A stretch of 64,000 nt of DNA from Archangium sp. (GCA_030695565.1 JAUYRZ010000042.1:1-64000), one strand, 5' to 3'; shown: positions 1 to 64,000, counted from the stretch's first letter. Notes: a model not told the origin generated them from the sequence alone. Numbers and translations are program-made.

Positions 1-65
1 CCGCACGAGCGACTGAACGGAGCGGGTGAGCCATTTCGGGGGGCACGGTAGTAGCGTCCACCGCC

Positions 66-1157
66 ATGCGCATCCTCTACGGAGTCGTCGGTGAAGGCAT
101 GGGTCACGCCACCCGCTCTCGCGTCGTGCTGGAGCACCTCACGAAGAACCACGACGTGCACATCGTCGTCTCAGGCCGGGCGCGGGACTACCTCGCCAAG
201 CGCTTCGAGAACGTGCACAACATCTGGGGCTTCACCCTCAACTACGAGGGAAACTCGGTCAAGAAGTGGCAGTCGGTGCTGCAGAACCTCAAGGGCGCGG
301 TCACCGGCTTCCCCCAGAACGTGAAGAAGTACTTCGAGATCGTCGACGACTTCAAACCCGACGTGGTGATCAGCGACTTTGAGTCGTTCAGCTATCTCTT
401 CGCGCGCAACCACTTCATCCCCTGCATCAGCGTCGACAACATGCAGATCATCAACCGGTGCAAACACGAGCAGGAGCTGATCGGGCCGCATGAAGACCAG
501 TTCGAGCTCACCCGCAGCCTGGTGAAGGCCAAGCTGCCGGGCGCCTTTCACTACCTCATCACCACGTTCTTCCACCCGCCGGTCCGCAAGGAGCGCACCA
601 CGCTGGTGCCTTCGATTCTGCGGCCGGAGATCATCGCGGCGAAGTCGGAGCCGGGTGAACACCTGCTCGTGTACCAGACGATGACCAGCAACACGGCGCT
701 CATCGAGGAGCTGCGCAAGAGCGGTATCGAATGCCGCATCTATGGCTTCAAGCGCGACATCACCACGGATGTTCGTGAGGGGAATTTGATCTTCAAGCCG
801 TTCAGTGAAGCGGGCTTCATCGATGACCTGCGCACCGCGCGCGGGGTGGTGGGGGGCGGCGGGTACACGCTGATGAGCGAGGCGGTGTACTTGCGCAAGC
901 CCATGCTGTCGGTGCCGATTGGTGGGCAGTTCGAGCAGGTGCTCAACGCGCTGTATCTGGAGAAGCTCAACTACGGCATGCACGCGAAGGCGCTCGATGG
1001 CCCCGTGCTCGGTGAGTTCCTGGAGAGGGTCGACGGGTGCGCGAAGTCGCTGGAGAGCTTCAAGCAGGAGGGCAACTCGGTGTTGCTCTCGAAGCTCGAT
1101 GCACTGCTGCGTGATGCCGCCTCACTCGGCAAGTGGGACGAGACCACGGTGTCCTGA
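66..1157 (+). CDS. MurG/GT28-like glycosyltransferase
   Basis: A 363-aa protein resembling the nucleotide-sugar glycosyltransferases of the MJ1255/MurG-like group. The N-terminus (MRILYGVVGEGMGHATRS) has the GxGHxTR loop of the GT-B fold. Near residues 258-285 a glycine-rich GGGGYTLMSEA segment followed by KPMLSVPIGGQFEQ matches the donor-binding half, where a Glu-Gln pair usually contacts the sugar nucleotide. There is no signal peptide, so it should be cytosolic or peripheral at the inner membrane. The ATG at 66 immediately precedes the conserved GT-B strand. The acceptor is unknown and no other glycan genes flank it. Confidence 0.8.
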   Translation: MRILYGVVGEGMGHATRSRVVLEHLTKNHDVHIVVSGRARDYLAKRFENVHNIWGFTLNYEGNSVKKWQSVLQNLKGAVTGFPQNVKKYFEIVDDFKPDVVISDFESFSYLFARNHFIPCISVDNMQIINRCKHEQELIGPHEDQFELTRSLVKAKLPGAFHYLITTFFHPPVRKERTTLVPSILRPEIIAAKSEPGEHLLVYQTMTSNTALIEELRKSGIECRIYGFKRDITTDVREGNLIFKPFSEAGFIDDLRTARGVVGGGGYTLMSEAVYLRKPMLSVPIGGQFEQVLNALYLEKLNYGMHAKALDGPVLGEFLERVDGCAKSLESFKQEGNSVLLSKLDALLRDAASLGKWDETTVS

Positions 1158-1165
1158 AGAAAAAA

Positions 1166-1279
1166 CCTCTCCCTGCGAGAGCGGGGAGAGGTCGGTCCGA
1201 AGGACCGGGTGAGGGGCCCACCTCGGTGCCTGAAAGGCCCCTCACCCCGACCCTCTCCCCGCTGCGCAGGGAGAGGGAG
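1166..1279. repeat. Large inverted repeat made of two CCCTCTCCC-type elements
   Basis: Two inverted arms (about 1166-1217 and 1237-1279) can pair over roughly 40-50 bases with a short loop. Each arm also folds on itself around CTCTCCC/GGGGAGAG. It lies between the convergent ends of the glycosyltransferase and the frame-broken gene, so it could act as a bidirectional terminator. The same element recurs at many places in this window. Confidence 0.7.
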
Positions 1280-1280
1280 T

Positions 1281-1765
1281 TCATTTTCGATCGTCGGGAA
1301 ACTCGGTGAACCGCAGCTGCGGCGAATGAGTGCCGCCGCTGAAAGACACCATCAACAATTTCCCCGGAACGCGGCGCAGCCAGTGACCACCGAGCAGCTG
1401 AGGGACCTGAAAAAAAGAGCGAGCCTTCCTGCTCGGAAATGCGGAAGTGCGGCATCGACTTCGCGTCACGAGCGACGGCCTGCAGCAGCGGGTCTTTGCG
1501 CTTTCCCTTCCGGAGTCCCTCGACCAGGGCGAGGAACTGCTGACGCTCAGCTTCGTCATCGGGTTTCACCTCGCCCACGGTGACGCCCCCTCCCGGCGTG
1601 AGCTCGAGTAATTGCAACCCACGCTCGCCATTCGAATCTTCGAAGGTGCCCAGGGTGAAAAGTGAAGGCGCCGCGCGAGGCTTGGTCGAGAAGCTTCGAC
1701 CATCTTTCGGGATCAGGCCGGGCATCTGCGCTGACGACGAGAACGAGCGCGAGCTGGAGCATCAC
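1281..1765 (-). pseudogene. Frame-disrupted secreted-protein gene
   Basis: Reading on the minus strand, a start near 1762-1765 gives a short signal-peptide-like segment (MLQLALVLVVSADA). The convincing downstream protein sequence lies in another frame (GTFEDSNGERGLQLLEL and following, to about 1417). A run of seven T at 1410-1416 on the coding strand then marks a second break. Removing one T would continue into a sensible C-terminus (VPQLLGGHWLRRVPGKLL and on) that stops just before the palindromic repeat. I therefore read one gene with one clear and one probable frameshift. An alternative is a shorter intact ORF starting at 1725, but that reads through the repeat into antisense of the glycosyltransferase. 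Sequencing error at the homopolymer is possible. No family recognised. Confidence 0.5.
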
Positions 1766-1771
1766 CCTGAC

Positions 1772-1948
1772 CTAGCTCGGAGCGGGCGGAATCAGCGGCT
1801 GCTCCGAGGCCCAGATCTGCGGCGCGGCCGTCAGCATCTCAAAGCCGATCTCGTTGCTCACCGCGACGAGGCCAGCAGGCGGCACGGTCTTGATGGTGGG
1901 TCCGTCATTGAACGTCTGTTCGGTGGCCGAGTTGTTCCTGAGGATCAT
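1772..1948 (-). CDS. 58-aa hypothetical protein
   Basis: A short soluble protein beginning MILRNNSATEQTFNDG and ending in a Pro-rich tail. The internal ATG at 1948 is chosen because an AAGG sits about 8 nt upstream and the residues before it look non-coding. It lies 59 nt after the anti-sigma gene and 9 nt before the broken secreted-protein gene on the same strand, so it is probably cotranscribed with the sigma/anti-sigma pair. No family is recognised. Confidence 0.5.
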   Translation of the reverse strand: MILRNNSATEQTFNDGPTIKTVPPAGLVAVSNEIGFEMLTAAPQIWASEQPLIPPAPS

Positions 1949-2007
1949 GAGTACGCCTTGTCGTGATGAGTGGTCCCCCCGGACGCGTGTGTGTCGTGGT
2001 CGTTCGC

Positions 2008-2886
2008 TCAATCGCCAGCGAGAGCCCTCGCGATCACATCGAGGAGCTGACGCAAGAACCGCAAGATCGCGTCCCACACCGTTCCATCGCCGCGATCTTC
2101 GATGAGCGCGTTGGCGCCTGCCGGCCGCGCGGGCGTGAGCGCACCGGCGGTCAGCTCGGTCTCCTGGCCTTCTTTGAGCTCGAGCTGCTGGCCGCGCGCG
2201 CTGACCACCACCGTGCCCTGGTGAACGGCGACGAGCGTGCTCCCGGGGCGCCGCTCCACCACGAAGACCCCCGCTGTGGGCTGGAGCACGCGAAGTTCGT
2301 CAGCGCGCACCGCGAACGGATCGCTGGTCGTCTTCACCTGCACGCGAACGCGGCCGGCCTCCAGCTTCACCTCTTCACTCGACGAAATGTGCAGACGGGT
2401 CGAGGGGCGCAGCAGCAGGCCTCTTCTTCCGCGCGCGCTCTCCAGGAGGATCGCGGCGTCGTCCTTCTCGGTGGCGACCTCCGAGCCTGCGAAGATCACC
2501 GCGTCTTTGGCCACCAACACACCATCCATACGCAGGCCGGAAGCAGCGGCGAGCACCCGCCCGACGGGGCTCCTCGGCCAGGCCAGCACCGTGAGCACCA
2601 GCGCTGCAGCGACGGCCGCGCCCGCGAAGGCGAAGCGCCAGGGGAAGCCCGCGGTCTCGGCGATGGGTTTGGCCAGGCGCACCGCCCGGGTCTCCATGCG
2701 CTGCGCTTCACCGGGCGCGAGGGCATCGGCACTGCCCCGGGCCAGCCGCAACACGCCCGCGGTCTGGTCGTAGTGCTCGCGGCAAGAAGTGCAAGCGCGC
2801 AGGTGCGCGCGGAACGAAGCGTCGTCTGCCGCGGAGAGCACGCGACCACTCAACACGTCGTCTATCTGCGAACGAACGTGGCTCAT
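2008..2886 (-). CDS. Membrane anti-sigma factor with zinc finger and FecR-like domain
   Basis: A 292-aa protein with the architecture of a zinc-binding anti-sigma factor: cytosolic HxxxCxxC motif (H28, C32, C35), one transmembrane helix at about 84-103, and an extracytoplasmic FecR-like beta domain at roughly 125-230 (repeated VxVQVKTT and FVVERRPGSTLVAVHQGTV strands). It would hold the ECF sigma factor encoded immediately upstream at the inner membrane and release it on an envelope signal. Its ATG overlaps the sigma stop codon by 4 nt (ATGA), which indicates translational coupling and partnership. The signal sensed is unknown; no TonB receptor is nearby, so a classical iron-siderophore FecR role is not supported. 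Confidence 0.85.
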   Translation of the reverse strand: MSHVRSQIDDVLSGRVLSAADDASFRAHLRACTSCREHYDQTAGVLRLARGSADALAPGEAQRMETRAVRLAKPIAETAGFPWRFAFAGAAVAAALVLTVLAWPRSPVGRVLAAASGLRMDGVLVAKDAVIFAGSEVATEKDDAAILLESARGRRGLLLRPSTRLHISSSEEVKLEAGRVRVQVKTTSDPFAVRADELRVLQPTAGVFVVERRPGSTLVAVHQGTVVVSARGQQLELKEGQETELTAGALTPARPAGANALIEDRGDGTVWDAILRFLRQLLDVIARALAGD

Positions 2887-3452
2887 GCGTCTTTCCCCCG
2901 GCCCAGCACCTCGAGCAGCGGCCCGTGCCGTTGCAGCAGCTTGATCAACACCGACTTGAGGTACTTCGTGCGCAGCCGCGACAGCCCCAGGGCCAGGCGC
3001 GCCTCTTCCCAGTCACGGCCCTCGATGAACACGCTGCGGAAATACGCGCGGTAGGCGGGCTTCAACTTCTCTTCGAAGGCCGTCATCACGGTGCGCAGCT
3101 CGGCGCTGACCACTCCTTCCAGGCCCTTGCCCTCTTCTTCGCCCACCAGGTCATCGGTCAGTTCGACCGCGGCGGTGGGCCGCTTCTGGCGCGCGAGATC
3201 CAGAATCCGGTTTCGCGCTGAGGTCACCACCCACCCGGGCAACGACTCCGCGCGCAGGGGATCGACCGCGTCGAGGTGTGCGTACAGGTGCGTGAACGCC
3301 TCCTGCACCGCGTCTTCCTGTTCGAAAGGGCTTTGGAAGTACTGCATCGCCATGCGCCTCACCCGCGGAAGAAATGCACGCACGAGTGCCTCGAAGGCCG
3401 CGGCGTCACGTTGACGCAGCGCCCGCACGAACTTCGAATCGAGCGAGAGCAC
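2883..3452 (-). CDS. ECF-type RNA polymerase sigma factor
   Basis: A 189-aa sigma70-family ECF factor. Region 2 covers about residues 20-90 (RRMAMQYFQSPFEQEDAVQEAF, the helix that recognises the -10 element, shown here only in part), followed by a region-4-like C-terminus with LALGLSRLRTKYLKSVLIKL as the DNA-binding helix-turn-helix. The start is GTG at 3452. It overlaps the anti-sigma gene by 4 nt. The gene begins 44 nt after the MgtC/DUF4010 gene on the same strand; I could not identify a self-recognition promoter in that gap, so autoregulation is only presumed from the family. Confidence 0.88.
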   Translation of the reverse strand: MLSLDSKFVRALRQRDAAAFEALVRAFLPRVRRMAMQYFQSPFEQEDAVQEAFTHLYAHLDAVDPLRAESLPGWVVTSARNRILDLARQKRPTAAVELTDDLVGEEEGKGLEGVVSAELRTVMTAFEEKLKPAYRAYFRSVFIEGRDWEEARLALGLSRLRTKYLKSVLIKLLQRHGPLLEVLGRGKDA

Positions 3453-3496
3453 CCGTTGAAAGTACGGGGACTGTGGCGGAAGGGGAGAAGGAATTT

Positions 3497-4768
3497 TCAG
3501 CTCGCGATGACGACGGCCATTCCGGCCGCCAGCATTCCGGCTGAGGCGATGATGACCCGTCGGCCCATCACGCCTCCGCCGAGCACCATGGCCATGATCG
3601 CCTTGACCACCGTATTACTGGCGGCGGCCAGCACGACCGTGTTGCGCGCCACGCCCACCTCGATCTCCCCCGTCTTGACGAGGTCGGCCATCGACAGGGA
3701 GATGGCATCGACGTCGGTGGTGCCCGCCAGCAGTCCGGTCACGTAGGTCCCGCTGGTGCCGAAGGTGTGCTGCGCCCAGCGGGAGACGATCAACACCACC
3801 ACGAACAGGGCTCCGAACTTGAGCGCCGAGCTGAGCTCGAAGGGGTTCTGCAGCACCACCGCGCCCGGCTCGCTGCTCTTCCCGTCACCGCGCAGGTAGA
3901 AGAAGAGGGTCATGGCGATGCCCACCGCGGCCATCGCACCCAGCGCGATGATCAGCTGCTTGCCCAGGCGCGGCTCTGCGATGGAGAGCACCGCCAGCAG
4001 CCGCAGACACATCACGGTGGAGGCGATGATCACCGCCAGCGCGCTCAACTTCGCCAGCTCCGGTGCCTGCTTCGCCCGCGCCGCCGCCGCCAGGGTCACC
4101 GCGGTGCTCGACGCGAGCCCGCCCACGGCGCCGGTGAGCAACATGCCCTTGCCCGCGCCCCACAACCGCATCGCCACGTAGCCGACGAAACCCACCCCGG
4201 CGATCAAGGTGACCATCACCCCGATGCGAAACGGGTTGAGCACGCCGTAGGGGCCCATCGGCTCGTTGGGCAACACCGGCAAGGCCACCACCGCCACCAC
4301 CAGGAACTTGAGCGTGGCGATGACATCGGCGCGCGAGAGCTTGCTGCTGAACTGACGCAGCTCGGTCTTCGCTGAGAGGAGCAACGTCGACACCACCGCG
4401 ACCGACGCCACCACGAAGACCCGCTGGGTGAGCGGCTCGAGCACTTCCTGCGCCACCGAAAACGCACCGAGAAAGAAGGTGAGCAGGGCGCTCGCTTCAC
4501 TGGTGATGCCGGTGTGATTGAGCTCGGCGTCGCGCCAGTAGCTCAGGCAGAGCAGCGCTCCCAGGCACAGCCCCGCGGTCCCCACCGCCCAGGGCCCCAG
4601 CAGCATGGCCATCGCCCCCACCAGCGCGATCACCGGATAGGTGCGAATGCCCCCGAGAAAGGGCCGCTTCTCTTCGGCCGTCGGGCGCGACTGCTCACGC
4701 TCGAGGCCGATCAAAGCGCCGGCGAGCAACGCCAGGCCCAACGAAGCGAAGGGTTCGTACCGATCCAT
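3497..4768 (-). CDS. MgtC/SapB-DUF4010 family membrane protein
   Basis: A 423-aa polytopic inner-membrane protein. The N-terminal part has the MgtC/SapB signature (LALLAGALIGLEREQ, with a following ARPTAEEK-like loop and GGIRTYPVIALVGA), and the remainder has the many hydrophobic helices of DUF4010, ending in a GTTDVDAISLSMADL segment. About ten or more membrane helices are visible. The ATG at 4768 is preferred; a TTG at 4774 would overlap the stop of the acyl-CoA dehydrogenase gene by 4 nt. Function is not established for this family; MgtC relatives affect magnesium and membrane energy homeostasis. Its position at the end of a CoA-thioester operon is odd. Confidence 0.8.
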   Translation of the reverse strand: MDRYEPFASLGLALLAGALIGLEREQSRPTAEEKRPFLGGIRTYPVIALVGAMAMLLGPWAVGTAGLCLGALLCLSYWRDAELNHTGITSEASALLTFFLGAFSVAQEVLEPLTQRVFVVASVAVVSTLLLSAKTELRQFSSKLSRADVIATLKFLVVAVVALPVLPNEPMGPYGVLNPFRIGVMVTLIAGVGFVGYVAMRLWGAGKGMLLTGAVGGLASSTAVTLAAAARAKQAPELAKLSALAVIIASTVMCLRLLAVLSIAEPRLGKQLIIALGAMAAVGIAMTLFFYLRGDGKSSEPGAVVLQNPFELSSALKFGALFVVVLIVSRWAQHTFGTSGTYVTGLLAGTTDVDAISLSMADLVKTGEIEVGVARNTVVLAAASNTVVKAIMAMVLGGGVMGRRVIIASAGMLAAGMAVVIAS

Positions 4769-4770
4769 GA

Positions 4771-5886
4771 TCAACCCAGGAGGTGACGCGCGATGACCAG
4801 CCGCTGCACTTCGCTGGCGCCTTCGTAGATGCGCAAGGCGCGCACGTCGCGGTAGAGCCGCTCGACCGGAGCGCCTTTGACCACGCCGTTGCCGCCGTGC
4901 ACCTGCAGGCAGCGATCGACGATCCGCTGCGCCGCTTCGGTGGAGAAGAGCTTGGCCACGGCGGCTTCATAGGTCACCCGCGCCTGGCCTTGATCCTTGG
5001 TGAGCGCCGCCTGGTGCACGAGGAGCCGTGAGGCCTCCAGCTCCACCGCGCTGTCGGCGATCAACGCCTGCACCGCGGAGAGCTCAGCCAGTGGCGCACC
5101 GAACTGCTTGCGCGACTTCGAATACGAGACCGCCTCGTCGAGCGCCCGGCGCGCCATGCCCACCGCGGCCGCACCCACCGTGCTGCGGAAGACGTCGAGC
5201 GTGGAGAGCGCGAGCTTCATGCCCTGGCCGAGCTCACCCAGGCGTGCGCTGTCGGGCACTTCGCAGTTCTCCAGCTGCAGCTCGCCGATGGGGTGTTCGC
5301 CCATCAGCTCCATCTGCCGGCTGACGCGGAAGCCCTTCGCATCGGCGGGCACTACGAAGGCGCTGATGCCCTTGGGTCCGTCTCCGGTGCGCGCGAACAC
5401 CGTGTAGTGCGTGGCCACGCCCGCGTTGCTGATGAAGCGTTTCTGGCCTGTGATGCGCCAGCCGTCGCCATGACGTTCGGCTTTGGTGGAGAGCGCGCCC
5501 ACGTCGCTGCCTGCTTCCGGCTCGGTCAACGCGAAGGCGAACAACACCTCACCCTTCGCCACCTTCGGAAGCAGGGCCGCCTGCTGCGCTTCGTTTCCCG
5601 CGAGGAGAACGGGGTGACTGCCCAGGCCCTGCACGGCGAACAACGAGTCAGCCGCGGCGTTGCGGTAGGCGAGCTCTTCGCGCAGCACGCAGATGGAGAG
5701 CACGTCGACTTTGGGCAACGCGCCGCCATGGGAGGCGGGCACCAGGTACGGGTAGAACCCCAGCCGCGCGACCTCGGCCTTCAGCTGCGCGTCGTCGAGG
5801 GGGCCGTGCGGCTCGAGCGAGGTGAACATCGCGCGCGCCCGGGCCCGCAGCTCGAGATGAATCGAAGAGAGAAAGCTCGCCGACAT
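4771..5886 (-). CDS. Acyl-CoA dehydrogenase
   Basis: A 371-aa FAD-dependent acyl-CoA dehydrogenase of normal length. The N-terminal helical domain is followed by FALTEPEAGSDVGALST (flavin and substrate contacts) and KRFISNAGVATHYTVFART in the beta domain. The C-terminal domain has RKQFGAPLAELSAVQ, QVHGGNGVVKG and IYEGASEVQRLVIARHLLG, where the Glu after Tyr is in the usual catalytic-base position. It oxidises an acyl-CoA to the 2,3-enoyl-CoA and passes electrons to ETF. It starts 3 nt after the enoyl-CoA hydratase stop. The substrate cannot be fixed from sequence. Confidence 0.88.
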   Translation of the reverse strand: MSASFLSSIHLELRARARAMFTSLEPHGPLDDAQLKAEVARLGFYPYLVPASHGGALPKVDVLSICVLREELAYRNAAADSLFAVQGLGSHPVLLAGNEAQQAALLPKVAKGEVLFAFALTEPEAGSDVGALSTKAERHGDGWRITGQKRFISNAGVATHYTVFARTGDGPKGISAFVVPADAKGFRVSRQMELMGEHPIGELQLENCEVPDSARLGELGQGMKLALSTLDVFRSTVGAAAVGMARRALDEAVSYSKSRKQFGAPLAELSAVQALIADSAVELEASRLLVHQAALTKDQGQARVTYEAAVAKLFSTEAAQRIVDRCLQVHGGNGVVKGAPVERLYRDVRALRIYEGASEVQRLVIARHLLG

Positions 5887-5889
5887 CGG

Positions 5890-6687
5890 TCACTTCCCCT
5901 GGAACTGCGCGGGCCGTTTGTTCGAGAAGGCGTCGTACGCCTCGCGGAAGTCCTGCGTCTGCATGCAGACCGCCTGCGCGCGCGCTTCGTTCTCCAGGGC
6001 GTTCCACAGGTCCATGTTGAGCTCGCCGTTGAGCAGCTCCTTGGTCATGCCCAGCGCGAAGGTGGGGCCCTTGGCGAGGCGGGTGGCCCAGGCCATCGAC
6101 TCCTCCATCACCTTCTCTTGCGGCACCACCTTGTTGAACAGGCCGTACTTCTCGGCGGTGACCGCGTCGATGACGTCACCGAAGTAGAGCAGCTCGGTCG
6201 CCCGTGAAAGCCCCACCACCTTCGGGAGCAGGTACGCCGCGCCCATGTCTGCGCCCGCGAGGCCGACCTTGGTGAAGAGGAAGGCGATCTTCGCCTTCTC
6301 ACTGGCCACCCGCAGATCGGAGGCCAACGCGATGACCGCGCCAGCACCTGCCGCCGTGCCGTTGAGTGCTGCGACCACGGGCTTGCGCAGCGCGCGGATG
6401 TTCTTGATCAGCTCACACGTCATGCGCGTGAACTCGACCAGGCCCGGCATGTCGCGCGAGAAGAGCTCCTTGATGATGTCGTGTTGATCGCCGCCCGAGC
6501 AGAAGCCGCGGCCTTCACCGGTGATCACCACGCTGCGCACCGACTTCTCGTGCTCCAGCTGCGCGAAGAGATCGGTGAGCTCGCGATAGACCGCGAAGGT
6601 GAGCGAGTTGAGCGTGTCGGGGCGCGTGAAGGTGATCACGCCGACCTGCTCGATGACTTCGAAACGGAATGAGGTGGGCTTGATCAT
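5890..6687 (-). CDS. Enoyl-CoA hydratase/isomerase family protein
   Basis: A 265-aa crotonase-fold enzyme. Oxyanion-hole segments GFCSGGDQHDI and NGTAAGAGAVIALASDLRVA are present, and the active-site region reads FLFTKVGLAGADMGAAYLLPKVVG, with Asp where many hydratases carry one of the two catalytic acids. The GADMGAA form is one I associate with hydratases of aromatic/amino-aromatic CoA clusters, which is weak evidence. The gene starts 1 nt after the Rid-family stop, so it belongs to the same transcript. It likely hydrates a ring-derived or short enoyl-CoA. Confidence 0.85.
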   Translation of the reverse strand: MIKPTSFRFEVIEQVGVITFTRPDTLNSLTFAVYRELTDLFAQLEHEKSVRSVVITGEGRGFCSGGDQHDIIKELFSRDMPGLVEFTRMTCELIKNIRALRKPVVAALNGTAAGAGAVIALASDLRVASEKAKIAFLFTKVGLAGADMGAAYLLPKVVGLSRATELLYFGDVIDAVTAEKYGLFNKVVPQEKVMEESMAWATRLAKGPTFALGMTKELLNGELNMDLWNALENEARAQAVCMQTQDFREAYDAFSNKRPAQFQGK

Positions 6688-6688
6688 T

Positions 6689-7090
6689 TCAATTCTCGAG
6701 AACGGCGGTGGCTTCGATTTCGACTTTGGCGAGGTCTTCCACCAGCGCGACGACCTGCACCAGCGCCATCGCGGGGTAGTGCCGCCCGAGGTGCTTCTTC
6801 CACGCGGCGCCGATGGCCTTGAGCGAGCTCAGGTACTCGCGTTTGTCGGTGACGTAGACGGTGAGGCGGGTGAGGTTTTCGGGCTTGCCGCCGGCGGCCT
6901 CGAGCACCTCGCAGATGTTCGAGAGCGTCTGCTCGAACTGGCCTTCGAAGGTAGGGGGGAACTCGGGCGTGCTGCTGCGCGGGTTCCAACCGATCTGGCC
7001 CCCGATGAAGAGCTGCTTGCCGGTGGCCACGATGCCGTTGGCGTAGCCGCGGGGCGGGACCCACCCTTCGGGCTGAATCACGGTGCTCAT
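6689..7090 (-). CDS. Rid (YjgF/YER057c/UK114) family protein lacking the catalytic Arg
   Basis: A 133-aa protein of the Rid fold (IVATGKQLFIGGQIGW, VTDKREYLSSL, AKVEIEATAVLEN). RidA proper hydrolyses enamine/imine intermediates using an arginine in a PARSxVEV context. Here the aligned stretch is YPAMALVQV, so the Arg position is Met108. This suggests a Rid subfamily other than RidA, possibly acting on a bulkier or CoA-linked imine. The start at 7090 overlaps the SDR stop (ATGA) and a GGAG lies upstream. Function in the operon is inferred. Confidence 0.82.
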   Translation of the reverse strand: MSTVIQPEGWVPPRGYANGIVATGKQLFIGGQIGWNPRSSTPEFPPTFEGQFEQTLSNICEVLEAAGGKPENLTRLTVYVTDKREYLSSLKAIGAAWKKHLGRHYPAMALVQVVALVEDLAKVEIEATAVLEN

Positions 7091-7836
7091 GCGAGTTCTC
7101 CTCCGTCGATGGTGTATTCGGCGCCGGTGATCGCCGCGCCCGCCGCGGAAGCGCCGAGGAAGTAGACGACCTCCGCGACCTCTTCGGGCTTCACCGCGCG
7201 ATTCATCGGGTTCATCTTCTCCAGCGCGCCGCGGGCTTCTTCGGGGCTGCGGCCGGTGCTCTGCGCGATGCGATCGACCGAGACCTGGAGCATGTCGGTG
7301 TCGGTCCACCCCGGGCAGACCGCGTTGACCGTGATGCCCTTCGAGGCGAGCTCGAGGGCCAGTGAGCGGGTGAGCCCGAGCAACGCGTGCTTCGAGGCGC
7401 AATACGCCGAGGTGTACTTGAAGCCCTTCTTCGCCGCGGTCGACGCGATGTTCACGATGCGGCCGTGGCCCGCCTTCACCATTGCGCCCGAGAGCTCGCG
7501 CATGAGGAGGAACGGCGTGGTCACGTTGATGCGCATGGTGCGATCGAAGTCTTCGCTGCTCGTCTTGTGGAGCGGCGCTGCGATCGCGATGCCCGCGTTG
7601 TTCACCAGGGCCGTGAGCGCGCCGGCTTCATGGCCGAGCTTCGCCGCGGCAGCCAGTACCGAGCGTTCATCCGCCGCGTCGAACGAGACGAAACGAAGAT
7701 CGCCCTGCAGGCCTTCGAGCGAAGACTCCTGCCGGGCGAGCGCCCAGACCCGCCAGCCCTCCTTCAAGAATCGTTCGGCGATCGAGCGGCCGATACCTCT
7801 GCCGGCGCCGGTGACGGCGACTTGTTTCACGCTCAT
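7087..7836 (-). CDS. Short-chain dehydrogenase/reductase
   Basis: A 249-aa classical SDR: TGAGRGIGRS cofactor loop at residues 8-17, NNAGIAIAAP, catalytic Ser-Tyr-Lys in NIASTAAKKG...YTSAYCASKHALLG, and the C-terminal GAEYTIDGGE. It probably interconverts a 3-hydroxyacyl-CoA and 3-oxoacyl-CoA or dehydrogenates a cyclic hydroxy-CoA ester. The ATG at 7836 begins MSVKQVAVTG; the seven residues upstream are non-conserved. It is the first gene of the operon running leftwards to the MgtC/DUF4010 gene. Confidence 0.88.
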   Translation of the reverse strand: MSVKQVAVTGAGRGIGRSIAERFLKEGWRVWALARQESSLEGLQGDLRFVSFDAADERSVLAAAAKLGHEAGALTALVNNAGIAIAAPLHKTSSEDFDRTMRINVTTPFLLMRELSGAMVKAGHGRIVNIASTAAKKGFKYTSAYCASKHALLGLTRSLALELASKGITVNAVCPGWTDTDMLQVSVDRIAQSTGRSPEEARGALEKMNPMNRAVKPEEVAEVVYFLGASAAGAAITGAEYTIDGGELA

Positions 7837-7857
7837 GGGCGCGCACCTTACCCACAT

Positions 7858-7883
7858 CTCCCTCTCCCCGAGGGGGACAGGGC
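7858..7883. repeat. Short palindromic CCCTCTCCC-type element
   Basis: CTCCCTCTCCCCGAGGGGG forms a short hairpin. It sits between two divergent genes, upstream of both starts, so here it cannot be a simple 3' terminator. Confidence 0.6.
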
Positions 7884-7908
7884 AGTGCCTGTGCTACGAC
7901 TCAACCTC

Positions 7909-9057
7909 ATGTTTCGGTCCCCCGTGTTTCTCGTCGCAGTCCTCTGTAGCGCCTGCGGTCCCCTCGTTGCTCCGAGGCCCGATGGGGGCTCCGGCGGTGG
8001 AGGGGGCAGCCTCCTCGGAGGCGGAACCGGAGGAAGCGGAGGCGGTACGGGTGGCGGCTCACTCGGCGGCGGCACCGGCGGAGGATCGACCGGCGGCGGC
8101 GGTGGTGCAACCGGTGGCGGTGCAGGTGGAGGCGCCACCGGAGGGGGCGGAGGACAGGTCGGCCCCTTGAGCTGGGCCTCGATCACCCTCACCGGCGCCA
8201 CGAGCTCTTCGTACATCATCGGCATCAGCGGCTCGGCCACCGATCTCTGGGCCGTTCAAGACACGGGCTACCTCTTTCACTCCACGGGCGGGGCCTTCAC
8301 TCTGCAGACGCCGATTCAATACGGAGCCAAAGCGCTCTACGCGTCCGGCGGCACGGTGGTGATCATTCAGACGCGGTCCCTGCGCACCTGCACCGCGAAC
8401 TGCACCACCGAAGCCGCGTTCGCCAACTTCGATCTGCTCGGCGGCGCCTTCAATCTGTTCGGCGAAGCGGTCTGCGGCCTGGGCCCCAACGACATCACCG
8501 CCATCGTGAGCGGCACCGACAGCATGGCTCAGGTCTTCCACTGGGACGGCACCGCGTGGACACGCACGAACGCGAACCTGGGCGTGCGGTACCCTCGCGC
8601 CTGCTGGTTCGACGCGGCGGGCTCACTGAACGTCGTCGGTGAAGGCGCCGTCGCCCGCTCCGAGATGGGCGCCACCACCATCCAGCCGTTGGCGAGCGCC
8701 GCGACCGTCTATTACGGCGGCGCCGACGTCGGCGGCACCTCGTGGGTGGTGGGCCCCAGTCACTACGTGGCGCGGCGTTCAGGCAGCACGTGGACTCCGT
8801 TCACCGTCAGCACCACCAGCACGCTTCACGTGGTGGGTGGCCCGTCGGAGAACGAAGTGTACGCGCTCGGCTACTTCGCTTCGTCGGTGGGCAACGGCTT
8901 CAAGTGGAACGGCACCACGCTCGCGCCGCTGGGGAACATCCTGCCCAACACCGGCACGCAATCGATGATCCGTTCGATGGTGGTGACCGGCCCCAACGAG
9001 CTGTACATGGGCGGCTCGAACACCTCCGGGCCGATCATCATCCGGGGCCGCAGATGA
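7909..9057 (+). CDS. Gly-linker surface lipoprotein, paralogue 1
   Basis: A 382-aa predicted lipoprotein. A signal peptide ends in a relaxed lipobox (LCSAC, Cys16), followed by GPLVAPRPDGG and about 60 residues of GGG/GGGT linker. The remaining roughly 300 residues have repeated short beta motifs with Trp/Tyr and Gly (DLWAVQDTGYLFHSTGG, NELYMGGSNTSGPIIIRG) suggestive of a beta-propeller-like sensor or adhesin. A Cys pair (RTCTANCTTE) may be a disulfide. The ATG at 7909 begins the signal peptide. Its stop overlaps the next paralogue's start, so the two are coupled. Function unknown. Confidence 0.75.
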   Translation: MFRSPVFLVAVLCSACGPLVAPRPDGGSGGGGGSLLGGGTGGSGGGTGGGSLGGGTGGGSTGGGGGATGGGAGGGATGGGGGQVGPLSWASITLTGATSSSYIIGISGSATDLWAVQDTGYLFHSTGGAFTLQTPIQYGAKALYASGGTVVIIQTRSLRTCTANCTTEAAFANFDLLGGAFNLFGEAVCGLGPNDITAIVSGTDSMAQVFHWDGTAWTRTNANLGVRYPRACWFDAAGSLNVVGEGAVARSEMGATTIQPLASAATVYYGGADVGGTSWVVGPSHYVARRSGSTWTPFTVSTTSTLHVVGGPSENEVYALGYFASSVGNGFKWNGTTLAPLGNILPNTGTQSMIRSMVVTGPNELYMGGSNTSGPIIIRGRR

Positions 9058-10175
9058 GAGCGGCCGTGTGGGTGGCGGTGTCGTTCATCGCGTGTGGTCC
9101 CCTCACGCCGCCAAAGATGGATGGCGGAGGTGGGGGCGGCAATGTCACGGGTGGTGGTGGTGGCGTCACGGGCGGTGGAAGTGGCGGCGGGGCGACCGGT
9201 GGTGGCGGCACGACGACGGGCGGCGGCGCTGGTGGTGGCGCGATGGATGCTGGCGACGGCATCTGGGATTTTTCGTCGGTCGCGTTGAACCCGACTCCGG
9301 TCAATTCCGCGGGGGTCGTGGGCTTCGCCGAGACGGACGCAGGCCTCTACGCGGTGAGCAGCTCCGGCCGTCTGTATCGCTCGACCGGCGGCGCCTTCAC
9401 CGAGCTCTTCGCTTTCCCCGGGCTGCAGCCGGCCGACTTCGAGGGCACCGCTTCGGGTCACCTGTTCATCCTCAGCACGGTGCACTTCCTCGAGTGCGAC
9501 TCGGATTGTGGCGACGCGGGGTCGTGGACTGATCGACAGATCAGCGCCTCCAACGAGGCCCTCGATTCGCTCTGCGTGATCGACAGCGCGCACGTGCTGG
9601 CGATCGGCTCGCGGGGGAGCGCCAATGACGGCATCGCTTACCGGTGGAACGGCGCCACGTTGGCGACCGCTGCTTCGCTGCTGGGCGTGGCGGGCCCGGA
9701 CAACTGCTGGCAGTCGGCCAGCGGCGACTTCTTCATTCCCGCCCATGACACGGTGCTGCGGTACTCGCCGTCGACCGAAGGCTTCACGCCCGAACTGACG
9801 ATGACGCCGATGCGCGGCTGGCGCGGTGGTGGTTCTTCACCCGGCCATGAGTGGGTCACGGGCGTGGGTCCGGTGATCGCGGAGCGCGGCCAGAGCAGTT
9901 GGAGCAACGTGTTCGCGCCCACCGGCACCTCGGGCTCCAGCATCGTCTCGGTGGTCGGCATCTCGCCCACGCTGGCGTTCGCCTTTGGCGCCGGGGGCAC
10001 CTCCGCTGGTCAGGCGGGGTACCGCTTCGATGGCTCGCGTTGGAGCGCGATGAACCCCGATGTGCCGGTGCTCAACGGCACTTACAGCACCTTCCGCGCC
10101 TCGAATGGGGTCGTGTACGTGGGGGGCTACGACGGCAACCAGGCCCCGGTGATCATCCGCGCTGCCCGGAGGTAG
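9054..10175 (+). CDS. Gly-linker surface lipoprotein, paralogue 2
   Basis: A 373-aa lipoprotein with signal peptide and lipobox FIAC (Cys14), then GPLTPPKMDGG and a Gly-rich linker ending GGGAMDAGDG. The globular part parallels its upstream neighbour, including LYRSTGGAFTELFAF, a disulfide-like ECDSDCGD and the C-terminal VVYVGGYDGNQAPVIIRAARR-type ending. The ATG at 9054 overlaps the preceding stop by 4 nt. Anchored probably in the outer membrane with the domain held away from the surface by the glycine spacer. No catalytic motif is visible and the family is not recognised. Confidence 0.75.
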   Translation: MRAAVWVAVSFIACGPLTPPKMDGGGGGGNVTGGGGGVTGGGSGGGATGGGGTTTGGGAGGGAMDAGDGIWDFSSVALNPTPVNSAGVVGFAETDAGLYAVSSSGRLYRSTGGAFTELFAFPGLQPADFEGTASGHLFILSTVHFLECDSDCGDAGSWTDRQISASNEALDSLCVIDSAHVLAIGSRGSANDGIAYRWNGATLATAASLLGVAGPDNCWQSASGDFFIPAHDTVLRYSPSTEGFTPELTMTPMRGWRGGGSSPGHEWVTGVGPVIAERGQSSWSNVFAPTGTSGSSIVSVVGISPTLAFAFGAGGTSAGQAGYRFDGSRWSAMNPDVPVLNGTYSTFRASNGVVYVGGYDGNQAPVIIRAARR

Positions 10176-10208
10176 CGAACGCCGGGCGCGGCCTGCTACA
10201 GCGCAGGC

Positions 10209-11390
10209 ATGAGCCGAGCCGCCATCACCGATCTCTACCGCATCGACGACATGCTCAGCGCTGAAGAGCGCGCCATTCGCGACACCGTCGCGCGCTTCAT
10301 CGACAAGGAGTACTTGCCGATCGTCGGCAAACACTTCCGCAACCACACGTTCCCGCGGGAACTGATCCCCCAGCTGGCAGACATGGGCGTCTTCGGCGCC
10401 ACCTTGACCGGCTACGGCTGCGCGGGGCTCTCCAACGTGGCCTACGGGCTCATTCTCCAGGAGCTGGAGCGGGGAGACTCGGGCCTGCGCTCCTTCGCTT
10501 CGGTGCAGAGCTCGCTGTGCATGTTCCCCATCTGGTCCTTCGGCAGTGAAGAACAGAAGCAGCGTTGGCTGCCTGGCATGGCCCAGGGGAAGTTGATCGG
10601 TTGTTTCGGTCTGACCGAGCCCGATTACGGCAGCGATCCCGGCGGCATGCTCACGCGCGCGCGCAAGGACGGCGACTCGTACGTGATCAACGGCTCGAAG
10701 ATGTGGATCACCAACGGCACCATCGCCGACGTGGCGATCATCTGGGCCAAGGTCGATGACGGCGGCTCCGAGTCGATCCGCGGCTTCCTCGTGGAAAAGG
10801 GCATGCCCGGTTTCGTGGCCAAAGAGATCGAAGGGAAGTTCTCCCTGCGCGCTTCGTACACGGCCGAGTTGTCCCTCCAGGACGTTCGGGTGCCGGCCTC
10901 GAACATGATGCCCGGCGTGCAGGGCCTGCGTGGTCCGCTCTCGTGTCTGAACAAGGCGCGCATGGGCATCGCCTTCGCGGTGATGGGCGCTGCGGTGGCC
11001 TGCTTCGAAGGCGCGCGCGAGTACTCGCTGGAGCGCAAGACGTTCAACAAGCCGATCGCCGGTTTCCAGCTCACGCAGGAAAAACTCGCCGACATGCTGC
11101 AGGAGATCGTGAAGGGGCAGCTGCTCGCGCTGCGCCTGGCGCGCATGGCGGATGAGGGCAAGCCGACTCCGGAGCAGGTCTCGTTGTGCAAGCGCAACAA
11201 CGTGAAGGTGGCGCTCGACATCGCGCGCGTGGCCCGCAGCATCTACGGCGCGAACGGCATCACCGATGAGTACCCCCCGGTGCGGCACATGCTCAACCTG
11301 GAGAGCGTGTACACGTACGAAGGCACGCATGAGGTGCACACGCTGATCCTCGGTAAGGCGATCACCGGCATCAACGCGTTCGGGAACTGA
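10209..11390 (+). CDS. gcdH: Glutaryl-CoA dehydrogenase
   Basis: A 393-aa acyl-CoA dehydrogenase closest in motif to glutaryl-CoA dehydrogenase. The segment RSFASVQSSLCMFPIW corresponds to the family's SVQSSLVMxPI region, GLTEPDYGSDPGGMLTRA is the flavin/substrate loop, and the C-terminus reads TYEGTHEVHTLILGKAITG, almost identical to the characteristic ending with the catalytic Glu. The enzyme oxidises and decarboxylates glutaryl-CoA to crotonyl-CoA, with electrons going to ETF. It is the expected end of lysine, tryptophan and some aromatic CoA routes. It lies between lipoprotein paralogues 2 and 3, starting 33 nt after the former. Confidence 0.88.
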   Translation: MSRAAITDLYRIDDMLSAEERAIRDTVARFIDKEYLPIVGKHFRNHTFPRELIPQLADMGVFGATLTGYGCAGLSNVAYGLILQELERGDSGLRSFASVQSSLCMFPIWSFGSEEQKQRWLPGMAQGKLIGCFGLTEPDYGSDPGGMLTRARKDGDSYVINGSKMWITNGTIADVAIIWAKVDDGGSESIRGFLVEKGMPGFVAKEIEGKFSLRASYTAELSLQDVRVPASNMMPGVQGLRGPLSCLNKARMGIAFAVMGAAVACFEGAREYSLERKTFNKPIAGFQLTQEKLADMLQEIVKGQLLALRLARMADEGKPTPEQVSLCKRNNVKVALDIARVARSIYGANGITDEYPPVRHMLNLESVYTYEGTHEVHTLILGKAITGINAFGN

Positions 11391-11391
11391 C

Positions 11392-12534
11392 ATGCGCTCC
11401 TCCGCCGAGGGCGTGACCGAGGTCACACACCGTGCTCCCCGAGCGAAGTCGAGGGGGCAGCTGCCGTGCGTGGGAGAGGTGCTCCCTCGACTCCGCTCGG
11501 GAGGAACGGTTCTGGCGCTCCTGCTCGCAGGCTGCGGTGCGCTCACGCCGCCGCGCCCTGATGGCGGAACCGGCGGCGGTGCCACGGGTGGAGGACTTGC
11601 GTCAGGTGGTGGCGGCGGCATCGCGACGGGTGGTGGTGGCGGCGGCATGGAAGCCCCCTGGAATGAAGTCGCGCTCCAGGTTCCCGCGGGAACGCTCGGG
11701 ACCGTTCAGCAGCTCGCCGCCCGCCCCGGTGAAGTCTTCGCGCTGGTCGCCAATCGGTACGTGCTGCGCAGCGCCGGCGGCCGCTTCAACGAGGTGCTCG
11801 TGTTCGACATGCCCGTCCTCGATGACCTCGAGTTCTCGGGCTCGGGGGCCGCGGCCGTCACGGTCTTCGGGCGCGTGCTGGCGTGCAGCGCGGGTTGTGA
11901 GTCGGGCAACGCTTTCGACGAGGCCTTCATCGGCGCTTCGACGCTGGCGCTGTGCGGCTCAGCTGATGCCCTCGGCGCGATGACCCGCTCGCCTGATGCA
12001 GGGGCAGCGCTCTACGAACAGCTGCCCGACGCCGGTTGGGGCTTCGTCTCGCGCCTCAACGTTCGAGCGCCCCTCGACTGCGCCCGCACCACACGTGGTG
12101 AGCTCTTCGTGGCAGGGCAGGGCGGGGTGGGCAACGCAAGCTCCACCCAGACCTCCATCGAAGTGCCCGACACCAGCGGCCTGGGTCGCGTGTCCGCCAA
12201 CGAGCAGTGGACGAAGATGGGTACCGACGGAACGTGGGTCTTCGCAGCGAGTGCACGTGGGGCGGTCGCCCGAAGGCCTGAGGGGGGCGGCTGGACGGTG
12301 GCCAGCGCGTTGGATGGTGAGATCTCTGCGCTCACCGTGGAATCACCCTCGGAGATCTGGGTGATCGCCACCGGCGTGGGCCTGGCGCGCTTCGACGGCA
12401 CCCGGTGGAGCCCGGCGGGTGCGGGGCCTGCGCTGCTGACCAGCTTCGACGCGCTCGCGGTCGAGAGCTCGCACGTCTACGTCGGCGGAAAAGATGCAGC
12501 GGGTGTGGCGCGCGTCTTCCGCCGCTTGAGGTAG
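11392..12534 (+). CDS. Gly-linker surface lipoprotein, paralogue 3, with extended N-terminus
   Basis: A 380-aa third copy of the lipoprotein family: hydrophobic LALLLAGC lipobox (Cys48), GALTPPRPDGGTGGG, Gly linker, and the same globular fold ending in HVYVGGKDAAGVARVFRRLR. Unlike its paralogues it carries about 30 extra residues before the hydrophobic core. These are encoded largely by an inverted repeat (11434-11503), so the element appears to have inserted into the signal-peptide coding region. The ATG at 11392 follows the gcdH stop by one base. No closer ATG exists; in-frame GTG codons at 11470 and 11479 could serve as alternative starts. Confidence 0.7.
   Translation: MRSSAEGVTEVTHRAPRAKSRGQLPCVGEVLPRLRSGGTVLALLLAGCGALTPPRPDGGTGGGATGGGLASGGGGGIATGGGGGGMEAPWNEVALQVPAGTLGTVQQLAARPGEVFALVANRYVLRSAGGRFNEVLVFDMPVLDDLEFSGSGAAAVTVFGRVLACSAGCESGNAFDEAFIGASTLALCGSADALGAMTRSPDAGAALYEQLPDAGWGFVSRLNVRAPLDCARTTRGELFVAGQGGVGNASSTQTSIEVPDTSGLGRVSANEQWTKMGTDGTWVFAASARGAVARRPEGGGWTVASALDGEISALTVESPSEIWVIATGVGLARFDGTRWSPAGAGPALLTSFDALAVESSHVYVGGKDAAGVARVFRRLR
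11434..11503. repeat. Inverted repeat inserted within a lipoprotein signal region
   Basis: Arm CCCCGAGCGAAGTCGAGGG (from about 11437) is matched in reverse complement by TCCCTCGACTCCGCTCGGGA (to about 11502), 17 of 19 positions pairing, with about 26 nt between them. It is a different palindrome from the CCCTCTCCC family and is in frame with the lipoprotein. Confidence 0.7.
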
Positions 12535-12543
12535 AGCGGGCCC

Positions 12544-12969
12544 ATGGCGTTCACCTCGAGATTGCGTGTGCGGTTCGCGGACATCGACTGGGCGCGGGTC
12601 GTCTACTTCGCCCGCTTCTTCGATTTCGCGCATCGCACCTTCGAAGACTTCTTCAACGAGCACGCGAAGCTGCCGTACGCAGACGTGTTGTCGCAGCGCA
12701 AGCTCGGGTTCCCCATCGTGAGCTCGCAGGCTGAGTTCTTCGCGCCGCTCCGGCTGGGTGACACCGCTCGCATCGTGATGGAGGTGAGCAAGCTCTCGAA
12801 GCGCTCGGTCACTTCGCGCTTCACGCTGTTTCGGGGCGAGAGTGAAGAGCGGTGCGCGGTGATCACCTTGAAGCAGGCGGCGATCGATACGACGAGCTTT
12901 CAGGGCATCGAGTTGCCTGACGACGTGCACGCGTTGTTCGCCGTGCACCTCGTCACGCCCTCACCCTGA
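12544..12969 (+). CDS. 4HBT-type acyl-CoA thioesterase
   Basis: A 141-aa hotdog-fold thioesterase. RVRFADIDWARVVYFARFFDF matches the 4-hydroxybenzoyl-CoA thioesterase signature, with the Asp of DIDWA in the catalytic position, and FPIVSSQAEFFAPLRLGDT follows as in the family. It hydrolyses an acyl- or aroyl-CoA. It begins 9 nt after the third lipoprotein, likely on the same transcript as gcdH, and may prevent trapping of CoA in the neighbouring CoA-thioester pathway. Substrate not determinable. Confidence 0.85.
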   Translation: MAFTSRLRVRFADIDWARVVYFARFFDFAHRTFEDFFNEHAKLPYADVLSQRKLGFPIVSSQAEFFAPLRLGDTARIVMEVSKLSKRSVTSRFTLFRGESEERCAVITLKQAAIDTTSFQGIELPDDVHALFAVHLVTPSP

Positions 12970-12986
12970 CCCTCGGCCACGTCAGT

Positions 12987-13739
12987 TCAGGACAGCGGTG
13001 AGCGCTTGATGGTGATGAACGTGCCACCCGCAGCTTCTGGCGCCGCGGCTTCACCCTCGGCCGGAGCCGCAGCCGGAGCCTCGGCAGGCGCGTCGGCCTC
13101 GGAGGCCCGCTGGTGGATCTCGTCATCGGAGAGGAAGCCGACCTTCGCCCCCTCCTTGTTGAGGAAACGCACCGCGCGCTCGGAGAGCTTGAGCATCTCT
13201 TCGGCGATCGCCGGGGGCACCAGCGCGTGATCGATCTTGTCGGGGTCGGGCCGCTCGACGACGGCGAGCTCACCCTTCTCGAGACGTTTGGCCTGTTCTT
13301 CCGTCAGCTCGAGGCGGCGCAGCTTGTTCTTGCGCGTCACGAAATAAAACGGCGTCGCGCCTGCTTCGACGGGCACCGTGTTCGCCAGCACCAGCTCACG
13401 CAGCTGCCGATCGAGCTCGACCTGCTTGCGCGCCTGAAGACGATGGGCCTCCTTGCTGCCCTGAAGCGGAGGCAGCTTGGGCAACCGCGTCTCCACCGGA
13501 GCGCGAGGCGGCGGCCGTGACTCGTGGCGCGGCGGAGGCGGGCGGTAGGCGGGCCGATCATCGCGCCGCGGCGGCGGTCGATCGCGGTTGGAGTCGCGAG
13601 GCGGCCCGTCACGGCGGTCGCTTTGCGGCGCGCGCGCAGCGGCAGGGGGCGGCTTGGCCGCTTTTTCGAGTTCGGCTTTCTTCGCTGCGTCTTCGGAAAC
13701 CAGACCGGCTTTGAGCAGCTTGTCGCGGAGGCTCTGCAT
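12987..13739 (-). CDS. DUF2058 (YaiL-like) family protein
   Basis: A 250-aa charged cytosolic protein. It begins MQSLRDKLLKAGLVSEDAAKKAE, typical of DUF2058, followed by a long Arg/Pro-rich disordered linker (about residues 35-85). The conserved core follows (LPPLQGSKEAHRLQARKQVEL, PFYFVTRKNKLRRLELTEEQ), then an Ala/Pro/Glu-rich tail. The ATG at 13739 is chosen because it aligns with the family start; 27 in-frame residues upstream look non-coding. Family members are nucleoid- or RNA-associated in some reports but no function is firmly assigned. It converges on the thioesterase gene. Confidence 0.78.
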   Translation of the reverse strand: MQSLRDKLLKAGLVSEDAAKKAELEKAAKPPPAAARAPQSDRRDGPPRDSNRDRPPPRRDDRPAYRPPPPRHESRPPPRAPVETRLPKLPPLQGSKEAHRLQARKQVELDRQLRELVLANTVPVEAGATPFYFVTRKNKLRRLELTEEQAKRLEKGELAVVERPDPDKIDHALVPPAIAEEMLKLSERAVRFLNKEGAKVGFLSDDEIHQRASEADAPAEAPAAAPAEGEAAAPEAAGGTFITIKRSPLS

Positions 13740-13947
13740 GCGCGGGCGTATAAACCCACACCCGACCTGAGTCGATGACGCGATCTGCCTCCCACACCCG
13801 GGCAGTGGCTCTGAATCCACACTGGAAGCGGAGGGGGCCGATGTGTAGGGTGCCCGGCTTCGTGATCTGGGTCACTTCGCCTCGGCCAGCCGTCCGCTTC
13901 GCTCCCGTCTGTCTCGCGCAGCCTTCGGCTGCTGGCGGCTTCGTTCC

Positions 13948-14967
13948 ATGACCATGAAACGGTCGCTCGTCATCGCCCTGGCAGTGTTCGGGGCCTGTAA
14001 GGATCCGGTCGACCAGGCGGCCAAGAAACGCATCTTCTCGCCCGAAGATCCGCCCCAGGCCGTCGCCGCGGCGAGCCAGAAGCTGCCTCCGGAAGAAGCG
14101 GCCGACAGCTCCACCATCTCCCGGCGCATCCTGGGCATGGGCGCGGCCGAGACCACCGAACGCATCGGGCCCCACACGTACACCGCCAGCATCACCTGGG
14201 AGTGGGCCTCGGGCGGCAAGAACATCCGCCTCAAGGAATCACGCGAGCTGCTCTCGGGCCCGGGCGGCGTGTCGGGCGACTTCATCGCCCGCATGACCAA
14301 CACCAACGAGCAGGGCCTCGAGGTGATGCGCGTGGGCGGCAAGGTCTTCGCGCGCAGCACCTACGGCAAAGACGGCGCGGCCAAGCTGCGTGAACGCCGC
14401 CGCGATCGCGGCATGGCCGAGCGCATTCGTGACGAAGCGTCGGGTGCGCTGCGCGACTTCGATCAGCTCTTCCGCGGCCGCCTCAAGCTCACCGCGCAAG
14501 GCACCTCGAGCCTCGAGGGCCGCACCGCCTGGAAGTACGTGGTCTCTCTCGCTGAAGCCGCGCCCGACACCGGCCCCACGTTGCCCCCGGTGCAGGTGCC
14601 CAGGAACGGCGCTGACCAGACCACCAAACGCCGCCAGCTCTTCTACGACGCGCGCACGCCACGCTCGCTGCAGGGCGAGGTCTACGTCGATGCCGAGACC
14701 AGCGTGGTCATCAAGGCCCGCCTCGACGGCCGCGTGGGCGTGAAGGCGGCCGAAACCGAGTCCGAGCTCCACCTGGTCGTCGAGTCGAACCTCAGCGGCA
14801 TCGGCAAGGCGCCCGCCATCGAAGCGCCCAAAGACTTCCTTCCCGACGAAGACAAACCCGACGGCATCGCCGCCGCCTTGCTTCGCATGGGAATCGAGCG
14901 AAAATCACCCGACGCCGGCGTTGCAGCCACGGGTGGGCCGGGCGAACCGGAAGACGATCCGGAGTAA
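13948..14967 (+). CDS. Lipoprotein of unknown function
   Basis: A 339-aa lipoprotein with signal peptide MTMKRSLVIALAVFGAC (Cys17) followed by KDP. The mature part is mixed alpha/beta, with TYTASITWEWASGGKNIRL and GKVFARSTYGKDG resembling LolA/LppX-like lipid-binding beta sheets, and a later ETSVVIKARLDGRVGVKAAET strand pattern. It ends with a SPDAGVAATGG tail. That resemblance is by eye and uncertain. A second ATG two codons downstream is an equally good start. It is transcribed divergently from the DUF2058 gene across a 208-nt spacer in which I see no clear promoter. Confidence 0.7.
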   Translation: MTMKRSLVIALAVFGACKDPVDQAAKKRIFSPEDPPQAVAAASQKLPPEEAADSSTISRRILGMGAAETTERIGPHTYTASITWEWASGGKNIRLKESRELLSGPGGVSGDFIARMTNTNEQGLEVMRVGGKVFARSTYGKDGAAKLRERRRDRGMAERIRDEASGALRDFDQLFRGRLKLTAQGTSSLEGRTAWKYVVSLAEAAPDTGPTLPPVQVPRNGADQTTKRRQLFYDARTPRSLQGEVYVDAETSVVIKARLDGRVGVKAAETESELHLVVESNLSGIGKAPAIEAPKDFLPDEDKPDGIAAALLRMGIERKSPDAGVAATGGPGEPEDDPE

Positions 14968-15023
14968 GCAGAACACCTACACTCGCGTAGCGCCGCAAGT
15001 GGAGGAAAGCAGGACGGTTTTCA

Positions 15024-15038
15024 GACCCTTTCAGGGTC
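15024..15038. terminator. Short hairpin downstream of the lipoprotein
   Basis: GACCCTTTCAGGGTC is a perfect 6-bp stem with a 3-nt loop, flanked by GGAC and GTCC that could extend it. No T-run follows, so it could equally be an operator for the downstream small gene. Confidence 0.35.
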
Positions 15039-15071
15039 CTGTCCGCAGCCGGGAAATCTCAGTCCGAAAAT

Positions 15072-15099
15072 TTGCGGGGTCGAGGTCGATCGCTACACT
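15072..15099 (+). promoter_or_regulatory. Candidate sigma70-type promoter for the small sigma-like gene
   Basis: TTGCGG (15072-15077) and TACACT (15094-15099) are separated by 16 nt, about 75 nt upstream of the ATG at 15173. The match to TTGACA/TATAAT is partial. Confidence 0.35.
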
Positions 15100-15172
15100 G
15101 CCCAACAGTTGCGGTTGTGCCGCATCGTACATGGCCGGTTGTTCAGGTACTCGAAAAGGACAGGAACCCAAC

Positions 15173-15475
15173 ATGGAGCGCAAGGGAAGCAGCACGGCGG
15201 TGGTGACGAAGGAGCTGGTCGCGACGGCCCTCAGGACGGCCACGGCCACCTCCCGTGAGGAGCAAGCGCTGCGCATGCGGTACGGCGCGAGCGTCGACAA
15301 GAAGGCGGCGCTGCCGCAGGCCCACAACGGCAACGAAGAGCTGGCCGACGAGCTGTTGCTCATCGAGATGCAGCTGCTCCGCGGCCTCAAGGCGCACCGG
15401 GGCCCGGCAGCGAAGACGGTGGCCACCAAGGGCGCCGTGAAGTCGAAGATCGCCGCGAAGCTCGCCAAGAAGTGA
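15173..15475 (+). CDS. 100-aa protein with a sigma70 region-4-like start
   Basis: A small basic protein beginning MERKGSSTAV. Residues 27-38, SREEQALRMRYG, resemble the opening of sigma70 region 4 (REExxLRMRFG), and ELADELLLIEMQLLR follows roughly where the recognition helix lies, but the canonical TRERIRQIE is missing. The C-terminus is Lys/Ala-rich like a DNA-binding tail. The ATG at 15173 is preceded by AAAGGACAGGA. The 84 in-frame residues upstream are not protein-like. It may be a transcription-associated or nucleoid protein; that is an inference from a short motif. Confidence 0.65.
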   Translation: MERKGSSTAVVTKELVATALRTATATSREEQALRMRYGASVDKKAALPQAHNGNEELADELLLIEMQLLRGLKAHRGPAAKTVATKGAVKSKIAAKLAKK

Positions 15476-15482
15476 CCGTGAG

Positions 15483-15516
15483 CTCCCTCTCCCCTCGTGA
15501 GGGGAGAGGGCAGGGG
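15483..15516. repeat. Palindromic CCCTCTCCC-type element
   Basis: CTCCCTCTCCCCTCGTGAG and its complement GGGGAGAGGG form a strong hairpin between two convergent genes, so a terminator role is plausible here. Confidence 0.7.
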
Positions 15517-15531
15517 TGGCGGGGGCCCGAC

Positions 15532-17025
15532 TCAAGCCCCCATCACCGAAACCCGGTGAAGAGCCGCACTCGACACCGAGAGCTCGACACCGAAGTACGT
15601 CTTGGCCACCACCGGCGCGTCGTCGTGCTGACCGCGGCTGGCCAGATCCGTCAGCCACCGGCCCGTCGCCGGGTTGCGCCAGAAGTCTTCGTTGAAGCGC
15701 TCCTGCAGGTGGCCGCGCATCACGTGCTCCAGGGCGAACGCGTCGAGCTTCACCAGCCGATCCCCGAACGCATCGATCTCGAAGAGCGTCTGCCCGCGAG
15801 GCACCTCCACCCCCAGCGCGCCGGCCATGCGCGGCATGTACTCATCGGCGAGGCTGCTCCACGAGCCCCGGCTGATGGCCTCGTTCGAATACAGCGCCAG
15901 CCCCGCCGCGCGGCGCAGCTGCAGCAACTGCCGTGAAGCGAACGCGCGGGCCGCCTCCTTGGCCTGGCTGGCGGTCAGGCGCAGGTAGCGTTTGAGCCAA
16001 CCTTCATCGAGGAGAAACGACTCGAACATCACGCCCACCGCGTCGATCACCGAGCGATCCCCCAGGCGCCGCTCCACGAAGGGCAAGGCCCGGCCCACGT
16101 TGGCGCGATGAAGCGCGATGCCCCAGGCCGAAAGCCAACCGGCGTACGCGTCGAAGCCCATCTCGGGCGTGAGCAGCAGGCGAATCTGATCGGGCACCCG
16201 CAGCTCGAAACACAACGGGCTGGGATCGCGCCCCGGCCGCTGCTCGCTGTCGACGGTGATGCGGCCTTCCGCGTTGGCCGACAAGCCGAGATCGCCCAGG
16301 CACCGGCTGATCGCATGCGTGAGATCTTCCCTGCGGAAGTTCTCGAACAACCACGGCCCCAGCGCCGCCCGCTCTGCATCATGGCCCGCGGCCCCGCGCG
16401 GGGTGAGCATCGGGTCGAGCTTCTTGAGCGCATACCCGAGCAGATCGAGCGAGGCATCGGCCGTCTGCGCGAGGGTCTGCCTGGCGGCATCCAGCCGGGG
16501 CGCCAGCGGGCGGCCGGCGAGCTCCTCCACGAACGCGGTGGGGCTGAGCTTGAGGCCGGCCATCGCCTCCATGGTGCCGTCGAGCAGGCGCGCCACCAGC
16601 GGCTCGTGCGCCGCGAGCAAGGTCGACAGCTCGGCGGACAAGGTGACCCGCGACTCGCGGGAAGAGAGCCTCGGCAGCTCGCGCATCGCTTCACGCGGCG
16701 TCCACGTCTTGCCGGCGGCGAAGAACTGATGGCCCTGAAGGAACTTCTGCAACGCGGCGTTGGCCTCGAGCGTCTGGGCCTCGACGTACGCGCGAGCGAG
16801 GTGGCGGCGCAGCAACACCAGGCGCGCTCGTTTCGCTTCGTCGACGCGCGGGCTTTCGAGCAGCTCGCTGGTGACCTGAAAGGCTTCCAGGCGCGCGACT
16901 TCGGGGAGTTCAGGCACGGGCGCCACGTCGCGCTGCAGCCCCGAGGCAGCACGGAAAGCGCGGGTCGCCCGTTCGGAGAAGAGATCGTCGAGCTGGTCGA
17001 CCAGGTTGGTGAGCGAGAGTTGCAC
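15532..17025 (-). CDS. Conserved alpha-helical protein, possibly peptidase-fold without HExxH
   Basis: A 497-aa, mostly helical cytosolic protein. The GTG at 17025 (VQLSLTNLVDQLDDLF) is chosen because the sequence upstream is not protein-like and no ATG is available. C-terminal features (FLLDEGWLKRYLRLTASQ, GSWSSLADEYMPRM, FNEDFWRNPATGRWLTDL) recall the helical scaffolds of M3/M2-type peptidases, but no HExxH zinc motif is present. An enzymatic call would be unsafe. It converges on the small sigma-like gene across a palindromic repeat. Confidence 0.6.
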   Translation of the reverse strand: MQLSLTNLVDQLDDLFSERATRAFRAASGLQRDVAPVPELPEVARLEAFQVTSELLESPRVDEAKRARLVLLRRHLARAYVEAQTLEANAALQKFLQGHQFFAAGKTWTPREAMRELPRLSSRESRVTLSAELSTLLAAHEPLVARLLDGTMEAMAGLKLSPTAFVEELAGRPLAPRLDAARQTLAQTADASLDLLGYALKKLDPMLTPRGAAGHDAERAALGPWLFENFRREDLTHAISRCLGDLGLSANAEGRITVDSEQRPGRDPSPLCFELRVPDQIRLLLTPEMGFDAYAGWLSAWGIALHRANVGRALPFVERRLGDRSVIDAVGVMFESFLLDEGWLKRYLRLTASQAKEAARAFASRQLLQLRRAAGLALYSNEAISRGSWSSLADEYMPRMAGALGVEVPRGQTLFEIDAFGDRLVKLDAFALEHVMRGHLQERFNEDFWRNPATGRWLTDLASRGQHDDAPVVAKTYFGVELSVSSAALHRVSVMGA

Positions 17026-17133
17026 GACACAGATTGCGCTCCACAGGGGGGAGCTCGTCAATCGCCCTGTTGTGCGGGCTGGTGGGCGCGACGACTGCAA
17101 TCGCGCAGCGGGTGGGCTAGGGCGAGCTCCTCA

Positions 17134-17982
17134 ATGAAGCGGCGCACCTTCACGGTCGAGAAGCCCAGTCGTATCGAGGCCGTGCTGCGCGGGGCGTTGG
17201 CCCTGGCGCGTGACGAGGCGATCGCCCTGGTCGATCGGGGCGCGGTCTACGTCGACGGCAAACGGGCGAAAGATCCCGCGGCGCGCGTGGCCGAAGGGGT
17301 CAAGGTGATGGTGGTGCTGGAAGAGTCGGGCGAAGCGGTGACGGCGCCTGCTCCGAAGGCGCCGCAGCTCGTCGTGCTCTACGAAGACGCCGAGGTGCTG
17401 GCGGTGAACAAGCCTGCGGGCGTCACCGCGCAACCGACTCCTGGCAGGGTGGGCGACAGCCTGGTCGATCTCGCCACGGCCTATCTGCGAAAGCAGGCGG
17501 GCCTGGTGCACCGCCTCGATCGGGAAACTTCGGGCGTGACCCTCTTCGGGAAGACGCCGCGAGCGACCTCGGCGTTGGCCGCTGCGTTTCGCGAAGGGCG
17601 CGCGAAGAAGGAGTACCTCGCGGTCACCAACTCAGGCCTGCCGTCGTCGGGCGTGATCGACCTGCCGCTCTCGAAAGATCCGTCACGGCCCGGGCGTTGG
17701 CGCGCGTCGAAGGCGGCCAATGGGATTCCCGCCGAGACGCACTTCACCCGGCTCTGCGACAACGGCGCCGTGGCGGTGGTGGCCTTGTTCCCGATGACCG
17801 GCCGCACGCATCAGCTGCGCGCGCACCTCACGGGCATCGGGTTTCCCATCGTGGGCGATCGGCTCTACGGGGGCGCGGAGGGCCCGCGCTGTCTGCTCCA
17901 CGCGCACTGCCTGGAGATCGACGGCCTCTCGATCGAGGCGCCGGTGCCCGAAGAGCTCGCCCGCTACCTGCCGGCTACTTGA
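17134..17982 (+). CDS. RluA-family pseudouridine synthase
   Basis: A 282-aa enzyme with an N-terminal S4-like RNA-binding segment (residues 1-60, ALALVDRGAVYVDGKRA pattern) and the RluA catalytic domain. The catalytic motif is GLVHRLDRETSGVTLFGKT, with the conserved HRLDxxTSG Asp, and MTGRTHQLRAHL is the second conserved loop. It isomerises specific uridines in rRNA or tRNA to pseudouridine. Which of RluA/C/D targets is modified cannot be decided here. Its last 8 nt overlap the end of the convergent outer-membrane protein gene. Confidence 0.9.
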   Translation: MKRRTFTVEKPSRIEAVLRGALALARDEAIALVDRGAVYVDGKRAKDPAARVAEGVKVMVVLEESGEAVTAPAPKAPQLVVLYEDAEVLAVNKPAGVTAQPTPGRVGDSLVDLATAYLRKQAGLVHRLDRETSGVTLFGKTPRATSALAAAFREGRAKKEYLAVTNSGLPSSGVIDLPLSKDPSRPGRWRASKAANGIPAETHFTRLCDNGAVAVVALFPMTGRTHQLRAHLTGIGFPIVGDRLYGGAEGPRCLLHAHCLEIDGLSIEAPVPEELARYLPAT

Positions 17983-18898
17983 TCGACAAGAAGTCGCCGG
18001 TCATCTGGAAGCCGACGCCGATCAACGGGAGCGCGCCCGACGTGTCTGCGCCCGTGCGGAAGCGGTGTTTGGCCCACCACTGAACGAGGACGAACACGGT
18101 GGGGTTGTTGAACTTCGCGCCGTCTTCGATCTTGAAGGTGTAGCCGGCGAAGGGACCCACGCGGTGCATCGAGTTGTCCGCAGCCTGCACGTCGTTGGGA
18201 TCGTAGTGCCGGGTGGGATCGTAGAAGGGCGCGGTCAAGGTGTAGCGAGCACCGACGACGAGCTTGTTCTCGAGACCCTGCCAGAGCACGTCGAGATCGT
18301 TGGTGAGGAACCAGCCCTGGTTGGGCACGGCCACGTCGTAGAACTGGTCGTAATAGACGCGCTCGCCCGCTTTGAGCTTGAGGTTGCCGTAGACGAGGCG
18401 CGCCTGGCTGCGCACGACGATCGAGGAGACCTTGATCATGAAGTTCGCGCCGAGCGTCACTTCATAGCCGTTGGTCGCCACGCGGTTGCCGGTGTTGGCC
18501 TTGATCGCGCGGTCCGAGAAATCCGACTGTGCACCGGGAAACCCCTGGAGCAGATCGAAGCTGCCGAAGTACTGGGTGAACTGCACCATGCCCCAGAAGC
18601 CCAGCACCGTGAGCGGGTTGAACTCGACGTACGGGCCGACGCGCAGGAAGGCCGGGCTCATCGTGGGCGCGATGCCCACGCCGATGAAGTTGTCGCGCAG
18701 CGACTTCGAGTCAGACTGATAGAGCCGGAAGCGGTACGAGAAGCGGCCGTCGTACAGAAGACCGAGCGGGTTGTACCGAAGCGCGAAGGTGTTCCTGTGA
18801 ACGATGCGGTGTTGCGGTGGGGCCTGGTCAGCGAGCATCTGAGCCGAGGCAACGGACGACGAAATCAGAGCAGCGAGCAGCACAATCCGGACAGGCAT
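17975..18898 (-). CDS. Predicted outer-membrane beta-barrel protein
   Basis: A 307-aa exported protein with signal peptide MPVRIVLLAALISSSVASA cleaved before Gln. The mature part alternates Gly/aromatic amphipathic strands (TFALRYNPLGLLYDGRFSYRFRL, VVGARYTLTAPFYD, FVLVQWWAKHRFRTG), as in small barrels. No family was recognised. It diverges from the TPR-protein gene across 229 nt holding a perfect hairpin. A second barrel-like protein at 46188 has similar general features but no evident close similarity. Confidence 0.7.
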   Translation of the reverse strand: MPVRIVLLAALISSSVASAQMLADQAPPQHRIVHRNTFALRYNPLGLLYDGRFSYRFRLYQSDSKSLRDNFIGVGIAPTMSPAFLRVGPYVEFNPLTVLGFWGMVQFTQYFGSFDLLQGFPGAQSDFSDRAIKANTGNRVATNGYEVTLGANFMIKVSSIVVRSQARLVYGNLKLKAGERVYYDQFYDVAVPNQGWFLTNDLDVLWQGLENKLVVGARYTLTAPFYDPTRHYDPNDVQAADNSMHRVGPFAGYTFKIEDGAKFNNPTVFVLVQWWAKHRFRTGADTSGALPLIGVGFQMTGDFLSIK

Positions 18899-19040
18899 GG
18901 ATCTCCGGGCGGCGAGAGGGGAAGTGGGGAGTCTCGCCTCAAAGCGTCACGTCGCCACCAATTCTTCTCTGTCGCGTCGCGTCACGCGCGTCGGAAATTC
19001 CCGACGACGGCCGCTCGATCGATGCGAGCGGTGGGTCTGT

Positions 19041-19063
19041 TTCCTTCGACGGAGTCGAAGGAA
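19041..19063. repeat. Perfect 10-bp stem hairpin in a divergent intergenic region
   Basis: TTCCTTCGAC, loop GGA, GTCGAAGGAA. It is unrelated to the CCCTCTCCC elements but shares the TCGAC core with the inverted repeat near 11.45 kb. It lies 65 nt before the TPR-protein ATG, so a leader hairpin or an operator are both possible. Confidence 0.6.
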
Positions 19064-19127
19064 GGTGAACCCGGTGCCACACTTCAGGTCGGATCAGATC
19101 GGCGCGTCAGGTAGTCTGCCGCCCCTG

Positions 19128-22100
19128 ATGTCCACCGACCCGGGCGCCACCACGCTCCTCGATCTCTCGGGTGAAAAGAGCCTCGAAAGCGTCACCACCG
19201 ACGAGGCGTACCTGAGTCAGGTGCGCGGCGTGGTGCAGATGCACGTCGAGATCGCGGCGCGGCTGACCCGTGAAGGTTCGGCGCTGATGGGCTTTCAGGA
19301 GCTCGTACGGGCCAGCCGGGTGGTGCCGATGAACGCCCGCCTCGCCGCCGCGCTCACCTCGATCGGCTTGCGCGCGGGTACCCAGGCGGCGGCGCAGGTG
19401 CTCATCAGCGAAGGCATCGACGACTCGGAGGGTGACGAGCGCATCGACGTGCTTCGCCAGTTGGCCCGGCTCTCCCGGCGTTCGGGCGACCTGGAGAAGG
19501 CGCAGGAAGTCACCGCCACCATCCTCGCTGAACGCTCCGAAGATCGCCGGGCCCGCGCCGTGCTCAATGCGCTGCTCGCGCGAGGGCAACACTGGGAAGA
19601 GCTCGACGCCTCGCTCGACAAGCAGACCCGCGAGTCATTGCGGCGCGGAAAGTTGAAGGCGGCGTCACGCTCGGCGCTTCGCCGGGCCCGGCTGTGGGCA
19701 GAGACGCTCGACGATCCCGCGCGTGCGGCGCTGCGGGCGATGCAGGCCGCGCAGTACGCCGAGCAGGGCAAAGACCTGCAGAGCGCGTTCGTGTTGCGCC
19801 TGCTGTGGCTGCGCAATCTTCACCGCGCGAAGGCGCCGGGCCGTGCGCTGGAAGAAGCCGCGCGGGTGGTGCTCAGCCTGGGCGATCGGGTCGGTCAGCG
19901 GGCGTCTGCGCAATCGCTCGTCGATGAGCTGGGTCTGTCGTCGCAAGACAGCACCGACTCGGGTGATCGCACCGTCAACAGCGTCGACACCACGCCCTTC
20001 GTGGGCACCACGAACTCGGTCTCGGGTGAGACGCCCACCAACACGCCCGCGCCGCGCCGTCACAGCACGCAGCTCGAGTTGATGGCCGTGGCGCAGGCGG
20101 CAGAAGCCGTGGGCCGGAAACCCGAAGCAGCGGCGATTCTCGCGGTGGCCGTTCGGGAAGGGCCAGACCCGCGCGCGGCGCAGAAGCTCGAAGCGCACTT
20201 CGTTCAACGCGGAGCGTGGCGCGAGCTGGCCGCCTTCTATCGAGACACCCTCAACCGAACGACGGTGAAAGCCGAGCGGGCGAAGTGGGCCGAGAAGCTC
20301 GCCGAGCTGCTCGAGTCGGAGCTCAAAGACGCGGAAGGCGCCGCCCGGGCGTGGGCTGAAGTGGCGGCGGCGACCGGTGACACGCGGGCGGTCTCCGAGC
20401 AGGTGCGGCTGCTCGCCCAGCAGAAGGACAACACCGGCGTTCGCGAAGCGCTCGATGCGGGCGTGAAGCAGGCGGCCGCGCCTGCGGAGCGAGCTCGTGC
20501 GCTCGTGCTCCGGGCTGAAGAAGCGCTCACTCGCCGCGAAGTGGCCGCTGCGCGTGGTGACTTCGAGGCGGCGCTGAAGATCGCTGCCTGGCAGCCGGAA
20601 GCGGCGGCGGGCCTGGCCGAATTGTCCGCGATGCAGGGCGATCTCGGGCCGATGCGCTTTCTCGACCAGGCGCTCCATCGGCTGCAGAAGCGCACCCCGG
20701 GGCGCGGCGATCTCTATCGGCGGCTCGCTCGCCTGGCCGACTCTCCGGCGCGTGATGCGCGGTTGTCGCGGGCGTGCTGGGGCGAGGTGCTGGCAGAGCT
20801 GCCCGGTGATGAAGAGGCGTCTTCGCGACTGCTCGCGCTGACGCGCGCCGCGGGTGACGACCTGGCGTTGGAGAAGTTGCTCACCGACGCTCTCGTGCGT
20901 GACCCGAGGGGCGCCCGGCCGCGGTTGTTGCGCATGGAGCTGGTCACGCTCCTCGAACGGGGTGGCCGCTCGGGCGATGCGCTGGAGGCGTTGAAGCAGG
21001 CCGTGCGCGCCGAACCCGGTCATCGAGAAGCGTGGCTCGCGTACGCCGAGCGGTTGATCGGCCTGGGGCAGCGCGACGCGGAGGCCGCCTGGGCGCTCGA
21101 GCACGCGGCCACGGCCACCGACGATCCACTCCAGCGCGCGCGGTTGTGGCAGCGGTTGGGTGGCTTCGTGCGTGAGCAGCTGGGTGATGAAGCGCGCGCG
21201 ACCACGTACGAGACCCGCGCCGACAAGATCCAACGCGAGCTGGTGCCCGAGGCGCCCGCTGCACCGGCCAAACCGATTCGTGCGGCGCTGCCGGCGATCC
21301 ACGCGTTGCCGGGTGGGCCGCTGGTCATTCCGCCACGACGTGCGTTGCGGCCCAGGAGCAACCCCGTGCTGCTTTCGCAGGCGCAGCAGGAAGCCTTCGA
21401 GCAGCTGGCGGAGAAGCTGGGCGCACGGGTCGAGCCTCAGCAGAAGTCGAAGGATCACGTGCGCATCGCGCCTCGCGTCGCCCGGCAGCTCAGCGGGTTT
21501 GCGGGTGAGCCGTTGTTGGTGCCACGGCCGGGTCCTCCAGTGCCCGAGGATGATGACGAACCGGTCGGCCCGACGCGCGAGCTGCACCTGGAGGACGAAG
21601 CGACTCCCACGCCTTCTGCTCCGGCCGAGCCTGAGGAGATCTCTTCCGAAGAAGTGGACCTGCCCGATGAAGAAGAACGTCATCGCGGCCCCGTGCCTGC
21701 AGACCTCCAGGAGGAGCGGCGCACGGCGGAGATCCGGATCGAACTGGGAGATCCTTCGGTGGCGATTCCACCCTCCTTTGGTCCGTCACCTGCGCGGGCG
21801 CTCACCGCCGAGCGAGAGGCGCTGTTCGAGCGCGTTCGTCACAACCCCATCGAAGCGGATGGTTATCGGCTGCTCGCCGAACACTTCGACACCGCCAATG
21901 ATGCGGCCCGCTCGTCGCTGATGCTGGAGATCGCCCGCGCGCTCGAGGGCGACCCGCATGCGGCGCCCCGTGCACCGCGGCTCATTCTCAATGCGACGGA
22001 TCGTGCGGGGCTCAAACACCCTGCGCTGCGTGGTGAAGGCGGCGAGTTGTTGAGCCTGGTGGGGACGGCGTTGTGCCGGCTCAACCCGGCGGGCGGCAAG

Positions 22101-22730
22101 GATGCGGGCACGGATCAGGAGTTCCATCTCGACGCGGGCAAAGGTGCGCGCGCGGTCGCGGATGCGCTGCTCGCGGCCGTGCGCATTCTGGGGGTGCGTT
22201 CGCCGGATGTGTTTCTGTCGGAGGAGCCGGGGCCTCCGCTGTCGCTCGTGTTCACCACCGAGCCGCGCATTCTCGTCGGCAAGCTGGCGGTGAAGCAGGC
22301 GGTGACGGATGCAGAGCTGCGCTTCTTCGCAGGGCGCACGCTGTTCACGCAGCAGCCGGAGTTGATGGCGCTTCGATCACTTCGCAGAGAACAGGTGCTG
22401 CGCGGGCTGGTGCTGGTTTCGCAGATTGGGGAGGGGCGGGCTTCGCCTGTGGAGACGAAGTTGTTCCGTGAGGCGGTGCCGGCGCGGGCGTGGGATCGGC
22501 TCAAGCACCTCGTGAAGTCGGTGGGCACTCGGTTGGATCTGGCCGCGCTCACCGATGGGGCCCGGCACTCGGCGAACCGGGCCGGGTTGGTGGTGTGCGG
22601 GGGGATTGCTCCGGCGATCGCGAGTCTTCGGGCGAAGAAGGCGTTGCCCAGCGAGATGATGGAGCTGGTGCGATTCGCGGCCAGTGAGCGGTATCTGCAG
22701 CTGCGGAATCGGAACGTTCCGCGGAAGTGA
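19128..22730 (+). CDS. Large tetratricopeptide-repeat protein
   Basis: A 1200-aa soluble protein without signal peptide or membrane helix. Residues 1-720 are Ala/Leu/Arg-rich helical hairpins typical of TPR arrays (ALERGGRSGDALEAL-like units, AWLAYAERLIGLGQRD). A Pro/Glu-rich hinge with many acidic residues covers about 720-900, and a compact C-terminal domain (about 920-1200, GELLSLVGTALCRLNP, DAELRFFAGRTLFTQQPELM, LKHLVKSVGTRLDL) looks conserved in its own right. It probably scaffolds a protein complex. The ATG at 19128 opens a non-repetitive N-terminus; the reading frame upstream to 18897 has no coding character. Confidence 0.8.
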   Translation: MSTDPGATTLLDLSGEKSLESVTTDEAYLSQVRGVVQMHVEIAARLTREGSALMGFQELVRASRVVPMNARLAAALTSIGLRAGTQAAAQVLISEGIDDSEGDERIDVLRQLARLSRRSGDLEKAQEVTATILAERSEDRRARAVLNALLARGQHWEELDASLDKQTRESLRRGKLKAASRSALRRARLWAETLDDPARAALRAMQAAQYAEQGKDLQSAFVLRLLWLRNLHRAKAPGRALEEAARVVLSLGDRVGQRASAQSLVDELGLSSQDSTDSGDRTVNSVDTTPFVGTTNSVSGETPTNTPAPRRHSTQLELMAVAQAAEAVGRKPEAAAILAVAVREGPDPRAAQKLEAHFVQRGAWRELAAFYRDTLNRTTVKAERAKWAEKLAELLESELKDAEGAARAWAEVAAATGDTRAVSEQVRLLAQQKDNTGVREALDAGVKQAAAPAERARALVLRAEEALTRREVAAARGDFEAALKIAAWQPEAAAGLAELSAMQGDLGPMRFLDQALHRLQKRTPGRGDLYRRLARLADSPARDARLSRACWGEVLAELPGDEEASSRLLALTRAAGDDLALEKLLTDALVRDPRGARPRLLRMELVTLLERGGRSGDALEALKQAVRAEPGHREAWLAYAERLIGLGQRDAEAAWALEHAATATDDPLQRARLWQRLGGFVREQLGDEARATTYETRADKIQRELVPEAPAAPAKPIRAALPAIHALPGGPLVIPPRRALRPRSNPVLLSQAQQEAFEQLAEKLGARVEPQQKSKDHVRIAPRVARQLSGFAGEPLLVPRPGPPVPEDDDEPVGPTRELHLEDEATPTPSAPAEPEEISSEEVDLPDEEERHRGPVPADLQEERRTAEIRIELGDPSVAIPPSFGPSPARALTAEREALFERVRHNPIEADGYRLLAEHFDTANDAARSSLMLEIARALEGDPHAAPRAPRLILNATDRAGLKHPALRGEGGELLSLVGTALCRLNPAGGKDAGTDQEFHLDAGKGARAVADALLAAVRILGVRSPDVFLSEEPGPPLSLVFTTEPRILVGKLAVKQAVTDAELRFFAGRTLFTQQPELMALRSLRREQVLRGLVLVSQIGEGRASPVETKLFREAVPARAWDRLKHLVKSVGTRLDLAALTDGARHSANRAGLVVCGGIAPAIASLRAKKALPSEMMELVRFAASERYLQLRNRNVPRK

Positions 22731-22740
22731 GGCGTGAAGT

Positions 22741-22776
22741 GAGCCCCTCACCCTCTCCCAGAGGGAGAGGGGGCTC
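22741..22776. repeat. Near-perfect palindrome between convergent genes
   Basis: GAGCCCCTCACCCTCTCCC pairs with GGGAGAGGGGGCTC in a 36-nt hairpin between the TPR gene and the FHA-sigma54 gene. It is a probable bidirectional terminator and the clearest copy of the dispersed family. Confidence 0.75.
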
Positions 22777-22781
22777 ACTCA

Positions 22782-24143
<1,362 letters not shown>

Positions 24144-24209
24144 GAACGTTCGCAGTGTAGGCCAAAATGCCCACGTGGCTATCAACTCGTAGGGGCGTAG
24201 ATCCGACCC

Positions 24210-24818
24210 GTGACTCCTGTGCTCTCCCTGGATGGTCCCAGCCGATTCTACGGAAAGCTCCTGGTGGCTTCCGGGCCCGTACTCGTGCTGGGGGCAGGTG
24301 ACGGGCTGGTGGCCGCCGCGCTGGCGTCACGAGGGCACGAGGTGGTGGCGGTGGAAGGCTCACCCTCCTTGCGCGCGCTCGTGTTGGAGCGCAGGGGCAC
24401 GCTGCCTCACCCTGAGTCGCTGGTGGTCGTCTCCGATGATCCGCGCACGCTGGATCTGCAGCGCACGTTCAGCCTGGTGATCGCACCCCATCAGGCGATG
24501 GGCCTCGCGCGCAGCCCAGATGAACTGCACGCGTTCTTGAGCGCGCTGGCCCGGCATCTGGAAGCAGAAGGAACGTTCGCGTTCGACACGCTCAACGAGC
24601 CGCGATCGGGCGAAGTGCATCGGCCCCGTGGGGTGCCGCATCTGCGTGAACGCACCGACGCGATTCACCCGCTGGCGCCGCTCCGGTTGTCTGCGGTCAC
24701 GCTCGATGAGGCGCTCGATTCGGTGGGCCTGGTCGCGCGCGAGCGGTTTTCTGATTTCAACGAGACGCCGTTCTCCTCCGACGCCGAGCTGCAGGTGGTG
24801 GTGGGTGGGCCGGCCTGA
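24210..24818 (+). CDS. Class I SAM-dependent methyltransferase-like protein
   Basis: A 202-aa protein with Rossmann motif I GPVLVLGAGDGLVAAALA (residues 22-39), motif II acidic end VVAVEGSPSLRAL and a motif-IV-like FSLVIAPHQAMGLA. The FDTLNEPRSGE segment follows where small-molecule methyltransferases have their later strands. It starts with GTG at 24210 and terminates one base before the convergent small gene. The substrate is unknown. Confidence 0.7.
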   Translation: MTPVLSLDGPSRFYGKLLVASGPVLVLGAGDGLVAAALASRGHEVVAVEGSPSLRALVLERRGTLPHPESLVVVSDDPRTLDLQRTFSLVIAPHQAMGLARSPDELHAFLSALARHLEAEGTFAFDTLNEPRSGEVHRPRGVPHLRERTDAIHPLAPLRLSAVTLDEALDSVGLVARERFSDFNETPFSSDAELQVVVGGPA

Positions 24819-24819
24819 T

Positions 24820-25161
24820 TCAGGCGGCCCAGGGCAGCTGCTCGGGCACGGAGTCTTGAAGCAGGTCGTCCACGAAGTCGATGAGCCCGGTCAGCCAGAG
24901 GCGTTGGCACAGCCGCATGCGTTCGGTGCGCTCGGTCAACATGCGCTCGAACTCCGCGGGAGGGGAGAGCAGGCCGAGCTCGGCACGCAGCAGCTCGGTC
25001 TCATAGGCGAGGCTCGCTCTGCCCTGATCAGCCGAGCGGCGCAGACGCAGCGCCTGTTCGTTGGCCCACGCGCCGAACTGATCGAACTGATCCGGGGCGG
25101 GGCCCAACAGGTCGGTGATGCTCGCGAAGATGGGCTGCAGGTGCTGCTGCGTGAGATCCAT
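24820..25161 (-). CDS. 113-aa hypothetical helical protein
   Basis: A small helical protein starting MDLTQQHLQPIFASITDLLG and rich in Glu/Leu/Arg, with no signal peptide or membrane segment. Its length and heptad-like Leu spacing (residues 40-75) suggest a coiled coil. The internal ATG at 25161 is chosen because the 289 residues upstream in the same frame are antisense to the glycosyltransferase and implausible. Phasin-like proteins have similar looks, but this is not established here. Family unknown. Confidence 0.55.
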   Translation of the reverse strand: MDLTQQHLQPIFASITDLLGPAPDQFDQFGAWANEQALRLRRSADQGRASLAYETELLRAELGLLSPPAEFERMLTERTERMRLCQRLWLTGLIDFVDDLLQDSVPEQLPWAA

Positions 25162-25287
25162 ACCGCCGCCTCGTGCAGCCCGCACGCCAGCGCGAACCGG
25201 TTGGATCTGCGGAGCGGGGTCGGGGTGTAGGACAACTGGTGAGTCCGGCTCGACTCGCGGCGGAGGGCGGAATAGGCAGTCGCGCAC

Positions 25288-26256
25288 GTGAAGTCGATTC
25301 TTCTCATCCGGTACAGCGCCCTGGGCGACGTCGTGTTGGCGAGCGGTCTGGTGGCGCCCCTTCGCGCGAAGTACCCCGGCGTGCGGATCGAGTGGGCCAC
25401 GGAGAAGGCGTTCGCCGGGTTGCTCGAAGGCGTGGTCGATCGCGTGATTCCGTTCTCGCGGAAGGATCCGTCGAGTCGTGCGGCGGTGCTGCTCGACGTG
25501 AAGGGCCGGTTCGATCTGGCGATCGATCTGCAGAACAAGTTCTGGTCGATGCGGGTCAGCCGGGCGGCGGCTCCGAAGCGGCTGCGGTTCGTTCGGCGCA
25601 CGGCGCTGCAGGCGTTGGGTTCGTTGGTCGGGCGCGACGTCATTCTCGACGAGGCGCCAGCCACCGAGTTGTACGCGAAGGCGGCGGGGCTCGAGGCGAG
25701 TGGTCCGCTGCAGGTGCGCGTGAGTGACGCCGCTCACGCGCGCGCGGCTCAGTTGCTGCCGGAGGGGAGTTGGGTGGCGGTGGCGCCGGGCGCTGCGTGG
25801 GAGACCAAACGGTGGCCTGCCGCTCGGCTGGCGGAGGTGGCTGCGGCGCTCCGGGCCGATGGGCATCGCATCGTGCTGGTGGGCGGGCCGATGGATGGTG
25901 AGCTGCTCGACGTGATTCGGGCAGGGTGTCAGCCGGAGGTCGATCTCAGCGCGGAGTCGTTGCCTGTGCTCGCGGCGGCGCTTTCTCGCGTGAAGTTGTT
26001 GATTGGGAATGACTCCGGGCTCGTGCACGTCGCGGGTGCGATGGGGCGGCCGGCGTTGGCGTTGTTTGGCCCCACGTCGGTGAGACGGTGGGGGCCGCGT
26101 GCGCCGGGTGTGGCGTTGTCACTGGGCTTGAGTTGTTCGCCTTGTACGAATCACGGCGGGCGGAGCTGTCCGCTCGGGCATCACAACTGTCTGCAGAAGT
26201 TGGAAGTGGTGACGGTGTTGATGCGGGCGCGCGAACTTCTAACCTCGCGTTTGTAG
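25288..26256 (+). CDS. Glycosyltransferase family 9 (heptosyltransferase-like)
   Basis: A 322-aa GT-B enzyme. The N-terminus SILLIRYSALGDVVLAS matches the heptosyltransferase opening, and near the C-terminus GNDSGLVHVAGAMGRPALALFGPT is the nucleotide-sugar-binding signature of the RfaF/RfaC group. CSPC...CPLGHHNC precedes the end, as in many family members. It probably adds heptose (ADP-heptose donor) or a related sugar to lipopolysaccharide core at the inner-membrane cytosolic face. The start is GTG at 25288. No other LPS genes are adjacent. Confidence 0.85.
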   Translation: MKSILLIRYSALGDVVLASGLVAPLRAKYPGVRIEWATEKAFAGLLEGVVDRVIPFSRKDPSSRAAVLLDVKGRFDLAIDLQNKFWSMRVSRAAAPKRLRFVRRTALQALGSLVGRDVILDEAPATELYAKAAGLEASGPLQVRVSDAAHARAAQLLPEGSWVAVAPGAAWETKRWPAARLAEVAAALRADGHRIVLVGGPMDGELLDVIRAGCQPEVDLSAESLPVLAAALSRVKLLIGNDSGLVHVAGAMGRPALALFGPTSVRRWGPRAPGVALSLGLSCSPCTNHGGRSCPLGHHNCLQKLEVVTVLMRARELLTSRL

Positions 26257-26370
26257 ACTTTGATCCTGAGGTCGGGGTGCACTCGCGGGGCCCTCGCGCT
26301 GGGGGCGCGTCCGGCTGGCGGCAGGCGTGAAGAGAAGCCCTCCCTCCTGCCTGGGCGCAGTTTGCGTCTG

Positions 26371-26407
26371 CCCTCTCCCTGACCCTCTTCCGCCTCGGGG
26401 AGAGGGA
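26371..26407. repeat. Palindromic CCCTCTCCC-type element
   Basis: CCCTCTCCCTGACCCTCTTCC with GGGGAGAGGG forms a hairpin in the 190-nt gap between the convergent GT9 and dtd genes. The rest of that gap shows no gene. Confidence 0.65.
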
Positions 26408-26446
26408 AAGTGAAGTCAGGGCGGCAGCTGTTTTCGATCCAGTCCT

Positions 26447-26890
26447 TCAGCTTCGGCTGTCGAGCACGATCGTCACCGGCCCGTCGTTCACCAGCGCGAC
26501 CTTCATGTCGGCTGCGAACACGCCCTCCTGCACGTCGATCCCCAGCGCGCGGCAGCGCTCACAGAACAGCGCGTAGAGCCGCTTCGCCGCCTCCGGCTCC
26601 ATCGCGTCGATGAAGCTCGGCCTGCGCCCCTTCTTCGTATCGGCGAACAAGGTGAACTGACTGACCGCCAGCATCGCCTTCGAAGTGTCCATGAGCGACA
26701 GGTTCATCTTGCCCGCCGTGTCTTCGAAGATCCGGAGCGCCGGAATCTTGTCGACCATGAACTCGAGATCCTTCTCCGTGTCGCCCTTGCCGACGCCGAA
26801 GAGCACCATCAACCCAGGCCCAATCTGCCCGGTGATCTTCCCCTCGACGGTGACCGACGCCTCTTTGACCCGCTGCAGAACCGCGCGCAT
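26447..26890 (-). CDS. dtd: D-aminoacyl-tRNA deacylase
   Basis: A 147-aa protein matching DTD along its full length: [18 protein letters not shown] start, the catalytic-region SQFTLFAD (residues 77-84), and the C-terminal [11 protein letters not shown] that forms the second half of the active site at the dimer interface. It removes D-amino acids (and glycine from tRNA-Ala) from mischarged tRNA in the cytosol. It starts 9 nt after the photolyase stop, so it is the last gene of the DUF4261-photolyase-dtd transcript. Confidence 0.95.
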
Positions 26891-26899
26891 GCAGCTGAT

Positions 26900-28336
26900 T
26901 TAGCCGTACTTCGCCACGTAGCGCTTCACCGAGATCTTCTTCGCGGTGTTGTCCGACGACATGTACCGGAGCTTCCCGAAGATCTTCCGCTCGGGCCCCC
27001 ACGCGCGATCGTAGCGGCCGAGCACCCAGAAGTACCCGCTCCACGAGATCGGGTCGCGGCCGTCGATGGAATACTTCCCCATCAAATACTCCATCGCGTG
27101 CAGCGCTTCCGGAGCGCCCTTCGACCACTCGTAGATCTTCTTGCCCCACAACATGCGCAGGTAGTTGTGGAACCACCCATCGCGCCGCAGCTGACCCATC
27201 GCCGCGTTCCACAGCTCGTCATGTGTCTGCGAGCGCTCGAGCTGCTGCAACGTGTAGAGGCTCGGCCGCGGATCCTTCGCGTGCTCCTTGATGGTCGCCT
27301 TCGCCCAGCCGGGAAGCGAATCGAGTGAGCGGTACTCCTCGGGCCGATGGCTCGACATGTTGAACCCGAGCTCACGCCAGGTGACGAACTGATCCACGAA
27401 CGATTCGGCCGCGGGCGACAACTTCCACCAGCCCTCGCGCGCGCCGCCGATGGATTTACCCAGCGTCTCGGGCGACCACTTCTCCTGCTTCACGATGCGC
27501 GCGAACAGCTGATGCGCGGAGACGTGCCCGAAGTGCAGGTACGCCGACAGCATGCTGGTGCCATCGATCTCCGGCTCGTTGCGCGAGGTGCCGTACTCGG
27601 CGAGCCGTTCATCCACGAACAGCTTCAAGCGCGTTTCACCCACCGCGCTGCCGCCCTTCATCGAGACAGCCGGCACGGAGTGATCGATGGGCAACGACGA
27701 CACCATCACCTCGACGCCGGGCTTCCAGCGCGAGACGGCTTTCGGCAACGAAGCGAGCTTCGGCAGCTTCACGCCCGCGAGGGGATCTTCGCGCGGCAGC
27801 TCGAGCAGGTGCGGCGGAAGCACCTTTTGCAGATGCGTGCGGAACGAGTGAGCGGTGGTGAACACGCGCGTGGTGTGGTGCATCGGGTAGAGCCCGTTCG
27901 AGTCGACCACCTCGAAACGCACGTCGACCTGCTTCGCCGCGGCGGCCTGCATCTGCGGCACGAAGAAACACGGCCAGTCATCACCGACCAGCAGACACGC
28001 CCGCGCAGCGAGCGCGGCGAGCAGCCCTTTGCCTTCGCCCGCTTCCTTCTCGACGTAAGGGAAATAGAGCGCCGGAGAATCCGCGAACCGTCGCGCGTTC
28101 TCCTCCATGCCTTGCAGCACGAAGGTGTGCAGCCGGTCGTTGGCGTACTCGTAGCCGACCCGCAGCGCCTCGAAGACCACGAGCGGCTTCTTCAGCCGAA
28201 CCGCTTCTTCCACCGCGCGCTGCAGACTGAAGTTGGAGCGCGCCCGGCGAAACGACGTCATCCAGTAGAGGACGTAGTCACGCGTCGCATGAAGGGGCGC
28301 ACTGTTGAGGCCGCGAATTCGAACGGAAGGGGTCAC
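26900..28336 (-). CDS. phr: Class II deoxyribodipyrimidine photolyase
   Basis: A 478-aa FAD photolyase. The N-terminal domain carries RDYVLYWMTSFRRARSNFSL, typical of class II. The C-terminal FAD domain has FVTWRELGFNMSSH, LRMLWGKKIYEW, DGRDPISWSGYFWVLGRYD and FGKLRYMSSDNTAKK, which are diagnostic of class II enzymes. It repairs cyclobutane pyrimidine dimers with light. The GTG at 28336 overlaps the stop of the upstream DUF4261 gene (GTGA), and the Lys-rich end of that gene doubles as leader sequence. Its role in UV protection is well established for the family. Confidence 0.93.
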   Translation of the reverse strand: MTPSVRIRGLNSAPLHATRDYVLYWMTSFRRARSNFSLQRAVEEAVRLKKPLVVFEALRVGYEYANDRLHTFVLQGMEENARRFADSPALYFPYVEKEAGEGKGLLAALAARACLLVGDDWPCFFVPQMQAAAAKQVDVRFEVVDSNGLYPMHHTTRVFTTAHSFRTHLQKVLPPHLLELPREDPLAGVKLPKLASLPKAVSRWKPGVEVMVSSLPIDHSVPAVSMKGGSAVGETRLKLFVDERLAEYGTSRNEPEIDGTSMLSAYLHFGHVSAHQLFARIVKQEKWSPETLGKSIGGAREGWWKLSPAAESFVDQFVTWRELGFNMSSHRPEEYRSLDSLPGWAKATIKEHAKDPRPSLYTLQQLERSQTHDELWNAAMGQLRRDGWFHNYLRMLWGKKIYEWSKGAPEALHAMEYLMGKYSIDGRDPISWSGYFWVLGRYDRAWGPERKIFGKLRYMSSDNTAKKISVKRYVAKYG

Positions 28337-29130
28337 TTCTTCTTCTTCTTCTTCGCGACCTTCGCCGGCGCCTTCTTTTTCTTCACCTTCGCTTTCGGAG
28401 GCGCAGGCAGGACCACGTTCCACACCTGGTCTTCGGGGTGGATGGGCGAAGGCACGTACCGCACCTTGAGCTTCTCCTTCGGCGTGCGGCCCACGCTGTC
28501 GCCTTCGGGCAGCTTCTTCCCGCGGCGCACCACGTACGCGAGCAGATCATAGAAGAGCTCGAACGTCGTGCCATCGAGCCCCGGCGTGGAGAGCAGCAAA
28601 TCAGGCAAGCCCAGCTGCTTCATGCCGATGCTCAGCAGCTCCGGCCCGCCGGCCGACTTCGCCACCGAGACGCCGACCCAGATGGGCAGAGGCAGCTCGC
28701 TCTGGGCGATGTTCACCACGAACTCCGGGTGGTGCGTGGCGCCGCCTTCGCCCCAATAGAGGCCGACCGCGTTGGTGGCTCGCACGATGGCGGCGACCAC
28801 GCGGGTGAAGGTGGTCAGCTCCTCGACATCGGTCCCCGTGGCGCCCTGCTGGGCCACCACCAGGTGCGCGCGGTGCTCGGGCAGGGTCCAGCTCCCGTCG
28901 AGGCCGCTGAGGCTGTGATCGGTGGCGCCATCGGCTTCACCTTCCGGCACGGCGACCGGCATCAGCGCGGCCAGCACGTTGAGCTTGCCCACGTTGAACG
29001 CCTTGGTGCCTTCGCGCGTGGAGGACAACCAACTCACCTTGCCCAGGTCGGGGAACTCTTTGAGGGCCTTCTCGAGAGGGGCCGCGGAGAGGGGCTTGCT
29101 GTCGGGCAACAACACGAAACACACGCGCAT
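28333..29130 (-). CDS. DUF4261 family protein
   Basis: A 265-aa cytosolic protein with the DUF4261 pattern: RAHLVVAQQGATG, FTRVVAAIVRATNAVGLYWG, LPIWVGVSVAKS and GLPDLLLSTPGLDGTTFELFYDL. The last 20 residues are almost all Lys/Ala/Val, a poly-basic tail that may bind nucleic acid or simply reflect coupling with the downstream start. The ATG at 29130 (MRVCFVLLPDSKP) is chosen because the preceding 53 residues are not conserved in character. DUF4261 has no assigned biochemical function. It is translationally coupled to the photolyase gene. Confidence 0.75.
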   Translation of the reverse strand: MRVCFVLLPDSKPLSAAPLEKALKEFPDLGKVSWLSSTREGTKAFNVGKLNVLAALMPVAVPEGEADGATDHSLSGLDGSWTLPEHRAHLVVAQQGATGTDVEELTTFTRVVAAIVRATNAVGLYWGEGGATHHPEFVVNIAQSELPLPIWVGVSVAKSAGGPELLSIGMKQLGLPDLLLSTPGLDGTTFELFYDLLAYVVRRGKKLPEGDSVGRTPKEKLKVRYVPSPIHPEDQVWNVVLPAPPKAKVKKKKAPAKVAKKKKKK

Positions 29131-29324
29131 GGGCCGCCTCGTCCCACTTCCTCGGGGGCCCGGCAATGAATTCAGCACATTGAAGCCTTCATGCTTCTTC
29201 ACCCGGATCACTGCGGTGGCTTCACAGAGCCTTCCTACCTTCTGTTCACGCAACGGGGAGCAACGACCCCGCAGGCGAGTGGGAGCCATGCCGGCTCTCG
29301 TTCAGTCATCGAAAGGGAAACACC

Positions 29325-29837
29325 ATGTTCGGATTCATCGTGGGCACGCTCAGCCTCATTGGTCTCATCAAGGTCGCCCGTTGGGGCCGGTACGGCCACG
29401 GCCGGGGCGGTGGCCCGCGCCGGTGGATGATGCGCCGGCTCTTCCAGCACCTCGACACCACGCCGGGCCAGGAGAAGGTGATCGCCTCGGCCACGGAGAA
29501 CGCAGAGCGCGTGATGTGGCAGGCACGGGAGCAGTTCTTTCGCGCGCGCAGCTCGTACGCGAAGGCGGTGCGCTCGGAGACGTTCGACTCCGCGGCCGTC
29601 AACGAAGCCTTCGACGCGCAGCAGGCGTCGGTGGATGAAGTGAAGAAGGCCGTGCGTGAAGGAATGCAGGCGGTGCACGAAGCGCTCAGCCCCGAGCAGC
29701 GCAACCGGCTCGGCGATCTCATCGAGTTCGGGCCTTCGCGCATGCACGGCGGCGGCTGCGGCCACCACCGCTTCGGTGGTCACGGTCACCACGGCTACCG
29801 CCCTGCCGGCGGCGAGCCTTCGTCGGTCAACCTCTAA
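29325..29837 (+). CDS. Spy/CpxP-like envelope protein with His-rich tail
   Basis: A 170-aa protein. An N-terminal hydrophobic helix (MFGFIVGTLSLIGLIKVAR) anchors it, and helical segments at about 50-130 (TPGQEKVIASATENAERV, LSPEQRNRLGDLIEF) resemble the LTxxQ helices of Spy/CpxP periplasmic chaperones and heavy-metal sensors. The C-terminus (GGGCGHHRFGGHGHHGY) is a His/Gly cluster that could bind Zn, Ni or Cu. An AAGGGA ribosome site precedes the ATG. It heads a four-gene operon with a CpxR/CpxA-like pair, so it probably reports envelope or metal stress to the kinase. Confidence 0.8.
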   Translation: MFGFIVGTLSLIGLIKVARWGRYGHGRGGGPRRWMMRRLFQHLDTTPGQEKVIASATENAERVMWQAREQFFRARSSYAKAVRSETFDSAAVNEAFDAQQASVDEVKKAVREGMQAVHEALSPEQRNRLGDLIEFGPSRMHGGGCGHHRFGGHGHHGYRPAGGEPSSVNL

Positions 29838-29867
29838 CCAATTCATCACAAGGAAAAGGAACAACAC

Positions 29868-30206
29868 ATGCGCCGCGTTCTCATCGTCTTGTTGGGCTTC
29901 GGAGTTTTCGCAGGGTACGGCTCGGCCATCGCCAGCGCTCGCTGGCACGGCCGCCACGGAGGAGGTGGTTGTGAGAGCCGGGAAGGCCGTTGGGGCCACC
30001 GCGGGTTCGACCGGGAAGAAGTTCGCACACCGGCTGCAGCGCCTGCCGCGCCGCAGACCATCGTGGTGCCGCAGGCCGCTCCTGCCCCTGCCCAGCAGAT
30101 CTTCCTGATCATGCCGGGCGCCCAGGGTGCGACGGCTGCACCCCAGGTGATCACCGTGCCGGTGCAGGCCGCGCCTGCTCAGGCACCTGCTCCTGCCGGT
30201 CCGTAA
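29868..30206 (+). CDS. Small exported His/Pro/Ala-rich protein
   Basis: A 112-aa protein with a signal peptide (MRRVLIVLLGFGVFAGYGSA) and a mature region of a His/Gly cluster (RWHGRHGGGGC) followed by Ala/Pro/Gln-rich low complexity with PAPAQQIFLIMPG. An AAGGAAAAGGA ribosome site lies upstream. It is 30 nt after the Spy-like gene and 31 nt before the response regulator. No fold recognised; a metal-binding or linker role is a guess from composition. Confidence 0.65.
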   Translation: MRRVLIVLLGFGVFAGYGSAIASARWHGRHGGGGCESREGRWGHRGFDREEVRTPAAAPAAPQTIVVPQAAPAPAQQIFLIMPGAQGATAAPQVITVPVQAAPAQAPAPAGP

Positions 30207-30237
30207 AGAGCTTCTCGCCGACAGGAGAATATGGTCC

Positions 30238-30921
30238 ATGACCACAATGGCTTCCCGGGTTCTCCTGATCGATGACGACGTGCGACTGCCGGATCTGCTC
30301 CGTTCGTACCTGGAGCAGAACGGCGTCGCGCTCAGTCACGCACCGGACGGTGCCCGGGGGCTGATCATGCTGGAGCAGGGCGCCTTCGACGCGGTGCTCC
30401 TCGACGTGATGATGCCGGGCATGGATGGGCTCGAGGTCTGCCGGAAGATTCGATCGAAGAGCAACGTGCCGGTGATCATGCTGACGGCGCGCGGCGACGA
30501 GACGGATCGCGTGGTGGGGCTCGAGCTGGGCGCCGACGACTACGTGGGCAAGCCGTTCAGCCCGCGGGAGCTGTTGGCGCGACTTCGTGCGGTGCTCCGG
30601 CGCGCGCGGCCGGAGGTGATGAGCGAGCAGTTGACCACCGGTGACATCACGGTCGACGTGCCCTCGCGCATCGCGACGTTGAAGGGGGCGCCGGTGGATC
30701 TCACCGGCATCGAGTTCGACATCCTGGTGGCGTTGGTGCGGCGGGCTGGGCGGGTGGTGCCTCGTGATGCGCTGCTCTCCGAAGCGGGGCGCAGTGACGT
30801 GATCGTCGGCGAACGCACCGTCGACGTGCACATCAGCCACTTGCGGCAAAAGTTGAACGACGACCCACCGCGGTTGATCAAGACGGTGCGTGGGGTCGGC
30901 TACGTGCTGACGAAGGACTAG
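30238..30921 (+). CDS. OmpR/PhoB-family response regulator (CpxR-like)
   Basis: A 227-aa regulator: receiver domain with DDD acidic pocket at residues 12-14, phospho-acceptor Asp56 in VLLDVMMPGMDG and the conserved Lys in GADDYVGKPFSPREL, then a winged-helix effector domain (VDLTGIEFDILVALVRRAG, VDVHISHLRQKL, RLIKTVRGVGYVL). It starts at 30238 after AGGAG and is followed 3 nt later by its histidine kinase. CpxR-like by context with a Spy/CpxP-like gene, so it likely activates its own operon. Confidence 0.9.
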   Translation: MTTMASRVLLIDDDVRLPDLLRSYLEQNGVALSHAPDGARGLIMLEQGAFDAVLLDVMMPGMDGLEVCRKIRSKSNVPVIMLTARGDETDRVVGLELGADDYVGKPFSPRELLARLRAVLRRARPEVMSEQLTTGDITVDVPSRIATLKGAPVDLTGIEFDILVALVRRAGRVVPRDALLSEAGRSDVIVGERTVDVHISHLRQKLNDDPPRLIKTVRGVGYVLTKD

Positions 30922-30924
30922 ACG

Positions 30925-32214
30925 ATGTTCCGCCATCATCGCCACCACCGTCATCACCGCCCGATGGGGCCGATCGGTGGGTTCGTGCGCGCGAAGTTGC
31001 GCCGGCGGATCTTCGTGTGGTTCCTGGGCGGCATCGTCACCACGGGCCTGGTGGTCTTCGCGGTGATGAGCCTGGTGGCCCGGGTGCAGGAGCCCGAGTG
31101 GGCGCGCAGCTGGGAGCGGGGCCGCGGCTGGGTGGGCAAACAGTTCGCCGCGCAGTGGAACGATCCCCTCGCGCGGGAACGCTTCGCGCAGGAGACGGCG
31201 GCGGATCTCGAAGCGAACATCGATCTCTACGACGCGGCCGGGTTGCCGCTGCTCTCGACGGGGCCGACCTGTGAACACGCGGTGATGGAGGTGCCGGTGC
31301 GGCAGGGTGGCGTGCCGCTGGGCACCGTGCGTCTGTGCATGGCGAGGCCGCACTCGGCGCCGTGGCGCACGTTGTTGCTGCTGGGTCTGGGGCTGGGTGC
31401 GGTGTGGAAGATCTCAGGGCGCGTGGCGAGGCGGCTCGCGCGGCCGCTCGATGACCTGACGGAGATCGTCAAGCGCATCGGGACGGGAGATCTCAAAGCG
31501 CGCGCAGACCTGGGCTGCTTCGAGCCCGACGAGATCGGCGTGGTGGCCGACGCGGTGAACGAGATGGCGGCCCGCATCGAGAAGCAGGTCGCGGATCAAC
31601 GTGAGCTCCTCGCCACCGTCTCCCACGAGCTGCGCACGCCGCTGGCCCGCATGCGCATCATCTCGGAGATCGCGCGCGACACCGGGTCGACCCCGAACAC
31701 CTTCGACGAGCTCGATCGGGAAGTGGTGGAGATGGACGCGTTGGTCGGTGAGCTGCTCGCGAGCTCACGGCTGGAGTTCGGGCAGGTCTCCAAGAGAGAC
31801 CTCTCGGTGCGGGACATCGGTGCGCGGGGTATCGAGCGCGCGGGGCTGCCGGCCACGGGGCTGGCGGTGATCGGAGACGGTGACACGGTCTCCGCAGATC
31901 CCACGCTGCTTCAGCGCGCGCTGGCCAACCTGTTCGACAACGCGAAGAAGCACGGCAACGGAGCGGATGCCCTCGAGGTGACGGTGTCTGCCGGCGAGGT
32001 GAAGTTCGACGTGCTCGACCGCGGGCCGGGCATCACCGGTGACGGCCAGGCGTTGTTCAAGAAGTTCAACCGCGGCCAGGACGGCGAAGGCGCCAATGGC
32101 CTGGGCCTGGGGCTGGCGCTGGTGAAACGAATCGCCGATGCACACGGCGGCGCGGTGTGGGCCGTCAGTCGCGAAGGCGGCGGCGCCAGAGTGGGCTTCT
32201 CAATCAAAAAATGA
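30925..32214 (+). CDS. Sensor histidine kinase with His-rich cytosolic N-terminus (CpxA-like)
   Basis: A 429-aa membrane kinase. The first dozen residues contain six histidines (FRHHRHHRHHRP) on the cytosolic side, before TM1 at about 32-52. A periplasmic sensor loop (about 55-150) and TM2 (about 150-165) precede a HAMP linker, HisKA with ATVSHELRTPLARMR (phosphorylated His234), N-box LANLFDNAKKHG and G boxes DRGPGI and GLGLGLALVKRIA. The His cluster is unusual and, with the His-rich tail of the Spy-like partner, suggests metal sensing; this is an inference. It ends near a palindromic repeat. Confidence 0.9.
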   Translation: MFRHHRHHRHHRPMGPIGGFVRAKLRRRIFVWFLGGIVTTGLVVFAVMSLVARVQEPEWARSWERGRGWVGKQFAAQWNDPLARERFAQETAADLEANIDLYDAAGLPLLSTGPTCEHAVMEVPVRQGGVPLGTVRLCMARPHSAPWRTLLLLGLGLGAVWKISGRVARRLARPLDDLTEIVKRIGTGDLKARADLGCFEPDEIGVVADAVNEMAARIEKQVADQRELLATVSHELRTPLARMRIISEIARDTGSTPNTFDELDREVVEMDALVGELLASSRLEFGQVSKRDLSVRDIGARGIERAGLPATGLAVIGDGDTVSADPTLLQRALANLFDNAKKHGNGADALEVTVSAGEVKFDVLDRGPGITGDGQALFKKFNRGQDGEGANGLGLGLALVKRIADAHGGAVWAVSREGGGARVGFSIKK

Positions 32215-32216
32215 CT

Positions 32217-32240
32217 CTCTCCCTCTCGTCGCAGGGAGAG
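32217..32240. repeat. Palindromic CCCTCTCCC-type element between convergent genes
   Basis: CTCTCCCT...AGGGAGAG, 8-bp stem with an 8-nt loop, beginning 3 nt after the histidine-kinase stop and ending 6 nt before the SWIM gene's stop. A likely terminator. Confidence 0.65.
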
Positions 32241-32245
32241 GTTTC

Positions 32246-33028
32246 TCAGCTCTTCCTGGTAGCCTTCTTCTTCTTCGGCTTCTCGACGACCGGCGCCTCA
32301 CCACCATCGAGCTCGATGCCGAAGATGTCCGAGAGCTCGTCGTTCTTGAGCTCACCCTTCGACTTCTTCTTCTTGCTGCCCATCGCGCCCGCCGTGGCCG
32401 CGCTCACGAGATCGAGCTTGTCGACCCCGCGCAACACGAACAACAGATCCGGAGCCTGATCGAACCGCGCGCCGATTCCATAGAGCACCGCCGCGAGGTG
32501 TTTGCACAACCCCGCCGAGTCAGGGCACGAGCACGACAACGACAGCTGGCCCGACGACGGAAACAGCCCCTGCTTCGGATCACACAGCCGCTCCATCACC
32601 GCGTCAGACAGCTCACCACTGAGCAGCTCGACGACCGAGTCGATCTTCCCCGCACATTGCGTGACGAGCGCCTTCCATCGCGGCAACGCGAGCGGCTCGA
32701 TGTCGATCTCCACCTCGTAGACCTCCGACCCGCTCACCAGCGCGCGCACCGAGCCCGGCCCCAGCTGAAGATCGATCACCGACCCATTGCGCGCATAGCT
32801 GCGGCCACGCGGCAGCCGGCTCTCGTAGTCGCTGTAGTTCTCGAGGTGCTTGCACCACGCCTTGCCCCAGAAGGTGCTGGCGATCGTCGAGCCCTCGATC
32901 ACCACCGGGCTCAGCTTGCGGCCCTTCTTGCTCAGGCGGGCTGCCTCTTGCCGCGCCTGGGCCTGGCGCTCACCCACGGTGAGCTTTCGGGGAAATCGGT
33001 CGTCGTCATACGAGCGGTACCAGGCCAT
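32246..33028 (-). CDS. SWIM zinc-finger protein (YwqB-like)
   Basis: A 260-aa protein with the SWIM signature CxCx6CxH at C166, C168, C175 and H177. The first 60 residues (ERQAQARQEAARLSKKGRKL, FWGKAWCKHLE) match the conserved start of bacterial SWIM proteins partnered with SNF2 helicases. The C-terminus is Lys-rich (KKKKSKGE, KPKKKKATRKS), consistent with nucleic-acid contact. It begins 6 nt after the SNF2 gene's stop, so the two are cotranscribed. The biochemical role of this pair in bacteria is not settled. Confidence 0.88.
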   Translation of the reverse strand: MAWYRSYDDDRFPRKLTVGERQAQARQEAARLSKKGRKLSPVVIEGSTIASTFWGKAWCKHLENYSDYESRLPRGRSYARNGSVIDLQLGPGSVRALVSGSEVYEVEIDIEPLALPRWKALVTQCAGKIDSVVELLSGELSDAVMERLCDPKQGLFPSSGQLSLSCSCPDSAGLCKHLAAVLYGIGARFDQAPDLLFVLRGVDKLDLVSAATAGAMGSKKKKSKGELKNDELSDIFGIELDGGEAPVVEKPKKKKATRKS

Positions 33029-33034
33029 TGCGGT

Positions 33035-35689
33035 TCACGCCTCCGAGCGTGCAGTGTGCAGATCGAGCGATACCATCTTCAGCAACGCCCCGTCGTCGAG
33101 CTCGGTCAGCTTGAGCTCTTCGCCACCCTCGAGCAGCTCGGTGGACAGCCTGCGCTTCGACTCGATCAGCTCGTCGACCCGCTCTTCGATGGTGCCGCGG
33201 CAGACGAACTTGTGCACCAACACGTTGCGCTTCTGCCCGATGCGGTAGGCGCGGTCGGTGGCCTGGTTCTCGACCGACGGGTTCCACCACCGATCGAAGT
33301 GGATCACGTGCGAGGCGGCGGTGAGGTTCAGCCCCGTGCCGCCTGCCTTGAGCGAGAGCACGAAGAACGGCACCGCCTCCTCTTCCTGAAACCGCTTCAC
33401 CAGGCCCTGCCGGCTCTTCACCGTCGTGTCGCCGGACAACACCAGGCCCGGCTTGCCGAAGACGCCCTCGAGCCACGTCGCGAGAGGCAACGTCATCTCT
33501 CTGAACTGCGTGAAGACGAGCACCTTTTCCTGGCGCGAAGCGATCACCTCGCACAGCTGCTGGAGCCGCTCGTGTTTCCCGCTCTCTTCGGTCGCGTACC
33601 GGGAGTCGCCCAGCCACTGCGAGGGGTGGTTGCACAGCTGCTTGAACCGCATCAGGTACGAGAGCACCAGGCCACGGCGCTTGATGCCGTCGACCTGCTT
33701 GAGCTCCTTCGCCAGCTTCTCGACCGACTCCTGGTACAGCGCCGCCTGGCGTTTGCTCAAGGTGCACCACGCCTTCATCTCGGTCTTCTCGGGGAGATCC
33801 GAGATCACGGAACGATCGGTCTTGAGCCTGCGCAGGATGTACGGCCGGGTCAGCTCACGCAGCGGCCCGAACGAGGTGCTCTTCTTCACGAACGCGGTGA
33901 ACTGCTTCGAGGATCCGAGCAACCCGGGGTTCAAGAAGTCGAAGAGCGACCAGAGATCGCCCAGCCGGTTCTCCACGGGCGTTCCGGTGAGCGCGATGCG
34001 CACCACGCCTTCGAGTTGTTTCACGGCGCGCGTCTGCTGCGAGCCGGGGTTCTTGATCGCCTGTGCCTCGTCGAGCACCACGAGCCCCCAGCGGCGCGCC
34101 TTGAACCAGGGCACCCGGTGCACCGTGCCGTAGCTGGTGATCACCACGTCAGCGGCGGCGACCTCGGCGGGTTCGTCAGCCGAGAGGCGCAGCTCAGAGG
34201 GGTGAGCCACCACCACGATCAACGATGGCGCGAACTTGCTCGCCTCGGCTTTCCAGTTGGCGATGAGCGAGGCGGGAACGACCAGCAGGTGTGGGCCCTT
34301 CACGGCTGCCTTCTTCTTCATCAGAAGCAGCAGCGCGATCACCTGCACCGTCTTTCCGAGGCCCATGTCGTCGGCCAGGCACGCGCCCAGCTTCAACTGC
34401 GAGAGCAACCACAACCACTGCACGCCAGCGCGCTGATAGGGCCGCAGCTCGGCGCGCAGGGCGTCGCCAGGATCTGCGGTGCCCGGAGCGCGCAGGGCCT
34501 GCAACGTCTGCGTCAGCCAGGGCCCGGCTTGTACGCTCGACCACTCACGCACCGCGCCCAGCTCTTCGGTGCCTTCGATCGCGGCGCCCGACAGCAAGCG
34601 CATGCCCTCGAGGAAGGAGATGCCGTCGCCGGCCTGCTCCCGCACCGTCTTCCAATGCGCCAACACCTGGTCGAGCTTCTGGCGATCGACCTCCACCCAC
34701 TTTCCCTTGAGCAGCACCAACCCTTCGGAGCCCGCGCGCAGCAGCTTCAGCTCGTCGGCGGTGAGTTCTTCGCCGCCGAGCGAGACCTGAACCGAGAAGT
34801 CGAGCATCGCAAAGAGACCGACCGCGGTCGGTTGTTTGCCGCCCACCGAAACCGAGACCACCGGCCGTGGAGGCTGCCGCGCTTTCCACCAGTCGGGCAC
34901 GCGCACCACCACGCCGCTGTCTTCGAGCTCGGGCAGCTCCTGCAGGAACCGATGGGCTTCGCGCGCGGTCCACGCCAGCGGGCGGAAGATCTTCCCTGAG
35001 TCGACGAGCTCCTTGAGAAAGGTGGCGCGCTCCGAGGCGCGCTTGATCGGCAGCAACAACACCAGCAGCCGATCCTTGTCGCGCGCCGAAGACGAGTCGC
35101 GCACCGCGTCCCCCAGAGGGCGGTGTTGGGCCTTGCCCTGGGCGGAGAGGCCGGTGGTGTAGCTGGCCATGAACGCGAAGGGGCGCTCGGGATCGCGCTT
35201 GTTCTCAGCGAGGTGCAGGTGCACCTTGCCCACCACGTGCCAGGCCGCGCTCTTCGAGGCGAAGAGCTCCTGCACGCTCTTCTTCGTCGAGCGGAGTTCT
35301 TCGCGCAGCGCCTCGAGCACCTGCTGCTGAAGTGCGGCGAGCACCGCTGCGTTCAGATATTCGCCGCCCGTCATCGGGGGCGCAGCAGCGGCCATCGCCT
35401 CGAGCTGCTCGTTGGTCTGGGCGAACTCGACCTTGTCGCGCAGCTCTTCGATGCCGGGCGTGGTGCAGACCGCGCTGACGACGGCCTTGGAGAGATCTCT
35501 CCAGAAGGCGAAGTCGGGCGGCAACGCCGTCTCGGTCTCAGACCAGCCGAGGTGGAGCAGACCGGCGCCGTCTCCCCAGGCTTTCGCGACCCGGGCCGCG
35601 ACGTCGGCGTCAAGCACCGGAACATCCGGAGAAGCTTCGGTGAGCACGACATGGCCAGCAGGAGTAAGCGCGATACCGAGCGACTTCAT
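33035..35689 (-). CDS. SNF2-family DEAD/DEAH-box helicase (YwqA-like)
   Basis: An 884-aa Swi2/Snf2 ATPase. The C-terminal 500 residues hold the two RecA-like lobes: Walker A DDMGLGKTVQVIAL, VLDEAQAIKN (DEAQ box), LTGTPVENRLGDLWSLFDFLNPG, VLVFTQFREM, LSLKAGGTGLNLTAASHVIHFDRWWNP and ATDRAYRIGQ. The N-terminal 380 residues are the poorly conserved bacterial SNF2 accessory region. It translocates on double-stranded DNA and remodels bound proteins. With the SWIM protein it forms the known bacterial YwqA/YwqB-type neighbour pair. Divergent from the cNMP-GGDEF gene. Confidence 0.92.
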   Translation of the reverse strand: MKSLGIALTPAGHVVLTEASPDVPVLDADVAARVAKAWGDGAGLLHLGWSETETALPPDFAFWRDLSKAVVSAVCTTPGIEELRDKVEFAQTNEQLEAMAAAAPPMTGGEYLNAAVLAALQQQVLEALREELRSTKKSVQELFASKSAAWHVVGKVHLHLAENKRDPERPFAFMASYTTGLSAQGKAQHRPLGDAVRDSSSARDKDRLLVLLLPIKRASERATFLKELVDSGKIFRPLAWTAREAHRFLQELPELEDSGVVVRVPDWWKARQPPRPVVSVSVGGKQPTAVGLFAMLDFSVQVSLGGEELTADELKLLRAGSEGLVLLKGKWVEVDRQKLDQVLAHWKTVREQAGDGISFLEGMRLLSGAAIEGTEELGAVREWSSVQAGPWLTQTLQALRAPGTADPGDALRAELRPYQRAGVQWLWLLSQLKLGACLADDMGLGKTVQVIALLLLMKKKAAVKGPHLLVVPASLIANWKAEASKFAPSLIVVVAHPSELRLSADEPAEVAAADVVITSYGTVHRVPWFKARRWGLVVLDEAQAIKNPGSQQTRAVKQLEGVVRIALTGTPVENRLGDLWSLFDFLNPGLLGSSKQFTAFVKKSTSFGPLRELTRPYILRRLKTDRSVISDLPEKTEMKAWCTLSKRQAALYQESVEKLAKELKQVDGIKRRGLVLSYLMRFKQLCNHPSQWLGDSRYATEESGKHERLQQLCEVIASRQEKVLVFTQFREMTLPLATWLEGVFGKPGLVLSGDTTVKSRQGLVKRFQEEEAVPFFVLSLKAGGTGLNLTAASHVIHFDRWWNPSVENQATDRAYRIGQKRNVLVHKFVCRGTIEERVDELIESKRRLSTELLEGGEELKLTELDDGALLKMVSLDLHTARSEA

Positions 35690-35704
35690 GGCCGTCGCCT
35701 CATA

Positions 35705-35743
35705 CTCCCTCTCGCCTTTGGGGGAGAGGCTCGGGGTGAGGGG
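35705..35743. repeat. Palindromic CCCTCTCGCC-type element between divergent genes
   Basis: CTCCCTCTCGCCTTTGGGGG with GAGAGGCTCGGGGTGAGGGG. It occupies most of the 77-nt space between two divergent starts, so promoters for both genes must overlap it. Confidence 0.6.
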
Positions 35744-35766
35744 CCACTTCGAGCTACGATGTCGCC

Positions 35767-36744
35767 GTGACCTTCCCGCCTGACTCGCCGCTGATGGCCT
35801 TCTCCGCCTCAGACCTCGACGCCATCTTCAACGCCTGCACGGCCCGCAGCGCAGCCGCCAACGAAGTCATCTTCTCTGCCGGTGACTCAGGCGATTCGAT
35901 GTTCTTCGTCCTCGAAGGCGAAGCCGTGGCCAAGCTCCACGATGGCCGTTCGGTGAAGACCTACGGCCGAGGCACCTATTTCGGCGAACTCTCCTTCATC
36001 AACCCGGGCCACAAACGCTCCGCGACGTTGGTGACCAGCTCGCCGATGAAGTTGCTGGTGCTGCACCAGGCGATCATTCCCTCGCTCATCACCACGCACC
36101 CCGTCGCGATCTGCACGCTGCTGCAGCACACCTGCGCCTTTCTGGTCGACGCCGAGCGCATGTTGGTGGCCGATCTCCGCCGCCAGAACACCGAGCTGCA
36201 GGACACCATCAAACGCCTCGACATCACCCGCACTCGGCTCACCGAAGAAGAAGACCGCGCCCGCACCGACGCGCTCTCCGGGCTCTCCAATCGGCGCGCG
36301 TTCGACGCCGAGCTGCCCCGCTTCATCGACCGGGCCCATGCCATCGACGCAGGGCTCGCGCTCATCGCGATCGACCTGGATCACTTCAAGCCGGTGAACG
36401 ACACGCTGGGACATCCCGCGGGAGACTTCGTGTTGCGGGAAGTGGGGAAGATTCTGCGCCAGGGCGTGCGCAAGACCGACCTTCCGTGCCGCATCGGCGG
36501 CGATGAGTTCCTGATCATCCTCTCCGACACCACCGAGGCCGGAGCGCGCGCGCGCGCCGAGACGCTGCGTGAGGCGATCGGCTCGTTCCCTCACCCCGGC
36601 AACGATCGAGGCATTCGCGTCACCACCACGATGGGCGGGGCGTTGCTCAAGCCCGGTGAGTCACTCGCTGACTTCGTGCGCCGCGCTGACGAGGCGCTTT
36701 ACGCCGCGAAACGCGCAGGCCGGAACCGCGTCGGCTGGGCCTGA
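35767..36744 (+). CDS. Cyclic-nucleotide-binding diguanylate cyclase
   Basis: A 325-aa fusion. Residues 12-125 form a cNMP-binding domain (EVIFSAGDSGDSMFFVLEGE, YFGELSFINPGHKRSATL, the phosphate-binding cassette being GELSFINPGHKRSA). A coiled-coil linker with TEEEDRARTDALSGLSNRRAF leads to a GGDEF domain with intact GGDEF at 244-248 and an inhibitory RxxD site at 235-238. It should make c-di-GMP in response to cAMP/cGMP binding. The start is GTG at 35767. It faces the end of a Cys-rich lipoprotein gene whose operon contains a nucleotide cyclase. Linking the two is an inference. Confidence 0.88.
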   Translation: MTFPPDSPLMAFSASDLDAIFNACTARSAAANEVIFSAGDSGDSMFFVLEGEAVAKLHDGRSVKTYGRGTYFGELSFINPGHKRSATLVTSSPMKLLVLHQAIIPSLITTHPVAICTLLQHTCAFLVDAERMLVADLRRQNTELQDTIKRLDITRTRLTEEEDRARTDALSGLSNRRAFDAELPRFIDRAHAIDAGLALIAIDLDHFKPVNDTLGHPAGDFVLREVGKILRQGVRKTDLPCRIGGDEFLIILSDTTEAGARARAETLREAIGSFPHPGNDRGIRVTTTMGGALLKPGESLADFVRRADEALYAAKRAGRNRVGWA

Positions 36745-36777
36745 CGGGACGCCCCACCGTCACTTGCCGCACTGCGC

Positions 36778-37953
36778 TCACGAACAGTTGTTGTTCGCGC
36801 ACGGGCCGCCCAGGCAGACGCGCCCACACATGCCGCAGTTCATCGGGTCGTTCACCAGCTGCGCTTCACACCCGTCGGCGAGTGCTCCGTTGCAGTCGGC
36901 GAAGCCTGGAGTACACGCGGTGCGCGAGCAGATCTGATCGTCGCAGACGCGTGTTGCCTGCGGCACCGCGGGGCACACCACACCGCAGCCTCCGCAGTTG
37001 TCGGGGTCGAAGCGCGGGTCGACGCAGATCGTCCCCAACGCACAGAGTGCCAGCGGCGGGGCGCACGCAGACGGAACACAGAGGCCCGAAGCGCAGACCT
37101 CGCCACCTTGGCAAGGCTGGCCGCAGCCGCCGCAGTGACCGGGATCCGTCGCGGTGCGCACGCACTGGCCACCACAGGCCGTCTGCCCGGCAGAGCAGTT
37201 CAACCGGCACTGATTCGCGACGCAGGCCTCACCGGGATTGCACACGTTGCCACACGCGCCGCAGTTCAAGACGTCGTCATCGCCGACACAGGCCGGACCG
37301 CAGGCATGCGTACCGCTGGGGCAGCTGAGCCCCTGACAGCTGCTTTGATCACACAGCCCACCGGGCGGGCAGACGAGCCCGCACCCGCCGCAGTTTTCAG
37401 GGTCCACCCGTGGATCGACGCAGGTGTTTCCACACGCGAGCAGGGGCACCGCGCAGCGCTCCACGCACTGCGCATCGCGGCAGGCCCCATCGGCGCAGTC
37501 TGCGTTGCGGCCACACCCAGCTCCGAGCGGGCAAGGAGCGCAGTCACCGCCGCAGTCGAGATCCGTCTCGCGGCCATTGCGCTGGAGATCGCTGCAACTG
37601 GGCGCAGCGCACCGTTGGCCGATGCAGACCGCGCTCTCGCAGTCAGGGCCGCTGACGCAGGCCCGATTCTCGCTGCAAGGCGCGCAGGTGGCCCCGCAGT
37701 CGACGTCGGTCTCTTCGCCGTTGCGCGTGCCGTCGAGGCACGAGGGGCTCACGCACACCCGCCGCGCGCAGACGACGCTCGTGCAGTCGGAGTGCGTGAG
37801 ACAGGCGAGGGTCAGCTCGCAGGGGGAACACGCGGGGCCACCACAGTCGACGTCGCTCTCTTCGCCGTTGCGCGTGCCGTCGGTGCAGGTGCCATTGCTG
37901 GTCGGTGCGCAGCCCAGGAGCCCGAGCGCGAGGAGGGTCAGCAGCCGTTGCAC
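36778..37953 (-). CDS. Cysteine-rich repeat lipoprotein
   Basis: A 391-aa lipoprotein, lipobox LGLLGC (Cys15). It has three N-terminal repeats of the form DGxRNGxExDVDCGGxCxPC and then about five of the form CVDPRxDPxNCGGCGxxC. Nearly every repeat can make internal disulfides, giving a rigid extended rod at the surface. The GTG at 37953 is selected because it begins the signal peptide; it overlaps the end of the preceding gene by 16 nt. It is a paralogue of that upstream neighbour. No binding partner is evident; adhesion or envelope strengthening are possibilities. Confidence 0.75.
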   Translation of the reverse strand: MQRLLTLLALGLLGCAPTSNGTCTDGTRNGEESDVDCGGPACSPCELTLACLTHSDCTSVVCARRVCVSPSCLDGTRNGEETDVDCGATCAPCSENRACVSGPDCESAVCIGQRCAAPSCSDLQRNGRETDLDCGGDCAPCPLGAGCGRNADCADGACRDAQCVERCAVPLLACGNTCVDPRVDPENCGGCGLVCPPGGLCDQSSCQGLSCPSGTHACGPACVGDDDVLNCGACGNVCNPGEACVANQCRLNCSAGQTACGGQCVRTATDPGHCGGCGQPCQGGEVCASGLCVPSACAPPLALCALGTICVDPRFDPDNCGGCGVVCPAVPQATRVCDDQICSRTACTPGFADCNGALADGCEAQLVNDPMNCGMCGRVCLGGPCANNNCS

Positions 37954-39230
37954 AGGAGCACCCCGTTGCAGTTGGTGATGTTGGGACAACCGAGCGGCAA
38001 GCTGGTCGGCCGCGGAGTCTGCGTCGAGTCGTCGCACAGGCACGAGAGCAGGCCGTCGCACGCTTCGCAGCCGTTACAGGTCGCCTGGTACGAGCCCGCA
38101 GGAATCGGGCCGCAGCACCGGCCGAAGGTGCACGTATCCGTACTGAAACAGGCGCGACCGCAGCGCCCGCAGTTGACGTCGTCGAAGCCGAGGTTCGCTT
38201 CGCAGCCGTCGATCGCCAGGGTGTTGCAGTCTTCGAAGCCCGTCATGCAGGCGCCGATGGCGCAGGCGTTGTTGACGCACGCGCGCGAGCCATTGAGGCG
38301 AGGCGGGCAGGAGGTGACGCAGTCTCCGCAGTGATCGGGATCGTTGCGCGGGTCGACGCAGCTGGGGCCCGGGCCGCTGCACATCAACAGCGGTGCGTTG
38401 CACCCGGCGGTGCACTGCCCCACCACGCAGGTGGACCCCGCTGCGCACGGTTGGTTGCAGCCACCACAGTGCAGGCCATCGAAGTCGAGAGACACGCAGT
38501 CAGCGCCGCACACCACCTGGCCGGGAGGGCACGCCGGTCCGCACAGGCCGCCCACGCAGATTTCTCCCACCGCGCACGGCCGGCCACAGCCGCCGCAGTG
38601 TTGTGCGTTCGAACCCGGGTCGACGCAGGCGCCACCACACGATCGCGTGCCGCCGGCACACGGCGCGCCGCACTGGCCCCCCAGACACACCTCGTTGCTC
38701 GCGCACGGCATGCCGCAGCCTCCGCAGTGAGCTCGATCGAAGCGCGGGTCGACGCAGCTCCCGGCGCAGGCCAGCAGCGGTTGCGGGCACGAACTTCCAC
38801 ACCGTCCGTCGGCGCAGGCGGCGTTCGCGCAGTCCACGTCGCGAACACACGAGAGCCCGGGACCGCACGGCGCGCAGTCGCCGCCGCAGTCGACGTCGGT
38901 CTCGAGGCCATCGCGGACCGTGTTGGTGCACGAAGGCAGCGTTTCCTGGCACGGGGCACAGTCACCACCGCAGTCGACGCCGTCTTCCTGCCCGTTGCGT
39001 GCACCATCGATGCAGCTGCCTTCGACGCAGCGATTCACGGCGCACACCTGGCTCGCGCAGTCTTGATCGACCAGGCAGAGCAGGCCGGTCGAACATCCGC
39101 CGCACTCGCCTCCGCAGTCGAGGTCGGTCTCCCGCCCGTCGAGCTTGCCGTTGGTGCAGTCGGCGGGTTTGACCAGGCACCCGCTGAGGGCCGTGAGGAG
39201 GAACGTGAAGGAGAGCGCGCGTGAGATCAT
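37938..39230 (-). CDS. Cysteine-rich lipoprotein ending in a cyanovirin-N-like segment
   Basis: A 430-aa lipoprotein with lipobox ALSGC (Cys18), three DGxxNGxExDVDCGG repeats and five CVDPxxDxxHCGGCG repeats. Residues 375-430 differ: GSYQATCNGCEACDG, SCLCDD, TSLPLGCPNITNCNG and VLLC follow the pattern of one cyanovirin-N homology (CVNH) repeat (GSYxxTC...LxCxC...TSLxLxxCxNIxNxNGxLxC). CVNH domains bind glycans, often mannose-rich. A full CVNH usually has two such repeats, so this is half. It is coupled by ATGA to the cyclase gene. Confidence 0.75.
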   Translation of the reverse strand: MISRALSFTFLLTALSGCLVKPADCTNGKLDGRETDLDCGGECGGCSTGLLCLVDQDCASQVCAVNRCVEGSCIDGARNGQEDGVDCGGDCAPCQETLPSCTNTVRDGLETDVDCGGDCAPCGPGLSCVRDVDCANAACADGRCGSSCPQPLLACAGSCVDPRFDRAHCGGCGMPCASNEVCLGGQCGAPCAGGTRSCGGACVDPGSNAQHCGGCGRPCAVGEICVGGLCGPACPPGQVVCGADCVSLDFDGLHCGGCNQPCAAGSTCVVGQCTAGCNAPLLMCSGPGPSCVDPRNDPDHCGDCVTSCPPRLNGSRACVNNACAIGACMTGFEDCNTLAIDGCEANLGFDDVNCGRCGRACFSTDTCTFGRCCGPIPAGSYQATCNGCEACDGLLSCLCDDSTQTPRPTSLPLGCPNITNCNGVLLCNGC

Positions 39231-42136
39231 GTCGACACCAGGGCTGACTCCGGCATGGCTGGCTGCGCAGCACTTTCGCGCGCAGCTTCGAGGAACGCCT
39301 TGAGCTCGGGGGGCACCGAGGTGAGGCGGAGATACACGACGTTCGGCCGTACGTTCGCCTTGAGCACCTTGCCGTAGAGATCGCCCGGCCGGAGCGTCTC
39401 CCCGTCGACCACGCGCAGTTGGAGATCGCTCAACGTGGCGAGCTCTTCGTCGACCCGCAGCTCCAGGCCCAGCGCCGAGAGCGCCTCGACGCGCGCGACC
39501 TGCGAGAGCTCGGCGACCTGCTTGTTCTTCACCAGCCCGAAGCGCAGCTCGATGGGCGCGCGCGGCGGCAGCAGCTCTTCGGCAGCCGACTGGAGCGAGA
39601 CGTTGAACGGCGCTGTGACACCCAGCGCCTCGTGAATGGTGAGCGTGCCCTTCACGCCCTTGGGCGAGACCACCTGCGAGGCGCCCAGCACCAGCAGCTC
39701 GCCGCAGCGGGAGCGGGTCGCTTCCGAGATGAGCACCTGGCCACCGACGGTGAACGACTCGACGCGCGAGGTGAGGTTGATGGTCGCGCCGACGATGCCG
39801 TACTTCGCGCGCAGCTCCGAGCCGATGTTGCCCAGGACCACTTCGCCGCTGTGCACGCCGATGCCCATGTCGACGGTGGGCAGCTTCTGCTCGACGTTCC
39901 ACGCGTTGATCGCGGGCATCGCGTTGAGCATCTCGATCGCGCAGGCCACCGCGCGCGCTTCGGTCTGCTCGAGCGGGAGCGGCGCGCCGAACACCACGAG
40001 GATCGCGTCACCGATGAACTCGTCGATGGTGCCGCCGTAGCGCGCGATGATGCGCGTCATCGCCTCGAGGTAGTGGTTGAGCAGCTTCACCACGCCCTCG
40101 GGTTCCATCGAACCGCACATGCTCGTGAAGCCGCGCAGGTCGGTCATCATGATGGTGACGAACTCACGTTTGCCGCCGAGCTTGAGGCCATCGGGCGAGT
40201 CGAGCAGCTGCTGCACGACCTGCTCGGTGAGATAGCGGCCGAAGGTCTGGCGCACGAACTCGCGATCCTTCTCCGCGCGGCCTCGCGCCTGGCGGGCCAC
40301 CCGGGCGCCCAGCACCATGCACACCAGCGCGGTGGCCGCGAGCGCGAGGGTGGGCCCGACGATGGGCACGTAGCGCCCGGCGGTGAAGAGACTGAACGAT
40401 CCACCGAAGGCGGCGAGCATCAAGAGCCCGGTCGCCAGCAGCGCCAGCTCTGCAGAGAGCGTGACCCCGATGCCCGCTGCGAGCAGCGCTGCGCCGAACA
40501 CCAACGCGCCGTTCACCCAGCCCGGCGCGAGGTGGAAGAAGTCGTCGTGGAGCAGGTTCGCGAGCATCGTGGCGTGGTGTTCGACGCCGGGCAGCTCACC
40601 CAACGAGCTGTTGCGAAGATCGGCCGCGGCCAGCGCCGTCGAGCCGACCAGCACGTGTTTGCCCGCGAGCATCGAAGCGTCGCCGCGGTTGCTCTTCACC
40701 GAACCGAAGGTCGTGTCGAAACGAAGGTTCGCCTCGTCGAGCAGCTCGAAGTCGGGCTCGGCGCCAGGGCCGGTCTTCACGTCGAGCTCGAGCACGTGGC
40801 CGGGATCGCTCGAGTACCGCGCCTTGCCGCTCACCGCCGCGCCTTGCACCAGCAGCGCGGGGTCGAGCTCGGCCAACGTCACCACCAGGCCGTCGCGGGT
40901 GATCTTCGTCTGCTCGTCGACCACGAAACGTTGATCGTCTCCGAGGGGGTTGCCTTGCAGCGTGACCATCGAGTCGGAGCGGATGAGCGACCAGATCGAC
41001 ACGTAGCGAAACGGGCCTTCTCCACGGGTGTCGTGCCGGCCCTGATACCGGACCAGGGTGCGGCCCAGTCGATCGATGGGAATGGTTCGTTTGCCGCCGA
41101 GGTCGACGTGCGATCCCGGGAAGATGCGGACCTGAGCGAGTGGCACCCCCAACGTCTGCGCCGCCAGCCGCAGCGAGAGTGACGGCAGCAGCCGCTGGCC
41201 GAGCCGCGCCACCAGCATGGAGTGGCGAAGCACGTCGTCGTCGCCATCGAGCACCACGTTGGCCATGGCGATCGCCCGCGCGTTCTGCGCCACGGGGTCG
41301 ATCACCGGCGTGAGCAACGCATCGCCGCCGATCAGCTCCGCGTAGTCGGGCAGGGTGGCCGCCGAGGCGTGAAAAGGAATGGTGTTGGCGTCGAGGGCCG
41401 CCAGGGCGGCGGGTGACTGCACCGGGGGCGCTTCTCCACTGCCGCGCGCGACCGCGAAGCTGAAGGACACGTTGCCCGCGCGCTTGCTGGCCTCACCGAT
41501 CGCGAGATCCCACTCGGGGTGATCACGGCTGGGGTCGACCAGGGCGACGTCGAACGAGAGGCTCGCGGGTTTCGCCGCGGCCACTGCGTCGATCAGCCGG
41601 GCGTAGTGCACCCGGGCCATCGGCCAACCCAGGTGCGAGATGGTCTCGTCGTCGAGCCCCAGCACCACCACGTCTTCCTGCCGCCGCGCAGACGACAGCT
41701 CTTTCGCGGTGGCGAGCTCGACCTGCGAACGCGCGGGGAAACGGAGGCGGAAGAAGAGATCGACCGTGCGCGTCTCGAGGTAGCCGCCCAGCCGGGTCTT
41801 CTCGACGAGGGCCAGGGTCACGAGGCCCACGAACCCGGCGATGAGCACGGCACGAATGACGCGCGCACCGCGCGCCTTCTCCAGCTTCGCTTCAGCCGCG
41901 TCGACGCGAGCGAGCACCGTGTTGCCGAAGGCGGTGAGCGCTGCCCTGAGCCGGAACAGCGTGGCGACGATCAACAATGCAGCGACGGCCTGCGCCAGCA
42001 ACGAGAGCGCAGGCACGCCGATCCCCAGCGCCTCTGCGAGCGTCGCCGACTCACGAACGAACCAACTCACCGTCGCACCACCGAGGAGCGCCAACGCAGC
42101 GAAGTCGAAGGTGCGCGGCCGCTCCACGGGATTCAC
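39227..42136 (-). CDS. CHASE2-domain class III nucleotide cyclase
   Basis: A 969-aa membrane sensor cyclase. Hydrophobic segments lie near 15-70 and 95-115, then a large extracytoplasmic CHASE2 domain (about 125-500, with VVVLGLDDETISHLGWPMAR and GKHVLVGSTALAAADL), three more membrane helices to about 625, and a class III cyclase domain (about 655-835). Metal-binding Asp666 (MTDLRGFTS) and Asp710 (FIGDAI) are intact, as are Asn787 and Arg791 (NLTSR). The purine-specifying positions are unusual: Glu706 where adenylate cyclases have Lys, and Gly780 where they have Asp/Thr. A roughly 130-aa C-terminal extension follows. Product (cAMP or cGMP) cannot be assigned. Confidence 0.88.
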   Translation of the reverse strand: MNPVERPRTFDFAALALLGGATVSWFVRESATLAEALGIGVPALSLLAQAVAALLIVATLFRLRAALTAFGNTVLARVDAAEAKLEKARGARVIRAVLIAGFVGLVTLALVEKTRLGGYLETRTVDLFFRLRFPARSQVELATAKELSSARRQEDVVVLGLDDETISHLGWPMARVHYARLIDAVAAAKPASLSFDVALVDPSRDHPEWDLAIGEASKRAGNVSFSFAVARGSGEAPPVQSPAALAALDANTIPFHASAATLPDYAELIGGDALLTPVIDPVAQNARAIAMANVVLDGDDDVLRHSMLVARLGQRLLPSLSLRLAAQTLGVPLAQVRIFPGSHVDLGGKRTIPIDRLGRTLVRYQGRHDTRGEGPFRYVSIWSLIRSDSMVTLQGNPLGDDQRFVVDEQTKITRDGLVVTLAELDPALLVQGAAVSGKARYSSDPGHVLELDVKTGPGAEPDFELLDEANLRFDTTFGSVKSNRGDASMLAGKHVLVGSTALAAADLRNSSLGELPGVEHHATMLANLLHDDFFHLAPGWVNGALVFGAALLAAGIGVTLSAELALLATGLLMLAAFGGSFSLFTAGRYVPIVGPTLALAATALVCMVLGARVARQARGRAEKDREFVRQTFGRYLTEQVVQQLLDSPDGLKLGGKREFVTIMMTDLRGFTSMCGSMEPEGVVKLLNHYLEAMTRIIARYGGTIDEFIGDAILVVFGAPLPLEQTEARAVACAIEMLNAMPAINAWNVEQKLPTVDMGIGVHSGEVVLGNIGSELRAKYGIVGATINLTSRVESFTVGGQVLISEATRSRCGELLVLGASQVVSPKGVKGTLTIHEALGVTAPFNVSLQSAAEELLPPRAPIELRFGLVKNKQVAELSQVARVEALSALGLELRVDEELATLSDLQLRVVDGETLRPGDLYGKVLKANVRPNVVYLRLTSVPPELKAFLEAARESAAQPAMPESALVST

Positions 42137-42194
42137 GATCGGGCGCCCTCGGCGAGTTCACCCTGACGAACACACCTCTCGGGGCGAGCGGCGG

Positions 42195-43363
42195 TCACTT
42201 GCCCGCCGTGAAGGCGTAGACCTTCGACGACGGGCCAGCGAAGCCTGCTTTGTCGAAGCCGGTGACCCGCCAGAACCACTTGCCCGGCGGGAGCGCCTCA
42301 GGCCACGAGAGCGAAGGATCCGCCACGTTCGTGCTCTTCGCCTCGATCAGGAAGTCCGCGTCGCGCGCCAGCTCGACCTTGTAGGTCGACGCGCCCGTCG
42401 CTGCTTGCCACGCGAGCCTCGCCTCGCCACTCAACGCACCCTTGAGCGGCGAGGTGATCTGCGGAACCGCCGGCAAGGCGGTGGGCGGCGCCACTTCACC
42501 GGTCGCGCTCACCATCGTGCCCTTGCCCGCGGGCACTTCGATCGCGATGGCGTTCGGATCCGTCGAGGAGGAGATCGCGACTGACCCTTCGAGCGTCTCC
42601 AGCCGCGCGCCGTCCTCCTCCACGCCGAAGCGGAACTGCGTGCCACGCACCGAAGCGACCGCCACTTTGCTCGAGGCCTCGAAGCGCGAACCCTGCGTCG
42701 CCTTGCGCACGTCGGCCGTGATGCCGCCCGAGAGCACTTCAATCTTCACCTGGCGGTCTCCACCCGAAGGGAGCGCGAGCGCCGCCATCTTCACCAGCGA
42801 CTCCGGCTTCACCTCGATGCTGCTGCCGTCTTTCAGGTGAATGGTGAGGCGGGCGTTGGGGCCCGTCTTCACCAACTCGTTGACCAGCACGGGCATGCCC
42901 GCCTCGGCCGGCTTGAGTGAAGGTTCATCGGCGCCGAGAAAGGCCGCCCCGCCAGCGGTGGCCACGCGCGCGACCACGTCTTCGGGGGCACGCTCGACGT
43001 AGCGCAGGAAGATGCCGAGCTCTCCCGTGCGGGTCGGCGCGGGTGCGAGCCCGAACACCCGGTTCTTCGGCAGGCCCGCGTCGACGAGCGCGGCGGCGAT
43101 CGCCTTCGCCGCGTTGAGCCCCTTGCCGCTCGCGCGATCGGCATCCGAGACGATGGCGGCGACGGTGACCGCGCGCACCAGGCGGTTGCGATCGATCTCC
43201 TTCACCACGTCGGTCAGACAGGCCTTGCCATCCGCTGTCTTGACCCACGCTTCCGTGAGCGGCTTGCCGGTGCGCACGGTGGCGGCCTCGAGCTTCACGC
43301 CTCCGCACGGGTCGGCTGCGTGAGAGAGGCCTGCGAGGAGCACCAGCACACCTGTGAACGCCT

Positions 43364-43367
<4 letters not shown>
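42195..43367 (-). CDS. Exported FecR-domain protein
   Basis: A 390-aa secreted protein (signal peptide MKAFTGVLVLLAGLSHA). The N-terminal part (about 20-155) is alpha/beta with VRAVTVAAIVSDADRASGKG resembling the OmpA-like or von Willebrand-style small domains, not assigned. The central FecR domain (about 170-275) has VKIEVLSGGITADVRKAT and KVAVASVRGTQFRFGVEEDG, ending GSVAISSSTDPNAIAI. The C-terminus has fibronectin-like strands (YKVELARDADFLIEA, WRVTGFDKAGFAGPSSKVYAF). Without a TonB system, it probably works in cell-wall or matrix contact. It overlaps the OmpA/TSP3 gene by 4 nt. Confidence 0.78.
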
Positions 43368-46081
<2,714 letters not shown>

Positions 46082-46187
46082 GGGCCGCCAAGCGTAGAGG
46101 GTGCCGCTCACGCGGGGAAGACAATGCTGTCGGCCCGCTCCCTGCATTCATTTGCAAGGGCACCCCCACCGGACTTTGCTGAGCACG

Positions 46188-46895
46188 ATGCGGCGCGCGC
46201 TCTTGTTGGCCATGATCAGCCTCTGGGCGCTGCCTGCGATGGCCGTGAAGGTGCCCGGTGACGTGGGCATCGGGCCCGCTGGCTTCTGGTTCTTCGGCCC
46301 GCTCACTGCGAACCGGGGCGCGGTGCCGCACTTCGGGATCGCCTTCGATCTGCAGGCGATCATCGACCGCGATTGGATCCAGGACAATCAAGCCTCGATC
46401 CCCGCGAAGTACCGCGCGATGGCCGACCGGGTCACCGAGCTGAAGATCGGCGCGTCGATCTTCATTCCTTCCACGCTCTACATCTCGCCTCCGTTCGATG
46501 CGCTCAAGAGCACCGGCATGTTCGGCGCGACGTGGACGCCGCTGGGCCTCACCCTGGTCAGCACCGGGCAGAAAAGCGCAAAGGAGTGGAACAAGAGCCG
46601 CGGCCGTTTCTCCCTCGACGCGCACCTGCTGCTCACGTACCTCTTCATCTTCAACACCGGCGGCTACGCCATCCCCACCACGCATTTTCTGAGACCCGGG
46701 CTTCAGCTGCGCAGCACGATCCTGCTCAACGTCACCGACCGGTTCCTCCTCGGCTTCGGAGGCGGCGCGCAAATCTACATCCCCCAACGCATGGGCAGCT
46801 CGTTCGGCATCGGCCCGATGGACGAGAACATGTGGCTCTCTGTCTTCGCCTTCTTGCAGTTCCACGTCCGCTTCCCGTACGAAGTCTCCCTCTGA
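46188..46895 (+). CDS. Exported outer-membrane-like protein
   Basis: A 235-aa protein with signal peptide MRRALLLAMISLWALPAMA. The mature part has alternating aromatic/Gly amphipathic strands (IGPAGFWFFGPLTANRG, LLLTYLFIFNTGG, LLGFGGGAQIYIPQ, FLQFHVRFPYEVSL) ending in an aromatic/hydrophobic residue, as in small outer-membrane barrels. It is divergent (106 nt) from the OmpA/TSP3 operon and 20 nt upstream of the putative effector gene, with which it may be cotranscribed. No family is recognised. Confidence 0.68.
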   Translation: MRRALLLAMISLWALPAMAVKVPGDVGIGPAGFWFFGPLTANRGAVPHFGIAFDLQAIIDRDWIQDNQASIPAKYRAMADRVTELKIGASIFIPSTLYISPPFDALKSTGMFGATWTPLGLTLVSTGQKSAKEWNKSRGRFSLDAHLLLTYLFIFNTGGYAIPTTHFLRPGLQLRSTILLNVTDRFLLGFGGGAQIYIPQRMGSSFGIGPMDENMWLSVFAFLQFHVRFPYEVSL

Positions 46896-46915
46896 CCCGC
46901 AGGCAGGAGTCGTTC

Positions 46916-48400
46916 ATGCCCATTCGTTCTAGTCTCCCCGGTGTCGTTGCGCCCAGCACGCCGGCCACGACCACGCCCGTCACCACCCCCTCGGCGCCCG
47001 TCGCGCCTGCTCGCCCTGCACCGTGGAGCGGCCCTGCGGGCCCCTCGCCGCGTGATGCGTTCAACGTGGTGGCGAACACGCTGCGCAATGCGGGCCCGTC
47101 GAACTTCGAGATGGTGGCGGGCCGCTACCCCGATGCCGTGCCGCTCACCACCGTGCTCGGTGCGATCGGTGCGTCGCCGCAAGGCCAGGCCGCGCTCGGC
47201 AAGGTGCTGGATGACTTGAAGGCGAAGACCGGCGTCGACGTGCCGCCCGAGCTGCGCGCCGCGGTGTTGTCGAACCCCGCCGCGTTGACGAAGGCGATGG
47301 AGCTCACGCCCGGCCAGCTGAGCAACGGCATCGTGGGGCTCAACGCCGCGCACCAGTCGGGGAAGCTCAAGAAGGGTGAACCCGCGCCGAACCTGCTCCC
47401 GCAGCAGTTCGATCTGTCGAAGATCGACGAGGTGGTGGCGGAGCGCCCGAAGCTCGAGATGAAGGAGCTCGCGCCCGGGTTGTTCCAGGGGGACCTGCCC
47501 AGCACGACGTCTGATCAGCAGATCAAACGCAACCGCGTGGTGGCTGAGGTCTTCGGCCGGCTGTCGAACAACGCGTCGTTGCCTGAAGGAGAGAAGTTCT
47601 CCGTCACGCACAACGGGAAGAAGTTCACCGGCCTCGACGAGTTCGCAAAGCAGCTCCAGGCCGATGGGTACGAGGTGAACGTCGCCTTCGAGCAGCGCGT
47701 GGCGAACTTTTCGAACTTGAAGACGGTGGTGCCGGGTTCGAATCCTCCGAAGTTCCTCGATGTGCCGGCGCCGTTGATGATCAAGACGGGCCTCAAGGAC
47801 GGGCTCGGCAAAGAGGCGATCGTGCCGGCGGTGCACTCCGAGATGGTGATCTCCATCAAGGCGGGGCCGAACGCGCGTGGACCGAAGTTCGACGCGGATC
47901 TCAAGTTCTACCAGGGCGTCAGCGGCACCGGCTTCTTCCCCTGCAACACGACCGCGAACCCGGCGTGGTGCGGCAAGTCGCAGCAGGCCTCGCTCACCGG
48001 CGCAAAGGCGCTCGAGGCGATCTCGGTGGCGGGCGCGTTCACCGATGTCGTCAACACCACCGCGAAGGCGAAGAACCTGTACGCCGATGGCTACGGCATC
48101 ACCGGCGTGTGCAACGACTCGGTGGCGGTGGTGCAGCAGGCGGTGACCGGTCGTGCCGATGCGTACCCCTTGCTGATGAAAGACGCCGTGCTCTCCGAGG
48201 CCCTGGCCGAGCGGCTGGGTGATGCGAACAAGGCCGACGACCCGGCGTACAAAGCCATTCGCAAGGCGATGCGCGAGCTGCCTTCCGATGTTCGGCACAA
48301 CGAGTCGCAGGCGAGGCGGGCGTTGGCTTCGCTTCCCTGGGCGGCGGGCAAAGAGCCTTTCGCCAGTTCGGAAGAGGCTCGGAGAATCCTCAGTCAGTAA
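46916..48400 (+). CDS. Putative effector or peptidase with a Cys/His pair
   Basis: A 494-aa protein without Sec signal peptide. A Pro/Thr/Ala-rich disordered N-terminus (residues 8-45) precedes a helical region, and a C-terminal domain (about 225-420). In the latter, His307 (VPAVHSEMVISI) comes before Cys399 (YGITGVCNDSVAVVQ). An order of His then Cys, with a Cys at a helix start after a Gly, is the arrangement of circularly permuted papain-like (NlpC/LRAT-type) enzymes. A Cys343/Cys352 pair (FPCNTT...WCG) could be a disulfide. The identification is weak; no substrate can be proposed. It may be delivered outside by an unrecognised route. Confidence 0.5.
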   Translation: MPIRSSLPGVVAPSTPATTTPVTTPSAPVAPARPAPWSGPAGPSPRDAFNVVANTLRNAGPSNFEMVAGRYPDAVPLTTVLGAIGASPQGQAALGKVLDDLKAKTGVDVPPELRAAVLSNPAALTKAMELTPGQLSNGIVGLNAAHQSGKLKKGEPAPNLLPQQFDLSKIDEVVAERPKLEMKELAPGLFQGDLPSTTSDQQIKRNRVVAEVFGRLSNNASLPEGEKFSVTHNGKKFTGLDEFAKQLQADGYEVNVAFEQRVANFSNLKTVVPGSNPPKFLDVPAPLMIKTGLKDGLGKEAIVPAVHSEMVISIKAGPNARGPKFDADLKFYQGVSGTGFFPCNTTANPAWCGKSQQASLTGAKALEAISVAGAFTDVVNTTAKAKNLYADGYGITGVCNDSVAVVQQAVTGRADAYPLLMKDAVLSEALAERLGDANKADDPAYKAIRKAMRELPSDVRHNESQARRALASLPWAAGKEPFASSEEARRILSQ

Positions 48401-48460
48401 ACCGGGGTGAGCGTCAGGCAACCTGACAGTCCCCCCGGGCGACAATCATCGGGTCCCTTC

Positions 48461-49327
48461 GTGAACATCTTTCGATCACTCGCTCGCGGCATTTTGAACG
48501 GTCTGCGCGGCGGCAGGCCGGTCGAGGGTGAGGCGCGAGATGTGGCTCCGGTGGTGGTGGATGGGTTTGATCCGGCGCCGGTGAGTGCGGTGCCGAAGGT
48601 GGTGCGCGCGGATCGGTATGAGTCGAGCTTCACGCCTGCGTCGTCGCAGGGCGATTCGTTCGAGCGGGCCGAGCGGTCGGCGCCGGTGGATCTCTCGGGT
48701 GGCGTGAAGGTGCACTACACGTTGGTGGACGAGTCGGCGGCTGCCACGGCACCGCCGCAGGAGTTCTTCGCCGCGTCGCTCGATGATCTCGATCTCTCGA
48801 TGTTGCCCGAACTCCCTCTGGGGGAAGGTCGGGGAGAGGGCGCCGTCGCGCCTCCCGAAGCTGAAGTCGCCGCTGCTGAAGGAGTTGAAGCGCCGGTAGC
48901 CCCCGCCACCGAAGTTGAAGCTCCGCCGGAGGCCGCAGCTGTCGCGCTGACGGCTCCTGTCGCGTTGCCCGCTGCTGAAGTTGAAGCAGCGGTGGCGCTC
49001 CCGCTCGCTGAGGCTGAGGCCTTCGCGGCTCCCGCTGCCTTCGCTTTGCCCGCTTTCGCCTGGCCTGTCGTCGAAGCGGAGGCTGCGCCGCGCTCTGCGC
49101 CCTTCGCCGATTCGGGCTTCGTTGCTTCGTTTGATGATCTTCCGCTGCTCCCCTCAGAGCCCGAGGCTCCGGCGGCAGCTTCGGGGTTCCTCGCTTCGCT
49201 CGAGGATCTCGGGCTACTCGACCCTCACCCTCTCCCAGAGGGCCCAGAGGGAGAGGGGACTCCTCCGAAGACGTCAGCTCATGACGTTGAGCTTGAGGCC
49301 CTTTTGCTTCTCCCGAAGCCCGACTGA
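48461..49327 (+). CDS. Low-complexity Ala/Glu/Pro protein with three ASxxDLxLL motifs
   Basis: A 288-aa soluble protein starting with GTG at 48461 (VNIFRSLARGILNGL), though a GTG at 48407 is in frame. It has a basic amphipathic N-terminus, then Ala/Glu/Pro-rich low complexity. Three short motifs recur: FAASLDDLDLSMLP, FVASFDDLPLLP and FLASLEDLGLLDP, spaced about 115 and 24 residues apart. Two copies of the palindromic CCCTCTCCC element are read in frame within it. The end overlaps the convergent neighbouring gene by 54 nt. Function unknown; the motifs look like docking sites. Confidence 0.55.
   Translation: MNIFRSLARGILNGLRGGRPVEGEARDVAPVVVDGFDPAPVSAVPKVVRADRYESSFTPASSQGDSFERAERSAPVDLSGGVKVHYTLVDESAAATAPPQEFFAASLDDLDLSMLPELPLGEGRGEGAVAPPEAEVAAAEGVEAPVAPATEVEAPPEAAAVALTAPVALPAAEVEAAVALPLAEAEAFAAPAAFALPAFAWPVVEAEAAPRSAPFADSGFVASFDDLPLLPSEPEAPAAASGFLASLEDLGLLDPHPLPEGPEGEGTPPKTSAHDVELEALLLLPKPD
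48812..48840. repeat. In-frame CCCTCTCCC-family element (first)
   Basis: CTCCCTCTGGGGGAAGG followed by GGGGAGAGGG. It lies inside the low-complexity gene and codes for LPLGEGRGEG directly after the first ASLDDLDLSMLP motif. Confidence 0.7.
49222..49258. repeat. In-frame CCCTCTCCC-family element (second)
   Basis: CCCTCACCCTCTCCCAGAGG with GGGAGAGGGG, matching the copy at 22741-22776 closely. It codes for DPHPLPEGPEGEG after the third motif and precedes the overlap with the convergent gene. Confidence 0.7.
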
Positions 49328-49537
49328 CTCAGGCCCCTCGGTCTCCAGCCCCAGGGCCATCTCGAGCAGGTCGATCAACTGCGCGCGCGAGTCGACGTCG
49401 TCCGCCGCGAGAATGGTGATCTCCACGGGCAGGCGCTCCTCCGCGGGTACGGGTTCAGCTTCTACGGGCTTACCGTCAGGACCGAGTTCTTCGACCAACA
49501 GGTCCCCGTCACGATGAATGGTGTATCGCCGATGCAT
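49274..49537 (-). CDS. 87-aa hypothetical protein
   Basis: A small acidic protein, MHRRYTIHRDGDLLVEELGPD..., with a middle Pro/Glu segment (VEAEPVPAEERLPVEI) and a helix AADDVDSRAQLIDLLEMALGL. The ATG at 49537 is chosen; a GTG three codons upstream (49546) is possible. The gene ends inside the convergent low-complexity gene by 54 nt, which may result from repeat insertion extending that neighbour. No family is recognised. It diverges from the FHA gene by 45 nt. Confidence 0.5.
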   Translation of the reverse strand: MHRRYTIHRDGDLLVEELGPDGKPVEAEPVPAEERLPVEITILAADDVDSRAQLIDLLEMALGLETEGPESVGLREKQKGLKLNVMS

Positions 49538-49582
49538 GATGGACACACTGTAACGCGGGCGCGGCTGATCTACGCTGTCGGT

Positions 49583-50092
49583 GTGCCTGTTCCGCTCTCC
49601 CAGTTCGCCATGAAGCTCTTCGTGAACCCCAAGCCGGACGCGGATCCCAACGTTCCCGGGCTGGTCTGGGAGGCACCCCCCACCCGGCTGACCGACTCTG
49701 GCCACTGGGAGATGACCGACGCCGGGCAGGCCATGATGCGGCCCCGTGCCGGCGAGCCCCTCATCTTCCTGGTGCAGAAGGGCAACGCCACCAACAACCC
49801 CTTCGCCATGGGCGTCACCGTCGGCCGCGTGGAGAGCAACGACATCGTGGTCGACGACGGCTCGTGCAGCCGGTTTCACGCCTGGCTCCAGCGCGATGAA
49901 CGCACCAAAGAATGGTCGCTCACCGACGCCGAGAGCAAGAACGGCACGTGGGTCGACGGCGTGCAGCTGTCCGCCAAGCAGCGCGTGCAGCTGCGTGATG
50001 GCGCCAAGCTCAAGTTCGGCGACGTCGAGATGACCTTCCTCCTGCCCATCGCGTTGAAGACGTTCGTCGGGCAGCGCTTCGGCGCGAAGTGA
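49583..50092 (+). CDS. FHA-domain protein
   Basis: A 169-aa protein with a single FHA domain (about residues 70-145): GVTVGRVESNDIVVDD, SCSRFHAWL and SKNGTWVDGVQL supply the Gly-Arg, Ser-x-x-His and Asn-Gly phosphothreonine-reading residues. The N-terminal part is short and without signal peptide. Start is GTG at 49583 (VPVPLSQFAM) or ATG at 49610. It should recognise a phosphorylated partner from one of the many Ser/Thr kinases expected in myxobacteria; no kinase is in the window. It ends one base before the convergent DAG-repeat lipoprotein gene. Confidence 0.85.
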   Translation: MPVPLSQFAMKLFVNPKPDADPNVPGLVWEAPPTRLTDSGHWEMTDAGQAMMRPRAGEPLIFLVQKGNATNNPFAMGVTVGRVESNDIVVDDGSCSRFHAWLQRDERTKEWSLTDAESKNGTWVDGVQLSAKQRVQLRDGAKLKFGDVEMTFLLPIALKTFVGQRFGAK

Positions 50093-50093
50093 G

Positions 50094-51476
50094 TCAGGGC
50101 GCCGGGTAGCTGGTGAAGCGCACTCCGAAGACTGCCCTGCCGCCCGCGGCCTCCGACAGGCTCCACAACAAGTCGTGCGCTTCGTCGACCATCAGGTCTT
50201 CCGGTGAATCGGAGAAGTTCATGGTGCGGCTGCCCGTGGGGTTGACCGAGTAGAGCTCGCCGCCACCGCCCGCCGGCGCGCTCGAGGAGAGGAACGTGAG
50301 GCTGCCCCGTCGTGCGCCCCCTTGCACCTGGCGCTGGCCCATCACGAAGGCGTCGAGCGGCCAGGTGGTGGTGGGGCCTCGGAGCAACCCGGTGGACGGG
50401 TCGAGCGGCCACCGGAAGACCCGGCCCGACAACGCGGCAGTGCAGGCGGTGCCGCTGCAGTACTCGCCCGACACCAGCGCGGGCGGGGTGCTGCTGCGAT
50501 CGAGCGAGACCCAGGAGAAGATCGGCCCGCAGGTCGAGCGGTCGACATAGGAGCCGACTTGCGGCACCACGTATTTGTAGAGCCCCGCGCGGCAGGTGGT
50601 GGCGGTGCAGCCGATGGTGTCCACGTCGGTGTCGACTTGCATGATGCGCGCGAGGTCGAACACGCGGAAGCCGCTGCCGGTCTGCGCCATGTAGAGCCAG
50701 CGGCCGTACCAGGCGATGCCTCCGGCGTGCGCGTCGACCTGCACGAAGCTGGGCGCCGCGGCCGTGCCGGTGGGTTGAACGAGCAGCGCGAAGCGGTAGC
50801 GCGGTGCAGCCGGGTTGGTGATGTCGACGAAGGCGATGCGCACGCCTTTGTTGAGGCCTCCGTCTTCGTAGAAGCTCACCAGGATCACTCGTTTGCCGGC
50901 CGCCAGCCCGCTGGGATCTCCGTCGGCGCTGCCGGTGATGCCCTGGGGAATCCAGGTGGTGGAGGCTTGATCTTCGGCGTTCCATTTGAAGGCCAGCGAG
51001 AGGCCCGCGGGGGAGCCGGGCACCGTGGTGGTCTGCGTGGCGATTCGGTTGGCGTCGGCGACCACCGCGGAGAGCGCGACCGGGGTGGTGCGTTGTTCGA
51101 GGGCGTCGAGCAGCGGGCCGTTGGTGCGGAAGCCGGCGGCTGCGGACATGGGAAAGGCGCAGCGGTTGATGGCGCGCAGGCCGCCGCCTTCGACGAGGTT
51201 GGTGGGGGCGCCGGGGCACTGGGCGGTCTGGAGCGCGCAGGGGTCGACGAAGCCTGCATCCGGGCGGCCTGCGTCGGTGGCTCCGGCGTCCATCTCACCT
51301 GAGTCGACCTGACCTGCGTCGATCTGGCCTGCGTCGATCTCGCCTGCATCCGCGTCGACTTCTCCCGCGTCGGCCTCTCCTGCGTCGATTGATTCGTGGC
51401 CTGCGTCGACTTCGCTCGGCGGCGCTCCGCAGGAGAAGGCGATCAGCAGCGCGGAAGCGAGAGACCACTTCTTCAT
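50094..51476 (-). CDS. DAG-repeat lipoprotein
   Basis: A 460-aa lipoprotein: lipobox IAFSC (Cys16), then a spacer of about ten IDAGQ/VDAGE/PDAG-type repeats from residue 22 to 75, coded by 15-bp DNA repeats. The globular remainder (about 80-460) has beta-propeller-like blocks (GIAWYGRWLYMAQTGSGFRVFDLARI, GGGGELYSVNPTGS, EDLMVDEAHDLLWSLSEA) reminiscent of extracellular beta-propeller lipoproteins, and some paired cysteines. The D-A-G spacer keeps the domain away from the membrane. Function unknown. Confidence 0.72.
   Translation of the reverse strand: MKKWSLASALLIAFSCGAPPSEVDAGHESIDAGEADAGEVDADAGEIDAGQIDAGQVDSGEMDAGATDAGRPDAGFVDPCALQTAQCPGAPTNLVEGGGLRAINRCAFPMSAAAGFRTNGPLLDALEQRTTPVALSAVVADANRIATQTTTVPGSPAGLSLAFKWNAEDQASTTWIPQGITGSADGDPSGLAAGKRVILVSFYEDGGLNKGVRIAFVDITNPAAPRYRFALLVQPTGTAAAPSFVQVDAHAGGIAWYGRWLYMAQTGSGFRVFDLARIMQVDTDVDTIGCTATTCRAGLYKYVVPQVGSYVDRSTCGPIFSWVSLDRSSTPPALVSGEYCSGTACTAALSGRVFRWPLDPSTGLLRGPTTTWPLDAFVMGQRQVQGGARRGSLTFLSSSAPAGGGGELYSVNPTGSRTMNFSDSPEDLMVDEAHDLLWSLSEAAGGRAVFGVRFTSYPAP
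51252..51410. repeat. Imperfect 15-bp tandem repeats encoding the DAG spacer
   Basis: Repeats of the form CCTGCGTCGATCTSG (minus strand encodes IDAGQ/VDAGE). They are in frame inside the lipoprotein gene, so slippage would change spacer length only. Confidence 0.7.
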
Positions 51477-51548
51477 GGCTTCACCGTAGCGGTGCCGGGG
51501 CTTCGTCGTGGGTGGGCCTCAGGTTTGTGTCACCGGGCTGACTCACCG

Positions 51549-51570
51549 CCCTCTCCCGAAGGGAGAGGGG
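51549..51570. repeat. Palindromic CCCTCTCCC-type element
   Basis: CCCTCTCCCGAAGGGAGAGGGG, a compact perfect hairpin, lies 9 nt beyond the response-regulator stop (3' end, minus strand) and upstream of the DAG lipoprotein gene. It is a probable terminator. Confidence 0.7.
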
Positions 51571-51579
51571 ATTTCAAGT

Positions 51580-52275
51580 TCATGCGTCGAAGCGGTAGCC
51601 CAGCCCTCGCACCGTCTTGAAGTGTCTGGGCTCGTCCGGATCAGGCTCGAACTTCGCTCGCAGCTGGCTGACGAAGTTGTCCACCGTGCGCGCCGTGCCT
51701 TCGTACCCATAACCCCACGCGCCCGAGAGCAGCTCTTCTCGGCTGAACGTATGACCCGGGTGCGTGACGAAGTGCCCGAGCAGCTTGAACTCCTGCGCGG
51801 TCAACTCGACGGGCACGCCCCTGCGGCTGACCGTCTTCGCGTTGAGATCGACCGCGGTGTCGGAGAACCGCACGATGTTCTCATCACGCACCCGCCGCCG
51901 GAGCACCGCGCGGATGCGGGCCAGCAGCTCCTGCAGACCGAACGGTTTGACCACGTAGTCATCGGCGCCGAGGTTGAGGCCCATCACGCGATCGGTCTCC
52001 ACGCCCTTGGCCGAGAGCACCACCACGGGGATGGTGCTGCCGCGGGCGCGCAGCTCCTCGAGCACCTCGAAGCCGTTCATCTGCGGGAGCATCACGTCGA
52101 GCACCAGCAGATCTGGCCGCTCGTCGATCGCCTTCTGCAAGCCGGTGCGCCCGTCTTGCGCCTGGATCACGTCGAACCCCTCGAACCGGAGGCTCATGGA
52201 GAGCCCGGTGAGGATGGAGAGATCGTCTTCCACCACCAGGATGCGCGGTTTCTTGTCGGTTGATTCGGTGGTCAT
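51580..52275 (-). CDS. OmpR/PhoB-family response regulator
   Basis: A 231-aa regulator: ILVVEDDLSI acidic pocket, phosphorylated Asp60 in LLVLDVMLPQMNGF and GADDYVVKPFGLQELLARIRA, followed by a winged-helix DNA-binding domain with VELTAQEFKLLGHFVTHPG and TVDNFVSQLRAK, ending FKTVRGLGYRFDA. ATG at 52275 overlaps the histidine-kinase stop by 4 nt. It is the partner of that kinase. Targets unknown; the DAG-repeat lipoprotein lies downstream on the same strand across a hairpin. Confidence 0.92.
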   Translation of the reverse strand: MTTESTDKKPRILVVEDDLSILTGLSMSLRFEGFDVIQAQDGRTGLQKAIDERPDLLVLDVMLPQMNGFEVLEELRARGSTIPVVVLSAKGVETDRVMGLNLGADDYVVKPFGLQELLARIRAVLRRRVRDENIVRFSDTAVDLNAKTVSRRGVPVELTAQEFKLLGHFVTHPGHTFSREELLSGAWGYGYEGTARTVDNFVSQLRAKFEPDPDEPRHFKTVRGLGYRFDA

Positions 52276-53780
52276 TGCACGAGAGGGAGGTGAATGCGGA
52301 AGGTACTGCCCCGCCCAGGGACGCTGTCGACGGAAATCCACCCGTCGTGCGCTTGAACGATGCGTTGTGCGATCGACAGGCCCAGCCCAGAGCCTTCGGT
52401 GTCGCGCGTGAGAAGACTGTCCACTCGATAGAACCGATCGAAGATGCGTTTCTGTTCCCGCCGGGGAATGCCCACGCCGTGGTCTTCGACCTCCAGCACC
52501 ACGAAGTCGTCATCGACGATGCCGCGCAGCTCGATGCGTTTGTCGCCTTCGCGCGAATATTTCCACGCGTTCTGCAGCAGGTTGAGCAGCGCCCCCGACA
52601 AGGCGTCGCGGTCGACCTCGATCTCCCCCAGGTTCGGAGCGAGCGTCAGCTGCAAATCGAAAGGCGCATCGATGCGTTGTGCCTTGAACGCGTTGACCGC
52701 GGCGTCCACCAGGTCGGTGGTGGGCAGCCGCTCGCGCCGGTACTGCTTCTTGCCGCTCTCGATGCGCGACCAGTCGAGCACCGACTCGATCATTCCCGAC
52801 AGGCGCGCGGTCTCCTTGGAGAGCAGATCGAGCACCGTCTGCATCTCCACCGGATCCTTCACCCGCCCCAGCGCGAGCATCTCGATGAACATGCGGATCG
52901 AGGTCAGCGGCGTGCGCAGCTCGTGGCTCACCAGCGAGACGAAGTCGGTCTTCAAGCGCGAGAGCCGCGCTTCCCGGTACAGCGTGCGGCCGGTGAAGAT
53001 CACGCCCAGGGCGAGGGTGATGTAAAAAAGCCCGAGCAGCACGCTGTAGATCCACCGGTTGCGCGTGGACGCAGCGGCCACCGGGTCGGCGCCCGTGGTC
53101 ACCACCACCAACCGGAAATCCTGCAGGGGCAGCGGCATCAAGAGCCCCGCCAACTCGCGGTCACCCAGCGCCGCTTCTCTCGCTTCGGCCAGGCGAGCCA
53201 CCATGCCCTCCGCGGGCGACGAACGTTTCACCGGCACCAGCATGAAGGTGCCTTCTTCACCGGGCGGGGTGAGGTGATCGCCGATGTTCTGCAGGAGCGT
53301 CTGCACCGCTTTCGCTGAGACCTGAGCCCCGATCACCTTCTGACCCCGGCGCAGCGCTGCCACCAGGAAGGTGCCTTGCGGCGAGGTGATGGAGAAGATC
53401 ACCGGACGCTCTGGCAACGACATCAGCTCGACATCCAACGGCTTGAGCGCCGCGGTGATGCGCGGGTCTTCACACACCACTTCTCCGGCGCTCACCGTGA
53501 AGCCCACGTCGGTCAGCTGCAGCGAGCCCCGTTGCAGCACCAGCGTGGGCGAGGTCGATCGCACCTGGGCGTCGGCGAAGGCATCGGCGAGCTCGTTTTG
53601 TGCAGTGGCGAGGCGACCGGTCCACAACACCTCGATGCGCTTCTCCACCGCCGCCCGCTCATTGACGATGCCCACGATGCCGAACGCCAGCAGCCCTGCC
53701 GAGGGCAACACCACGAGGAGGATCAAGCGGGTGAACGTGCGCCGAAACGAGAGCAGCTCGACGCTCGGAGGCACGGCCAT
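52272..53780 (-). CDS. Membrane sensor histidine kinase
   Basis: A 502-aa kinase. TM1 is at about 18-40, a periplasmic sensor domain follows (about 42-235), and TM2 lies near 240-262. The kinase core has H-box LVSHELRTPLTSIRMFIEML, N-box ALLNLLQNAWKYS, G1 EDHGVGIP and G2 EGSGLGLSIAQRI. No HAMP is obvious; the second helix leads almost directly to HisKA. The ATG at 53780 (MAVPPSVELLSF) has a GAGAAG ribosome site and is preferred over the GTG six codons upstream. It is first in the operon with its regulator. Confidence 0.9.
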   Translation of the reverse strand: MAVPPSVELLSFRRTFTRLILLVVLPSAGLLAFGIVGIVNERAAVEKRIEVLWTGRLATAQNELADAFADAQVRSTSPTLVLQRGSLQLTDVGFTVSAGEVVCEDPRITAALKPLDVELMSLPERPVIFSITSPQGTFLVAALRRGQKVIGAQVSAKAVQTLLQNIGDHLTPPGEEGTFMLVPVKRSSPAEGMVARLAEAREAALGDRELAGLLMPLPLQDFRLVVVTTGADPVAAASTRNRWIYSVLLGLFYITLALGVIFTGRTLYREARLSRLKTDFVSLVSHELRTPLTSIRMFIEMLALGRVKDPVEMQTVLDLLSKETARLSGMIESVLDWSRIESGKKQYRRERLPTTDLVDAAVNAFKAQRIDAPFDLQLTLAPNLGEIEVDRDALSGALLNLLQNAWKYSREGDKRIELRGIVDDDFVVLEVEDHGVGIPRREQKRIFDRFYRVDSLLTRDTEGSGLGLSIAQRIVQAHDGWISVDSVPGRGSTFRIHLPLVQ

Positions 53781-54149
53781 GCGCAGCTTCTCGCACACCA
53801 GGCGTGCACTTTCCTGCGCATCCTGCAGGAGCGAAGCCGTTCCAGCGGTACGCTGGGCGAGCGCATTCGGAGCGAAGCGGAGGATGCGCCGAGGCGAAGC
53901 GACCCAAAAATAGAGGTTTGATCGGAATGCCTCGCTGCGGCACCAAAGGCTTCATGCGCCTGGGTCTCCTCAGGCACGCGGGCTGCAGAGTGGGCGCACG
54001 ATTCGGAGCGCAGGTCAGATTTCGGGCAGTTGCGGTGAGTCGGAGCCAATCGCTCTGACAAGCATGACAGGGCATGGATGTCCCGCAGTCGGCCGGGCAA
54101 GATACGCAGCTTCATTTCCAGGACGTTTCCAGGTTGGGGGTACAACACG
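53781..54149. other. 369-nt divergent intergenic region
   Basis: This is the only long gap in the window. It separates the histidine kinase and the di-haem lipoprotein. I see no supported gene. It contains a GCCTG-N8-CAGGC hairpin at 53958-53975 and GCGCAT/ATGCGC arms around 53858-53888. No convincing -35/-10 pair or sigma54 GG-N10-GC site was found, though promoters for both flanking genes must lie here. Confidence 0.6.
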
Positions 54150-56141
54150 ATGAATTTCTTCAAGCGATCGATGCTGCTCGGGGCCGTTGCGGCAGCCATC
54201 TCCTTCTCCAGCTGTACGCCTCCCAACAGCGGCGCATCGGCACGCGCCTCCGGCTCGCTGGCCCTCTCCAATGACGACAAGACCGTGTTCGCGGTCGACA
54301 CCGACAACGGCATGCTCGCGGTGATCAACCCGGCTACGCCCGACGACGTTCGCCTGGTGCCCGTGGGCAAGAACCCCGTGCGCGTCATCGTGGCGCCCGA
54401 CGACACCGTCTTCGTGGCCAACAACGGCGATCGCTCCGTCTCCGTGGTGCGCAAGGGCGATACCGCTGAATCCGCCCGCATTCCCGTGGGCGTCGAGCCC
54501 AGCGGCATGGCGATGACCAGCGACGGCAAGACCCTGCTGGTGGTCTCCGCCACGGGTCTTGATCGCACCGATGAAGGCACGCTGACCTCCATCGACACCG
54601 CGACGCTCCAGAAGAATTGGGAGCTGAGCGTCGGCGAAGAACCCCGCGCCGTGGCGATCATCGCCGGCAACCGCGCGCTGGTCTCCCTCTTCAAGACCGG
54701 CGAGCTGGTCGAGGTCGATCTCGAAAAGGGCACCAAGACATCCTCCAAGACCGGCATCTACGAGACGGCGAACGCGACCCGCGTCAGCGGCGTGAGCTCG
54801 CCGGCGCCCGTTTCGACCTTCCGGCCCCGCGCGATGGCCGACCTGATCGTCACCGCGCAAGGCGATCGCGTGTTCGCGCCCGTGGTCTGGGCTCGTGAAG
54901 ACGCCATCGGCCGCCGCCCCAGCACCTCTGGCGGCTATTACGCCGCGGGCGGCCCCTGCAACATCGGCGCGGTCGCCACGGCCGGCATCGTGACGGTGGA
55001 CACCGGCAGCACGCCGCAGCCGCAGGTCGACGACCTCACCTCGTGCTTCAGCGCAGGCACCAACTCGGCCGAGAAGGACTTCCCGGCCAGCACCCTCGCT
55101 TCGAGCGCCTCGGGCGCGTCGGCTTTCCAGGGCCCCATCGCCGGCGTGCTCGACCCCACCGGCACCTGGCTCTACGTGCTCAACCGCGAGACCCGCAACC
55201 TGGCGATCATGCCGGCCTGGAAGCGCAGCGGCGTGGGCATCGACTTCGAGACCACCGGCACCTCGGTGCGCACGGTGCAGAACCTCGAGGGCCATGGCGC
55301 TGACGGTCTGGCCATCACCGCCGACGGCTCGCGCGTCTACGTGTACAGCCAGTTCAGCCACCAACTGGAGATCTTCGACGGGCAGGGCAGGGGCGCTGGC
55401 GCGAAGGTGGTCACCCGGCCCTCCGTGCGCAACGTGGCCCCTGAGAAGCTCAGCGTCGCGATGGCCGAAGGCCGCAAGCTGTTCTTCAACGCGCAGGATC
55501 TCCGCATGAGCTCGTCGTCGACGAACGTGGCCTGCAGCACCTGCCACCTCGACGGCCGCGAAGACGGTCACGTCTGGCAGTTCCCCGACGGCGCTCGTCA
55601 GACCCCTGCGCTGGCGGGCCGCAAGCTGCTCTCCACCGCCCCGTACCACTGGAGCGGCGAGTTCCCCTCGCTCAACGAGTTCAACGTGCACACCATCACG
55701 GAGCGCATGGGTGGCTCGGGGCTCGACCCGCAGACCGCGCTCAAGCTCGACACCTTCATCGACGCGCTCCCGCTGCCCGAGAACCCGCTGCGCACGGCGA
55801 TGAGCGGCCCGGCTGAGCTGCGCGGCAAGGCGGCCTTCGAGAAGGCAGCGTGCGGCACCTGCCACACGGGCGAGCTGTTCACCAACAACACCAACCAGGA
55901 CGTGGGCACGCTGCGCGTCGGCAGGGGCGTGACCAACCCTGACAACGGCGTGGTGATGGCGAATGGCTTCAACGTGCCTTCGCTGCTGGGCATCGGTCGC
56001 AGCGCGCCGTACCTGCACGACGGTTCGCAGCTGACCCTCGAAGAGCGCGTGATCAGCAACGTCGGCGACCGTCACGGCGTCACTTCGACCCTCTCGTTGG
56101 AAGAGAAGAACGACCTGGTCGCCTACCTGAAGTCGCTCTGA
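54150..56141 (+). CDS. Beta-propeller/di-haem c-type cytochrome lipoprotein
   Basis: A 663-aa protein with lipobox ISFSSC (Cys22). Residues 35-430 carry repeated YVTN-like propeller blocks (FAVDTDNGMLAVINPATPD, VFVANNGDRSVSVV, VEPSGMAMTSDGKTLLVV). The C-terminal 220 residues have two haem-binding CxxCH motifs (C462-C465-H466 and C568-C571-H572) and the PSLLGIGRSAPYLHDGSQLTLEE sequence seen in di-haem MauG/cytochrome-c-peroxidase relatives. It probably transfers electrons or handles peroxides at the periplasmic face. The internal ATG at 54150 starts the signal peptide; the upstream 24 residues do not look coding. Confidence 0.85.
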   Translation: MNFFKRSMLLGAVAAAISFSSCTPPNSGASARASGSLALSNDDKTVFAVDTDNGMLAVINPATPDDVRLVPVGKNPVRVIVAPDDTVFVANNGDRSVSVVRKGDTAESARIPVGVEPSGMAMTSDGKTLLVVSATGLDRTDEGTLTSIDTATLQKNWELSVGEEPRAVAIIAGNRALVSLFKTGELVEVDLEKGTKTSSKTGIYETANATRVSGVSSPAPVSTFRPRAMADLIVTAQGDRVFAPVVWAREDAIGRRPSTSGGYYAAGGPCNIGAVATAGIVTVDTGSTPQPQVDDLTSCFSAGTNSAEKDFPASTLASSASGASAFQGPIAGVLDPTGTWLYVLNRETRNLAIMPAWKRSGVGIDFETTGTSVRTVQNLEGHGADGLAITADGSRVYVYSQFSHQLEIFDGQGRGAGAKVVTRPSVRNVAPEKLSVAMAEGRKLFFNAQDLRMSSSSTNVACSTCHLDGREDGHVWQFPDGARQTPALAGRKLLSTAPYHWSGEFPSLNEFNVHTITERMGGSGLDPQTALKLDTFIDALPLPENPLRTAMSGPAELRGKAAFEKAACGTCHTGELFTNNTNQDVGTLRVGRGVTNPDNGVVMANGFNVPSLLGIGRSAPYLHDGSQLTLEERVISNVGDRHGVTSTLSLEEKNDLVAYLKSL

Positions 56142-56193
56142 GCCCAAGTAGCGCTGGGGCCTCTCGGCCCCGGCGTGACAGACTCTCACGTTG

Positions 56194-57048
56194 ATGATCA
56201 TCGGCCGCTTCCTGCTGACGGGCGCGCTCCTCACCGGAGCCGCCTTCGCCCAGTCTCCTGAAGACGAGTGGGGTGGCATCAAGCCCACGCCGCCTCCCGC
56301 CTCCACGGACACCGCGCCTCCGCCACCTCCGCCGGCAGTCGCTCAACCGCCGCCTCCCGCGCCGGTGTACGCGCCGCCGGCTTCGGCAGGGCTGCTCCGG
56401 CCTCGCCCCGAAGTGTTGGCCCGGGTGCGGCCGCCTGAAGAGCGCAACCTGGTCTCCATGGCCGGCTCGCCTTCGCTCGGCGCCGGCAAACGCGGCCAGA
56501 TGGTGCTGCTCGGTTTTCCCATCCTCACCCTGCGGGCGTTGTTCGGCCTCACCGAGGCGTTCGATCTCGGGCTGGCCTTCGACACCTATTATTTCCTGAT
56601 GAACGAGCCGCGAATCGTCGCGCGGTTGGCCCTGGTGAAGGGTGAGAACTGGTCGCTCTCGGCCAGCCTCGAGGGTGGTTACGCCTTCTTCGCCCAGCGC
56701 GCCTCGCGCGAATCACGCAGCGCGCGGTGGCTCACCGGCCGCCGCAACATCAACGTCTCGCCGGCCCTGTTGCTGGCCTACCAGGGCAGCAAACCGCGCG
56801 ACGCCCGGGTGTTCTTCGAGGGGCGTTACCTGCTGGCGTTGGACACCGAGCCCTACGCGACCGACCCGCTGGTGGGCGTGCCTCCGGCCATCGTCGCCGG
56901 TCACAACGTCTCGATCAAAGGCGGGGCGGAGATCCCGTTCTCCTCGAAGACCTCCTTCGTCTTCTCCTTCGGCTTCGACATCCACGGCCGGGAAGAAGAC
57001 TCGGTGGTGATGCCGGGCGCTTCACTGGGCCTCGTCACGTCGCTCTGA
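56194..57048 (+). CDS. Exported outer-membrane-like protein with Pro-rich linker
   Basis: A 284-aa protein with signal peptide ending LTGAAFAQ, followed by an acidic stretch and a Pro-rich linker (PPPPPPAVAQPPPPAPVYAPP) at about 35-60, then alternating barrel-like strands (MVLLGFPILTLRALFGLTEAFDLGLAFDTYYF, LSASLEGGYAFFAQ, FEGRYLLALDTEPYA). The ATG at 56194 follows a TTG. It sits 52 nt after the cytochrome gene and 22 nt before gpsA, so it may be cotranscribed. No family recognised. Confidence 0.65.
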   Translation: MIIGRFLLTGALLTGAAFAQSPEDEWGGIKPTPPPASTDTAPPPPPPAVAQPPPPAPVYAPPASAGLLRPRPEVLARVRPPEERNLVSMAGSPSLGAGKRGQMVLLGFPILTLRALFGLTEAFDLGLAFDTYYFLMNEPRIVARLALVKGENWSLSASLEGGYAFFAQRASRESRSARWLTGRRNINVSPALLLAYQGSKPRDARVFFEGRYLLALDTEPYATDPLVGVPPAIVAGHNVSIKGGAEIPFSSKTSFVFSFGFDIHGREEDSVVMPGASLGLVTSL

Positions 57049-57070
57049 AGGGCGCTAGAACGCGCTCGGT

Positions 57071-58075
57071 ATGAAAAAAGCCACGGTCTTCGGCGCAGGC
57101 AGCTTTGGCACCGCCATCGCTCAGGTGCTCACGGCGAACTTCGATGAGGTGGTGCTCTGGGGCCGCGACGCGGCGCTGGTCGAGGTGCTCAATCGCACGC
57201 ACCAGAACGCGAACTACCTCCCGGGTCTCGAGCTGAACCCGAAGATCCGCGGCTCGACCGATCTCGAGGCCTCCGCGCACGGCGCCGAACTCATCGTGGT
57301 CGCCACGCCTTCGCAGGCCACCCGCGATCTGCTGGGTAAGACGCAGAACCTGTTTCCCAGGCACGTGCCGGTGGTCTCCGTCGCCAAGGGCATCGAGAAC
57401 GGCACGTTGAGCACCATGACCGAGGTGCTCGAGCAGTGCCTCCCCGAAGAATACCACCCGCACATCGCGGTGCTCTCCGGGCCGTCATTCGCCAAGGAGA
57501 TGGTGCGCCGGTTGCCCACGGTGGTCACCATCGCCAGCCGCTTCGAGTCGACCGCGCTGGCAGCGCAGGCCATGTTCAAGAGCGACGTCTTCCGCACGTA
57601 CACCTCGACGGACGTGGTGGGGGTGCAGGTCGGTGGCGCGCTCAAGAACGTGATCGCCATCGCGGCCGGTATGTCCGACGGCCTGGGCCTGGGTCACAAC
57701 TCGCGCGCGGCGATCATCACGCGCGGGCTGGCGGAGATCACCCGCATCGCCGTGCGCATGGGCGGCAATCCCCTCACGCTGTCGGGCCTCGCGGGGCTGG
57801 GCGACCTGGTGCTCACCTGCACCGGCGAGCTGTCGCGCAATCGCACGGTCGGCTTCGAGCTGGGCCGCGGGCGAACGATCGAGGAGATCTTGAAAGAGAT
57901 GAAGCAGGTCGCCGAAGGCGTGAAGACGGCGAAGAGCGCGCGCGACCTGGCGCTCAAGGTCGGCGTCGAGCTGCCCATCTGCGAGCAGGTGTACAAGATC
58001 GCCTGGGAAGGCGGCTCGCCGAAGGCCGCGGTGGCCGAGCTGATGGGCCGCACGGCCAAGAGCGAGTTGGTGTAA
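57071..58075 (+). CDS. gpsA: NAD(P)H-dependent glycerol-3-phosphate dehydrogenase
   Basis: A 334-aa enzyme with N-terminal Rossmann motif FGAGSFGTAIAQVL (residues 7-20) and the family marker GPSFAKEM near residue 137. The catalytic-region GGALKNVIAIAAGMSDGLGLGHNSRAA follows, with the conserved Lys, and then LTCTGELSRNRTVGFELGRG. It reduces dihydroxyacetone phosphate to glycerol 3-phosphate for phospholipid synthesis in the cytosol. Normal length. It begins 22 nt after the outer-membrane-like gene; no phospholipid operon is evident around it. Confidence 0.96.
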   Translation: MKKATVFGAGSFGTAIAQVLTANFDEVVLWGRDAALVEVLNRTHQNANYLPGLELNPKIRGSTDLEASAHGAELIVVATPSQATRDLLGKTQNLFPRHVPVVSVAKGIENGTLSTMTEVLEQCLPEEYHPHIAVLSGPSFAKEMVRRLPTVVTIASRFESTALAAQAMFKSDVFRTYTSTDVVGVQVGGALKNVIAIAAGMSDGLGLGHNSRAAIITRGLAEITRIAVRMGGNPLTLSGLAGLGDLVLTCTGELSRNRTVGFELGRGRTIEEILKEMKQVAEGVKTAKSARDLALKVGVELPICEQVYKIAWEGGSPKAAVAELMGRTAKSELV

Positions 58076-58088
58076 CCCCCGGAGTGTC

Positions 58089-59765
58089 ATGACCATTCAG
58101 AGACTGTCTCTCGTCGCGCTGCTCACGATCGCCGGCTGTGACTGCGGCACGCAGACGCGCAAGCTGCTCCCGAAGATCGAGGTCCTCGATGACATGGGGA
58201 ACGCGCGGTCATCGGTCGAGTTCGGCCAGGTGCAGCTCAACTTCACTGCGACCAAGAAGGTGCGCCTTCGCAACGCCGGCGCGGCGGTGCTGACGCTGGA
58301 GAAGGCGGTGTTCACCAACCCGCTCTTCGCGCTCACAGAGCCGATGCCCATCACCATCGGGGTCAACGGCGAGTACGAGCTGCCGCTCGACTTCACGCCC
58401 CGCGTCGCTGATCAGCGGGAGACCGGCACCGTCACCCTCACCACGGACGATCCCGAGAAGCCCACCGTGCAGCTGACGCTCGCGGGCACCGGGGTCACGG
58501 CGACCGCAGTGCTCCAGCCGGCGGCGCTCGACTTCGGCGAGGTCTACGTCGGGGAGATGAAGGAGATCACCGTCTCGCTCACCAACTCCGGCTCGAACGA
58601 GCTGCCGGTCACCTCGGCGGCGTTCAGCGCTGCCGTCGATCCCAGCGTGACCAGCAACCTGATGCCGTGGGTCAAGACGTTGGCGGGCGGCGAGACCGTG
58701 ATGGTGACCGTACGCTTCATGCCCACCGCCGCGGTGCTGCTGAGCGGCGAGCTCGAGTTGGTGCTGCCGGCCGGCGTGGGCAACAAGACGATTCCCATTC
58801 GGGGCTCGGCCATTCAGGCGCTGCCGAAGCTCTGCTTCAAGTTCGACGACAGCACCACCGAGTCGTGCACCGACGGCACCATGGGCATGAACCTCGACGT
58901 GCGCTTCGGCAGCCTGTGCGATGGGCGCGTGTACCCCGCCGACGGGGGCCTCGTGTGCGAGCTGGATGGTGGAGCAGTGGCTTACGAGCGCACGGGGCAG
59001 ATGTTCGTGCGCAACGATGGCAACACCCCGGTCAGCTACACGATGACCATCTCGGCGGGCCAGCCTTCGCGGTGTGACGGCGGGGCGAGCCTCGACTACC
59101 GCTACGCCAACGCGCCTGCGCTCGCCGATGGCGGCACGCAGACGGTGTTCACGCTGCCCACCTTCAAGCTGCCCAACTCGGTCAACGATCCGCGCGATTG
59201 GAAGACGGCTCCGGTGGCCGTGACGTACCGCCCGCGCTCGGTGTGTCGCGGTGATGCCACGGATCTCTCGACCATCATCTGGACCCGGCAGGGTGAACCG
59301 AACAACACCATGCGCCGGCCGAGCACCATGCTCGCCACGCTCACGGGGAGCTCGCTCTTGTCGGACCCCGTGCCGTTTCCGGTGACGTTCACGGGCAACG
59401 CGCCGGCGCCGCAAGACGTGTCGCTGGTGACCAACACGGGTGACGGGCCGATGCGGTTGCTCTCGGCTGAGCTATGGCAGTCGGAAGATGGCGGCAGCAC
59501 CCCGACCGTGCGGTGCTCGGCGGTGACCTCGGGGCCGTGCACGCACTTCGCGTGGGTGCAGGGGCCGACGTTGCCGGTGCTGCTGGAGGGTACGAACCTT
59601 CCCGGCGGGCGCATCAGCAAGAACGTGGGCCGCATCTCGTACGGCACGCTGGATGCGGGGATTTATTATCCGCCGTCGCAAGAGCAGCGGGTGTTCGCGA
59701 TCGTCGAGACCACGGATCCGTATTCGCCGACCGTGACCGTGCCGATCATCGGGCGCAATCAGTAA
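58089..59765 (+). CDS. Choice-of-anchor-D (ASPM/SPD-2/Hydin-like) domain lipoprotein
   Basis: A 558-aa lipoprotein with lipobox TIAGC (Cys17). At about residues 35-245 it has two immunoglobulin-like units of the choice-of-anchor/ASH type (SSVEFGQVQLNFTATKKVRLRNAG, LDFGEVYVGEMKEITVSLTNSGSNELPV), each with the VxFGxxxxG motif that marks them. The C-terminal half has further beta segments (TFKLPNSVNDPRDWKTAPVAVTYRP) with several Cys and DGG spacers. Function is likely structural or adhesive at the surface. It starts with ATG at 58089 after a GGAG site. Confidence 0.78.
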   Translation: MTIQRLSLVALLTIAGCDCGTQTRKLLPKIEVLDDMGNARSSVEFGQVQLNFTATKKVRLRNAGAAVLTLEKAVFTNPLFALTEPMPITIGVNGEYELPLDFTPRVADQRETGTVTLTTDDPEKPTVQLTLAGTGVTATAVLQPAALDFGEVYVGEMKEITVSLTNSGSNELPVTSAAFSAAVDPSVTSNLMPWVKTLAGGETVMVTVRFMPTAAVLLSGELELVLPAGVGNKTIPIRGSAIQALPKLCFKFDDSTTESCTDGTMGMNLDVRFGSLCDGRVYPADGGLVCELDGGAVAYERTGQMFVRNDGNTPVSYTMTISAGQPSRCDGGASLDYRYANAPALADGGTQTVFTLPTFKLPNSVNDPRDWKTAPVAVTYRPRSVCRGDATDLSTIIWTRQGEPNNTMRRPSTMLATLTGSSLLSDPVPFPVTFTGNAPAPQDVSLVTNTGDGPMRLLSAELWQSEDGGSTPTVRCSAVTSGPCTHFAWVQGPTLPVLLEGTNLPGGRISKNVGRISYGTLDAGIYYPPSQEQRVFAIVETTDPYSPTVTVPIIGRNQ

Positions 59766-59790
59766 GAAGAGAGGGAATTTCAGTTCAAAA

Positions 59791-60216
59791 TCACCCGGTG
59801 AGGCCCTTCATTCGCCAGGTGGTGACGCGCGACGTGTCGGTGCGCGACTCGACGATGTTGGCCTCGGCCATCTCTTCGAGCAGCTTGAGCATCTTGCCGC
59901 CGGGTACATCGAGCAGCGTGGCCAGGCGCACCGCCGTCAGCCCGTACACCTCGCGGCGCAGCTGCCGAATGACCTCGCGCTTCATCTCGGCCTTGGCGAT
60001 GCCGTCGACGTCTTCGCTGCGCCAGGCCGCGATCACCCCGAAGGCGATCAGCGCCACCACGCTCACGGCGATGATGGGGTAGATGATGTGGCTGTTGTTT
60101 TCGAGCAGCTCGAAATACTTCACCTCCGCAGAGCCGACTGGCTTGGTGTAGCGGGGCTGGTCGCTGGGGAGTTCAGGGAGCAACAGGACGGCGCGAATGA
60201 AGAGTGCTTGGAACAC
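59791..60216 (-). CDS. Membrane protein with winged-helix-like C-terminus
   Basis: A 141-aa protein with GTG start (60216). A hydrophobic stretch MFQALFIRAVLLLP opens it, and a clear transmembrane helix lies at about 43-65 (IIYPIIAVSVVALIAFGVIAAW). The cytosolic remainder has MKREVIRQLRREVYGLTAVRLATLLDVPGGKMLKLLEEM, a winged-helix-like pattern of helices. That would resemble a membrane-linked transcription or protein-interaction module, but it is an inference. It is divergent from the amidohydrolase gene by 47 nt. Confidence 0.6.
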   Translation of the reverse strand: MFQALFIRAVLLLPELPSDQPRYTKPVGSAEVKYFELLENNSHIIYPIIAVSVVALIAFGVIAAWRSEDVDGIAKAEMKREVIRQLRREVYGLTAVRLATLLDVPGGKMLKLLEEMAEANIVESRTDTSRVTTWRMKGLTG

Positions 60217-60263
60217 GGTTGAAAAGTGTACCCAAACCTCCAGTTAGGAGAAGGTCACAGTCC

Positions 60264-61595
60264 GTGGATCTCGTCATTGGCAACGCCACCGTCATCACCA
60301 TGAACGCCTCGCGCGAGGTCTTGCGCGACGCGGAAGTGGTCATTCAGGGTGATCGGATCGTCCGGGTCGGCCCCCGTAAACGCGGAGGAAAGACCGGCCT
60401 GCGCCGCTCCATCGACGCGAAGGGTCAGCTGGTGCTCCCCGGGCTGATTCACAGCCACCTGCACGCCTGTCAGACCCTCTGCCGCAATCACGCCGATGGC
60501 ATGGAGCTGCTCGACTGGCTCCGCGATCGCATCTGGCCGTTCGAGGCCCTGCACGACGCGAAGTCGCTGCGCGCTTCGGCCGACGTCACCTTCCTCGAGT
60601 GCATCCGCTCGGGCGCCACCTCGGTGCTCGATATGGGCACCGTGCGTCACTACGACTCGGTCTTCGAGTCGGCGCGCGACGCCGGCATTCGCCTGGTGGG
60701 CGGCAAGTGCATGATGGATGCGGGGCAGGGCGTGCCTGCGGGCCTGCGCGAGACTACCGAAAACTCGCTGGCCGAGTCGATCCGCCTCATCGAGAAGTGG
60801 CACGGCTCCGAGGGAGATCGGCTGCGCTACGCGCTCGCCCCCCGCTTCGTGCTGTCGTGCACCGAGAAGCTGCTGCGCAAGGTGCAGGACATCGCCATGG
60901 AGCGCGGCGTGCGCATTCACACCCATGCGTCCGAGAACGCCACCGAGTGCGACGTGGTGCGCGAGAAGACGGGCATGGACAACGTCAGCTACTTCCACTC
61001 GTTGGGCATGCTGGGCAAACACACCACGCTCGCCCACTGCGTGTGGCTGACGGCCGAAGAGCAGCGCATTCTGCGGGAGACCCAGACCCGGGTGGCCCAC
61101 TGCCCCAGCGCGAACTTCAAGCTCGCGTCAGGCACGGCCAAGGTCCCCGAGCTGCTCAAGCAGGGCATCGTGGTGGGGCTCGGCGCCGACGGCGCGCCCT
61201 GCAACAACAACCTCGACATCTTCATGGAGCTGCGGCTCGCCGCCCTGATTCACCTGCCCCGCGGTGGCCCCACCTCGATGAGCGCGCTGCAGGCGCTGGA
61301 GATGGCCACCTTGAATGGCGCCAAGGCGCTCGGTCTCGAAGGCGAGATCGGCGTGCTGCAGGAAGGCGCGCGGGCCGATGTGATCACCGTCGATCTGTCG
61401 GGCGTGCACGCCACGCCCAGCTCCGACGATCCCATCGCCACGCTGGTCTATTCGGGCCAGAGCCGCGACGTGCGCGACGTGGTGGTCAACGGCGAGGTGC
61501 TGATGCGCGAGCGCCGGCTGCTGGCCGTCGACGAAGCCGCCATCCTGGCCGAGGGCCGGGCGCAGTCGGCGCGGTTGATCTCCCAGCTCGACTGA
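60264..61595 (+). CDS. 5-methylthioadenosine/S-adenosylhomocysteine deaminase-type amidohydrolase
   Basis: A 443-aa metal-dependent amidohydrolase. GTG at 60264 (VDLVIGNATVITMN) starts it, with AGGAGAAGG about 10 nt upstream. Metal ligands are visible: HSHLH at 63-67, His in HTHASEN near 219-221, and the later Asp in GLGADGAPCNNN. The PSDDP and NGEVLMRERR ends match the MtaD/SsnA group, which deaminate methylthioadenosine, S-adenosylhomocysteine or related purine nucleosides. Other members act on chlorohydrolase substrates, so the exact reaction is not settled. No methionine-salvage genes are adjacent. Confidence 0.85.
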   Translation: MDLVIGNATVITMNASREVLRDAEVVIQGDRIVRVGPRKRGGKTGLRRSIDAKGQLVLPGLIHSHLHACQTLCRNHADGMELLDWLRDRIWPFEALHDAKSLRASADVTFLECIRSGATSVLDMGTVRHYDSVFESARDAGIRLVGGKCMMDAGQGVPAGLRETTENSLAESIRLIEKWHGSEGDRLRYALAPRFVLSCTEKLLRKVQDIAMERGVRIHTHASENATECDVVREKTGMDNVSYFHSLGMLGKHTTLAHCVWLTAEEQRILRETQTRVAHCPSANFKLASGTAKVPELLKQGIVVGLGADGAPCNNNLDIFMELRLAALIHLPRGGPTSMSALQALEMATLNGAKALGLEGEIGVLQEGARADVITVDLSGVHATPSSDDPIATLVYSGQSRDVRDVVVNGEVLMRERRLLAVDEAAILAEGRAQSARLISQLD

Positions 61596-61758
61596 CAGCT
61601 TGTTGGCAGGCCCGGAGCGGAGTCGCGGACCCCCGCAATGACTGGGAAAATTCCTGAATAACCTCGCCACCTTGTCAAATGGCGCTGGCTTTGCTTAAGC
61701 CGGTCGAGAGTTCAGGTACCCCATCGGGTGCTGACAGTCTCTTGCCGGGAGAGCGTTT

Positions 61759-63756
61759 TTGAAACTGCGCAGGTTCGGGACAGCGACGGTGGTGATGCTC
61801 GCGCTCTCGAGCTGCCAGTGCGGCCCCATCGATCTCACGCCCGACGGTGGTGAAGCGCCGATGGTCACCCCGCCGAAGCCTGACTCCGGCGTGGTGGTGC
61901 TGCCCCCCGAGGTGATCCCCGAGCGGTGGCCTGAGATCTTCGCCAGCGAACCGTGCCCGCCTGAATCGTTCGGGGTGGACTCCGACGGTGGTGTGGTCGG
62001 CCCGACGGACGCCGGGCTTCGCCTGGGCATCTGCATCGCGCTGCACACCCTGACGGCCGATGCCTTCCTCGACGGGGTGGCGGAGACCAAGCCGGTCACC
62101 GTGCAGTTCGTCGCCGGCGGCTACCAGTCGGAGCTCGCCCGGGTGCCCGATCCCCAGGGTGTGTTCCAGGTGAAGGTGATGCGCAGCCGCTACGACATCC
62201 TCCAGCACCAGCCGGGCGGGGTGTGGCCGTACTTCGAAGGCTTCATCGATCACGGCACCGCCGACATGACGAAGGATCAGCAGGCCAACTTCCGCGCCAC
62301 CTCGCACCTGCTGCGCGGCGCGGTGCGGTTCGGCGGCCAGGCCTTCAACCCCAGCCTCTTCCCTCAGGACGTCTGGTTCAATGCCTACGGCACGCCGAAC
62401 TGGCAGCAGTCGATGGTGACCAGCCAGGGCGGCAGCTACGAGCTGCGGCTGCTCGAGGGCTCCTTCCAGCTGTTCCTCAACACGCCGGCCATCTCGCTCT
62501 TCGGCACCGAGCTGCGGAAGTTTTCGGTCACGCCGACCGCGAACCTGAACTTCGATCACGACCAGGAATACGACATCGACATTCCTTCATCGGTGCTCGA
62601 GGGCTCCATCACCATCGACGGGCAGCCGCTGCCTGATGCGCGGCCGGGCTCGGACTACACCATCACCTACACGCGGCCGGGCGACGCCGACGCGACCATT
62701 TTCTCGCACCACGAAGGCGGGCTGGCGGGCTTCACCTCGCTCATCCCCCGGGGCGCCTACGGCACCACCCTCGACTTCAACGGCGTGCCCAACCCGACCT
62801 TGCCTTCACGCATCTTCGGCAAGTCGCTCCAGTCGTCGGTCGACCTGCGGCAAGACGCGGCGCTCAACGTGAACTTCCCCACCCACGCGATCGAGGGGAG
62901 CATTCTCATCGACGGGGTGCCGCCGCGCTCGAACCCCAACTACAACTTCCAGCTCTACATGTTCGGCCGGGCAGGGGCGACCGCGGGCAACAGCTTCATC
63001 ATGTTCGAGGTGCCCCTCGACTCGAGCTCGTTCCGCATCAAGGCGTTCCCGGGGCTGTACTTCACGATCTTGAGCCTCGACGAAGGGCTGTCGGAAGGCC
63101 TCGCTTCCGGGTTTTGGGTGGTCGACCAGTACTTCCAGCTGAACGCTGATCGGTCGATGCCCATCTCCATCGAGACGGCGCGCCTGTCGGGGCGCATCAC
63201 CATCGACGGCAAGCCTCCGATTCCGAACCGCCGCGTGGGCACCTTCACCTTCCGCAACCGCGCGATGCAGGGCCAGTACAGCTTCTTCCAGAAGGGCTTC
63301 GAGGCCGGGGAAGACGGCTCGTTCTCGGTGAAGCTGCCCAAGGGCGAGTACGAGGTCTACTTCACCATCGACCGCGAGACGTACCCCGAGTACGCGTCGG
63401 GCCGTCAGCTGATCTTCTCGCGCGTGCCGCTGATGGAAGATGCGGTGCACGACATCAACTACGAGACGCTCGAGATCACCGGGCCGATCCGGGTGGATGG
63501 TTCGGTGGTGCGCGACACCATCGGCGGGGCGGAGGTCGGCCTGCGGCTCCAGCGTCAGCAAGACTTTCAGATCTTCGATTGGCGCTTCGACGGCGGCCGC
63601 GAGAACTACGTGCTGCGGGTGCCCAAGGGCAGCTACCAGCTCGACTTCGTGGTGTTCGAGAACGCCTTCGATGGCGTGGCGTGGGGCAATGCGCCGATGG
63701 GGCTGAAGTTGAACGTGGCTCAGCAGGGTGAGCCGTTCATGAACTTCGGCCGCTGA
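61759..63756 (+). CDS. Modular lipoprotein with repeated GxIxIDGxPxP units
   Basis: A 665-aa lipoprotein starting with TTG at 61759, preceded by GGGAGAG. The lipobox is LALSSC (Cys19). Several DSDGG/TPDGG/TDAG spacers occur at 25-95. The body holds repeated beta-sandwich units, each starting [39 protein letters not shown] or [13 protein letters not shown] and ending in [11 protein letters not shown]- or [11 protein letters not shown]-like strands, as in carboxypeptidase-regulatory-like domains. It is probably a surface stalk. No catalytic motif visible. Confidence 0.75.
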
Positions 63757-63850
63757 CCCTGTTTCGCATCGACTGCTCTCGGAGGACCGGACAATTCGGG
63801 GGGCGTGGTTCTTCTCGTTTCCGACCCGCCACTGCGCGACGCTGCGCACC

Positions 63851-64000
63851 GTGATTGAGGTCGAGAACATCGTCCGCGACTTCGGGGCCTTCCGCGCCGT
63901 CGACGGCGTGAGCTTCACGGTCGAGCCCGGCGAAGTGGTCGGGCTGCTGGGCCCCAATGGTGCCGGCAAGACCACCACCCTGCGCGTGCTGGCGGGCCTG
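63851..64000 (+). CDS. ABC transporter ATP-binding protein, partial
   Basis: The window ends after 50 codons. From GTG at 63851 the sequence runs [13 protein letters not shown]... and contains Walker [11 protein letters not shown] (residues 36-45) with the preceding [15 protein letters not shown], as in ABC-2-type/CcmA-like exporter ATPases. Signature motif and Walker B are outside the window. It follows the modular lipoprotein by 94 nt. Confidence 0.88.

Follow-up and report, generated by a model that had tools for sequence, protein, structure and literature searches.

Does a membrane cyclase encoded beside a cyclic-nucleotide-binding GGDEF protein pass its signal on to that protein, so that one second messenger is converted locally into another? 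The question arises from a 64,000-nucleotide stretch, here called the window, of an 8.5 Mb Archangium sp. genome. The initial annotation had described a product that joins a cNMP-binding domain to an intact GGDEF cyclase with an I-site (35767–36744, plus strand) and, two genes away on the opposite strand and facing it, a CHASE2 cyclase (39227–42136, minus strand). Both descriptions were borne out, the two intervening genes encoding Cys-rich proteins. In the 325-residue GGDEF protein, which is read from a GTG start (an alternative in-frame ATG lies at 35794), Pfam places a cNMP_binding domain at residues 27–108 (PF00027, 2.5e-15) and a GGDEF domain at residues 166–321 (PF00990, 1.1e-42). The active-site GGDEF occupies residues 244–248 and the I-site RKTD residues 235–238, with the canonical five-residue spacing between them. 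The GGDEF catalytic residues are intact and, like R235 and D238 of the I-site, invariant among 14 homologues.

Some GGDEF enzymes make cGAMP, and one further position bears on this. D220, invariant in the homologue alignment, lies nine residues past N211, and we take it to be the position of PleD D344, which likewise lies nine residues past N335. An Asp at this position marks c-di-GMP enzymes, and a Ser or Thr marks the cGAMP-making hybrids (PMC9140294). A hybrid GGDEF enzyme is thus disfavoured by Asp220, and the GGDEF, RxxD and Asp220 residues together predict a canonical diguanylate cyclase with an I-site. No second fusion of this kind was found in the genome, as none of 48 matches covers both domains and, by eye, nothing cNMP-like lies upstream of the best remaining GGDEF match.

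The cyclase gene is the middle one of five tightly packed minus-strand genes. The first, as seen, encodes an OmpA-domain protein with thrombospondin type 3 repeats (OmpA/TSP3; 43364–46147, 927 aa; PF00691, 4.5e-21; PF02412, 7.4e-27). It is followed by the genes for an exported FecR-domain protein (42195–43367, 390 aa; PF04773, 2.9e-15), for the 969-residue cyclase, and for two MXAN_6577-like Cys-rich proteins with lipoboxes, CysB (37938–39230, 430 aa with 71 Cys; NCBIfam NF041328, 4.3e-37; lipobox LSGC) and CysA (36778–37953, 391 aa with 65 Cys; NF041328, 7.2e-52; lipobox LLGC). For CysA we propose the GTG at 37953 as the start, with upstream alternatives possible as far as 38061. ATGA overlaps join the OmpA stop to the FecR start and the cyclase stop to the CysB start. 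Because the CysA and CysB genes share the cyclase gene's strand and overlap both it and one another, we assign them to its operon, and the packing together with the conserved gene order suggests a single transcript from OmpA/TSP3 to CysA. About 35 bp separate CysA from the end of the GGDEF gene, which is convergent with it and therefore not co-transcribed with the cyclase gene.

How much can proximity tell us? Within one genome, little: with 17 class III cyclase matches in 8.5 Mb, a random gene falls within 2.5 kb of one with a chance of about 1% and within 10 kb with a chance of about 4%, so that the comparative data must carry the case. The host is probably an uncultured myxobacterium, and we surveyed 195 genomes of its phylum, the Myxococcota. 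Full-length homologues of the GGDEF protein occur in 14 and cyclase orthologues, full-length or contig-cut, in 13; both are found in 12 genomes, the cyclase alone in one (G158), the GGDEF protein alone in two (G002 and G007, each assembly about 80% complete) and neither in 180. The corresponding Fisher value, 2.6e-16, ignores phylogeny and is not readable as a probability. The two genes share a contig in eight genomes from four genera (G000, G003, G005, G018, G023, G030, G159, G161), always 2.5–9 kb apart, convergent in seven and in tandem in one (G018). In G002, G007 and G162, an operon-type lipoprotein gene adjoins the GGDEF gene at a contig end. A tree of the GGDEF protein copies separates a clade of unlinked paralogues (B-type, support 99/99), the remaining branching order being largely unresolved. 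Linkage to the operon holds for every non-B copy that could be assessed, 11 of 11: those of the eight genomes just listed together with G002, G007 and G162. Two more genomes, G009 and G010, are undecidable because of contig ends.

Within the operon, the order OmpA–FecR–cyclase–CysB–CysA is kept wherever the contig is long enough, with the FecR gene directly upstream of the cyclase in the relatives too; the one exception is G006, where CysA was not found. The operon's surroundings are not conserved: across 12 loci compared, none of the other gene families flanking the window's operon recurs at the locus. A histidine kinase gene 10 kb from the operon has an orthologue in all seven other linked genomes, each time on a different contig, and a neighbouring SNF2 gene has a match in just two of the seven, again on other contigs. 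Fragmented as the drafts are, these findings led us to reject background synteny. No plasmid relatives were matched at E 1e-30, and the scan of named genomes yielded just four true relatives.

These comparisons bear directly on the alternative that the two genes have no functional link and are chance neighbours held together by shared ancestry. Since every carrier is from one family, the co-occurrence partly reflects common descent, and the single-genome odds given above leave room for coincidence; yet the linkage has outlasted scrambling of the flanks in at least four genera, with one change of orientation. We judge chance proximity unlikely after the cross-genome comparison and regard the absence of any link as very improbable. 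The two genes are kept together across several genera beyond background synteny, and a selected functional link between them is highly probable. Lack of a conserved neighbourhood in other genera would have told against the initial proposal, and the neighbourhood is conserved there.

A functional link does not say which protein is the main receptor. In most relatives the operon continues, on the cyclase's strand, into a gene whose TPR-type product has two cNMP domains, the first pocket with the Arg and the second lacking it; in four genomes a further gene of the TPR–cNMP kind follows the GGDEF gene. The operon stands without a linked GGDEF copy in G158 and in G006, whose sole copy is B-type and on a separate contig, so the GGDEF arm is one output of the operon, not an obligatory one. 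As G158 has a TPR–cNMP gene and no GGDEF gene, the cyclase seems to have exchangeable outputs. The operon might accordingly be a cGMP signalling unit read mainly by the TPR–cNMP proteins; the GGDEF protein would share the neighbourhood and perhaps the ligand, but its catalysis would not be switched on by cGMP (binding without activation, inhibition, or protein contacts instead). An activity-independent role of XC_0249, a Xanthomonas protein with the same domain fusion, in pilus motility is in keeping with this. We nevertheless consider it unlikely, since the window locus has no TPR–cNMP gene and the catalytic and I-site residues of the GGDEF domain are invariant. The nearest TPR–cNMP matches in the window's genome (45–46% identity) are on other contigs, and the GGDEF protein is the only cNMP output at the locus.

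Which nucleotide would connect the two proteins? The cyclase has a CHASE2 domain (Pfam, 2.3e-35) and a class III catalytic domain (4.5e-25) with the metal-binding aspartates D666 and D710 and the transition-state residues N787 and R791 all present. Its substrate pair is E706 and G780. When the substrate sites of the genome's 17 class III matches were read one by one, Glu was found in this cyclase only; 13 others have Lys, paired with Thr or Asp. The substitution E488K reportedly converts Cya2 to an adenylyl cyclase. This same Cya2 (Slr0646, PDB 2w01) of Synechocystis is the solved structure to which the catalytic domain is most closely related in both sequence and fold; it is likewise regulated by CHASE2 and is a guanylyl cyclase with an E-G substrate pair (PMC4215837). 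One departure is a Ser in place of the Tyr that adjoins the transition-state Arg and aids the guanylyl cyclase activity of Cya2. The metal aspartates, Asn, Arg and E-G pair nonetheless predict a class III guanylyl cyclase of the Cya2 type. The literature that we found on Cya2 describes no linked cNMP–GGDEF gene.

The receptor points the same way. Its cNMP pocket (E74, H82, R84, E130) retains the phosphate-binding Arg, whose absence would have told against the initial proposal; R84 and E130 are each present in 14 of 14 homologues. A profile query matched PDB 5h5o, whereas a query with the alpha-C-helix by itself matched no structure. The entry appears to be the XC_0249 domain, given that its residues match those named for that protein (PMC3770947). 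In a gapless alignment, E74, L75, H82, R84, S85 and E130 of the window receptor correspond to E90, L91, H98, R100, S101 and E146 of XC_0249, so that the guanine-reading Glu is kept (E130 for E146). The guanine contact is incomplete, because N145 is replaced by Ala (A129) and V142 by Leu; an Asn at the N145-equivalent site occurs in 3 of the 14 homologues.

That gap leaves some room for an otherwise identical relay in which the first messenger is cAMP, or both nucleotides serve. The Ser at S85 is found in cAMP and cGMP receptors both, Bd1971 of Bdellovibrio responds to cAMP and cGMP alike (PMC6717892), and cAMP-making CHASE2 cyclases are known from Sinorhizobium (PMC13001267). Against this stand the invariant E130 of the receptor and the E-G pair of the cyclase, with E706 invariant in 17 homologues where the 13 other cyclases have Lys, and we think a cAMP relay quite improbable. 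The residues of cyclase and receptor alike thus narrow the messenger to cGMP, which we infer as both product and ligand. The relay from cAMP or cGMP to c-di-GMP first envisaged is partly supported, by the conserved linkage and the pocket Arg, and the choice of nucleotide has been narrowed.

The cNMP domain might instead bind c-di-GMP and no mononucleotide, giving the enzyme a second site for product feedback; Xanthomonas Clp has a cNMP domain that binds c-di-GMP (PMC6637768). The phosphate-binding cassette here is canonical, with E74 and R84, the invariant I-site already provides product feedback, and the XC_0249 domain prefers cGMP to c-di-GMP; we give this explanation hardly any credence.

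The reading we prefer is a chain in which the state of the envelope, reported by the OmpA/TSP3 and FecR proteins and the two Cys-rich lipoproteins, would act on the periplasmic CHASE2 domain. The cyclase would then make cGMP, as its residues suggest, and the cGMP would bind the GGDEF protein encoded alongside, in its cNMP domain, as the pocket residues suggest. By analogy with XC_0249, binding would raise diguanylate cyclase activity and so c-di-GMP, with the output limited through product inhibition at the I-site. Taken from end to end, from envelope signal through cGMP to c-di-GMP, this chain of residue-based and analogical steps is in our estimate somewhat more probable than its negation.

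Bacterial cGMP signalling is poorly documented, and in the literature we found just one characterised case of cGMP acting directly on c-di-GMP synthesis, in a plant-pathogenic Xanthomonas. In X. campestris pv. campestris, XC_0250 makes cGMP, which was experimentally shown to raise the c-di-GMP synthesis of XC_0249 (PMC3770947). There, too, a class III cyclase gene is linked to a cNMP-binding–GGDEF gene, and the six pocket residues listed above are kept in the window receptor. The cyclases differ: XC_0250 lacks CHASE2 and has TPR repeats and non-canonical transition-state residues, whereas the window cyclase is of the Cya2 type and sits inside an envelope operon. The receptors differ as well, in that the N145–E146 pair conserved in xanthomonad homologues of XC_0249 is A129–E130 in the window protein. 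The best reading is that the locus would work like XC_0250/XC_0249 and yet is not classed as its orthologue, given the other cyclase type and the incomplete pair; what differs, on the same reading, is a CHASE2 membrane cyclase within an OmpA–FecR–cyclase–lipoprotein operon. If correct, this would be a second, phylogenetically distant case, with a membrane sensor in front, and a clean system, with one cGMP source (the only guanylyl-type cyclase residues in the genome), one or few receptors and one output. Bd1971 resembles it in fusing a cNMP domain to a c-di-GMP enzyme so that a mononucleotide sets c-di-GMP; its output, unlike that of the window protein, is the removal of c-di-GMP by an EAL phosphodiesterase, and its likely ligand is held to be cAMP (PMC6717892). 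Bd1971 is a mirror case of the window locus, with a phosphodiesterase output.

The C-terminal domain of the cyclase, of about 105 residues (about 853–957), adopts a PilZ fold in an AlphaFold2 model (pLDDT mostly >90). It matches PilZ domains, several of them c-di-GMP-bound, with VIA Z scores of up to 11.5 and a Foldseek value of 3.8e-4 (probability 1.0), and Pfam detects PilZ in 5 of 17 cyclase members, at best with 0.0013. The C-terminal extension of Cya2, by comparison, has been called structurally uncharacterised. The RxxxR motif is absent from the tail in all 17 sequences and [D/N]xSxxG is replaced by AxSxxG in the orthologues, which makes canonical c-di-GMP binding by the tail unlikely and disfavours feedback by that route. 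The predicted fold may have a structural role or bind a different ligand.

In a broader and more speculative reading, the OmpA/TSP3 protein, with its TraB-like regions, the FecR protein and the Cys-rich surface lipoproteins would together sense the envelope or contact between cells and gate the CHASE2 guanylyl cyclase; its cGMP would be read by the cNMP–GGDEF enzyme and, in relatives, also by the TPR–cNMP proteins, with the PilZ-fold tail feeding back on cGMP synthesis. We hold this composite to be unlikely; if true, it would describe a bacterial circuit dedicated to cGMP and complete in itself, its outputs exchangeable. The operon points to candidate partners in the envelope, which makes the input of the CHASE2 domain approachable. 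A periplasmic FecR-domain protein is also paired with a CHASE2 sensor in the BiofilmReg operon of Burkholderia, although in that operon CHASE2 belongs to a histidine kinase, accompanied by a response regulator, and not to a nucleotide cyclase (PMC5192318).

In relatives, the cyclase operon extends into genes for TPR-type proteins that carry two cNMP-binding domains (L027:8009-9148, L141:8338-9588, L140:10111-11427, L142:8465-9739, L138:11774-13084, L030:7800-9137, L025:11035-12303 and L031:9914-11392; L denotes loci in related genomes, with coordinates within each locus). No such protein was found at the window locus. The GGDEF gene is followed immediately, in four genomes, by the gene for a second TPR–cNMP protein (L027:9158-10402, L030:6546-7796, L028:1125-2372 and L138:10286-11530), in which the phosphate-binding Arg of the pocket is replaced by Thr. 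Both the pocket Arg and Glu are kept in the B-type cNMP–GGDEF paralogues, a separate clade of copies without linkage to the cyclase operon (L034:9528-10499, L038:9467-10435, L039:8224-9192 and L035:14846-15814).

The top NCBIfam match of the OmpA/TSP3 protein (window 43364-46147) is the outer membrane exchange protein TraB (2.3e-61), at 207 bits, far below that family's cut-off of 700 bits. Together with the two Cys-rich lipoproteins of the operon, this match recalls myxobacterial surface recognition systems.

At its C-terminus, the window class III cyclase has a predicted PilZ-fold domain (39260-39580, residues ~853–957) from which the c-di-GMP motifs are missing. This predicted domain is also present on cyclases from other families of the phylum, some of which adjoin response regulators.

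Another family of the order (genome G036) has a Cya2-type cyclase that is more distantly related but shares the substrate-pair Glu of the window cyclase. Its gene set (L120:6522-14536) resembles the window operon (FecR-like, OmpA/TSP3-like, cyclase, Cys-rich protein) and contains no GGDEF gene. In genome G037 (L123:8865-10901), the substrate position of a CHASE2-type cyclase is occupied by Lys, and the gene after it, in the same orientation, encodes a stand-alone cNMP-binding protein.
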